From the NCBI GenBank assembly GCA_002938195.1, contig PTKX01000010.1, positions 1-38,501 of the forward strand: DNA of 38,501 nt. Direction: 5' to 3'. Position numbers and translations under genes: made by a program. Under the pieces are notes generated by a model. That model searched no databases and was not told the DNA's origin. It saw only the letters and a program-made list of their open reading frames with translations. Shown here one piece after another: positions 1 through 38,501 of this stretch (position 1 is the stretch's first letter; every line of letters starts with the position of its first letter). This stretch comes from Alphaproteobacteria bacterium MarineAlpha5_Bin7 (GTDB taxonomy: Bacteria; Pseudomonadota; Alphaproteobacteria; HIMB59; GCA-002718135).

Positions 1-764
1 AAACAGAATGGCCAGAACTGAAAGTATATTTAACTTCAGTTACTGAGCAATTTGCAACCATTAGTATTAATGGGCCTCATGCTTCAAATTTAATGAAAAA
101 GCTGTGTTCTGATGTTGATTTTTCAAATGAAAAATTTCCACACATGAGTTTTCAAAATATTTCTATAGACGGTATTGATTGCAGAGTGATGCGCATTAGC
201 TTTACTGGAGAAATGTGTTATGAAATAAATATTCCTTCAAGTTATGCCCAGTCTTTATGGATCAAATGTTTTGAAATTGGAAAAGAATATAACATTACTC
301 CATACGGAACAGAAGCAATGCACGTCTTAAGAGCAGAAAAGGGTTTTATAATTGTAGGTCAAGAAACAGATGGATCAGTAACGCCAATTGATTTAAATAT
401 GAGCTGGATAGTTAGTAATAAAAAATTTGATTTTATTGGTAAAAGAGCTCTTCTAAGAAGTGACACAATTAGAAAAGATCGTAAACAACTTGTCGGAATT
501 TTGACAAAAGATCCAAATTTAGTTTTAGAAGAAGGAGCGCAACTTGTTGAAATAATTTCTAAACCACCAATGAAAATGGTTGGCCATATAACTTCTAGCT
601 ATTATTCTCCAAATTTAGGGAGATCAATTGCACTAGCTCTTGTTAAAGAGGGATTAAACAAAAAAGGTAAAACAATATTTGCTCCAATGCCCGATAAAAC
701 TGTTGAAGTTGAAATAAGCAATCCTGTTTTTATTGATCCGTCTAATGAAAGATTAAGTGCCTAA
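1..764 (+). CDS. soxA: Sarcosine oxidase alpha subunit, C-terminal part (truncated by window edge)
   Basis: The reading frame is already open at base 3, so the true start lies left of the window and only about 254 C-terminal residues are seen. These residues form a GcvT-like (aminomethyltransferase) domain; the opening EWPELKVYLTSVTEQ and the later TGEMCYEINIP and EAMHVLRAEKGF are typical of the folate-binding end of SoxA. The full protein is normally about 1000 residues. The enzyme oxidises sarcosine to glycine and, with tetrahydrofolate, passes the methyl carbon to 5,10-methylene-THF, releasing peroxide. The stop overlaps the start of soxG by one base (TAATG), the usual soxBDAG order, which implies translational coupling. 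The internal ATG at 93 is not the start because the family signature continues upstream of it. Confidence 0.93.
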   Translation, partial: TEWPELKVYLTSVTEQFATISINGPHASNLMKKLCSDVDFSNEKFPHMSFQNISIDGIDCRVMRISFTGEMCYEINIPSSYAQSLWIKCFEIGKEYNITPYGTEAMHVLRAEKGFIIVGQETDGSVTPIDLNMSWIVSNKKFDFIGKRALLRSDTIRKDRKQLVGILTKDPNLVLEEGAQLVEIISKPPMKMVGHITSSYYSPNLGRSIALALVKEGLNKKGKTIFAPMPDKTVEVEISNPVFIDPSNERLSA

Positions 765-1339
765 TGTTAGATAGAGAAAAAACAATACTTGCAATTAATA
801 ATATAATGGAAAAAAATGAAATTAAAATTCAAGAATTACCTTTTCTAAATAAAATTAACTTACGTCTCAATCCAAATAATAATCAACATATGTCAATTTG
901 TGAAAACATTCTTGAAACAATATTGCCTATTCAAAGTAATACTTATTCACAAAATAAAAAAGTAAAATCAATTTGGCTCAGTCCGGATGAGTGGTTAGTT
1001 GTTTATGATGATGATGATGATGATATATTTATAAACTTAAAAGATAAGCTTGGAGATATTGAAGCTAGCGTAACTGACATTTCAGAGAATAGAACTGTAA
1101 TTCGAATTTCTGGTAAAAATATTTTTATTTTATTATCGAAATTTTTAGTTTTAGATTTAGAAAAAAATTTATCAACACAAACTTCTTGTGTTCAAACTTT
1201 ATTTGTCAAAGTACCTGTTCTATTGTTAAGAAATAACAAAGATAATCAAACCCCTGAAGTGGACATATTTGTAAATAAATCGCATGCTAATTATATTTAC
1301 AATCTTATTATAGATGGGACAAAAAATCTTGATTTTTAA
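764..1339 (+). CDS. soxG: Sarcosine oxidase gamma subunit
   Basis: A 191-residue protein directly after soxA with a one-base overlap. The segment SIWLSPDEWLVVY (residues 69-81) is the hallmark of SoxG, and ISENRTVIRISG further on also fits. SoxG is the small gamma subunit of heterotetrameric sarcosine oxidase and resembles a reduced GcvT fold; its exact role in the complex is less clear than that of alpha and beta. A run of six aspartates (residues 82-87) is encoded by six perfect GAT codons. The family is divergent in sequence, so the identification rests on the PDEW motif, the length and the position after soxA. Its last 26 bases overlap the next gene. Confidence 0.88.
   Translation: MLDREKTILAINNIMEKNEIKIQELPFLNKINLRLNPNNNQHMSICENILETILPIQSNTYSQNKKVKSIWLSPDEWLVVYDDDDDDIFINLKDKLGDIEASVTDISENRTVIRISGKNIFILLSKFLVLDLEKNLSTQTSCVQTLFVKVPVLLLRNNKDNQTPEVDIFVNKSHANYIYNLIIDGTKNLDF
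1007..1024 (+). repeat. (GAT)6 trinucleotide repeat inside soxG
   Basis: Six perfect GAT units in frame encode Asp82-Asp87 of SoxG. A change in unit number would keep the reading frame and alter only the length of the acidic run. Confidence 0.9.
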
Positions 1340-1802
1340 AATAATCATTTTTTCATTTTTTTTTTTTAGTTTTTCCTCATATTCACAAACTATAATAAAA
1401 GGAAATGCCAAGATAGTGGATGGTGACACAATACATATTGGAAAAAATAAAATACGTTTACATGGTATCGATGCCCCTGAAATTGATCAAACGTGTGTTT
1501 TTAAAGAAAAGAAATGGAATTGTGGAATTGAAGCAAAATTAGCATTGAAAAAAATAATATTAAAAGGAACTGATGTTGAATGCAAAATTAATGATATGGA
1601 TATATATAAAAGATTTGTTGGCATTTGTTTTATAAATGATCAAAACATCAATAAATATATGGTTAACCAAGGCTGGGCTATTGCCTATAGGTACTATTCA
1701 CATGATTATATTGAAGATGAAGAATTTGCTAAAAAAAATAAACTAGGGATATGGAAAGGTTATTTTGAAGAACCTTATTTATTTAGAAAAAATAACAAAT
1801 AA
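1314..1802 (+). CDS. Secreted staphylococcal-nuclease-like (thermonuclease) protein
   Basis: A 162-residue protein. Residues 1-24 look like a Phe/Ile-rich signal peptide, with likely cleavage near SSYSQ. The rest is an SNase domain: VDGDT (35-39), RLHGIDAPE (48-56) and YKR (98-100). Arg48, Glu56 and Arg100 fit the Arg-Glu-Arg catalytic set of the family in spacing and context, and the aspartates needed for calcium are present. It likely cuts nucleic acid outside the cytoplasm, possibly for nutrient scavenging, though many bacterial members are uncharacterised. The ATG at 1314 overlaps soxG by 26 bases; a TTG at 1329 would also give a signal peptide and a shorter overlap. A run of 12 T (1356-1367) lies in the signal-peptide region. 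Confidence 0.85.
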   Translation: MGQKILIFKIIIFSFFFFSFSSYSQTIIKGNAKIVDGDTIHIGKNKIRLHGIDAPEIDQTCVFKEKKWNCGIEAKLALKKIILKGTDVECKINDMDIYKRFVGICFINDQNINKYMVNQGWAIAYRYYSHDYIEDEEFAKKNKLGIWKGYFEEPYLFRKNNK

Positions 1803-1853
1803 AATATAATAATAACATTTGATATTACAAATTAATTGTGATTAAATGGATCC

Positions 1854-2309
1854 ATGTTTGAAAAAAAATCAAAAGATAGTCTAAAAGTAGATAGTGAAAT
1901 AGATGTTTTCAGACCTGCCAAGGGTTCAGCAAAAGTTATAGTTGGAAATGGAGTCACTATTAAAGGGGAAATTTCTAAAGCAGATGAAATACAAATTGAT
2001 GGTAATGCTGATATTGTCATAAATACTGATAATTTAATAATTGGCAGCACAGGAGAGCTTAAAGGAACAATTCAAACTGATAATGCTGATATTTGGGGTA
2101 AACTAGATGGTAATTTAAAAGTTGCGGGTACGCTGACAATTCAAGAACAGGGAACTGTATCAGGAATAATCGAATACCAAAACTTACAAATAAAGTTAGG
2201 TGGACAAATCAAAGGAGAAATAAAATCTTCTGAAAAAATAAAAAAAATTACTGATGCTCCAAAAACGGAAAGTTTATCAGAAAATATCTCAAAAGAACAA
2301 AAAGCTTAA
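1854..2309 (+). CDS. Bactofilin-family polymer-forming protein
   Basis: A 151-residue protein whose centre (about residues 28-125) is a series of short beta turns with regular Gly and hydrophobic spacing (VGNGVTIKGEI, IQIDGNADI, GTIQTDNADIWG, GTVSGIIEY). This is the right-handed beta-helix pattern of bactofilins. The short polar N-terminus and charged, Lys-rich C-terminal tail also fit. Bactofilins self-assemble without nucleotide into filaments at the inner face of the membrane and act in cell shape, stalk or wall synthesis. The ATG at 1854 is the only start after an in-frame stop at 1839; no good ribosome site is visible. It converges with the next gene with 9 bases between stops. Confidence 0.9.
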   Translation: MFEKKSKDSLKVDSEIDVFRPAKGSAKVIVGNGVTIKGEISKADEIQIDGNADIVINTDNLIIGSTGELKGTIQTDNADIWGKLDGNLKVAGTLTIQEQGTVSGIIEYQNLQIKLGGQIKGEIKSSEKIKKITDAPKTESLSENISKEQKA

Positions 2310-2318
2310 TTAAGCATT

Positions 2319-2963
2319 TTAATGATGGGAATAATCTTCTAGTTTTTTTATAATTTTTTGTTGTTCATTTACAATTTTTTGTTTTTCGGACAATTGTTGT
2401 TTGTAGTTTTGAATAATACTTTCTGACTCACTTATTTTTTCTTCTAATGTTTTTACTAATAAATTAAATTTTAAGTTTTGGTTAGCTGCAGTTTTATATT
2501 CCTGCAATATTGTCTGCTTTTCACTCTCAAGCTCAACTAATGATTTGGTTAAATTTGCAATTTTATCATTTATTGTATTTTCTTTTTTTAAATTTAAACT
2601 TTTTATTTCTTTAATAAAATTTTGATTATTTTTAACTAAAGCATTTTTTTCTTGAATTAATTCGTCAATTATTTTTTTTTGTGATTGAATACTTTTATTT
2701 AAAGAATTAATTTGCTGTTCTTTTTCAAATATTTGTAACTCATAATCATCTATATTATAACTATTTACGTATTCGTTTTCACCTTCATTATTATCATTAC
2801 TTTCAATTTTCGTATTATTACTTTCTGAATCTTTAATATCCTGATCTAAAGAATTATCATAATAAAAAAAATAGAAAAGTAAAAATATGAAAATTAAAAT
2901 AAAAGGATAGGTATATAATTTTCTCCTACGTCTTTTTGCGTTTGTGCCTATGTATCCAGCCAT
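2319..2963 (-). CDS. Membrane-anchored coiled-coil protein of unknown function
   Basis: A 214-residue protein I do not recognise. The N-terminus has a basic stretch (KRRRRK, residues 10-15) and one hydrophobic segment (about 17-36, rich in Phe, Ile, Leu and Tyr). An acidic, Asn-rich linker (38-72) follows, then a long coiled coil (about 75-210) rich in Gln, Lys, Glu and Ile/Leu. The positive-inside rule puts the short N-terminus in the cytoplasm and the coiled coil in the periplasm. It could be a structural or envelope-spacing protein; there is no enzymatic motif. It converges with the bactofilin gene and lies downstream of the acyltransferase on the same strand with a 33-base gap. Confidence 0.7.
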   Translation of the reverse strand: MAGYIGTNAKRRRRKLYTYPFILIFIFLLFYFFYYDNSLDQDIKDSESNNTKIESNDNNEGENEYVNSYNIDDYELQIFEKEQQINSLNKSIQSQKKIIDELIQEKNALVKNNQNFIKEIKSLNLKKENTINDKIANLTKSLVELESEKQTILQEYKTAANQNLKFNLLVKTLEEKISESESIIQNYKQQLSEKQKIVNEQQKIIKKLEDYSHH

Positions 2964-2996
2964 AATTGTTTATACAAATAAATAAAAATTTTTTAT

Positions 2997-3881
2997 TTAT
3001 TTCTTTTCTTTAATTACTTTTTTAAAAAAACCAAATTTATTATCAAAATTCTTTTTTGAATTATCTGGATCTAATGAATAAGTAGCTTTTCTGAGAAATT
3101 TCGTTGTTTCTTTTAAATCTCCAATTTGACGAATTTTATCAAAAGAAATCAACTTTCCTATATGTATATTTATTGTGTCTCCTATTTTTCTCTTTAGTTC
3201 GTACATCATTAATGAGTATCTAAATGTCTGTCCTATTTTATTAGCAATATGAAAAAGTTGGCTATTTTGTCCTTCAAAAAACATGGGCAAAACAGGAGAT
3301 TTAGTTTTAATAGATAGTTTTGATACAAATTGTTTCCACTCACTATCGATAGCTTTTTCTTTTATTTTTAATTTTTCTTTAGTAGAAATTGCACCTGCTG
3401 GAAAGATAATTAACACACCTTCATTATTAAGAGTTTTCTCAGCTTCCTTACGAGACTCTATATTCAACAAAATTGCATCTTTTGATTTTGAAAAATCTAA
3501 AGGTATAATTTTTTCTTTTACTGCCTCAGCCTGTCTTAAAACTTTATGCGTAATAATTTTATAATCTTGTCTAACCTTAGAAATTAATGAACACACAGTT
3601 ACACCATCGGCCACTCCAAATGCATGATTAGCAATCACGAGCAAACGTCCTTGTTTGGGTATAAATGTATTAGAATGATACTTAGCTATTACTGTAAACT
3701 CTAATTTTTTTAATGCGTCATGCCAAAAATTTTCTGGTGGATTATTTTCACTTAAATATTGATCATACAGGCTCTTAAGTTTTAACTTTCCAGTAAATAG
3801 CTCGGTAATTTTTATAAAATTTTGGCCAAACTTATTTACTTCAGAGGAAGCGAATGTAAATGCTATATTGTTTTGAGCCAT
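2997..3881 (-). CDS. PlsC-like lysophospholipid acyltransferase family protein
   Basis: A 294-residue protein of the glycerophospholipid acyltransferase superfamily. It has the catalytic-type block ANHAFGVADG (85-93; His86 and Asp92, the HX5D form seen in the hemolysin-type branch with NHPFG-like blocks) and the phosphate-binding-type block FPAGAIS (160-166). No clear membrane span is visible. It probably transfers an acyl chain to a lysophospholipid or a related lipid such as an ornithine lipid; the acceptor cannot be told from sequence. It stands alone at the head of a leftward pair with the coiled-coil gene. The 266-base gap upstream of it is very A+T-rich and holds only the glpX terminator. 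Confidence 0.8.
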   Translation of the reverse strand: MAQNNIAFTFASSEVNKFGQNFIKITELFTGKLKLKSLYDQYLSENNPPENFWHDALKKLEFTVIAKYHSNTFIPKQGRLLVIANHAFGVADGVTVCSLISKVRQDYKIITHKVLRQAEAVKEKIIPLDFSKSKDAILLNIESRKEAEKTLNNEGVLIIFPAGAISTKEKLKIKEKAIDSEWKQFVSKLSIKTKSPVLPMFFEGQNSQLFHIANKIGQTFRYSLMMYELKRKIGDTINIHIGKLISFDKIRQIGDLKETTKFLRKATYSLDPDNSKKNFDNKFGFFKKVIKEKK

Positions 3882-4120
3882 ATGTTTTTAAATAATCTGT
3901 TAATATGAAGCTTTTATTTCATTTTGTATTTTTTTTAAACTTAAAAAAACCTTAAAATATACCTTTTTTATATTTAATTTTTAAAAAAAAATTAATTTTA
4001 ATAATTTTAATTCATTATGTCTAATTTGCATAATAAATATATCAAATATATATTATTGTCACATATATTAATTTGTTAATAATTTATTGATTTAATTTTC
4101 CTCCCAAAAAATAAATCATA

Positions 4121-4145
4121 AAAGGAGTCAGATATGGCTCCTTTT
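4121..4145. terminator. Hairpin terminator after glpX
   Basis: Arms GGAGTC (4124-4129) and GGCTCC (4136-4141) pair with one G-T wobble around a 6-base loop, extended by AAA/TTT. A T-run follows on the plus strand and TTTTA on the minus strand. It sits just past the stop of glpX and would end the DMGDH-ETF-glpX operon transcript. The rest of the 3882-4120 gap is plain A+T-rich sequence with no other structure I could support. Confidence 0.85.
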
Positions 4146-4147
4146 TT

Positions 4148-5116
4148 TTATATAATACTTTTAATATTAATGTCATGTAATGCCGTAACATAGCGCAAAG
4201 TTTTGCTTTTAGAACGCATTACTACTGATTGTGTTCTGGCAGTATTATTTTTTATTAAAACTCCTTTCAAAAGAGTTCCATCGGTTACGCCTGTTGCAGA
4301 AAACATAACATCCCCTGAAGCCAATTCATTGGTTGTATAAATTTTATTAAAATCTTTTATGCCCATAGTGGAAGCTCTTTCTTTTTCATTTTCATCTTTA
4401 AAAATAAGTTTGGAATACATTTTTCCACCAATACATCTTAATGCTGCTGCAGCTAAAACTCCCTCTGGAGACCCACCTATTCCCATGTAAATATCTACTC
4501 CACTATCTTCAATAGAAGTTGCTATCACAGCACTAACATCTCCATCTGGAATTAGTTTAATTCTTGCTCCAGTTTGCCTTACTTCATTTATTAATACTTC
4601 ATGCCGAGGACGATCTAAAATACAAATAACAATGTTTTCAATTTTCAAATCAGCATATTTAGCAAATGATTTAATTATCTCTTTAGTTGGACTAGATGGG
4701 TCAATATTTAAATCTTCATATTTTTTTCCATATGCAATTTTATGCATATAAATATCTGGTGCATGCAAAAAACCACCTTCTTCTGACATTGCTAATACTG
4801 ATAGCGCATTTTCTCCACCATGTGCTGTAATTGTTGTTCCTTCTAAAGGATCAAGTGCTATATCAACTTTAGGTCCTCCTTTACCTACTTTTTCACCAAT
4901 ATAAAGCATTGGAGCTTTATCCCTCTCCCCTTCTCCAATAATAACCTTTCCATCTATTGGCAAACTATTAAGAAAACTTCTCATTGCATTTACTGCTGCT
5001 AAATCTGCAGATTTTTCATTTCCTCTGCCCATATGTAATGAACTTGATAATGCTGCAGCTTCGGTAACTCTAACTGCTTCTAAGGCAAGGTTACGATCTA
5101 GAAAGGCATTGTCCAT
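4148..5116 (-). CDS. glpX: Fructose-1,6-bisphosphatase class II
   Basis: A 322-residue protein with the class II FBPase signatures GEGERDKAPML (61-71), metal/substrate loop DPLEGTT (89-95) and GIGGSPEGVLAAAAL near residue 220. Full length for the family. It hydrolyses fructose-1,6-bisphosphate to fructose-6-phosphate in gluconeogenesis and needs Mg or Mn. It is the last gene of the leftward DMGDH > etfB > etfA > ETF-QO run, 56 bases after the ETF-QO stop, and is followed by a strong hairpin. The arrangement fits a cell that gains carbon from small methylated compounds and must make hexose phosphate, but co-regulation is an inference. In some lineages GlpX also acts on sedoheptulose-1,7-bisphosphate. 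Confidence 0.96.
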   Translation of the reverse strand: MDNAFLDRNLALEAVRVTEAAALSSSLHMGRGNEKSADLAAVNAMRSFLNSLPIDGKVIIGEGERDKAPMLYIGEKVGKGGPKVDIALDPLEGTTITAHGGENALSVLAMSEEGGFLHAPDIYMHKIAYGKKYEDLNIDPSSPTKEIIKSFAKYADLKIENIVICILDRPRHEVLINEVRQTGARIKLIPDGDVSAVIATSIEDSGVDIYMGIGGSPEGVLAAAALRCIGGKMYSKLIFKDENEKERASTMGIKDFNKIYTTNELASGDVMFSATGVTDGTLLKGVLIKNNTARTQSVVMRSKSKTLRYVTALHDINIKSII

Positions 5117-5172
5117 TATTACTCAATAGTAAACAAGAATGATAATGATTCTAAGTTTATTTTTAACAAAAA

Positions 5173-6810
5173 TCACATATTTGCATAATTAGGTCCGCCG
5201 CTTCCCTCTGGCGTTACCCAATTAATATTTTGTGAAGGCTCTTTAATATCACAAGTCTTACAATGAATACAATTTTGAGCATTAATTACAAACTTTGGAT
5301 TAGAACCATTTTGATCTTTTTGAACTTCATATACTCCTGCAGGGCAATATCGCTGAGCAGGCTCATCAAATTTTTCAAGAGTATGCTTTATAGGCAAATC
5401 AGGATCCTTTAATACTAAGTGAACTGGTTGATTATCATCATGATTCGTTCCAGTTAAATATACTGAACTTGTTTTATCAAAAGTAATAATATTGTCATAT
5501 TTAGGGTATTCTATTTTTTTAACTTTACTTTTAGGTAATAAGGTTTCATGATCTGCGTGTTTATGCTTTAGAGTAAAAGGTAATTTTCCTCTAAATAAAA
5601 TTTGATCAATACCGCTAAATATAATAGCCGGTATCAAACCCCATCTAAAACTAGGTTTCACATTTCTTGCTTCAAATAATTCTTTATAAGCCCAAGATTT
5701 AGTAAATCTTTTTTCATAACTAGATAATTCAATTTTCTCAATTAAAAAATCATTTATAGTTTCAGCTGCAATGATGCCACTTTTCATCGCAGTGTGACTA
5801 CCTTTGATTTTTGGCATATTTAAAGTGCCAGCATCACAACCAATAAGTAAAGCGCCTGGCATATACATCTTAGGTAAACTTTGATATCCGCCTTCTATGA
5901 GAGCTCTAGCTCCGTAGGATATTCTTTTGCCTTTCGCTAAGATTGCTTTAATTTTTGGATGAGTTTTAAATTTTTGAAACTCATCATAAGGAGATAGAAA
6001 TGGATTTGAGTAATCAAGGCCTATAACATATCCAATAAATATTTGATTATTTTCAGCATGATAACAGAAACTTCCACCGTAAGTATTATTATCAAGAGGC
6101 CAGCCGACTGTATGCATTACCAATCCTTCATCATGATTTTTTGGATTAACTTCCCATATTTCTTTAAAGCCAATTCCATACTGTTGAGGAGATTTACCTT
6201 TATTTAAATTAAATTTTCTAATTAGTTCTTTCCCTAAATGACCTCTGCATCCTTCAGCAAAAACTGTAACCTTCCCTATTAAATTTATGCCTGGCTCATA
6301 ATTATCTTTTTTATTTCCGTCTTTGTCTATTCCCATATCTCCTGTTTGAACACCTTGAACAGATCCATCATCATTATATAATACTTTACTTGCAGCAAAT
6401 CCTGGAAATATTTCAACACCTAAATTTTCAGCTTGTTCACCTAACCATCTACATAAATTTGCTAAACTGATAATATAATTATTATGATTTTTTTGGACAG
6501 AAGGAAGTAACCACGTTGGCCAACTTAATGATGAATTTTTCGATAAAAATAAAAATTTTTCTTTAGAAACTTTTGTTTTTATTGGAGCATTAGTCTCTTG
6601 CCAGTTCGGAATTAATTCATCTAGTGCTCGTGTTTCGAAAACATTTCCACTTAATATGTGGGCACCTATTTCAGCACTTTTTTCTAGAATACATACTGAA
6701 ATATCAGGATTTATTTTTTTAATTTTAATTGCTGTGCTTAAACCTGCTGGACCAGCTCCAACTATAACCACATCATATTCCATTGATTCTCTTTGAGTAT
6801 CATTATTCAT
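5173..6810 (-). CDS. etfD: Electron transfer flavoprotein-ubiquinone oxidoreductase
   Basis: A 545-residue ETF-QO of normal length. It has an N-terminal FAD site VIVGAGPAGLS (GxGxxG at 18-23) and a C-terminal [4Fe-4S] domain with Cys489 and the CIHCKTC cluster (Cys514, 517, 520), ending in the family motif WVTPEGSGGPNY. It takes electrons from reduced ETF and passes them to ubiquinone at the inner membrane, linking flavin dehydrogenases to respiration. Position 25 bases after etfA and downstream of a dimethylglycine-dehydrogenase-like gene suggests that enzyme is a main donor, although acyl-CoA dehydrogenases elsewhere may share it. The start ATG at 6810 gives the expected short N-terminus; no mitochondrial-type leader is expected. 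Confidence 0.96.
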   Translation of the reverse strand: MNNDTQRESMEYDVVIVGAGPAGLSTAIKIKKINPDISVCILEKSAEIGAHILSGNVFETRALDELIPNWQETNAPIKTKVSKEKFLFLSKNSSLSWPTWLLPSVQKNHNNYIISLANLCRWLGEQAENLGVEIFPGFAASKVLYNDDGSVQGVQTGDMGIDKDGNKKDNYEPGINLIGKVTVFAEGCRGHLGKELIRKFNLNKGKSPQQYGIGFKEIWEVNPKNHDEGLVMHTVGWPLDNNTYGGSFCYHAENNQIFIGYVIGLDYSNPFLSPYDEFQKFKTHPKIKAILAKGKRISYGARALIEGGYQSLPKMYMPGALLIGCDAGTLNMPKIKGSHTAMKSGIIAAETINDFLIEKIELSSYEKRFTKSWAYKELFEARNVKPSFRWGLIPAIIFSGIDQILFRGKLPFTLKHKHADHETLLPKSKVKKIEYPKYDNIITFDKTSSVYLTGTNHDDNQPVHLVLKDPDLPIKHTLEKFDEPAQRYCPAGVYEVQKDQNGSNPKFVINAQNCIHCKTCDIKEPSQNINWVTPEGSGGPNYANM

Positions 6811-6835
6811 AATAATTTATTTTTATTTGAAATTT

Positions 6836-7789
6836 TTATTTCTGAATAGTATTTAATTTGTCCAATTCTGCAGATAATTGGGGAAGAGCTTCAAAAAGAT
6901 CTGCACATAACCCATAATCAGCAATATTAAATATTGGAGCTTCCTCATCTTTATTGATAGCTACTATTATTTTGCTTTCTTTCATACCAGCTAAATGTTG
7001 AATTGCTCCAGAAATTCCAACAGCAATATATAGATCAGGGACAACAACTTTTCCAGTTTGACCAACTTGATAGTCATTACTTACATATCCAGCATCTACT
7101 GCGGCTCGGGAAGCGCCTACAGCAGCATTAAGTTTATCCGCAATATCATTTATCATTGAAAAGTTTTCAGAACTTTGGAGTCCTCGGCCACCAGAAATAA
7201 CTATCCTTGCAGTTCCAAGTTCAGGCCTATCAGATTTTGATTCTTCTCTGCCAATAAACTCAACTAATTTTTCATCATTCTCAAATGAAATTTTTTCTAT
7301 ATCTGCCTTACCTCCTTCACTTATTGCAGGATCAAAAGAAGTTGGCCGTATAGTAACTATTTTTTTTTCATCTTTGGATTGAACTGTTGCAAAAGCATTT
7401 CCGGCATATATAGGTCTAACAAAAGTATCTTCACTTTCTATCTTAATTACATCACTAATTTGAGAGAAATCTAACAATGCTGAAACACGAGGCATAAAAT
7501 TTTTTCCAAAAGTAGAGGCTGGTGCTAAAATATGAGAATAATTTTCTGAAAGCTTAACAATAATCGGAGCAATTACTTCTGCAATAGGATTATCGTATCT
7601 TGGATCATCAATATGCCAAACCTTTTTGACTTTCTCGAAATAAGAAGTTTGTTTTGCAACTCCTTCACAATCGCTGCCAATGACTACCACATGTATTTCA
7701 TCACTAATATTACTTGCTGCAGTAATTGTATTAAATGTAGACGATTTTAATTCTGTGTTTGAATTTTCTGCTACTACTAATACGCTCAT
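6836..7789 (-). CDS. etfA: Electron transfer flavoprotein alpha subunit
   Basis: A 317-residue ETF alpha subunit of usual size. The C-terminal FAD domain carries VISGGRGLQS, GASRAAVDAGY, QVGQTGKVV and the highly conserved GISGAIQHLAGM, followed by INKDEEAPIF. With EtfB it forms the soluble FAD/AMP heterodimer that carries electrons from dehydrogenases to ETF-QO. Its start overlaps the etfB stop by one base (TAATG), so the two subunits are likely made in equal amounts by coupled translation. This is the respiratory (group I) ETF type, judged by the adjacent ETF-QO gene rather than a bifurcating partner. Confidence 0.97.
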   Translation of the reverse strand: MSVLVVAENSNTELKSSTFNTITAASNISDEIHVVVIGSDCEGVAKQTSYFEKVKKVWHIDDPRYDNPIAEVIAPIIVKLSENYSHILAPASTFGKNFMPRVSALLDFSQISDVIKIESEDTFVRPIYAGNAFATVQSKDEKKIVTIRPTSFDPAISEGGKADIEKISFENDEKLVEFIGREESKSDRPELGTARIVISGGRGLQSSENFSMINDIADKLNAAVGASRAAVDAGYVSNDYQVGQTGKVVVPDLYIAVGISGAIQHLAGMKESKIIVAINKDEEAPIFNIADYGLCADLFEALPQLSAELDKLNTIQK

Positions 7790-8538
7790 TAAATCACCTT
7801 GGCTTCATTTTTCAATTTACTTACAAGTTCTTCAATGCTGTTAACCATGATTCCTTTTTCTCTTTTTGGAGGCTCTTCAACTTTAAGAAAGTTGATTCTG
7901 GGCGCAGTGTCTACTTCTAAATCTTCAATATTCAGATCTTGAATCGGCTTTTTCTTTGCCTTCATAATATTTGGCAAAGAGGCATAACGTGGTTCATTTA
8001 ATCTTAAATCACAAGTAATTATTGAAGGTAATTTTAATTTTAACATTTCAAGACCTTCATCTATTTCTCTTGTAATAGAAATTTCATTTTCATTTAGTTC
8101 AATCTTAGAAGCAAAAGTTCCTTGTGACCAACCTAATAATGCTGAAAGCATTTGACCCGTTTGATTACAATCATCGTCTATTGCTTGTTTACCCATAAAA
8201 ACTAGATCAGGTTTTTCAGTATCAACAATTTTTTTAAGAGCCTTTGCTACGCAAATAGGTTCAATGTTTGAATTACTTTTAACGAAAATTCCTCTATCCG
8301 CCCCCATAGCTAAAGCTGTTCTAATTGTTTCCTTTGATTTTTCTTCTCCAATTGAAACAATAACCACTTCATTTGCTTTACCTGATTCTTTAACACGCAA
8401 AGCTTCCTCAACTGCATTTTCATCCGGAGGATTCATTGACATTTTTACATTTTCAGTCTCTACTCCACTTCCATCAGCTTTGACTCGTATCTGAACATTG
8501 TAATCTATGACTCTTTTTACTGCGACTAATATTTTCAT
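7789..8538 (-). CDS. etfB: Electron transfer flavoprotein beta subunit
   Basis: A 249-residue ETF beta subunit of usual size. Seen motifs are the start MKILVAVKRVIDYNVQIRVK, MNPPDENAVEEALR, MGADRGIFV and the recognition-type region DLRLNEPRYASLPNIMKAKK, where the docking loop for dehydrogenases lies in the family. It binds AMP and pairs with EtfA. It overlaps both neighbours by one base (stop of the DMGDH-like gene, start of etfA), giving a tightly coupled DMGDH-etfB-etfA unit. That spacing is the best evidence that this ETF serves the DMGDH-like enzyme. Confidence 0.97.
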   Translation of the reverse strand: MKILVAVKRVIDYNVQIRVKADGSGVETENVKMSMNPPDENAVEEALRVKESGKANEVVIVSIGEEKSKETIRTALAMGADRGIFVKSNSNIEPICVAKALKKIVDTEKPDLVFMGKQAIDDDCNQTGQMLSALLGWSQGTFASKIELNENEISITREIDEGLEMLKLKLPSIITCDLRLNEPRYASLPNIMKAKKKPIQDLNIEDLEVDTAPRINFLKVEEPPKREKGIMVNSIEELVSKLKNEAKVI

Positions 8539-10970
8539 TAAGCTCTCAAAAGTTTATTTTCTGAATCGTATGGACTTTCTTCTAAAATAGTAGCATCATA
8601 CTTTTCACCCAGTATATCAATTTTCACTTTTTGTCCAACATTTGCAAGTTCAGGTTTAATCATTCCAAGAGCAATAGATTTTCCCAACCTAAAACCAAAA
8701 TCGCCTCCGGTTGCCCTTCCTACGACAGTTTCGTTTTGATAAATTGGATTATTTCCTAAAACATCTGAATCTGTTGTATTATGAACTTCTAAAGTTACTA
8801 ATTTATTATTAAATCCTCTTTCTCTCCATTTATTTAGAGCTTCTAAACCAATAAAATTTCCTTTATTTGGATGAATAAATCTATCCAAGCCACTTTCGTA
8901 TGGTGAATATTCAATAGAAAGTTCAGTTCCAACTAATTTATATGATTTTTCAACCCTTAAACTGTTCATAGCTCTTATACCATATGGTTTGAGGTTCAAG
9001 TCTTCACCAGCACTCATAAGAGTATCAAAAATATGATTTTGACATTCTATAGGATGATGAAGTTCCCATCCAAGTTCACCAACAAAATTCACTCTCATTG
9101 CATTGACAGAAGAATATCCAACATCAATAGATTTTGAACTTAACCATTTAAAATTTTCATTTGAAAAATCATCGTTAGAAACTCTTTCCATTAGAGTTCT
9201 TGCCTTGGGACCTGAAACAACAAGAACCCCAATGCTATTTGTTAAATTCTCGAACTGTACTGAACCATCTGTCGGCATCCATTTTAATATCCAATCATGA
9301 TCTAATCTTTGAAAAGCACCGGCTGAAACTAAATAAAAACTATCTTCAGTCTCTCTCATTATAGTAAATTCTGAATGAACTCCTCCACTTGTATTAAGGG
9401 CATGACATAGGTTGATTCTGCCTTTAGACTTAGGGAGCTTATTTGCTACTAAATAATCTAAAAATTCTTCTGCTTTAGGTCCTTTAATTCTACATTTTGC
9501 GAATGCAGTCATATCAAGAAGTCCTACATTTTCTTTTACATTTTTACACTCTTTTTCAACTGCCTTAAACCACTCAGATCTTCTGAAGGACCAATCATCT
9601 TCTTGTTTCATTCCATCAGTTGCAAAAAAATTAGGTCTTTCCCACCCAAATTTTTGGCCAAATACAGCGCCCAATTTTTTCATTCTATCATAACAAGGTG
9701 CTGTTCTTAAGGGTCTTGCTGCTCCTCTTTCCTCGTCAGGATAATGAATAACAAACACATTTCTATAAGCTTCTTCGTTTTTTTCTTTTAGATATGATTT
9801 TGAACAGTAATCTCCATATCTTCTTGGTTCTACGCCAAGCATGTCGATTGTTGGCTCTCCATCAATAATCCATTCTGCTAATTGCCATCCTGCACCACCT
9901 GCAGCTGTTATTCCAAAACTATGACCTTCATTAATCCAAAAATTCTTCATTCCCCAAGCTGGGCCAACAATAGGATTCCCGTCAGGTGTATAACAAATAG
10001 CTCCATTATAAACTTTTTTTACACCTACTTCACCGAAGGCAGGAACTCGATGAATAGCCCCTTCAATGTGAGGAGCTAATCTATCTAAGTCTTCTTGGAA
10101 TAATTCGTATTCTGAATTTTTTGAAGGTCCATTAACATAACAACATGGCGCTCCGTCTTCATAAGGGCCTAATATTAAACCTCCTGCTTCTTCTCTCATA
10201 TACCATCGACTATCGCTGTCTCTAAGAACTCCCATTTCAGGAAGGCCTTCTTTTTTTCGTTTTTGAATTTCAGGATGAGGTTCTGTTACTATATATTGAT
10301 GTTCTACAGGAATGACAGGAATATCTAAACCAACCATTTCACCTGTTTGTCTTGCAAAATTACCTGAGCAAGAAATAACATGCTCACATTCTATTGTTCC
10401 CTTATCTGTTTCAACTACCCATCCATCATTTATTTGTCTAATTCCTAATACAACAGTATTTCTATAAATTTCGGCTCCTTTATTTCTTGCCCCAGTTGCT
10501 AAAGCTTGCGTAAGATCTGCGGGTTGAATATATCCATCTTCAGGATGTTGTATTGCTCCAATCAAATCTTCTGTATTACATAAAGGCCAAATTTCTTTTA
10601 CCTCATCAGGTGATAAAAATTTTACATTTACTCCAATTGTTTGTGCTACACCTGCATACTGATGATATTCATCCATTCTATCTTTAGTACTCGCCAATCT
10701 AATATTTGAAACAACACTAAAGCCAACATTTTTTCCAGTTTCTTCTTCGAGTTTTTTATAAAGATCAACTGCATATTTATGAAGTTGACCAACAGAATAA
10801 CTCATATTAAACAGAGGAAGCAAACCTGCAGCATGCCAGGTTGAACCTGAAGTTAATTCTTTTCTTTCTACAAGAACGACATCTGACCAACCTTTTTTTG
10901 CTAAATGGTAAAGAGCACTAACTCCTACAACACCACCACCAACTACAACTACTCTAGCTTTAGATTTCAT
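8538..10970 (-). CDS. Dimethylglycine/sarcosine dehydrogenase-like FAD enzyme with GcvT domain
   Basis: An 810-residue two-part enzyme. Residues 1-about 400 are a DAO-type FAD domain with VVVVGGGVVGVS (7-18) and GSTWHAAGL (42-50). His46 in this motif is the position that carries covalent FAD in mammalian DMGDH and sarcosine dehydrogenase. Residues from about 430 to the end are a GcvT-like folate domain (FVGELGWELHHP, NSLRVEKSYKLVGTELS). Such enzymes demethylate dimethylglycine or sarcosine to give 5,10-methylene-THF and reduce ETF rather than oxygen. The directly coupled etfB-etfA and ETF-QO genes agree. With sarcosine oxidase in the same window, dimethylglycine is the more likely substrate; DMGDH, sarcosine dehydrogenase and related N-methyl oxidases cannot be separated by motif alone. 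Confidence 0.9.
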   Translation of the reverse strand: MKSKARVVVVGGGVVGVSALYHLAKKGWSDVVLVERKELTSGSTWHAAGLLPLFNMSYSVGQLHKYAVDLYKKLEEETGKNVGFSVVSNIRLASTKDRMDEYHQYAGVAQTIGVNVKFLSPDEVKEIWPLCNTEDLIGAIQHPEDGYIQPADLTQALATGARNKGAEIYRNTVVLGIRQINDGWVVETDKGTIECEHVISCSGNFARQTGEMVGLDIPVIPVEHQYIVTEPHPEIQKRKKEGLPEMGVLRDSDSRWYMREEAGGLILGPYEDGAPCCYVNGPSKNSEYELFQEDLDRLAPHIEGAIHRVPAFGEVGVKKVYNGAICYTPDGNPIVGPAWGMKNFWINEGHSFGITAAGGAGWQLAEWIIDGEPTIDMLGVEPRRYGDYCSKSYLKEKNEEAYRNVFVIHYPDEERGAARPLRTAPCYDRMKKLGAVFGQKFGWERPNFFATDGMKQEDDWSFRRSEWFKAVEKECKNVKENVGLLDMTAFAKCRIKGPKAEEFLDYLVANKLPKSKGRINLCHALNTSGGVHSEFTIMRETEDSFYLVSAGAFQRLDHDWILKWMPTDGSVQFENLTNSIGVLVVSGPKARTLMERVSNDDFSNENFKWLSSKSIDVGYSSVNAMRVNFVGELGWELHHPIECQNHIFDTLMSAGEDLNLKPYGIRAMNSLRVEKSYKLVGTELSIEYSPYESGLDRFIHPNKGNFIGLEALNKWRERGFNNKLVTLEVHNTTDSDVLGNNPIYQNETVVGRATGGDFGFRLGKSIALGMIKPELANVGQKVKIDILGEKYDATILEESPYDSENKLLRA

Positions 10971-11024
10971 ATTTTATAAATAATCCTGTACTTCTCTAAT
11001 CATATTAACTATTGTTGGTCAATC

Positions 11025-11645
11025 ATGCACTCGCGTTACCTTCAATTTTTTCTAATTATTTTTACCTTGTTATTAGGAAAAATTGCTAAAGCCGATCTGA
11101 CAATTAAAGAATTTATTTTTGATGATAATAGGCCTATACACATAAAAATTTTAGAAGCACTTCCACAAGAGGCAATAATTCAAATTGGGCCGGACGATGC
11201 AGAAAATACAGTAATTGAATTTATGGATTATTTTTGTGGTTATTGTAAAAAAATTCATCCAGAATTACTCGAATTAGCTCAAGAAAGAGATGATGTAAGG
11301 GTAATATTTTTACAACACCCTATTCTGAATCAAAGTTCCTATTTGATTGCAAAAATGGTAATTGCAGCAAATTTTCAAAAAAAGGGCTTATTATTACATA
11401 ATAATATTTTTTCTTCAGAAGGATCTCTTAATCAAGAAAAACTTCAGAGGGCTATTAATGAAGCAGATTTAAATCAAGTAGTACTTAAATTAGACATGGA
11501 TAAAGAAGAGATTGAGAAAATAATCCAGTTATCATCTTTTTTAGCAGGAGGAATTGGAGCTAGAGGAACTCCTTCTATGTTTGTAAATGAAAACTTTTCA
11601 CCTGGATATATGTCTAAACAAAAAATTATCAGTTTACTAAAATAA
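11025..11645 (+). CDS. Periplasmic DsbA-like thiol:disulfide protein
   Basis: A 206-residue thioredoxin-fold protein with a signal peptide (about residues 1-23, ending IAKADL) and an insertion typical of DsbA/Com1-like proteins. The active site is CGYC (71-74) after FMDYF, and the cis-proline loop is GTPSMFVNE (Thr182-Pro183). It would make or rearrange disulfides in exported proteins. It has no DsbB neighbour here. The gene is divergent from the DMGDH operon with a 54-base shared control region and ends at a perfect hairpin facing the DmdA-like gene. Confidence 0.88.
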   Translation: MHSRYLQFFLIIFTLLLGKIAKADLTIKEFIFDDNRPIHIKILEALPQEAIIQIGPDDAENTVIEFMDYFCGYCKKIHPELLELAQERDDVRVIFLQHPILNQSSYLIAKMVIAANFQKKGLLLHNNIFSSEGSLNQEKLQRAINEADLNQVVLKLDMDKEEIEKIIQLSSFLAGGIGARGTPSMFVNENFSPGYMSKQKIISLLK

Positions 11646-11646
11646 A

Positions 11647-11670
11647 TAATGCTCCTGTTAAGGAGCATTA
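11647..11670. terminator. Bidirectional hairpin between convergent genes
   Basis: A perfect 10-bp stem (11647-11656 with 11661-11670) closed by the 4-base loop GTTA lies between the stops of the DsbA-like and DmdA-like genes. A+T-rich sequence follows on both sides, so it can serve both strands, although the T-tract is not continuous. Confidence 0.8.
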
Positions 11671-11683
11671 TAAATAATTTATT

Positions 11684-13036
11684 CTATTTAGAAACATCTC
11701 TGGTGTTAGGGTTGTAAGATTCAGTAAAAGGAATTTCAACCACTTCAGCATCTACCGGCACTCCAGGACTATCTGAGTATTCATCAGGAAGATGAACTTT
11801 AAATTTTTGGCCTACTTTTCCTATAGGAAAGCCATTCTTACTTAGCGTTCCATCAAAAGGCACATATCCCATAGCAATATTACGCTGTTGTTCAGGATGA
11901 TACCAAGGCGATGTAATATAACCACAAGGATCACCACCTTCAGCTGGAGAAATTAACCAAAAATCAGGGGCATATTCCTCGATGGGTTTTCCACCTAATG
12001 TTAAACCAACTAATTGAAGTTTATAGGGTTTTTGTCCTGATGATATTTCACTTTTCATTTTTTCCAAAGCTTGTTTACCAACGTAATCTGTTTTCTTACT
12101 CCACTCTCCTACACCAGATAAAGATACTTGGTATCCAAGGTTACATTGGAAAGGATTGTGTTGATTATCCATATCTTGACCCCACGACAAAATACCAGCT
12201 TGAATACGTCTATGATGAGCAGGGGCAATAACCATTAAATTATGTTTTTTACCTGCCTCTAATACTGCATTCCACATATCATCTGCATGAAGTGTTGCAT
12301 CATACAAATATATTTCAAAGCCAGCTGCGCCAGAGAAACCAGTTTGAGATATTACGCACTTGTGACCTCCAACTTTTACTTCTGCAAGTCCATAAAAAGG
12401 CATTTTGTCTATATCAACTTGATCGCCGACCAAATCTTTCATTAATCCATGAGCTTTTGGTCCTTGAATTTGTACTGGACAAACATCAATTTCATCAATT
12501 TCAACATTAAATCTTTTGTCATGATTTACACCTTGAAGATATAAACCTATATCCGAATCAGAAAGAGAAAACCAAAATTCATCTTCAGCAACTCTTAGAA
12601 GAATTGGATCATTTAATACTCCTCCCATGCTATTACATAGAATAACATACCTTGCGGCTCTAACTGATCCATCTGCTTTCATAGATGGGATCCTTGTTGC
12701 ATCACGCGTTATTACATAGTCAGTAAATGCCTCTGCATCTGGACCTTTGACTTGTATTTGTCTTTCTACAGCAACATTCCACATAGTAACGTGATTTTTT
12801 ATTGCTTCGTATTCCACCATTGCTCCACCATCTTCAGGTTTGACATACCCCCTTGGATGATAAACACGATTATAAACTGTTGCTCTCCAGCATCCAGCTT
12901 GCATAGATAAGTGCCAGTATGGTGATTTTCTGACACGTGTAGAAATCAACATTTGCACAGGAGTTGGCCCACTTTGACGAAGATTGTAAGGAACCTTTCT
13001 ATCAGACTGGTCAACTGAGGTTACATGTTTAATCAT
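11684..13036 (-). CDS. GcvT-fold, DmdA-like folate-dependent methyltransferase/demethylase
   Basis: A 450-residue protein of the aminomethyltransferase family. The core matches DMSP demethylase (DmdA) blocks: MWNVAVERQIQVKGPDA (85-101), FWFSLSDSDIGLYLQG (154-169), VQIQGPKA (188-195), GAAGFEIYL (236-244) and SWGQDMDNQHNPFQCNL (284-300). It is about 80 residues longer than the SAR11 DmdA I remember, mainly through an N-terminal extension of roughly 50 residues and a longer C-terminal end. A related methyl donor (DMSP, another sulfonium or a methylated amine) with THF as acceptor is likely, but the substrate is not settled by sequence. The gene is single, leftward, with GGGAG about 8 bases before ATG 13036 and a 172-base A+T-rich gap upstream. 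Confidence 0.8.
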   Translation of the reverse strand: MIKHVTSVDQSDRKVPYNLRQSGPTPVQMLISTRVRKSPYWHLSMQAGCWRATVYNRVYHPRGYVKPEDGGAMVEYEAIKNHVTMWNVAVERQIQVKGPDAEAFTDYVITRDATRIPSMKADGSVRAARYVILCNSMGGVLNDPILLRVAEDEFWFSLSDSDIGLYLQGVNHDKRFNVEIDEIDVCPVQIQGPKAHGLMKDLVGDQVDIDKMPFYGLAEVKVGGHKCVISQTGFSGAAGFEIYLYDATLHADDMWNAVLEAGKKHNLMVIAPAHHRRIQAGILSWGQDMDNQHNPFQCNLGYQVSLSGVGEWSKKTDYVGKQALEKMKSEISSGQKPYKLQLVGLTLGGKPIEEYAPDFWLISPAEGGDPCGYITSPWYHPEQQRNIAMGYVPFDGTLSKNGFPIGKVGQKFKVHLPDEYSDSPGVPVDAEVVEIPFTESYNPNTRDVSK

Positions 13037-13208
13037 GTTGTACTCCCATTTAAATAAATTTATTTATAGCACCGGTATCTAAAGTTTTTTTTGAACGCAA
13101 TATAAATTTTTGAAAAACACAAATATTTTGGGGAACGAAAAATAAAAAACCATAAATATGTCATTTTCTAACCTTAGTAATGACTTAAATTGAAAATATA
13201 AAATATTA

Positions 13209-14090
13209 ATGCGTTTATTGCTTATCGCCCTAACCATCCTATTTTTAGAATCCTGCTCCTACAGCTACAAACATTTAAGCAATAACACTCATCAACCAAA
13301 AGACTCATTTTCTAAATATTTATTGAATGCTTATAAAGAAAAAGCTGATTTTGAAGCAAAAGAAATGCATGATTGGAATTCAGCAAAATTATACTCTGAA
13401 AAAGCATTGGCAGCAATTGATGGAAAAAAAATTAAGCCCCAAAAAATTAATTTTTGGAACATACCAAAAGAAAAAATTGATGAATTACAAATTTCTTATA
13501 ATAATTTGATGCAAATTTATAATGATGCAATAATTAAAGATCCATACAATCTTGCAATAGCAGTAAGTTCTTTAGATTGCTGGTCTGAACAGCAAGAAGA
13601 AAATTGGCAGACTTGGGATATAGATAAATGTAAAGAAGATTTTTTACAATCTATGCACGCAATTTATAATAAGATGAAATCTGAAGAAGATGAAATAGTT
13701 AAAAAGATAGATAAAGAAAATTCTGAAACTGTTAGTGTTATTACTAGTAATGAAAATGAGAAATTACTTCAAATAATTTATTTTGATTTTAATGAATCAA
13801 AAATTTCAAATGTTGGGTTAGAAGAAATTAATTTTTTTATAAAAAATAATCAAGTTAAAATAAAAAAATATCTTATTGTTGGTCATGCTGATACAAAAGG
13901 GACCCAAGAATATAATTATCAATTGTCTATAAATAGAGCTTTGTCAGTAAAAAATATTTTAATAGAGATTGGTATTGATGAAAACATCATCAAAGTTTTA
14001 GGGAAAGGTGAAAATGAACTTCTCATAAAAACATCAGATGATGTAGCGCATCCTGCAAATAGAAGGGCTGAAATTAGCCCATTAAATTAA
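13209..14090 (+). CDS. OmpA-family outer-membrane lipoprotein
   Basis: A 293-residue protein. The N-terminus is a lipoprotein signal (hydrophobic 2-12, lipobox LESC with Cys16). A helical, charged middle (about 30-180) is unfamiliar. The C-terminal 105 residues form an OmpA-like peptidoglycan-binding domain: IYFDFNESKIS, VGHADTKGTQEYNYQLSINRA, and an end NRRAEI as in Pal and related proteins. It probably ties the outer membrane to peptidoglycan. It is longer than classical Pal and is not next to tol genes, so it is better called an OmpA-domain lipoprotein than Pal itself. The 172-base region upstream is shared with the divergent DmdA-like gene. Confidence 0.88.
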   Translation: MRLLLIALTILFLESCSYSYKHLSNNTHQPKDSFSKYLLNAYKEKADFEAKEMHDWNSAKLYSEKALAAIDGKKIKPQKINFWNIPKEKIDELQISYNNLMQIYNDAIIKDPYNLAIAVSSLDCWSEQQEENWQTWDIDKCKEDFLQSMHAIYNKMKSEEDEIVKKIDKENSETVSVITSNENEKLLQIIYFDFNESKISNVGLEEINFFIKNNQVKIKKYLIVGHADTKGTQEYNYQLSINRALSVKNILIEIGIDENIIKVLGKGENELLIKTSDDVAHPANRRAEISPLN

Positions 14091-14135
14091 ACTTCTACTA
14101 TGATAATATTTGGTGTATGAGCATGTCTTCTTTAA

Positions 14136-14528
14136 ATGTACACTAAAACAACGAAAAATATCAATATTACTGTTAATCCATATTATCTGGAAGACCAATC
14201 TGAGCCAGATGAACAACACTATGTATGGGCTTATCAGGTAACTATAAATAATGTTGGAAAAGAAATTGTTCAGCTAAAAAATAGATTTTGGAAAATAATA
14301 GATTCAAATGGCACTAAACAAGAAGTTAGAGGAGAAGGAGTTGTGGGAGAACAACCAATATTGAATCCTGGAGAAAAATTTGAATATACTAGTGGAACGC
14401 CTTTATCCACTCCTTCCGGATTTATGGAAGGTTATTATGAAATGGAAACAAAAAATGGTAAAAAATTTGAAGCTACAATACCTCTTTTTTCTCTAGATAG
14501 CCCTCATACCTCTAAAAATTTAAACTAG
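14136..14528 (+). CDS. apaG: ApaG domain protein
   Basis: A 130-residue protein with the full ApaG pattern: INVTVNPYY-like strand (NITVNPYYLEDQS), WAYQVTINNVG, LKNRFWKIID, the central VRGEGVVGEQPILNPGE and GTPLSTPSGFMEGYYEM. ApaG proteins have an immunoglobulin-like fold; their biochemical role is unsettled, with links to magnesium/cobalt handling and Ap4A in enterobacteria. Length matches the family. It lies 45 bases after the OmpA-like gene and 10 bases before trkH on the same strand, so the three may be cotranscribed. Confidence 0.93.
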   Translation: MYTKTTKNINITVNPYYLEDQSEPDEQHYVWAYQVTINNVGKEIVQLKNRFWKIIDSNGTKQEVRGEGVVGEQPILNPGEKFEYTSGTPLSTPSGFMEGYYEMETKNGKKFEATIPLFSLDSPHTSKNLN

Positions 14529-14538
14529 TCAAATTAAA

Positions 14539-15987
14539 ATGAGAGATTTTAGATCAGTTTTGTATATTATTGGAATACTTCTATGCATAGAGTCTATAGC
14601 TTTATTGTTGCCGATGATTATAGATTTATATCACGGAAATTCAGATTGGCAGATTTTTTTATTTTCTAGTATTGTAACTTTTATAGTTGGTTTAGTTCTA
14701 TATTTTTCTTTTTACAAAAAAATTAAAAAAATAAAAATTAGAGAAGCTTTTTTTCTCACATTGATTTCATGGATTGTTATAGCAGTATTTGCATCTTTAC
14801 CTTTTATTTATTCTGCTTCAAATCTTAGTTATAGCGACGCTTTTTTTGAAGCTATTAGTGGTATTACTACTACAGGAGCTACAGTAATATCAGATATAAA
14901 TAATCTTCCTGAAGGAATTTTGATTTGGAGATCATTATTGCAATGGTTTGGAGGCATAGGCATTCTTCTTTTAGCTTTAGCTATATTACCAACTCTACAA
15001 ATAGGCGGCATGCAACTTTTACATATGGAGCACGATGATCCATATGAAAAAACTTTACCAAAAATTAACCAATTTGTGTTTGAAATTTTAATTATCTACA
15101 TAATTTTAACTCTAGTATGTGCAATATTATACTACATTTACGGCATGTCTGGTTTTGATGCGGTGAGTCATGCAATGACCACAATCTCCACAGGTGGTTT
15201 TTCAACAAAAGATGCCTCTTTTGCTACTTTTCAATCTATCAACATAGAATTTATTTGTGTAATTTTCATGATACTTGGCAGTTTGCCTTTTGTATTATAT
15301 TTAAAATTAACTCATGGAGATCTAAAATCATTATTAAAAGACGATCAGATTAAATTGTTTGTATTTATTCTTGTTCTATTAATAGTTATTACAACATTTT
15401 GGTTAAATATTAATTATGACAAAAATATTATTTATTCCCTAAGAATTTCAATATTTAATATAACTTCAATTATGACTGGCACAGGTTATACAAATGCAAA
15501 TTATGATAATTGGGGTAGTTTTGGAATAATTACCATATTTATTATTATGTTTATTGGAGGCTGTGCTGGATCTACAACCGGTGGAATAAAAATATTTAGA
15601 TTACAATTACTTTTTAGAGGCGCTAAAGCACAAATTAAAAAATTAACTCAACCGCATGGTGTATTTGTGACAACTTTCAATAATAAAACAGTTGGTGAGG
15701 ATACTTTTAATTCAATTATGTTTTTTTTCTTTATGTATATTTTAATATTTATTTTATCAGCAGTCTTATTAAGTTTTTACAATATTGATTTTCTAACATC
15801 TTTATCAGCTTCAGCTTCTGCGATTTCAAATGTTGGCCCAGGAATTGGAAAAATTATTGGGCCTAATGGTAACTACTCTTCCATACCAGATAGCGCTAAA
15901 TGGATTTTGTCAATTACTATGTTGATAGGAAGATTAGAACTTTTTACTTTTTTAGTTTTGTTATCCTCAAATTTTTGGAAAAAATAA
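14539..15987 (+). CDS. trkH: Trk/Ktr potassium uptake membrane subunit
   Basis: A 482-residue polytopic protein of normal TrkH length. It has the four pore-loop (MPM) repeats around conserved filter glycines: GITTTGATV, TTISTGGFSTKD, MTGTGYTNANY and AISNVGPGIG. Also seen are FQWFGGIGILLLALAILP-type sequence in the first unit and GGCAGSTTGGIKIFR in the third. It forms the potassium-translocating channel of the inner membrane and normally needs the NAD/ATP-binding ring protein TrkA, which is not in this window. It directly abuts the stop codon of the next, convergent gene with no spacer base. Confidence 0.94.
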   Translation: MRDFRSVLYIIGILLCIESIALLLPMIIDLYHGNSDWQIFLFSSIVTFIVGLVLYFSFYKKIKKIKIREAFFLTLISWIVIAVFASLPFIYSASNLSYSDAFFEAISGITTTGATVISDINNLPEGILIWRSLLQWFGGIGILLLALAILPTLQIGGMQLLHMEHDDPYEKTLPKINQFVFEILIIYIILTLVCAILYYIYGMSGFDAVSHAMTTISTGGFSTKDASFATFQSINIEFICVIFMILGSLPFVLYLKLTHGDLKSLLKDDQIKLFVFILVLLIVITTFWLNINYDKNIIYSLRISIFNITSIMTGTGYTNANYDNWGSFGIITIFIIMFIGGCAGSTTGGIKIFRLQLLFRGAKAQIKKLTQPHGVFVTTFNNKTVGEDTFNSIMFFFFMYILIFILSAVLLSFYNIDFLTSLSASASAISNVGPGIGKIIGPNGNYSSIPDSAKWILSITMLIGRLELFTFLVLLSSNFWKK

Positions 15988-16569
15988 TTACAATATAAAT
16001 TTAGACATATGTCTCTTGATCAACTCATTTGATTTTATGGATAAATCCTTAAGGGCATCAAGTATCATATTATCAATAATCAATTCTTTTTCATTTAATG
16101 AAATATAAACACTTGAAGTAGTTGTTCTGTTAGTTTGCACTTTAGTTGTTGCCAAAATAATTTTGTTATCGCTATATAAAACATATTCTACAACAAAACT
16201 TAATTCATAAAAAAATTCATTCTTACCCTCATACTTCTTTTTATTGGAATTTTCTCTTTCAATTTTAGTAATAGAGGCATCTAAAATATTTATTACAAAT
16301 TTATTTTCATTTCCAAAAATTATGAAATTTTCATTTAGCCAATTATTTAATCTTAACAAGGGTGGGTTTGTTAAAGATCCATCAATATATTTTTCATCAT
16401 ATTTTAACTCATAAAGATTATTTATAGTTTTTTGTTCTGCTACTACATTAAATTTATTCAAAACCGTGTTATCGAAAACAACTTCCTGCATTATTTCCAC
16501 AGGTTGGCAAGAGATTAAAAAAAACGAAATGATTAAAATATATTTTTTTGAGATATTGAGTAAGTTCAT
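15988..16569 (-). CDS. Small lipoprotein of unknown function coupled to argF
   Basis: A 193-residue protein with a lipoprotein signal: Lys-rich start, hydrophobic 10-19, lipobox LISC with Cys21. The mature part is a mixed alpha/beta domain with alternating hydrophobic strands (FFYELSFVVEYVLYS, IILATTKVQ) and a helical C-terminus. I do not recognise a named family. The strand pattern and lipid anchor resemble LptE-like or other small periplasmic helper lipoproteins, but that is a guess. Its ATG overlaps the argF TGA by four bases (ATGA), so its translation is probably coupled to argF although no metabolic link is evident. Confidence 0.75.
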   Translation of the reverse strand: MNLLNISKKYILIISFFLISCQPVEIMQEVVFDNTVLNKFNVVAEQKTINNLYELKYDEKYIDGSLTNPPLLRLNNWLNENFIIFGNENKFVINILDASITKIERENSNKKKYEGKNEFFYELSFVVEYVLYSDNKIILATTKVQTNRTTTSSVYISLNEKELIIDNMILDALKDLSIKSNELIKRHMSKFIL

Positions 16570-17465
16570 GTATTAATTAAATATTGTAAAATACTTTGTT
16601 GCACATACATTCTATTCAATGTTTGATTCCAAACAACAGATTTCTTACCATCTATAACTGAATCTGTCACTTCCTGACCCCTATTAGCTGGAAGACAATG
16701 CATAAATATTGCTTTACTTTTAGCATAATCCATCAATTTATCATTTACCTGAAAATTCTTAAATAATTTTTTTTTATTATTAGACTTCTTATCGCCCATT
16801 GATACCCAAACATCGGTCATTATACAATCGCCCTTACTCGCTGCTTTTACAGGATCATCAAAAAAATTGATTCTTTTTGAAGAAATGTTTCTAATAAAAG
16901 ATTTGTGTTTTTTTAATATTTGTTCAGGTGAAGCAATTTTTAGACAAAAACCTAAAATTTTTGAAGCTTCAACTAAAGATCTTAAAACATTATTAATGTC
17001 GCCTATCCAACAAATAGTTTTGTTTTGAATTTCACCAATATTTTCCTCAATAGTAAAAGTATCAGACAATATCTGACAAGGATGACTATAGTCTGTCAAT
17101 CCATTAATAATGGGTAGAGCATTGATACCTGCTAGTAATTTTATTTTTTTATGATTTATATTTCTTATGACTAGACAATCAATATATTGTGATAAAGTAT
17201 TCATTATATCAGAATCACTTTCCCTACTGCCTAAGCCTATAGCCTCTTGATTTATTTCAATTGTATTGCCTCCAAGTTTTTTCATACCAATATCAAAAGA
17301 TAATCTTGTTCGCGCTGATTGTTCAGAAAAAATCATTCCTAAGTATTTGTTTTCTAACAAATTTTTAAATTTCAATGGATTGTTTTTAATTTTTTTTGCA
17401 AGTAAAAGAATTTGTCTAATTTCTTTAAGCGTTAAATCTGAAATATCGATTAAATGTTTAGTCAT
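16566..17465 (-). CDS. argF: Ornithine carbamoyltransferase
   Basis: A 299-residue OTCase with the carbamoyl-phosphate motif SARTR (50-54), HPCQ (128-131) and the ornithine-loop motif HCLPANRG (256-263). It makes citrulline from ornithine and carbamoyl phosphate in arginine synthesis. The start overlaps the argD stop by 8 bases; the argD-argF order is common in alphaproteobacteria. Length is normal, slightly compact. The lipoprotein gene follows with a 4-base overlap. Confidence 0.95.
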   Translation of the reverse strand: MTKHLIDISDLTLKEIRQILLLAKKIKNNPLKFKNLLENKYLGMIFSEQSARTRLSFDIGMKKLGGNTIEINQEAIGLGSRESDSDIMNTLSQYIDCLVIRNINHKKIKLLAGINALPIINGLTDYSHPCQILSDTFTIEENIGEIQNKTICWIGDINNVLRSLVEASKILGFCLKIASPEQILKKHKSFIRNISSKRINFFDDPVKAASKGDCIMTDVWVSMGDKKSNNKKKLFKNFQVNDKLMDYAKSKAIFMHCLPANRGQEVTDSVIDGKKSVVWNQTLNRMYVQQSILQYLINT

Positions 17466-18639
17466 TAATTTCTTTTATAACCTTTGTTATGATTTTTATA
17501 GCTTTATCAACTTCTTTTTTAGTAATAACAAGAGGTGGTATTAAGCGAGTTACGTTATCTCCAGCAGGTACAGTTAATAAATAATTTTGAGCCAATAAAT
17601 CAACAAACTTTAAATTATTAGTTTTTGTTTTAATACCAATCATCAAACCAACCCCTCTAATTTCAATAATTTCTTTATAATTTTTTTTTAATTCATTTAA
17701 TTTGCTCCATAAATAAGTAGAAACATCATTTACATTTTTCATAAAATTTTTTTTAATTATTTCATTTAAAACAGTTCGACCAACTGAAATTGCTAAAGGA
17801 TTGCCTCCAAATGTTGAACCATGCATACCTTTACTCATCCCTACTGAAGCTGCAGAAGTTGATAAACAAGCTCCAAATGGAAAGCCTGAGCCTATACCTT
17901 TAGCAACTGCCATGATATCTGGTTCAATTTTTGACCATTCGTAACAGAAAAGTTTACCTGTTCTTCCAAAGCCACACTGAACTTCATCTAGAAATAATAA
18001 TGCATTATTTTTCAAACATAATCTTTTTATTTCTTTTAGGAATTTAATAGGCGTTGGTCTTATACCGCCTTCACCCTGTATTGTTTCAATGAGTACTGCA
18101 GAAGTTCTACTATCTATAGTTTTTTTTAACATTGCTAAATTATTAAATGGTATTTTGATAAATCCATTTAATAAGGGGCCGAAATGTTTGATATTCTTCT
18201 TATCTTTTTGTGCGGACATTGCTGAAAAAGATCTTCCATGAAAAGATCCTTCAAAAGTAATAATATTTTTCTTTTCCTTATTTTTATGGAATTTGTGGAA
18301 ACTTCTAATTATTTTAATACCGCATTCAATTGACTCTAGTCCTGAATTAGTAAAAAAAACCTTTTCAGCAAAACTATTATAGCACAAGGCTTTTGCATAC
18401 TCTTCTTGATTTTTATTAAGATATAAGTTTGAAGTATGCCATAATTTTTTAGATTGATTATTTAGAGATTTTATAAGCTGTGGATGACAGTGACCTAAAG
18501 AATTTACAGCTATACCACTTCCAAAATCTAAAAATTTTAAATTTTTATTAGAATATAGGTAAGCTCCTTTTCCTCTAATAAATTCTAATTTTCTTTCGCC
18601 ATAAGTTGGCATTATATAAGATTTAATATTGCTTCTCAT
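17458..18639 (-). CDS. argD: Acetylornithine aminotransferase
   Basis: A 393-residue class III PLP aminotransferase. It shows GSGIAVNSLGHCHP near the N-terminus, FTNSGLESIE (96-105), LDEVQCGFGRTGK (217-229) and the PLP lysine in AVAKGIGSGFP (Lys247), then GMHGSTFGGNPLA. It converts N-acetylglutamate semialdehyde to N-acetylornithine and may also serve as the succinyl-diaminopimelate aminotransferase in lysine synthesis, as in other bacteria. It is the first gene of the argD-argF-lipoprotein unit and follows the ABC permease gene by only 25 bases, so the operon may extend further upstream. Confidence 0.94.
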   Translation of the reverse strand: MRSNIKSYIMPTYGERKLEFIRGKGAYLYSNKNLKFLDFGSGIAVNSLGHCHPQLIKSLNNQSKKLWHTSNLYLNKNQEEYAKALCYNSFAEKVFFTNSGLESIECGIKIIRSFHKFHKNKEKKNIITFEGSFHGRSFSAMSAQKDKKNIKHFGPLLNGFIKIPFNNLAMLKKTIDSRTSAVLIETIQGEGGIRPTPIKFLKEIKRLCLKNNALLFLDEVQCGFGRTGKLFCYEWSKIEPDIMAVAKGIGSGFPFGACLSTSAASVGMSKGMHGSTFGGNPLAISVGRTVLNEIIKKNFMKNVNDVSTYLWSKLNELKKNYKEIIEIRGVGLMIGIKTKTNNLKFVDLLAQNYLLTVPAGDNVTRLIPPLVITKKEVDKAIKIITKVIKEIND

Positions 18640-18664
18640 ATGAATTGACTATGAATATATATTA

Positions 18665-19435
18665 TTATGATTTAAGTTTATAACCACTACGAAACATTAA
18701 ATAACACAAAAAAATTAAAATCAAATTGATAATAATTAAAACGGAACTACCGTATATTAATGAGCTGTCAGAATAACCAGTAAAGGCATAACGAAAACCA
18801 TCTATATTATAAAAAAAAGGATTAAAATGAGCTAATTTTTGCCAAAATTCTGGTAATTTAGTTATTGAATAAAAAGTTCCTGATAAAAATGTCATTGGTA
18901 AAATAATAAAATTTGTTATTCCTTCTTGTTGATCCCACTTATCCGCCCATATTCCTACCATAATGCCAAGAGCCCCCATCATTAAACTCCCCATAACAGC
19001 ATAAAAAAACAAAGCAATAAAAGAAAATACCTGTATTTCGATAAAAATTGCAATTCCAAGTGTGGTTACAAAGCCACAAACTAAACCCCTTGCAATAGAT
19101 CCTCCTAAATACCCTATTGTAAGTTCAAAGTCTCCAAGGGGTGCCATTAATACATCTACTATATTTCCTTGGAATTTAGCTTGACCGATACTGGATGCTG
19201 GATTTGAAAATGAATTTTGTAATATAGTCATCATAATCAAACCTGGAGCAATAAAATTAGCAAAGGGTATATTGTGAATATCTTCTATGGAACTACCTAG
19301 GGCAAGTACAAAAATTGCTAAAAAAAGCAAGGAGCTAACCGCTGGTCCTATTATAGTTTGCGTTCCAACTTTTAAAAAACGAAATATCTCCTTCTTTAAA
19401 AGAGACCATAATGATAGAAAATTTGATGAATTCAT
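18665..19435 (-). CDS. ABC-2 type transporter permease
   Basis: A 256-residue inner-membrane protein with six hydrophobic segments (for example GPAVSSLLFLAIFVLALG, LIMMTILQNSFSNPASS, LGIMVGIWADKWDQQEG). The ABC-2 signature region FIILPMTFLSGTFYSITKLPEFWQ is clear. It resembles the YadH-type permeases and NodJ-like exporters. No ATPase gene lies in the window, so its partner must be encoded elsewhere or just outside. The substrate is unknown; lipid, polysaccharide or drug export are all possible for this family. It is divergent from recX across 56 bases. Confidence 0.88.
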   Translation of the reverse strand: MNSSNFLSLWSLLKKEIFRFLKVGTQTIIGPAVSSLLFLAIFVLALGSSIEDIHNIPFANFIAPGLIMMTILQNSFSNPASSIGQAKFQGNIVDVLMAPLGDFELTIGYLGGSIARGLVCGFVTTLGIAIFIEIQVFSFIALFFYAVMGSLMMGALGIMVGIWADKWDQQEGITNFIILPMTFLSGTFYSITKLPEFWQKLAHFNPFFYNIDGFRYAFTGYSDSSLIYGSSVLIIINLILIFLCYLMFRSGYKLKS

Positions 19436-19491
19436 AAATATTGTTTATCTTATTATTATATTTTATCAAAATTAACAATTTTTTAAATTAG

Positions 19492-19971
19492 ATGAAAAAC
19501 ACACTATTATTAAAAAAATATGCTTTAAATTATCTTGCCAAATATGATTCAAGCAAAAAAAATCTTTTTAAAGTTTTGCAAAAAAAGATAAGAAACTTAA
19601 AGATTGATGAAAAAGAAAAAAAAATATTATTTAATTCAATAAATCATATTTTAACTGAATTTGAATCAAAAAAGTTAATAGATGATCAAAATTATTCTAT
19701 TAGAAAAATAGAAAATTATTCCTCACAAGGAAAGTCAAAGAGGTTTATTGAAAATTATTTATTATACAAAGGTATAGATAAAAAATTATTAAACAAATTA
19801 TTTTTAGATTTTGAAATAGATAATCCAGATTGGGAGATAGAATCTGCTAAAATTTTTATAAGAAAAAAAATAAAAAATTATGAAAAAAAAGAAGATTTAA
19901 ATAAAAATTTAGCTAAAATGGCACGCCAAGGTTTTAGTTACTCAATAATAAAAAAAACATTAAAAATATAA
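19492..19971 (+). CDS. recX: RecX-family RecA regulator
   Basis: A 159-residue, very Lys-rich, all-helical protein with RecX-type repeats: YALNYLAKYDSSKKNLFKVL at the start, YSSQGKSKRFIENYLLYKGI in the middle and MARQGFSYSIIKKTL at the end. RecX binds RecA filaments and blocks their growth, tempering the SOS response. It is a little divergent and unusually rich in Lys, in keeping with the local A+T bias, but the repeat signatures are good. RecA is not in this window. Confidence 0.82.
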   Translation: MKNTLLLKKYALNYLAKYDSSKKNLFKVLQKKIRNLKIDEKEKKILFNSINHILTEFESKKLIDDQNYSIRKIENYSSQGKSKRFIENYLLYKGIDKKLLNKLFLDFEIDNPDWEIESAKIFIRKKIKNYEKKEDLNKNLAKMARQGFSYSIIKKTLKI

Positions 19972-19973
19972 AG

Positions 19974-20984
19974 CTATACTTTATGATGAATATTTCCCTC
20001 TAGTAATTTAGCAAAAGGCAGTGTAGCTTGAAATTTTTCGAATGCTATTTTTATAATAGCTGTTATTGGAGCAGCCAATAAAACTCCCATCATCCCCCAT
20101 ATCATTCCCCAAAATATAAGTGATAAAATTATTGTTATTGGATGCAGCCCAAATGCCTCACCAAAAATTTTTGGCTCAATAATATTTCCTATTATAATGT
20201 GAACAATTGTGGGAAATAAAATTACATAAACTATAAAGGTTGGGTCACTATATTGAAGTAAAGCTACCGGCAAAGGTATAATGACAGCAATTACCGAACC
20301 CAAAACAGGAATAAAATTTAGTAAAAAAGTCATTGTTCCAAAAATTAGAGCTAATTCTAATCCTAAAAACCAATATATCAATCCTGTAAGTATGCCTGTA
20401 GCTGTAGAAGTAATAAATTTTGTAAATATATATTTTTTAACATTATCAATTATTTGATCCCACTCTTTTGATGTTTCTTTAGATTTTCTACCCAATAATA
20501 AAAACAAAGTAATAATTACAACTAGAAAAAATTTTGAAATAATATTAGCGCTATTACTTAATATTGCTGAAGCCCAATCTAAAAAAGGTAAGCTTAAAAA
20601 GGAGTCCCTTATGACTTCTCTGTTAATCTGAATTTCAAATTTTTGCAACTCGCTTATTATAATATCAAGCAGTAGAAGAACTTTTGTATTATAATCATCT
20701 GCAGATCCTAAAAAAGTAGCAACAGAACCGACAATAAAAGGCACTATAATTATAAATAAAAAAACTATTAAGAGTAAACTAACAAATACAGCCACTATTC
20801 TATGCACTCGAAGGTTCTTAATTTGAAAATCAATTATGGGATCAATTAATATTCTTATAAGTAAAGCCAAAACAAAAGGTATCATTATTGGTTTAGTAAA
20901 ATTAAGTGCAAAGGCAAAAGCTACTAGAGCAATTATAAAAAGTGAAAAAGTGATAAGCTTGCTGTTTTCTGAGTTTTCAATCAT
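19974..20984 (-). CDS. AI-2E family (PerM-like) membrane transporter
   Basis: A 336-residue protein with about eight hydrophobic segments, including an N-terminal pair (14-52), a middle region with a long extracytoplasmic helix, and the family block FLLNFIPVLGSVIAVIIPLPVALLQ followed by IIGNIIEPKIFGEAFGLHPI. The last segment, GMIWGMMGVLLAAPITAIIKI, is also typical. Some members export autoinducer-2 or exchange sodium for protons; most are uncharacterised. Its start overlaps the MscS stop by four bases, so the two are coupled, which hints at a common role in ion or osmotic balance. Confidence 0.88.
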   Translation of the reverse strand: MIENSENSKLITFSLFIIALVAFAFALNFTKPIMIPFVLALLIRILIDPIIDFQIKNLRVHRIVAVFVSLLLIVFLFIIIVPFIVGSVATFLGSADDYNTKVLLLLDIIISELQKFEIQINREVIRDSFLSLPFLDWASAILSNSANIISKFFLVVIITLFLLLGRKSKETSKEWDQIIDNVKKYIFTKFITSTATGILTGLIYWFLGLELALIFGTMTFLLNFIPVLGSVIAVIIPLPVALLQYSDPTFIVYVILFPTIVHIIIGNIIEPKIFGEAFGLHPITIILSLIFWGMIWGMMGVLLAAPITAIIKIAFEKFQATLPFAKLLEGNIHHKV

Positions 20985-22117
20985 TTATTTTTTTTAAGTA
21001 TTTCAGAATTGTTATTTGAAAAAGATTCAACATATATAGATTGACTTGGGAATGCAAAGCCAGCATTTTCCTTTTCAACAATTTCTTTTATCCTAATAGC
21101 TAATTTTTCTTTTATTTCTATAAAATTTGACCAATTTGAATTTTTAGTAAAGCATTCAACAAGCATATCAATAGAACTATCTGAAAAATTTTCTATTCTT
21201 ACAAAACTAGATTTGTAATAACTACTGCCATCATTGGCAAAATTTTCATCTTCATCTATAAACTTTTTTACGTTATTACGAATATTCTTTAATTGATCTA
21301 CAGAGGTTCTATATTCTAGACCAACTATCCAACGAATTCTTCTGTGTATTCTTCTTGAGTGATTAACAACTGATTGTTCAGCAAATTTAAAATTTGGCAC
21401 AGTTACAACATTAGAATTAAACTCTCTTATTAGGGTAGATCTAAAGCCAATTTGTTCTACTGTTCCCTCTGCTTCCCCTTTAATGTTAATTACATCGCCA
21501 ATTTTAAATCTTCTTTCCATCAATATCATTATACCTGAAATTAAATTCTTAAATAAATCTTGCGCTCCTAAAGCTACTGCAACTCCGAACAATCCTAGAC
21601 CTGCTATGACAGGCCCAACTTTTATTCCCCACAATTCTAAAATGGCAACTATACCTAATACTATAATGATTATCTTTAAACCTTTAAGCGTCCAATCAAC
21701 TAAAGCTGTTGTAAGTTTTTCTTCAAAACTTTTTACTAAAAAAGCAAATGGAACTGTTAATTGATGTAATAACCAAAAAATAAAAATAGTTATTAGAGTG
21801 CGATTAATTAGATCAATAAAATTTTGGATATTACTACTAAGTTCAACATAAGAAGAGGCTACAAAAAAACCTATAACAACAGGTAAAAACTTTAGAGGAC
21901 CTTCGATAACTTCTACAACTGTATCGTCTATTGAAGTTTTTGATTTTAAAACTATTTTATTTAATCTACCTATAATAAATCTTGCAAATAACCTCCTTAA
22001 TACATAGAAAAATAAAAATATTACAAAACCAATAATTATTTCAGAGGCATTGATACCAAAAATACCCTGTTTCCATACGTCATTAAATAGTTCAATAAAA
22101 TCTTTGATAGAAGACAT
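20981..22117 (-). CDS. MscS-type mechanosensitive ion channel
   Basis: A 378-residue protein. Four hydrophobic segments precede the MscS pore helix region (AGLGLFGVAVALGAQDLFKNLISGIMILMERRFKIGDVI in the middle of the protein). The beta domain GEAEGTVEQIGFRSTLIREFN and the C-terminal alpha/beta domain follow. Such channels open under membrane tension to release solutes on osmotic downshock. It is longer than E. coli MscS (286) through one or two extra N-terminal helices. It leads a two-gene unit with the AI-2E-family gene and is divergent from the glutathione peroxidase gene. Confidence 0.92.
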   Translation of the reverse strand: MSSIKDFIELFNDVWKQGIFGINASEIIIGFVIFLFFYVLRRLFARFIIGRLNKIVLKSKTSIDDTVVEVIEGPLKFLPVVIGFFVASSYVELSSNIQNFIDLINRTLITIFIFWLLHQLTVPFAFLVKSFEEKLTTALVDWTLKGLKIIIIVLGIVAILELWGIKVGPVIAGLGLFGVAVALGAQDLFKNLISGIMILMERRFKIGDVINIKGEAEGTVEQIGFRSTLIREFNSNVVTVPNFKFAEQSVVNHSRRIHRRIRWIVGLEYRTSVDQLKNIRNNVKKFIDEDENFANDGSSYYKSSFVRIENFSDSSIDMLVECFTKNSNWSNFIEIKEKLAIRIKEIVEKENAGFAFPSQSIYVESFSNNNSEILKKNK

Positions 22118-22160
22118 CTTTTTTTTTATATTTGTGTACTATATTATATAATGTTTTATA

Positions 22161-22700
22161 ATGAAAATATTAAAAATAACTTTAATTTTAACCCTTTTTA
22201 GTTTTTTTTGCTTATCTACAATGGCCAAAAATACTCCAAATATTTATAATTATGACTTAGTCGATATTGATGGAAATAAGGTTTACCTATCAAAATTCAA
22301 AGGTAAACCAATTTTATTGGTTAACACTGCTTCCCGTTGTGGTTTTACTCCTCAGTATGAAGGTCTGCAAAATCTCTTCACCAAATATAGCAAAACTGAC
22401 CTTACAATTATTGCTGCTACATCTAATTCCTTTAATCAAGAATACGACGATCCGGAAGATATTAAAAAAATCTGCCTAGTAAATTATGATATCTCATTTA
22501 TTACTTCTTCCCCTATTGAAGTTAAAGGCAACAATGCACATCCCATATTTAATTGGTTAAATGAAGAATATAATAAAAAACCAAAGTGGAATTTTTATAA
22601 ATATTTATTTAGTAGAGAGGGTATTTTGGTTGACTCTTGGTCTTCAATGACAAAACCAGATAGTGAAAAAATAACTAATAAAATTGATAATTTATTATAA
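22161..22700 (+). CDS. Exported glutathione peroxidase-family protein
   Basis: A 179-residue protein with a signal peptide (about 1-22, MAK at the end) and a complete GPx domain: NTASRCGFTPQYEGLQ with catalytic Cys60, and KWNFYKYLF with Trp143 and Asn144 of the active-site tetrad. The usual Gln block (CNQF or SNDF in relatives, then GxQEP) reads SNSFNQE at 89-95, so the tetrad Gln is a Ser here. It likely reduces peroxides, more probably with thioredoxin-type donors than glutathione, as shown for many Cys-type GPx enzymes. A periplasmic site is inferred from the leader. A strong hairpin separates it from groL. Confidence 0.9.
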   Translation: MKILKITLILTLFSFFCLSTMAKNTPNIYNYDLVDIDGNKVYLSKFKGKPILLVNTASRCGFTPQYEGLQNLFTKYSKTDLTIIAATSNSFNQEYDDPEDIKKICLVNYDISFITSSPIEVKGNNAHPIFNWLNEEYNKKPKWNFYKYLFSREGILVDSWSSMTKPDSEKITNKIDNLL

Positions 22701-22705
22701 AAAAA

Positions 22706-22727
22706 AAGAGCCGCAGATGCGGCTCTT
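22706..22727. terminator. Bidirectional terminator between gpx-like gene and groL
   Basis: A 9-bp G+C-rich stem AAGAGCCGC/GCGGCTCTT (22706-22714 with 22719-22727) closed by AGAT. An A-run precedes it (T-run for the minus strand), and T-rich sequence follows on the plus strand. It lies between the convergent stops, so it can end both transcripts. Confidence 0.9.
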
Positions 22728-22752
22728 CTAGATATTTTTTAGTTTAAATTAA

Positions 22753-24426
<1,674 letters not shown>

Positions 24427-24432
24427 CTAATT

Positions 24433-24741
24433 TTATTTTTTCTTTTTGCTAGATGACATAACAATACCCATAATGTCAGATTCCTTCATTATAAGGTATT
24501 CTTCGCCATTCATTTTTACTTCAGTGCCTGACCATTTTCCAAAAAGAATTTTATCTCCTTTTTTAACGTCTAAAGGAACTAATTTACCTGTTTCGTCCCT
24601 AGCACCAGATCCTACTTCTAAGACCTCGCCTTCCATTGGCTTTTCTTGAGCTGTATCAGGAATAATGATCCCGCCAGCAGTTTTTTCGTCAGATTGTACT
24701 CTTTTTACAAGTACTCTGTCGTGTAATGGTTTAAAGTTCAT
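24433..24741 (-). CDS. groS: Co-chaperonin GroES
   Basis: A 102-residue GroES starting [15 protein letters not shown], with the mobile-loop region [19 protein letters not shown] and the roof/base pattern [13 protein letters not shown] and [13 protein letters not shown]. It caps GroEL. I place the start at ATG 24741, four codons inside a longer TTG-initiated frame at 24753, because GAGGA lies 5 bases upstream of this ATG and homologues start here. It is preceded by a perfect CIRCE operator. Confidence 0.97.
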
Positions 24742-24783
24742 AATATTCCTCAACTTAAGTTATTGAAAATTATACATAATTTA

Positions 24784-24810
24784 TTAGCACTCTTACTCTA
24801 AGAGTGCTAA
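24784..24810. promoter_or_regulatory. CIRCE operator for HrcA
   Basis: Perfect inverted repeat TTAGCACTC (24784-24792), 9-base spacer, GAGTGCTAA (24802-24810), identical to the CIRCE consensus. It lies about 43 bases upstream of groS in its 5' region, so heat-shock control of groS-groL by HrcA is expected. On the minus strand a possible -35 TTGATT (24834-24839) and -10-like TACATA (24812-24817) stand just before it; these two boxes are weak calls. Confidence 0.95.
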
Positions 24811-24892
24811 CTATGTAAGCATTAATACATACTAATCAAGAGATTTTATTAATTTTTTATCATTTTTTAATATATTAATTATTTCTCAAAAT

Positions 24893-25957
24893 ATGGGTAT
24901 TTTTTACAGAACATTTTTAAGGGTATTTGCCTTTTTAAGCTCCATAGTTTTTTTCATTCTGTGCCTAGGTTTAATAAATAATTTAATTGAAAACAATAAT
25001 TCCAATAATTATTTTGAATTCAGTAAAAATTTAAATTCTACAAATAAGATTGGGTTAATTAAAATTAATGGACCAATACTTAATGAGCCATCAATAGATT
25101 TGGATATTGGTTTTTTGAATAGTATCAATGTTATCTATGTTAATGAAATAGAAAATTTATTAAAAAAATTTAAAAATGAAAAAATTAATGGCTTGATTAT
25201 CTCCATAAATTCTCCTGGAGGCTCGGTATCAGCAAGTTATAAACTTTATGAAATTTTTAAAAATTTTAGTCAAAAAAACTCAATATCTATTTATTTTCAT
25301 ACTAATGAACTTTTAGCATCTGGCGGCTATTGGGCCGCTTTATCTGGCAATAAAATATTTGCTAGTTATGGCTCCTTAATAGGAAGTATTGGAGTCAGAG
25401 GTCCTGATTGGATTTACTATGATAAACCAATTTCAATTTCTAATGGACTATTTGGCAATTCTATAGAAACAAAAAATGGTATCAAAAAATTTAACAACAT
25501 AGCAGGTAAGTCAAAAGACTTATTTGATTATTTTAGAGCTCCTACCAATGAAGAACTAACAAGCTTACAAAATACTACTAAAAGAATTTATTCTGATTTT
25601 GTTCTGTTAGTTTCAAAAAATAGAAAAATTGAATCAAATATAATAACAGATGAGATAGGTGCAATGATTTTTGAAACTAAATCAGCCAAAGAAAAATTTT
25701 TGATTGATGAAATAGCAAACTTAAATCAAGTAATTGATATAATGGCAGAAGATTTGCTATTAGAAGATTATAAATTGATTAAAAAAAGACATAAAAAAAA
25801 TACTTTTTATAATTTTTTTCAAACAAGTTATTTTACTAATAAAAAAGAAATAAATAACAAAAGTATTAATCAAATTATAAACAGAGATATATGTAATATA
25901 TCTAAATATTCTTTAAGTACTATAATGTTAAACACTAAATTTGATTCTAGTTGCTAA
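24893..25957 (+). CDS. sppA: S49-family signal peptide peptidase-like protein
   Basis: A 354-residue protein with one N-terminal membrane segment (about 10-30) and an S49 (SppA) peptidase domain. The oxyanion block SINSPGGSVSAS is at 104-114, and the nucleophile Ser143 is in LLASGGYWAALSG. The family's IGSIGVRG is at 163-170. The general-base lysine likely lies in AGKSKDLF (Lys206 or Lys208), fitting the SG-x-KD block of short bacterial SppA. It would cut leftover signal peptides or small membrane proteins. The last 70 or so residues are Asn/Lys/Ile-rich with no family match I can name. Its end overlaps the convergent GT61-like gene by 4 bases. Confidence 0.87.
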   Translation: MGIFYRTFLRVFAFLSSIVFFILCLGLINNLIENNNSNNYFEFSKNLNSTNKIGLIKINGPILNEPSIDLDIGFLNSINVIYVNEIENLLKKFKNEKINGLIISINSPGGSVSASYKLYEIFKNFSQKNSISIYFHTNELLASGGYWAALSGNKIFASYGSLIGSIGVRGPDWIYYDKPISISNGLFGNSIETKNGIKKFNNIAGKSKDLFDYFRAPTNEELTSLQNTTKRIYSDFVLLVSKNRKIESNIITDEIGAMIFETKSAKEKFLIDEIANLNQVIDIMAEDLLLEDYKLIKKRHKKNTFYNFFQTSYFTNKKEINNKSINQIINRDICNISKYSLSTIMLNTKFDSSC

Positions 25958-26994
25958 TAGTTATTGACTAATTGTTTAAATTTATTTTTTTCAACCAATA
26001 AATCTTTGTAATAATTACTTTCATCTAATACTTTTGGTGCAATATACTTTGTGACATTATTAGGTATTTTATTTTTTTCTATTGGGTCAGCCTCAATTGA
26101 AAAATAATTTAAGCCTATTTCATTGCATATCTCAGAGTACCTCGATTTCAATTCATTCTCATATTCAAACTGATATCTAGGAATTATTTCAATAACATTA
26201 GTTCCTGGAGAACAAAAAATTATATTTGCTAAAGAAGAACTTGTTGGACCTACTACAACGCTTGCTTCTGAAAATTTAGCAATCTGTTCTTTTATTGAGA
26301 TATTATTTGCATCAAGAATTTCAAAGTCTAAATCTTTTAAATTATCTATTATATCTCCTTCATTAATTAAATTTCTATAGTTAGAATTTTGTCTAGATAA
26401 ATATAATTTATTTTTTTTATCTGAAATATTTTTTGATAATATTTTATTTAAAATTTTAATAGAAAAACTATTATTAAAAAATTGTGGCATTTTTGAGTTT
26501 TCAAAGTAGTAAAAATCATCATCCAAATAAATAAATTTTTTAACCTTAACATTTAATTGTTTTAAAATTTGTTTAATCAATTCACGAAATCTATTTGAAG
26601 AATTTCTATGTAAAACTAAGTTAATCTCTTTATCATCAATAAAAAATAACCTTGGAAGAAACGTAATAATATTTCTATAATAGTTATCTGAAACACTTGA
26701 ACCTAATACAAAAGCATTAGAAAATTTGCTAAAATTATTTTTTTTTACATAAAAATTATCAATAAATTTTTGACTATAAAAATTTTCATATTTATAGGTA
26801 TTTCCCCATGAAAAATGATCTTTGAAAGTATAATTTTCTTCAGTAATAGGAAAATAATTAAAAGAATCTAAAAAAAAATTACCGAAGTAAGTTTTGCATT
26901 CTTTGTTTAAATCATTATTGATAGTTGAAAGAAATTGAGAATTAATTTTTTCATTATTTATGATTTCTAACCCATTAATATCTTTTATTTGCAT
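25954..26994 (-). CDS. GT61/DUF563-like glycosyltransferase
   Basis: A 346-residue protein. The C-terminal part carries VVGPTSSSLANIIFCSPGTN and VIEIIPRYQFEYE, the counterpart of the HGAGLxNxxFxxPG and VIE blocks of DUF563/GT61 enzymes, though the usual HGAG is TSSS here. Before it, VVLHRNSSNRFRE-like sequence (LVLHRNSSNRFREL) fits the sugar-transferase family pattern of R-containing loops. No membrane span. It probably adds a sugar in a surface polysaccharide. It is the last gene of the leftward PanK > SGNH > GT61 run, 80 bases after the SGNH-like gene. Confidence 0.68.
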   Translation of the reverse strand: MQIKDINGLEIINNEKINSQFLSTINNDLNKECKTYFGNFFLDSFNYFPITEENYTFKDHFSWGNTYKYENFYSQKFIDNFYVKKNNFSKFSNAFVLGSSVSDNYYRNIITFLPRLFFIDDKEINLVLHRNSSNRFRELIKQILKQLNVKVKKFIYLDDDFYYFENSKMPQFFNNSFSIKILNKILSKNISDKKNKLYLSRQNSNYRNLINEGDIIDNLKDLDFEILDANNISIKEQIAKFSEASVVVGPTSSSLANIIFCSPGTNVIEIIPRYQFEYENELKSRYSEICNEIGLNYFSIEADPIEKNKIPNNVTKYIAPKVLDESNYYKDLLVEKNKFKQLVNNY

Positions 26995-27074
26995 ATATAG
27001 TCTTTCTAAATAATCTATTAATAACTAAATGTCTAAAAAAACTTTATTATAGTAATTTAATCAATAATAATATT

Positions 27075-28202
27075 TTAATTTTTTTTGAGATATTCCTTAA
27101 TAAAGAGTTTAGAAATATATTTATGACCATTTTGATTCCAATGGATATCTCCTGCTATAAAATATTCGCTAATTACTTGTTCTTTATTATTTAGATCAAA
27201 ATAATTAAAAAAATCATAAAAATTTATACTGTTATTCTTAGACCAATTTTCCCAAAATACTCTATGATTTAAGGGATTTGAATTATAATATATTTGATTT
27301 GGCCACGGATAAATAACGAGAGACATTGCAATATTATTTTTTTTACAGATATCTAATAAATTTTCTAAATTTATTTTAGCAAGATCTCTTCCTTTTTTAC
27401 CATGTTTTTCCCATAATTTCTCATTGTGAGTCCAATTACCTCTTTCAACATTAATTGATTTATAGAAATTTATTTGATTATTTTTAATTTTAAAAAATGA
27501 TATTTGAAATTCTTTAGAAGCATTCAATCTTAATTGAATGTATTCTTTTAATTGATGTAAATATTCTCCTACTAAATTATAAAGCAATATAGATGAAAAA
27601 CTTCTAGATAAAAAAACTCCAATTTTTTTTTCTAATTCATAATAATTATTATTCTTTTTAACAGTATTATCATAAGAATTTTTATAGTAAACTTCATCGG
27701 GGATATCTGAAATATCTAAAAAAACAATTAATTCATCAAAATCAATTTTCATTTTCTCAATAAGGTATTTAATTTTTAAATAATAAAGAATTGGTGACTG
27801 ACTTGCTACACCTGCATTTAAAACTTCTTTTTGCATATTTTCAAATTTATTATCAATTAAGCCCACAAATGTATCTTCATATTTATATCCTATGCCCTCA
27901 GTAAAAGAATCTCCTATAAAAATAATTCTTTTGATATTACTTTTTTTAGAAATTTTTCTATTTGATTTATCTTTAAAACCTAAAGAATTAGTAATAAATT
28001 CATACTCATATGATCCCCATATATCTTTTGTATTAACATTTTGAGCAAACGAATGATGAAAATATTGATTAGAAACTCTATGATCTAGTGAAGGATAATT
28101 AATTTCATAAAAATTAATTTTTTTTTGTAAAAAAAATGTGAACAAATAATCAATTAAGAAAAATGAACAACAAAATATTATTATCATTTTAATTTTTTTC
28201 AT
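27075..28202 (-). CDS. Membrane-anchored SGNH/GDSL-like hydrolase or acyltransferase
   Basis: A 375-residue protein with an N-terminal hydrophobic segment (about 6-26) that is probably an anchor. It has SGNH-type motifs: FIGDSFTEGIG with Ser99 (block I), an Asn/Gly block AGVASQSP (about 130-137), and a C-terminal DIHWNQNGH with Asp352 and His354 (block V). These form the Ser-Asp-His triad. Such proteins near glycosyltransferases often add or remove acetyl groups on surface glycans, so an O-acetyl-handling role is inferred, not shown. The gene starts 5 bases after the pantothenate-kinase stop. Confidence 0.75.
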   Translation of the reverse strand: MKKIKMIIIFCCSFFLIDYLFTFFLQKKINFYEINYPSLDHRVSNQYFHHSFAQNVNTKDIWGSYEYEFITNSLGFKDKSNRKISKKSNIKRIIFIGDSFTEGIGYKYEDTFVGLIDNKFENMQKEVLNAGVASQSPILYYLKIKYLIEKMKIDFDELIVFLDISDIPDEVYYKNSYDNTVKKNNNYYELEKKIGVFLSRSFSSILLYNLVGEYLHQLKEYIQLRLNASKEFQISFFKIKNNQINFYKSINVERGNWTHNEKLWEKHGKKGRDLAKINLENLLDICKKNNIAMSLVIYPWPNQIYYNSNPLNHRVFWENWSKNNSINFYDFFNYFDLNNKEQVISEYFIAGDIHWNQNGHKYISKLFIKEYLKKN

Positions 28203-28207
28203 GAATA

Positions 28208-29038
28208 TTAATTTCTTGTTTTCTTAAATTCTACTAACGCTCCTAATGATGTTGCAAATCCTCTATTTTTTGGAAAGTTTAAACAAAAATTTTGATTTGA
28301 CAAATTTTTAATTATTGATTTTTTTACTGATTTCAAACAAGATGTTCTGCCTGTAAAGACAATGTTAGATGCCCCTGTTTGGTTAACAACATTTATAACT
28401 GATCTAGTAATTGCTTGAGTAATTAAATTAATTAACCCAGCCGCAATATCTTCTTTTGAGAATTTGTAATTTGTAGCAATGATTTTACCAAAGTTGACAG
28501 CTGTTGCGTTTGAATTCAAATTACCTATCTTTCCAGAAACTACTTCTTTCAAAATGTAATCTACTGATTTTGAATTGCCTTTAAGGGCTAATTCGTCAAT
28601 TTTATTTGGGTTATAAGTTTTTAGTATTAACTTACTTAATCCTAGAAGAGTGCCTCCTCCAATGCTAGTTCCTAATATATGACTAAAAAATTTATTTTTA
28701 GCATAAACACAAGCAGTTCCTGTTCCGGCGCTAACAATTATAGTAGGCTTATTTTCTTTTATTTTAGCTAAATATAATCCTCCACTAGCAATAGCTTTAA
28801 CTTCATTAATATGTGTGATGGGTACATTTTCATATTTATTTTTGACTTTATAATGATGACCTCCTGTTAAAATAAAATTTTGTATTTTGTCATAATTTTT
28901 AATTTTTTTTTTTATATTTTTAATAGATTGAATAGATAAAATTTTAACATCAGAAGGCATCATGTAATGCGATAATTTATTGTTTATATCTGTGACAACG
29001 TCTGTCGTAGTAATTCCAAAATCAATTGATATTTTCAT
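28208..29038 (-). CDS. coaW: Type II pantothenate kinase-like protein
   Basis: A 276-residue ASKHA-fold protein, near the length of staphylococcal CoaW. It has an N-terminal phosphate loop ISIDFGITTTDVV (3-15), HINEVKAIASGG (76-87) with Glu79 at the place of the catalytic Glu of type II enzymes, IIVSAGTGTACV (100-111) and GGGTLLGL (127-134), then VFTGR and RGFATSLGAL. It should phosphorylate pantothenate, the first step of coenzyme A synthesis. Type II PanK is known best from eukaryotes and staphylococci; most alphaproteobacteria use type I or III. It leads the SGNH-GT61 run and lies 99 bases after metY. Confidence 0.82.
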   Translation of the reverse strand: MKISIDFGITTTDVVTDINNKLSHYMMPSDVKILSIQSIKNIKKKIKNYDKIQNFILTGGHHYKVKNKYENVPITHINEVKAIASGGLYLAKIKENKPTIIVSAGTGTACVYAKNKFFSHILGTSIGGGTLLGLSKLILKTYNPNKIDELALKGNSKSVDYILKEVVSGKIGNLNSNATAVNFGKIIATNYKFSKEDIAAGLINLITQAITRSVINVVNQTGASNIVFTGRTSCLKSVKKSIIKNLSNQNFCLNFPKNRGFATSLGALVEFKKTRN

Positions 29039-29137
29039 TCTTTATAAGTAAAATTTTAAAAAAGTTTATAAAATAATAAATGATTATTATATTATAAATA
29101 AATAAACTAATAGAATTTTAATTTTTAAAAGAATATA

Positions 29138-30466
29138 TTACGCTGCCTGCACATCAGAGCAATCAATATTATTAATAGCTTGATTTATATCCTCCAAAAT
29201 ATCATCAATGTACTCTAATCCAACAGATAATCTTATATAACCTGGGGTCACCCCTGACTTATATTGATCTTCTTCGGATAATTGAGAATGGGTAGTAGAT
29301 GCTGGGTGAATAGCTAAAGTTCTTGCATCCCCTATATTTGCAACATGGTAAATCATTTTTAAGTTATCAATAAATTGTTTGCCTGCTTCCTTACCTTGTT
29401 TTAATTCAAAGCCAACCAGAGGGCCATTCCCTCTAGTTAAATATTTTTTAGCTCTTCGTTTTGATTCATTATCTTCATGAAAATTTGGAAAAATCACTTT
29501 ACTAATTTCAGATCTACTATTTAAATAATGAGCTACTTTTTCAGCATTTTCTTGATGTACTTTAAATCTTAAAGGCAGAGTTTCTAAACCTTGGATAAAA
29601 TTAAAAGCATTTGTAGGCGAAAGGGCAGAACCTAAATCTCTTAAAAGCACAAACCTAGCCCTCACAGCAAATGTTACGTTTGCACCTAGTACCTCAGGAA
29701 CAACCTTTCCTAAAACCCATCCCCAGTAACTTGGTTCAGGTTTGTTGTATAATGGGTGTCTTTCAGGAAATTGGGTCCAATCAAAATTTCCGGCATCGAT
29801 AATTACTCCACCAATTGAAGTTCCATGACCTCCTATCCATTTAGTTAATGAATGAACAACTATAGCTGCTCCATGTTGTATTGGTTTGCAAGTTATGGGA
29901 GCTGCTGTATTATCAACAATTAAAGGAATTCCTTTTTCCAATCCTATTTTAGCTACTTCTTCAATAGGAAAGACATTTAATTTTGGATTTGGAAGAGTTT
30001 CGGCATAGTATCCTCTAGTTTTTGAGTCCGTTAACTTAGCAAAATTCATAGGATCTTTTGGATCTGCAAATCTAACTTCAATACCTAATTGTTTAAATGT
30101 ATTAGCAAATTGATTCCAAGTTCCGCCATATAAGTCTGTAGAAGAAACAATATTATCACCAGCCTGGCATAAATTTTGGATTGCAAAAGCTGAAGCTGCT
30201 TGTCCTGAAGATACTGCTACTGCTGCTAACCCTCCTTCTAATGCTGCCATCCTTTCTTCTAATACTGCTGTTGTAGGATTCATTATCCTTGTATAAATAT
30301 TCCCAAGCTCTTTTAACGAAAATAGGTTGCTTGCGTGTGCTTGATTATTGAATTGATAACTGGTTGTTTGATAAATTGGTACAGCTACTGAATTAGTAGA
30401 GCTATCTTTTCTATAATTTCCCGAATGAAGTACTATTGTTTCTGGATGTTGTGATGCAGTAGGCAT
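29138..30466 (-). CDS. metY: O-acetylhomoserine sulfhydrylase (aminocarboxypropyltransferase)
   Basis: A 442-residue Cys/Met-metabolism PLP enzyme of MetY length. The pattern NPTTAVLEERMAALEGG (63-79), SSGQAASAFA (86-95), YGGTWNQF (113-120) and the PLP lysine in HSLTKWIGGHGTSIGG (Lys209) are clear. It makes homocysteine from O-acetylhomoserine and sulfide, or methionine with methanethiol, the latter relevant if the cell degrades DMSP. A SAM-binding-type RNA lies between its promoter and AGGAG (30476-30480), which is 9 bases before ATG. It is divergent from an Lrp/AsnC regulator. Confidence 0.95.
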   Translation of the reverse strand: MPTASQHPETIVLHSGNYRKDSSTNSVAVPIYQTTSYQFNNQAHASNLFSLKELGNIYTRIMNPTTAVLEERMAALEGGLAAVAVSSGQAASAFAIQNLCQAGDNIVSSTDLYGGTWNQFANTFKQLGIEVRFADPKDPMNFAKLTDSKTRGYYAETLPNPKLNVFPIEEVAKIGLEKGIPLIVDNTAAPITCKPIQHGAAIVVHSLTKWIGGHGTSIGGVIIDAGNFDWTQFPERHPLYNKPEPSYWGWVLGKVVPEVLGANVTFAVRARFVLLRDLGSALSPTNAFNFIQGLETLPLRFKVHQENAEKVAHYLNSRSEISKVIFPNFHEDNESKRRAKKYLTRGNGPLVGFELKQGKEAGKQFIDNLKMIYHVANIGDARTLAIHPASTTHSQLSEEDQYKSGVTPGYIRLSVGLEYIDDILEDINQAINNIDCSDVQAA

Positions 30467-30469
30467 TAT

Positions 30470-30560
30470 TAAAAACTCCTTGTTTTTTGCATGAGCAGCT
30501 CATCACCAATTACATAATTTGAAGAAAAATGAATTAAATAAATAGAGCTACTCATGCATT
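30470..30560 (-). promoter_or_regulatory. SAM-V/SAM-II-type riboswitch in the metY leader
   Basis: The minus-strand leader of metY has a 13-bp stem: GCATGAGTAGCTC (30557-30545) with GAGCTGCTCATGC (30501-30489), with one G-T wobble. The 43-base inner segment holds ATTTAATT (30539-30532) and ends GGTGAT (30507-30502). After the stem comes an A-run and AAGGAG, which is the ribosome site. The order AUUUAA, then GUGAU, then GC followed by an A-run and AAGG matches, as I recall, the conserved core of SAM-II and SAM-V pseudoknots. SAM-V is known before metY in marine SAR11-type bacteria. Binding of SAM would hide the ribosome site. The full pseudoknot pairing was not computed. Confidence 0.72.
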
Positions 30561-30567
30561 AATTACT

Positions 30568-30582
30568 TAGAATATTATTCTA
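30568..30582. promoter_or_regulatory. Palindrome, likely Lrp-type operator (metY side)
   Basis: TAGAATA-T-TATTCTA is a perfect 15-base palindrome just upstream of the riboswitch, where the metY promoter must lie. Its TTAGAATATT/TTCTA units recur in the second palindrome 55 bases away, which suggests one regulator for both divergent genes. Confidence 0.6.
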
Positions 30583-30636
30583 GAAAAACAACATAAAATG
30601 ATCAATATTTCTAAATAATCTATTTTTTAATAAATT

Positions 30637-30655
30637 TTTAGAATATTTTTCTAAA
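30637..30655. promoter_or_regulatory. Palindrome, likely Lrp-type operator (regulator side)
   Basis: TTTAGAA-TATTT-TTCTAAA, perfect 7-base arms with a 5-base spacer, ends 18 bases before the regulator ATG. It shares the TTAGAATATT core with the palindrome at 30568-30582. A half-site-like TTTCTAAAT is also present at 30608-30616. Autoregulation of the Lrp/AsnC gene is inferred. Confidence 0.6.
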
Positions 30656-30673
30656 TTATGATATTATATTAGA

Positions 30674-31135
30674 ATGGATGAAATTGATAAAAAAATACTT
30701 TCGATACTGCAAAAGGATATTACTATACCATTAAGTGACATAGCTAAAAGAACTGGGATATCTAAAACACCTTGTTGGAATAGAATAAGAAAAATGGAAG
30801 AAGAAGGAGTAATTAGAAATAAAGTTGCAATTTTAGATAATAAAAAAATAAATTTACCAATTGTCGTCTTTCTTTCAATTTCTGTCAGTCATCACACAAA
30901 AGAATGGATTAATAAATTTCATAATACTGTATCAAAATATAATCAAATAATTGAGGTTCACCGGATCACTGGTTCAGATATTGATTATTTACTCAAAATA
31001 GTATCATCATCTGTTGATGAATATGACATATTTCAACAAAAACTAATAAATGATATAGAATTTAGTAAAATGTCTTCTGGGATAGCGCTGAAAGAAATAA
31101 AAAAAATATATTCTCTGCCCCTTGATAATATTTAA
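30674..31135 (+). CDS. Lrp/AsnC-family transcription regulator
   Basis: A 153-residue regulator of standard size. The N-terminus is the Lrp HTH: DEIDKKILSILQKD (2-15), SDIAKRTGISKTPCWNRIRK (21-40) and EEEGVI. The C-terminal RAM/ligand domain includes EVHRITGSDIDYLLKIV and SSGIALKEIK. Lrp family proteins bind amino acids and form octamers that wrap DNA. It is divergent from metY, and the shared 207 bases hold two matching palindromes, so control of methionine synthesis in response to an amino acid is likely. Its ligand is unknown. Confidence 0.94.
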   Translation: MDEIDKKILSILQKDITIPLSDIAKRTGISKTPCWNRIRKMEEEGVIRNKVAILDNKKINLPIVVFLSISVSHHTKEWINKFHNTVSKYNQIIEVHRITGSDIDYLLKIVSSSVDEYDIFQQKLINDIEFSKMSSGIALKEIKKIYSLPLDNI

Positions 31136-31174
31136 AAAATTTATGAATTAATTAAAATTAACTTAATATTTTTA

Positions 31175-31744
31175 ATGAATAATAGAGCTAAAGCGATCTT
31201 AGATTTCTGGTTTGTTGAATCTTCACCTGAAGAAAAATTTAACCGTAATGATGATTTTGATAATAGAATTAAAGATCTTTTTTTTGAAGACTATAAAAAA
31301 GCTATAATTAACGAATATGATAGTTGGCAAAATAATGCAGAAGAATGTTTGGCATTAATAGTTATATTGGATCAATTTTCTCGAAACTTATTCAGAAATA
31401 ATTCAAAAGCTTTTGCAATGGATTTTAAGGCTGTAACAATTGCAAAGAATGCTATTAAGAAAAAGTATCATGAGACACTTCCTAATAATCATATATTGTT
31501 TATTTTTTTACCTTTAATGCACAGTGAAGAAATAAATAATCAATTTTATTGCAATAAATTGATTGATAATTTTTTAAAAAAAAATTCTAATTACGAACAA
31601 ATAAAAAAATTCTCAAAAATTCATCTTGATATAATCAAAAAATTTGGAAGATTTCCGTATAGAAATAAAATACTAAACAGAAAAAGTACTAACGAAGAAA
31701 TTGAATATTTAAGTTCCACTCATTATGACTTTTTTAATGTTTAA
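31175..31744 (+). CDS. DUF924-family protein
   Basis: A 189-residue all-helical protein of the DUF924 (TPR-like) family: ILDFWFVESSPEEKF at the start, VILDQFSRNLFRNNSKAFAMD in the middle, FIFLPLMHSEE and RFPYRNKILNR near the end. The fold is TPR-like and the function is unknown across the family. It lies 39 bases after the Lrp gene on the same strand and 57 bases before the DUF4956 gene. Nothing shows a functional link to either. Confidence 0.9.
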   Translation: MNNRAKAILDFWFVESSPEEKFNRNDDFDNRIKDLFFEDYKKAIINEYDSWQNNAEECLALIVILDQFSRNLFRNNSKAFAMDFKAVTIAKNAIKKKYHETLPNNHILFIFLPLMHSEEINNQFYCNKLIDNFLKKNSNYEQIKKFSKIHLDIIKKFGRFPYRNKILNRKSTNEEIEYLSSTHYDFFNV

Positions 31745-31801
31745 TCTTTTATTTTTTGAAATTTCAATTATACATAATATAAGTTTATAGGATAAAATTT
31801 T

Positions 31802-32488
31802 GTGACAGATATAATCTTAGATTTTTTTAAAATATTTGGTATAAATATATCTAGTGAAACATTAGTAATATTTGTTGTACCATCTATACTTGCAATTTTT
31901 TTAGGATTTTTGTTAAGAATATCACTTTCACTTTGTAAACAAAATTGGGTTGGAACATATCATAACACAATGTCTTTTTTAATGCTTCCTTTAATAGCTT
32001 TTGTAATAACAAAAGTTATTGCTGGCAATATTCCACTTGCACTAGGAATGGTTGGGGCGCTTTCAATAGTTCGCTTCAGACACCCAGTCAGAAATGCATT
32101 TGAACTGGTTATGTATTTTGCTCTAATAACAATTGGAATATCAGCATCAGTACATTTAAAATTTTCAATTTTCCTAACTTTTTTATTAATTATTATTATT
32201 ATTACATCATGGATATTGGATAAAGTTTTCAAAATGTATAACAAAAATTTATATTCATTTTCATTTTCTGAAGGACAATTACAGAATAGTCTGGAGGTTG
32301 TACTTAATGAAAAAAAAGATGATTTAAGTCAATCAAAAATATTATTACAAGAGATGCATGATGAAGAAAATAAAGTTTATATATATAAATTTTGTAGTTC
32401 AGATAGAGAGCAAATAACAAGTCAATCTAAATATATTTCTGAAAAATACAAAACAAATATTAAAAATATAACTACAGATTACATTTGA
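31802..32488 (+). CDS. DUF4956 membrane protein
   Basis: A 228-residue inner-membrane protein starting at GTG (31802) with AGGA 9 bases upstream. About four hydrophobic segments (18-42, 50-66, 70-90, 98-136) surround the family block GMVGALSIVRFRHPVRN, then ELVMYFALITIGIS. A soluble C-terminal domain (about 150-228) follows. DUF4956 proteins are of unknown function but are often encoded beside VTC-domain and CotH-like genes, and that is the case here: its TGA overlaps the TTG start of the CotH-like gene. It may serve as the membrane partner or channel of that system. Confidence 0.88.
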   Translation: MTDIILDFFKIFGINISSETLVIFVVPSILAIFLGFLLRISLSLCKQNWVGTYHNTMSFLMLPLIAFVITKVIAGNIPLALGMVGALSIVRFRHPVRNAFELVMYFALITIGISASVHLKFSIFLTFLLIIIIITSWILDKVFKMYNKNLYSFSFSEGQLQNSLEVVLNEKKDDLSQSKILLQEMHDEENKVYIYKFCSSDREQITSQSKYISEKYKTNIKNITTDYI

Positions 32489-34794
32489 TTACCAAAAAAA
32501 AAATAAACCTTGTCTTTTTATTGTTCATTTTACCATTAATTATGAGTTTTTCAGATATTTCTCACATTAATAAAAATATATCATTAGAACATTGTAATCA
32601 AAATAATTTAGAAGCTTATCAAAATAATGATGATAATTTTATTTTACCTGAAAGTATCAGCGTCAATATTAATAATTACAGAAAATGGTATAAAAATTAT
32701 TTTAGTATTTTAAGTAGTTATTCTGATTTAGAAAATTATGTCATACCGTACAATCTAAAAGATTATCACAATGCAAGAATTAATATACAATATAAAAATG
32801 GTATAGTTTGTTCATTTAATGGAAGAGTTAAGATTCATGGATCTGGTGTTGATCACATAGACAAAAACTTAGATACATCAACATCCTTAAGAGTTGAGTT
32901 ATTTGATGGTCATATAAATAATATTTATAATTTTGTTTTATTCAAACCAAAGACAAGAAATTCAGAAAATGAGTTATTTATTACTGCTCTTATGCGTCAT
33001 TTAGGTTTTTTATCGCCTTTAACATTTGGAGTAAAAGTTAAATTTTTTGATCAAACATATAAACATATGATTTTTCAAGAAAGATTTAATGAGCAATTTT
33101 TAAAATCTTACAAAAAAAGACCAGGGCCAATACTTGCAGGAAATAAAAATAGATTTGGAAATTCTAAAATTAGAAATACTGGTTTATCAAGAGTATTAAA
33201 TTCAGGTGGATTAGATTTTACAAAGAATGTTCATAAGGAAATAGCATTAAAAGCATTAGATAAAGCTAATTATGGCTATTTATACTTTAGAAATAATTTA
33301 GAAGAATTTTGGGAGGAGATAAATGAAATAACCAACCTACCACTCCCTGAAAAATTATTCTTAGATGATAAAATTGGTTATAAAACAATGGGAGCTTTTG
33401 AAGCAATTTTGATTGCCAGTGCCGGAGTTCCAGGTTTAACTAAAGCAGAAAGAAGATTTTATTACAATCCTATATATGACCGCTTAGAACCTATCTATTA
33501 TGATGGAATGGTAAAAATTTTAAATATTTTTAATAATGATAAATTAACTATTGCTGAAGAATTGCGTACGACTTTGATAATTTCAGAAATTCATAAAATT
33601 GGTGCAATAGAAGCAAGGTTACTCTTATCAAATTTAGATTCTGTCAATTTGTATAAATATCTTAAAAAGATAAGAATTGAATATTTCGGAAAATTTAGTT
33701 TAAAAAGTATTGAGCGCGCTCTAAATGTTCTAGATGAAAATCTAATTAAGATAAAAAATGCAGAATTAACAAATAAAAATATTGAACCTAATAAAAAAGC
33801 GTATTTTGCAAACAATAATTTGTCAGATAAATATGATTTTGGTTTGGCCTTTCAAGAAACAAATAATATTTTTGTTATTTGTGATATCAATTTAATTAAT
33901 TGTGAAAAAAATACATTGAATGAAAATGATTTTAATAGAATTATTACTAGTCAGATTATTGAACTTAAAGGAAAAAAAGTTAGATTTGTTAGAAAAAATT
34001 TAAATGCGTATGTTCATAATTCTAATCCTAATAAATCAGGAATAAAAATGATGAAAAAGATTAAAATTAATAATTCAATGATCATTTATTTTGATAATCA
34101 AGTAGAAATAGAAATTTTTCAAAATAACAGAATGATTAAAATTAAACAAAATAGTAAAAATGATTATGTGATCATAATTGGAAATAAAATAAATGATTGG
34201 AGTTTTTATTTTGAAGGGTGGGGTAAAAGAGAATTAGATTATAAAATTGATAAAAATAGTATTGGGGGATGCATAACCTTTTTAGATAGTTTTATAGAAA
34301 ATATTTCGATTTTTGCAAAGAACATTCCATGCCCTAATGCTATACACTTTATAAACACAACAGGAACTATTAATGATGTAGAAATATTTAATTCTTCAGC
34401 CGATGCATTTGATGCTGATTTTTCTAATTTAAAAGTAAATAGTGCAAATATAATCAATGCAGGAGGAGAATGTATTGGCGTGAAGCAAGGAACTTATTTT
34501 TTTAATCAAATAAAGTTATCTAATTGTGGCGACAGATCCATTTCTTCTGGTGAAAATGCTAAAATAACTTTGAATAATATAGAGGTCATAAATGCTAAAG
34601 TAGGGCTTGCTGCAAAAGACTCTAGCAGTATTGAAGCAAAAAATGTAATTTTAAAAAATGTAGAGAAATGCATATTATCATTTAAACAAAAAAATAATTT
34701 TTCTGGCAGTGTTATTAAAACATACAACGATAGTTATTTTTGTAACAACAATTCTTCCGATATCGAAAAAAACTCTTTATGGTTAAATGATTAA
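32485..34794 (+). CDS. Exported CotH-kinase-like protein with C-terminal beta-helix-like domain
   Basis: A 769-residue protein. The TTG start at 32485 overlaps the DUF4956 stop and is chosen because it gives a full signal peptide (Lys-rich 4-6, hydrophobic 8-19); the next ATG would cut it off. Residues 100-345 resemble the CotH atypical-kinase domain: GRVKIHGSG (113-121), SLRVELF (134-140), FVLFKPKTRNSENELF (150-165), MIFQERF (195-201) and LEPIYYDGM (334-342), which stands where CotH has its metal-binding Asp block. Residues about 590-740 look like a right-handed beta helix with Asn/Ser/Gly turns. It may phosphorylate a surface or periplasmic target. Ten A bases directly follow the third codon. 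Confidence 0.75.
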   Translation: MITKKKINLVFLLFILPLIMSFSDISHINKNISLEHCNQNNLEAYQNNDDNFILPESISVNINNYRKWYKNYFSILSSYSDLENYVIPYNLKDYHNARINIQYKNGIVCSFNGRVKIHGSGVDHIDKNLDTSTSLRVELFDGHINNIYNFVLFKPKTRNSENELFITALMRHLGFLSPLTFGVKVKFFDQTYKHMIFQERFNEQFLKSYKKRPGPILAGNKNRFGNSKIRNTGLSRVLNSGGLDFTKNVHKEIALKALDKANYGYLYFRNNLEEFWEEINEITNLPLPEKLFLDDKIGYKTMGAFEAILIASAGVPGLTKAERRFYYNPIYDRLEPIYYDGMVKILNIFNNDKLTIAEELRTTLIISEIHKIGAIEARLLLSNLDSVNLYKYLKKIRIEYFGKFSLKSIERALNVLDENLIKIKNAELTNKNIEPNKKAYFANNNLSDKYDFGLAFQETNNIFVICDINLINCEKNTLNENDFNRIITSQIIELKGKKVRFVRKNLNAYVHNSNPNKSGIKMMKKIKINNSMIIYFDNQVEIEIFQNNRMIKIKQNSKNDYVIIIGNKINDWSFYFEGWGKRELDYKIDKNSIGGCITFLDSFIENISIFAKNIPCPNAIHFINTTGTINDVEIFNSSADAFDADFSNLKVNSANIINAGGECIGVKQGTYFFNQIKLSNCGDRSISSGENAKITLNNIEVINAKVGLAAKDSSSIEAKNVILKNVEKCILSFKQKNNFSGSVIKTYNDSYFCNNNSSDIEKNSLWLND

Positions 34795-35393
34795 TGAGTT
34801 TTAGATTAGAAGAAAAATTAAATATTGATAATAATAATTTATTTATTTTTAAAAAGTGGCTTTATACAAATAATGCTAAAAAAATTTATGATGGAAGAAT
34901 CATTAGTTCGATTTATTTTGATAATATCAGAATGGATAGTTACAAAGATAGCAATGAAGGAATAACACCTAGGAAAAAAATAAGACTTCGAAGCTATAAT
35001 AATAATTTTGATTATAAAAATAAAGGTGGGCAGCTTGAAATTAAAATCTCTTCAACAGAAGGTAGATATAAAAGCATTATTAATAAAAATAATATTGATT
35101 CAATTCTTAAATTGGGATTATTTGATAAAGACTATGGCACTTGCAAACCTAAAGTAATAGTTTCTTATTATAGATCTTATTTTAATGTTTTGAATATGAG
35201 ATTAACATTAGACGAAAAAATAAATTATCAGAAATACGGAAGAAATTTAACTCGTTTACAGGATAATTCATTTATTGCAGAAATAAAATCTGATAATATT
35301 AAAAATCTGAACTATATTTATGATAAATTCAACTTTACAAGAATAAAATTTTCAAAATATTGTAGAGCAATTGAAAGATTAAAATTAGTATAA
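34794..35393 (+). CDS. VTC-domain (polyphosphate polymerase-like) protein
   Basis: A 199-residue cytosolic protein starting one base inside the CotH-like stop (TAATG). It carries the VTC/TTM tunnel-fold elements: RLEEK near the start, SSIYFDN, RKKIRLRSYN, LEIKIS, PKVIVSYYRSYF, RLTLDEKINY and a late IAEIKSD. Basic and acidic residues at these strands line the polyphosphate tunnel and bind metal in yeast Vtc4. It is somewhat short for the family. Polyphosphate or another phospho-anhydride product made from ATP is the reasonable guess; no polymerase activity can be read from sequence. Confidence 0.86.
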   Translation: MSFRLEEKLNIDNNNLFIFKKWLYTNNAKKIYDGRIISSIYFDNIRMDSYKDSNEGITPRKKIRLRSYNNNFDYKNKGGQLEIKISSTEGRYKSIINKNNIDSILKLGLFDKDYGTCKPKVIVSYYRSYFNVLNMRLTLDEKINYQKYGRNLTRLQDNSFIAEIKSDNIKNLNYIYDKFNFTRIKFSKYCRAIERLKLV

Positions 35394-35455
35394 AAATTAA
35401 TTTTGTTTTGTATTTCTTAGTTAGTGCAAACTAAATAATCAGCTATTTTACTTTG

Positions 35456-36688
35456 TTAATAATCTAAATATAGATTTGAATATTTGTTTAAAAAAAAATC
35501 AGGAATACTTGCTTTAATACCATTAATTTTATGAAAAGAATCAAAGTTTTTCTTAACATGCATTTGATTATCTGGTTTACTTAACTCAGCATTCCATTCA
35601 TAACGAAGATTATTCCAAAAAGTTTGAGTGAGTGAATTGAGTTCTAATGGATTTTTATAATTTTCTTCTAGCACCTGAACAGCTTTTAAAACTTCATCAG
35701 AACTATTGCGAACTATTTCTACTCCTTTCTTTTTGTAAAACTCTGCATTTATTACTCTAACTAAATCATATTTTATCATTTCCTTTAAATTTAAGTACTT
35801 GTCATTTTTCTTTGCATTGCATGGTAAAAGCAATGTATTAGGTGACCATGATTGTTGAGCTCCCATTGGGAAAACACTAAAACTTAACCTTGGCACGCCA
35901 AACAAAGTAGGGATATCTCCTAATCCTGTGCCTCCATTAATAAAAAAATTACAATTTGCTGATAGCCATATATCTAAAAAATCACTATTTTGTTCAGATA
36001 CCGCATAGTCAAAAAAATTTTTATGTATCAAAGGATATGGCTCATTAATATATTTTCCCAATCTAATCACTGAGTAACCTTTGCCTAATAAGTATTCAAT
36101 TGAAGGTAGTAAAGTTTTTGGATTAGTATTTCTATATGCATGCAAATTTTCAACTTTGTTTAAGCCAATTTTATTATAGTACTCACTAGTCCTATATATT
36201 ATGCAAACAAATTTATTTTGATTAATATTATTTTTTACTAAAAAATCTGCCCCTATTTGGTTTTCTTTTTCAGTAAACTCAAATATTTTAGAATTATTAT
36301 CAAAACAATTTGCAAAATTGTGTTTTTCGGTCATATGCATTTGTTCAATCAAAAAGTTAAATTTAAAATATCCAGATGTTAATTCATTAAGATTTTTCAT
36401 AATCTGAAAAACTTGTTCGTATTTTTGATCGACGTTATAATTTTCTTTGATTTTTTTAATTATGTAATCATTAGGAATATTAAAATTTTTTTTAAAAAAA
36501 AATATATTTTTATTTTTATAAATCTTTGAACTCAAAAAAATATTAACTGGAAAATGGCCTATTCTTTCATTTTCAATACATAATATATTATTTTTTTTAG
36601 AACAAGTCGTAAAAAATAAAATAATTTTATTGAAGTTTTTAATAATAATTAAAATATTTGTTAATTTTGAGTATATTCTTTTTATCAC
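35456..36688 (-). CDS. TIGR04372-like putative glycosyltransferase
   Basis: A 410-residue protein. The GT-B-like region has FVCIIYRTSEYY, GYSVIRLGKYINEP, the DIWLSANCNFFINGGTGLG block and PTLFGVPRLSFSVFPMG, which together fit the TIGR04372 family of surface-glycan transferases. The N-terminal region after a Lys-rich start contains weak hydrophobic stretches, not a clear span. The C-terminal FFLNKYSNLYLD is a family-type ending. It is probably part of lipopolysaccharide or capsule synthesis, with the 2OG oxygenase gene 20 bases upstream on the same strand. Donor and acceptor are unknown. Confidence 0.75.
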   Translation of the reverse strand: MIKRIYSKLTNILIIIKNFNKIILFFTTCSKKNNILCIENERIGHFPVNIFLSSKIYKNKNIFFFKKNFNIPNDYIIKKIKENYNVDQKYEQVFQIMKNLNELTSGYFKFNFLIEQMHMTEKHNFANCFDNNSKIFEFTEKENQIGADFLVKNNINQNKFVCIIYRTSEYYNKIGLNKVENLHAYRNTNPKTLLPSIEYLLGKGYSVIRLGKYINEPYPLIHKNFFDYAVSEQNSDFLDIWLSANCNFFINGGTGLGDIPTLFGVPRLSFSVFPMGAQQSWSPNTLLLPCNAKKNDKYLNLKEMIKYDLVRVINAEFYKKKGVEIVRNSSDEVLKAVQVLEENYKNPLELNSLTQTFWNNLRYEWNAELSKPDNQMHVKKNFDSFHKINGIKASIPDFFLNKYSNLYLDY

Positions 36689-36708
36689 AATTATATTTTA
36701 ACTATTAT

Positions 36709-37587
36709 TTATAATTTAGCTGGTTTAGCTGTATGTCTATTTTTTACATAATCAGAACACATAGAATATAGGCCTAAAAACCATCTACCTTCTAAATATT
36801 GATCATTTTTGACGCCACCTTTTGGACTATCGACGCCATGGTATATAGTGGCAAAACCAAAAGAACAGTCGCCTACATCTAATTTATCTTCTAAATTAAT
36901 TTTTTTATTATTTTGATCAATGCAGTAAATGCCACCTTCTTCAAAATCTTTTCCTTTTTTTGATAAATAAATATTTATAAAAAATTTTTGATATAAATAT
37001 GGATCCTGGTGAAGTTCTAAACCGCCTGTATTAGGAGGATAGTTTACAACTTGTATTCTGTCAATTATTCCATCTTTTGGCGTGTTGTCTTCCCAACAAT
37101 TCTCAAAATAACCACTTACTAATTTTATAATTCTCCATGTTTTATTTATTTTTTCAAAAAAATCAAATTCATCTTTATTCCATGGAAAAAAATATGCAGA
37201 TTTTTTTATAGCTTTTATAGAATACTTATTCGCAACTTTTTCATCAATGTTTCTATAAAAATTTTTAACACCCTCTGTTATTTTAAAAAAACTACTTTCA
37301 TTCGTATTAACATATTCAGTAATTCTAGTTTTTAAAGAAAAAATAAAATCCTCATCAAATGCTTTTTTGATTACTATGATGTCACCATTAATTAAAGAAT
37401 CTGTTAAATTATGAGCAAAATTTTTATCTTGTGAAATTACTAAATCCTTAAATTCTAGGAGATTGTAATTAACTATATTTCTTAATCTCTCAGGTAATGC
37501 TTTATTTTTTTCAAGCTCATTCCATAGTTTATAATAAATATTATTTTTGTCCTGAAAAGTATCAGGAATTTTATCTAAAATAATCAT
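36709..37587 (-). CDS. 2-oxoglutarate/Fe(II)-dependent oxygenase-like protein
   Basis: A 292-residue protein with the iron facial triad in the expected order: LHQDPYLY (His193, Asp195) and YHGVDSPKG (His250), followed by Arg268 in GRWFLGLY for 2-oxoglutarate. NYPPNTGG just before the first His is a family-type strand. It lacks a signal peptide. It may hydroxylate a sugar, lipid or amino acid used in the surface glycan made by the neighbouring TIGR04372-type enzyme; the phytanoyl-CoA and small-molecule hydroxylase branches are not separable here. No other gene is directly coupled. Confidence 0.75.
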   Translation of the reverse strand: MIILDKIPDTFQDKNNIYYKLWNELEKNKALPERLRNIVNYNLLEFKDLVISQDKNFAHNLTDSLINGDIIVIKKAFDEDFIFSLKTRITEYVNTNESSFFKITEGVKNFYRNIDEKVANKYSIKAIKKSAYFFPWNKDEFDFFEKINKTWRIIKLVSGYFENCWEDNTPKDGIIDRIQVVNYPPNTGGLELHQDPYLYQKFFINIYLSKKGKDFEEGGIYCIDQNNKKINLEDKLDVGDCSFGFATIYHGVDSPKGGVKNDQYLEGRWFLGLYSMCSDYVKNRHTAKPAKL

Positions 37588-37673
37588 AAGGTAGATTTAT
37601 CACAATTTATTCAATAAATCTAAATCATTTGGAAAAAATCAAATAAAAACTAAATTAATTTAAAAAAATTTAA

Positions 37674-38045
37674 TTAAAGCAATGATATTATATTCCCATC
37701 ACCTTCTGCAAAGTCATATTTGTCAAAATCTTTTTTTTCTACCCAAGCTAAATCTTCGTGCTCATTAAGTTCAATAGTGCCACTTTCTTGAGTGCATAAA
37801 AAATAGTGTAAAACTATATCTATTTTTTCATCTTTATATTTTTCTTCAGCAATTTTATCTTGCAAACTAATTTTAATATTCAATTCTTCTTTTATTTCCC
37901 TTAATAATGCCTCTTCGAAAGTTTCATTTTCTTCAACCTTTCCACCTGGAAATTCCCATTTTAAACCCAAGTATTTTTTTCTATTTCTTTGAACTATTAA
38001 ATATTTATTATTTTTTCTAATTATAGCTGCTACTACATTATTCAT
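37674..38045 (-). CDS. MutT-like Nudix hydrolase
   Basis: A 123-residue protein with a Nudix box GKVEENETFEEALLREIKEE (35-54). The catalytic R49-E50 and E53-E54 are intact; the last conserved Gly of the box is Asn56 here. The start MNNVVAAIIRKNNKYLIVQRN and WEFPGGK are typical of the 8-oxo-dGTP diphosphatase MutT. It likely cleans oxidised nucleotides or related phosphates. Length is normal for MutT (about 130), with a short C-terminus. It is divergent from the cytochrome gene across 84 bases. Confidence 0.88.
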   Translation of the reverse strand: MNNVVAAIIRKNNKYLIVQRNRKKYLGLKWEFPGGKVEENETFEEALLREIKEELNIKISLQDKIAEEKYKDEKIDIVLHYFLCTQESGTIELNEHEDLAWVEKKDFDKYDFAEGDGNIISLL

Positions 38046-38129
38046 TGAAAGTGCTCATTCATTTCACGTATGTTAATAAGTAAATTTAACTCATTGACAA
38101 ATCAAATCTGGAAGTTTTAAATCATAAAT

Positions 38130-38483
38130 ATGAAAATATTATTATTTGTTATCTTTTTACTAACATCTTTTTGCAAATTTGCATTTTCAGAGGAGCAACA
38201 AATTATTACAATTTCAGAGGAGCACCAAATTATTGCAATGGGTGATATAGAATATGGTGAATATTTAGGTTCTGAATGTGCGGCATGTCATCAGCAGTCA
38301 GGAGCAAGTGAAGGTATTCCTTCAATTAACGGTATGGATGCAGAGGTGTTCGTTGCTTTATTGCTTGCTTACAGAGCAAAATTAATGGAAAATCCTGTTA
38401 TGCAAATGATCGCTGGGAGACTTGATGATGAACAAATTGGCTCATTAGCTCTTTATTTTAGTACATTAGAACCACCAAAATGA
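38130..38483 (+). CDS. Small periplasmic class I cytochrome c
   Basis: A 117-residue protein with a signal peptide (1-20, cut after AFS) and one heme site CAACH (50-54). The Met ligand is probably Met91 or Met93 in NPVMQMIAG, then LDDEQIGSLALYFSTL as in the c4/FccA-type small subunits. A single-heme electron carrier in the periplasm; the partner is unknown and no dehydrogenase or oxidase is beside it. The mature N-terminus contains a nine-codon tandem duplication (38187-38240). No terminator is visible before the window ends. Confidence 0.87.
   Translation: MKILLFVIFLLTSFCKFAFSEEQQIITISEEHQIIAMGDIEYGEYLGSECAACHQQSGASEGIPSINGMDAEVFVALLLAYRAKLMENPVMQMIAGRLDDEQIGSLALYFSTLEPPK
38187..38240 (+). 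repeat. 27-base tandem duplication in the cytochrome c gene
   Basis: Copies 38187-38213 and 38214-38240 match at 24 of 27 bases and stay in frame. They encode SEEQQIITI and SEEHQIIAM, from the end of the signal peptide into the mature N-terminus, outside the heme domain. Confidence 0.92.
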
Positions 38484-38501
38484 TCATATTTTCATTTACT
38501 T

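Follow-up and report, generated by a model that had tools for sequence, protein, structure and literature searches.

The window, that is, the whole stretch of 38,501 nucleotides analysed here, carries a compact DUF4956–CotH–VTC cassette in which the polymerase and the membrane protein are canonical and the exported partner, judged from its residues, looks like a retained pseudoenzyme or a re-purposed copy. The function of the CotH/VTC/DUF4956 trio is unsettled, and genetic data come from Pel-producing streptococci (Streptococcus intermedius) only. The Pel-free, compact version occurs in SAR11, SAR86, Prochlorococcus, and marine Actinobacteria, which shows that the trio is a functional unit in its own right.

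Organization of the locus

The host draft genome comprises 1.2 Mb at 93% completeness, and the window is its contig 2. The order to which the host belongs is one of small marine alphaproteobacteria, with a likely relationship to HIMB59. The three open reading frames called in the initial annotation were found again at the same positions, all on the forward strand. The DUF4956 membrane protein (228 amino acids, 31802..32488, +) starts with GTG and is followed by the exported CotH-fold and β-helix protein (769 amino acids, 32485..34794, +), which starts with TTG, and by the VTC (TTM-fold) polyphosphate-polymerase-type protein (199 amino acids, 34794..35393, +), which starts with ATG. The overlaps claimed for both joints were confirmed as well: the DUF4956 and CotH-like genes overlap in TTGA, the CotH-like and VTC genes in TAATG. 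A scan for promoters and terminators returned signals at chance level only.

Three related loci are present in the window genome. Besides the window trio, the locus C1 has the arrangement DUF4956-CotH-VTC and adjoins GDP-mannose and aminotransferase genes, and the locus C35 has the arrangement DUF4956-CotH without an adjacent VTC gene. A recent duplication as the origin of the three was rejected, as C1 and C35 are sisters in the exported-protein tree and the window copy stands apart from these two genome-mates, elsewhere in the tree. The initial annotation had missed the two further loci, the β-helix domain, and the spread of the cassette across phyla.

Co-occurrence and spread of the cassette

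Among 162 genomes of the host’s order, DUF4956 is present in 20, VTC in 21, and both in 19 (hypergeometric p about 1.6e-21, with genomes treated as independent). Beyond the order, 84,980 species genomes were scanned with canonical exported proteins and their conserved motifs as the seed, so that the result describes adjacency given an exported protein and not the frequency of VTC or DUF4956 without it. The scan yielded 136 relatives and 78 loci from SAR11, SAR86, Prochlorococcus, Roseobacter relatives, Marinomonas, marine Actinobacteria, and one Myxococcota genome. The full trio is found in 70 of the 78 loci; seven of the others hit a contig end, and in one (L158) the exported protein has neither partner. 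In 67 loci, the genes stand on the same strand in the order DUF4956-CotH-VTC (68 if L155, which contains a frame artefact, is included), and the gaps in the 67 ordered loci are ≤30 nt at 66/67 and 67/67 joints. With 19 shared genomes and 68 ordered loci across phyla, the conserved adjacency that had been put forward as a check of the trio is borne out. Its retention in a streamlined host, which had been called notable, is less striking, since other marine bacteria with small genomes often have similar cassettes.

The surroundings of the cassette are variable, and no flanking gene is common to most loci. Recurrent neighbours are nucleotide-sugar epimerases, DegT aminotransferases, a dTDP-rhamnose epimerase, glycosyltransferases, and a metallophosphoesterase; the genes around the cassette are mostly of the nucleotide-sugar and glycosyltransferase type. 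In the exported-protein tree, sequences from Prochlorococcus, SAR86, SAR11, and Marinomonas are intermixed. With neighbours that vary between loci, the trio looks like a transferable cassette associated with surface polysaccharides, one that has probably spread horizontally. The window protein itself was matched in only four other genomes within a sample of 385 alphaproteobacterial genomes and is therefore sporadic, and a comparison with viral contigs returned no relative of it. Neither CotH nor VTC is mentioned in the literature consulted on the O-chain clusters of SAR11 and the phosphate islands of HIMB59.

The polymerase and the membrane protein

Both outer members of the trio exceed the curated cut-offs of the Pfam families to which they had been assigned, with 66.3 bits against a cut-off of 23 for the VTC protein (PF09359, 3.8e-18) and 37.1 bits against 30.6 for the DUF4956 protein (PF16316, 3.4e-9). 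The VTC protein consists of a single VTC domain and has neither an SPX nor a membrane domain. The closest match of its family profile (A3) is the catalytic Vtc4 (3g3q, 1.8e-12). Fourteen positions are invariant in 42 VTC sequences (R4, E6, K8, R64, R66, E82, K84, K93, Y125, R127, D140, E163, K165, and K188), and the window protein keeps all catalytic positions, including R64, R66, and E163. The basic tunnel residues of Vtc4 are thereby retained, as are the positions matching its R264, R266, and E426, which have been mutated to impair yeast VTC (PMC9911596). At only one of 39 conserved columns does the window protein differ (R185K), and it is considered canonical. From this intact active site, we infer that the cytosolic VTC protein would make polyphosphate from ATP. 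Biochemical work on any bacterial VTC of the window type was not found in the literature searched, which counts against a polymer-based model. The window genome has no PPK1. A role of VTC as a replacement for PPK1 was considered and is not supported, as PPK1 occurs in 7/22 trio genomes and in 72/140 others (p 0.11).

The DUF4956 protein has predicted membrane helices and an invariant GMVGALSIVRFR-type motif in the family alignment (A10). R91 and R93 are invariant, and the conserved arginines adjoin the membrane helices. Differing at 2 of 34 conserved columns, the window copy is canonical, too. In the AlphaFold model (pLDDT 85), the C-terminal domain is ferredoxin/ACT-like, with Foldseek matches to ACT/Lrp/PII-like domains, none of them below 0.001. 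When its fold was searched for a connection with the channel of yeast VTC, only ACT/ferredoxin-like matches came up. The DUF4956 homolog of S. intermedius has been described as MgtC plus ACT (PMC12345266).

The exported CotH-fold and β-helix protein

The middle protein alone gives no useful match against Pfam and NCBIfam, and no match to CotH (PF08757) even at E≤10, so its assignment to CotH in the initial annotation stands by way of profiles and fold and not by a match of its own. Among the relatives encoded at the equivalent place in the operon, some exceed the PF08757 cut-off. The profile of the window middle-protein family (A1) matches that of the proteins in the same operon position of related genomes (A2; hhalign 100%, 1.3e-46), and the A2 group in turn matches Bacillus CotH 5jd9 (8.9e-17). 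The AlphaFold model of the middle protein (pLDDT 84, pTM 0.87) has its best solved fold match in Bacillus CotH 5jda (E 1.3e-9, prob 1.00), and the remaining part resembles PL3 pectate lyases in the fold search (prob 0.9–1.0, E about 0.02). In the model, the CotH-fold domain comes first and a right-handed β-helix follows it, with a hydrophobic N-terminal helix at residues 2–22, the CotH-like region at about 55–430, and the β-helix at about 595–735 of 769 residues. The N-terminal helix reads as a signal sequence, which would make this an exported protein. The conserved, coupled trio and the layout from cytosol over membrane to outside that had been suggested earlier are supported.

The β-helix is the best conserved part of the exported protein. 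In A8, which aligns the window protein with 63 other exported proteins, the stretch of residues 616–739 (34332..34704, +) holds a ladder of conserved Asp, Asn, Ser, Lys, and Glu. These polar positions return at intervals of about 22 residues and therefore probably line one face of the β-helix. In the CotH-like domain, the Asp that aligns with the metal-binding one of CotH (D340) is retained in 64/64 aligned sequences. The CotH catalytic Asp (D228 in Bacillus subtilis) corresponds to a His in 62/63 homologs and to Pro316 in the window; this correspondence is moderately certain, as it depends on a weak profile match and pairwise alignment. Because the catalytic Asp is a His in this family, phosphotransfer by the CotH-fold domain is only putative.

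An aberrant copy in the window

Of the 66 conserved columns in A8, 20 are altered in the window protein, compared to seven in the next worst sequence. Twelve residues that are invariant in the 63 other sequences are changed: K203E, E204Q, E207K, D618N, N621H, N661G, D662E, D665G, S667K, K684R, K735Q, and E738N. Nine of these lie in the β-helix (618, 621, 661, 662, 665, 667, 684, 735, and 738) and are changed in the window copy only, and in the CotH region, D120 is lost together with K203, E204, and E207. The columns E213 and K684, plus E218, fall within the motifs used to collect the loci, and the remaining deviating columns lie outside them. The canonical residues are also present in two genomes (L188 and L189) that a search starting from the window protein had turned up.

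These losses bear on the claim of the initial annotation that the window protein acts as a CotH-type kinase, which is not supported in view of the Pro in the catalytic Asp position and the 12 lost invariant residues; a working kinase is unlikely in the window copy. The broader proposal that the exported CotH-fold protein, window copy included, is a genuine kinase of surface proteins or glycans with a nucleotide or polyphosphate donor draws on the confident fold match (prob 1.00) and the fully retained D340. It is improbable, given the His that replaces the catalytic Asp nearly throughout the family and the loss of D120, K203, E204, and E207 in the window.

The same 12 changes could be read as decay, with the exported protein becoming a pseudogene and the trio being without present function. 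The 769-codon frame, however, contains no stop, compared to about 18 expected under neutral change of a matching extent (minimum 6 in 200 runs). The eight conserved cysteines of the exported protein are retained as well, and so is the codon-position bias of the middle gene, which together argue for a loss of residues that is not decay. Tree branches as long as that of the window copy keep the conserved residues. Taken with the canonical VTC and DUF4956 proteins, this points to a selected pseudoenzyme or a new specificity and leaves decay of the cassette quite improbable.

Phosphate hydrolases linked to the cassette

In three divergent relatives (G112/L115, L122, and L136), the exported protein is fused to a family I inorganic pyrophosphatase domain. 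The fused domain is complete in its motifs (DGDPLD and MxDxGENDxK) and matches solved pyrophosphatases in the PDB, including an acidocalcisomal pyrophosphatase. An assembly error was rejected as the source of the fusion, since it occurs in three genomes. A misplaced housekeeping enzyme was likewise rejected, since G112, the one genome tested, also encodes a membrane H+-pyrophosphatase as its housekeeping enzyme. Four trio genomes that were tested have no other soluble pyrophosphatase of family I. Parasites with VTC also hold a soluble pyrophosphatase in the same compartment.

A second type of hydrolase is encoded within the operon of two genomes (G113 and G068), where a gene for an exported calcineurin-type metallophosphoesterase lies between the CotH and VTC genes and, in G113, overlaps its neighbours. 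Several other loci are flanked by a phosphoesterase with a hydrophobic N-terminus. The fusions and the in-operon phosphoesterases are the best evidence for phosphoanhydride or phosphoester handling outside the cytoplasm and link the system to extracytoplasmic pyro- or polyphosphate. They also lend independent support to the phosphopolymer theme of the initial annotation.

Proposed mechanism

The locus may constitute a self-contained trans-envelope phosphopolymer cassette. Polyphosphate made by the cytosolic VTC protein would be coupled to or conducted across the inner membrane by DUF4956, in analogy to the basic channel of the yeast complex, and the ACT-like domain of DUF4956 may sense something cytosolic. 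On the outside, where ATP is absent, the exported protein would consume the phosphoanhydride polymer and modify a surface polysaccharide or exopolysaccharide, and the fused pyrophosphatase of some relatives would clear leftover pyrophosphate. The exported partner in the window, having lost polar residues in both domains with its fold apparently kept under selection, is probably non-catalytic or re-purposed and stands beside two more canonical copies elsewhere in the genome. We put forward this course of synthesis by VTC, coupling or export by DUF4956, and use or processing of the polymer on a surface glycan, with the window partner as an exception, as a tentative model whose chances are somewhat short of even. 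A stricter version, in which polyphosphate from VTC, passed on by DUF4956, powers an exported enzyme that phosphorylates a surface glycan in place of ATP and some partners are pseudoenzymes, seems rather unlikely.

The polymer model is favoured by the complete catalytic positions of VTC and the yeast precedent, and by the pyrophosphatase fusions and the in-operon and flanking phosphoesterases. The sugar and glycosyltransferase neighbours and the pectate-lyase-like β-helix also speak for it. In S. intermedius, deletion of DUF4956 raised Pel and deletion of CotH lowered it, and in artificial sputum medium either deletion more than halved aggregation (PMC12345266), effects on Pel level and aggregation that count for the model as well. 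No aggregation or Pel defect was reported for the VTC mutant (SIR_1593, PMC12345266), which weighs against the polymer model in S. intermedius. The model is further weakened by the lack of a structural match between DUF4956 and the yeast VTC channel, by the exported protein that stands alone in L158, and by C35 with no adjacent VTC; an ACT/MgtC-like regulator fits the membrane protein equally well.

The main rival is a regulatory system in which DUF4956 would be a control protein of the MgtC/ACT type. Here, the exported protein would act through its β-helix mainly as a polysaccharide lyase, an epimerase, or a glycan-binding scaffold, and DUF4956 and VTC would be a regulatory pair that senses phosphate or a nucleotide, in the manner of MgtC/ACT proteins, and controls the synthesis of a surface polysaccharide without any export of polyphosphate. 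Such a system would agree with the β-helix as the most conserved part and its likeness to PL3 pectate lyases, with the ACT-like domain of DUF4956 and its MgtC plus ACT homolog (PMC12345266), and with the opposite Pel responses in S. intermedius. It leaves unexplained, however, the pyrophosphatase fusions and in-operon phosphoesterases, and also why the trio is so strictly coupled to a polymerase whose active site is complete, and we regard it as a serious yet doubtful alternative. If the polymer model is true, abundant ocean bacteria put scarce phosphate into their surface, and a donor other than ATP may serve exported CotH-fold enzymes. Isolates that bear the cassette (Marinomonas sp. MED121, Brevirhabdus pacifica DSM 27767, and Ruegeria pomeroyi SZCCDBG043) may allow testing.

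Comparison with known systems

That the trio was known to co-occur in bacteria, as the initial annotation stated, is correct: CotH, a poly-phosphate polymerase, and DUF4956 (/DUF4832) form an accessory group of Gram-positive Pel operons (PMC7112168), and SIR_1592-1594 of S. intermedius are such a Pel-linked trio (PMC12345266). The accessory group and the window trio share an exported CotH protein, a cytosolic VTC-type polymerase, and a DUF4956 protein with an ACT-like domain. They differ in that the window has the order DUF4956-CotH-VTC without Pel genes or DUF4832, its CotH protein has a β-helix and no FN3 domain, and its host is Gram-negative and marine. The 2025 study reported no syntenic copy of the trio outside Pel loci (PMC12345266). 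The marine cassettes are such copies, PelG being absent from 22/22 trio genomes of the host’s order.

In Clostridium perfringens, NELoc-2 combines CotH and VTC proteins with a small membrane protein, next to a glycosyltransferase (PMC2879425). Unlike the window, NELoc-2 has duplicated VTC genes, different neighbours, and an unrelated host. Its small membrane protein is annotated as tubulin/FtsZ and may be a DUF4956 protein.

The yeast VTC complex (Vtc1/3/4), in which synthesis is coupled to translocation via a basic channel (PMC9911596), shares the TTM-fold polymerase and the same catalytic residues with the window VTC protein. In the proposed model, the likeness would extend to a membrane partner and to delivery into a non-cytosolic space. 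In contrast to the yeast complex, the window polymerase has no SPX or membrane domain in cis, and no similarity was detected between DUF4956 and the membrane part of yeast VTC. The CotH spore-coat kinase of Bacillus (5jd9/5jda; PMC7821199) resembles the exported protein in the fold of the N-terminal domain and in the aligned metal-binding Asp, whereas the replacement of the catalytic Asp by His (Pro in the window), the extra β-helix, and the export set the marine protein apart. The open-access literature searched holds no description of the β-helix form, the pyrophosphatase fusions, or a degenerate copy. The trio itself is already known, and what is new is its β-helix form, the fusions to pyrophosphatase, and the degenerate copy in the window.

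Related loci and gene neighborhood in the window genome

The 1.2 Mb genome that contains the window harbors two more trio-related loci, C1 (L024:6675-10584) and C35 (L023:2076-5074), whose copies are each other's sisters; the window copy is not their sister. The exported protein of C1 carries a threonine at the conserved His316 position, and the C35 locus is without an adjoining VTC gene. On the 3′ side of the trio in the window, the gene of a TIGR04372 family glycosyltransferase (35456-36688, minus strand, family match 5.4e-48) is convergent with the trio, and an additional minus-strand gene (36709-37587) gave no match in the family search.

Additional domains and variant cassettes

The exported CotH/beta-helix protein harbors an inorganic pyrophosphatase domain at its C-terminus in L115 (5932-8730), L122 (5776-8721), and L136 (5770-8772). 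L136 additionally encodes a CotH-type protein without the beta-helix (3503-5113) immediately upstream of its complete cassette. An exported calcineurin-type metallophosphoesterase gene is flanked by the CotH-type and VTC genes in L032 (8952-10070) and L031 (2464-3528).

At L095:10-3187 in genome G042, a VTC-DUF4956 pair sits within a sugar-nucleotide cluster, and the place of the CotH gene is occupied by a 583-aa protein that has no match in Pfam. A Myxococcota (Deltaproteobacteria) genome contains an exported CotH/beta-helix gene (L158:5818-7965) that DUF4956 and VTC do not adjoin. Two cassettes are rearranged, with the order DUF4956-VTC-CotH in L161 and with VTC and DUF4956 convergent with CotH in L180.
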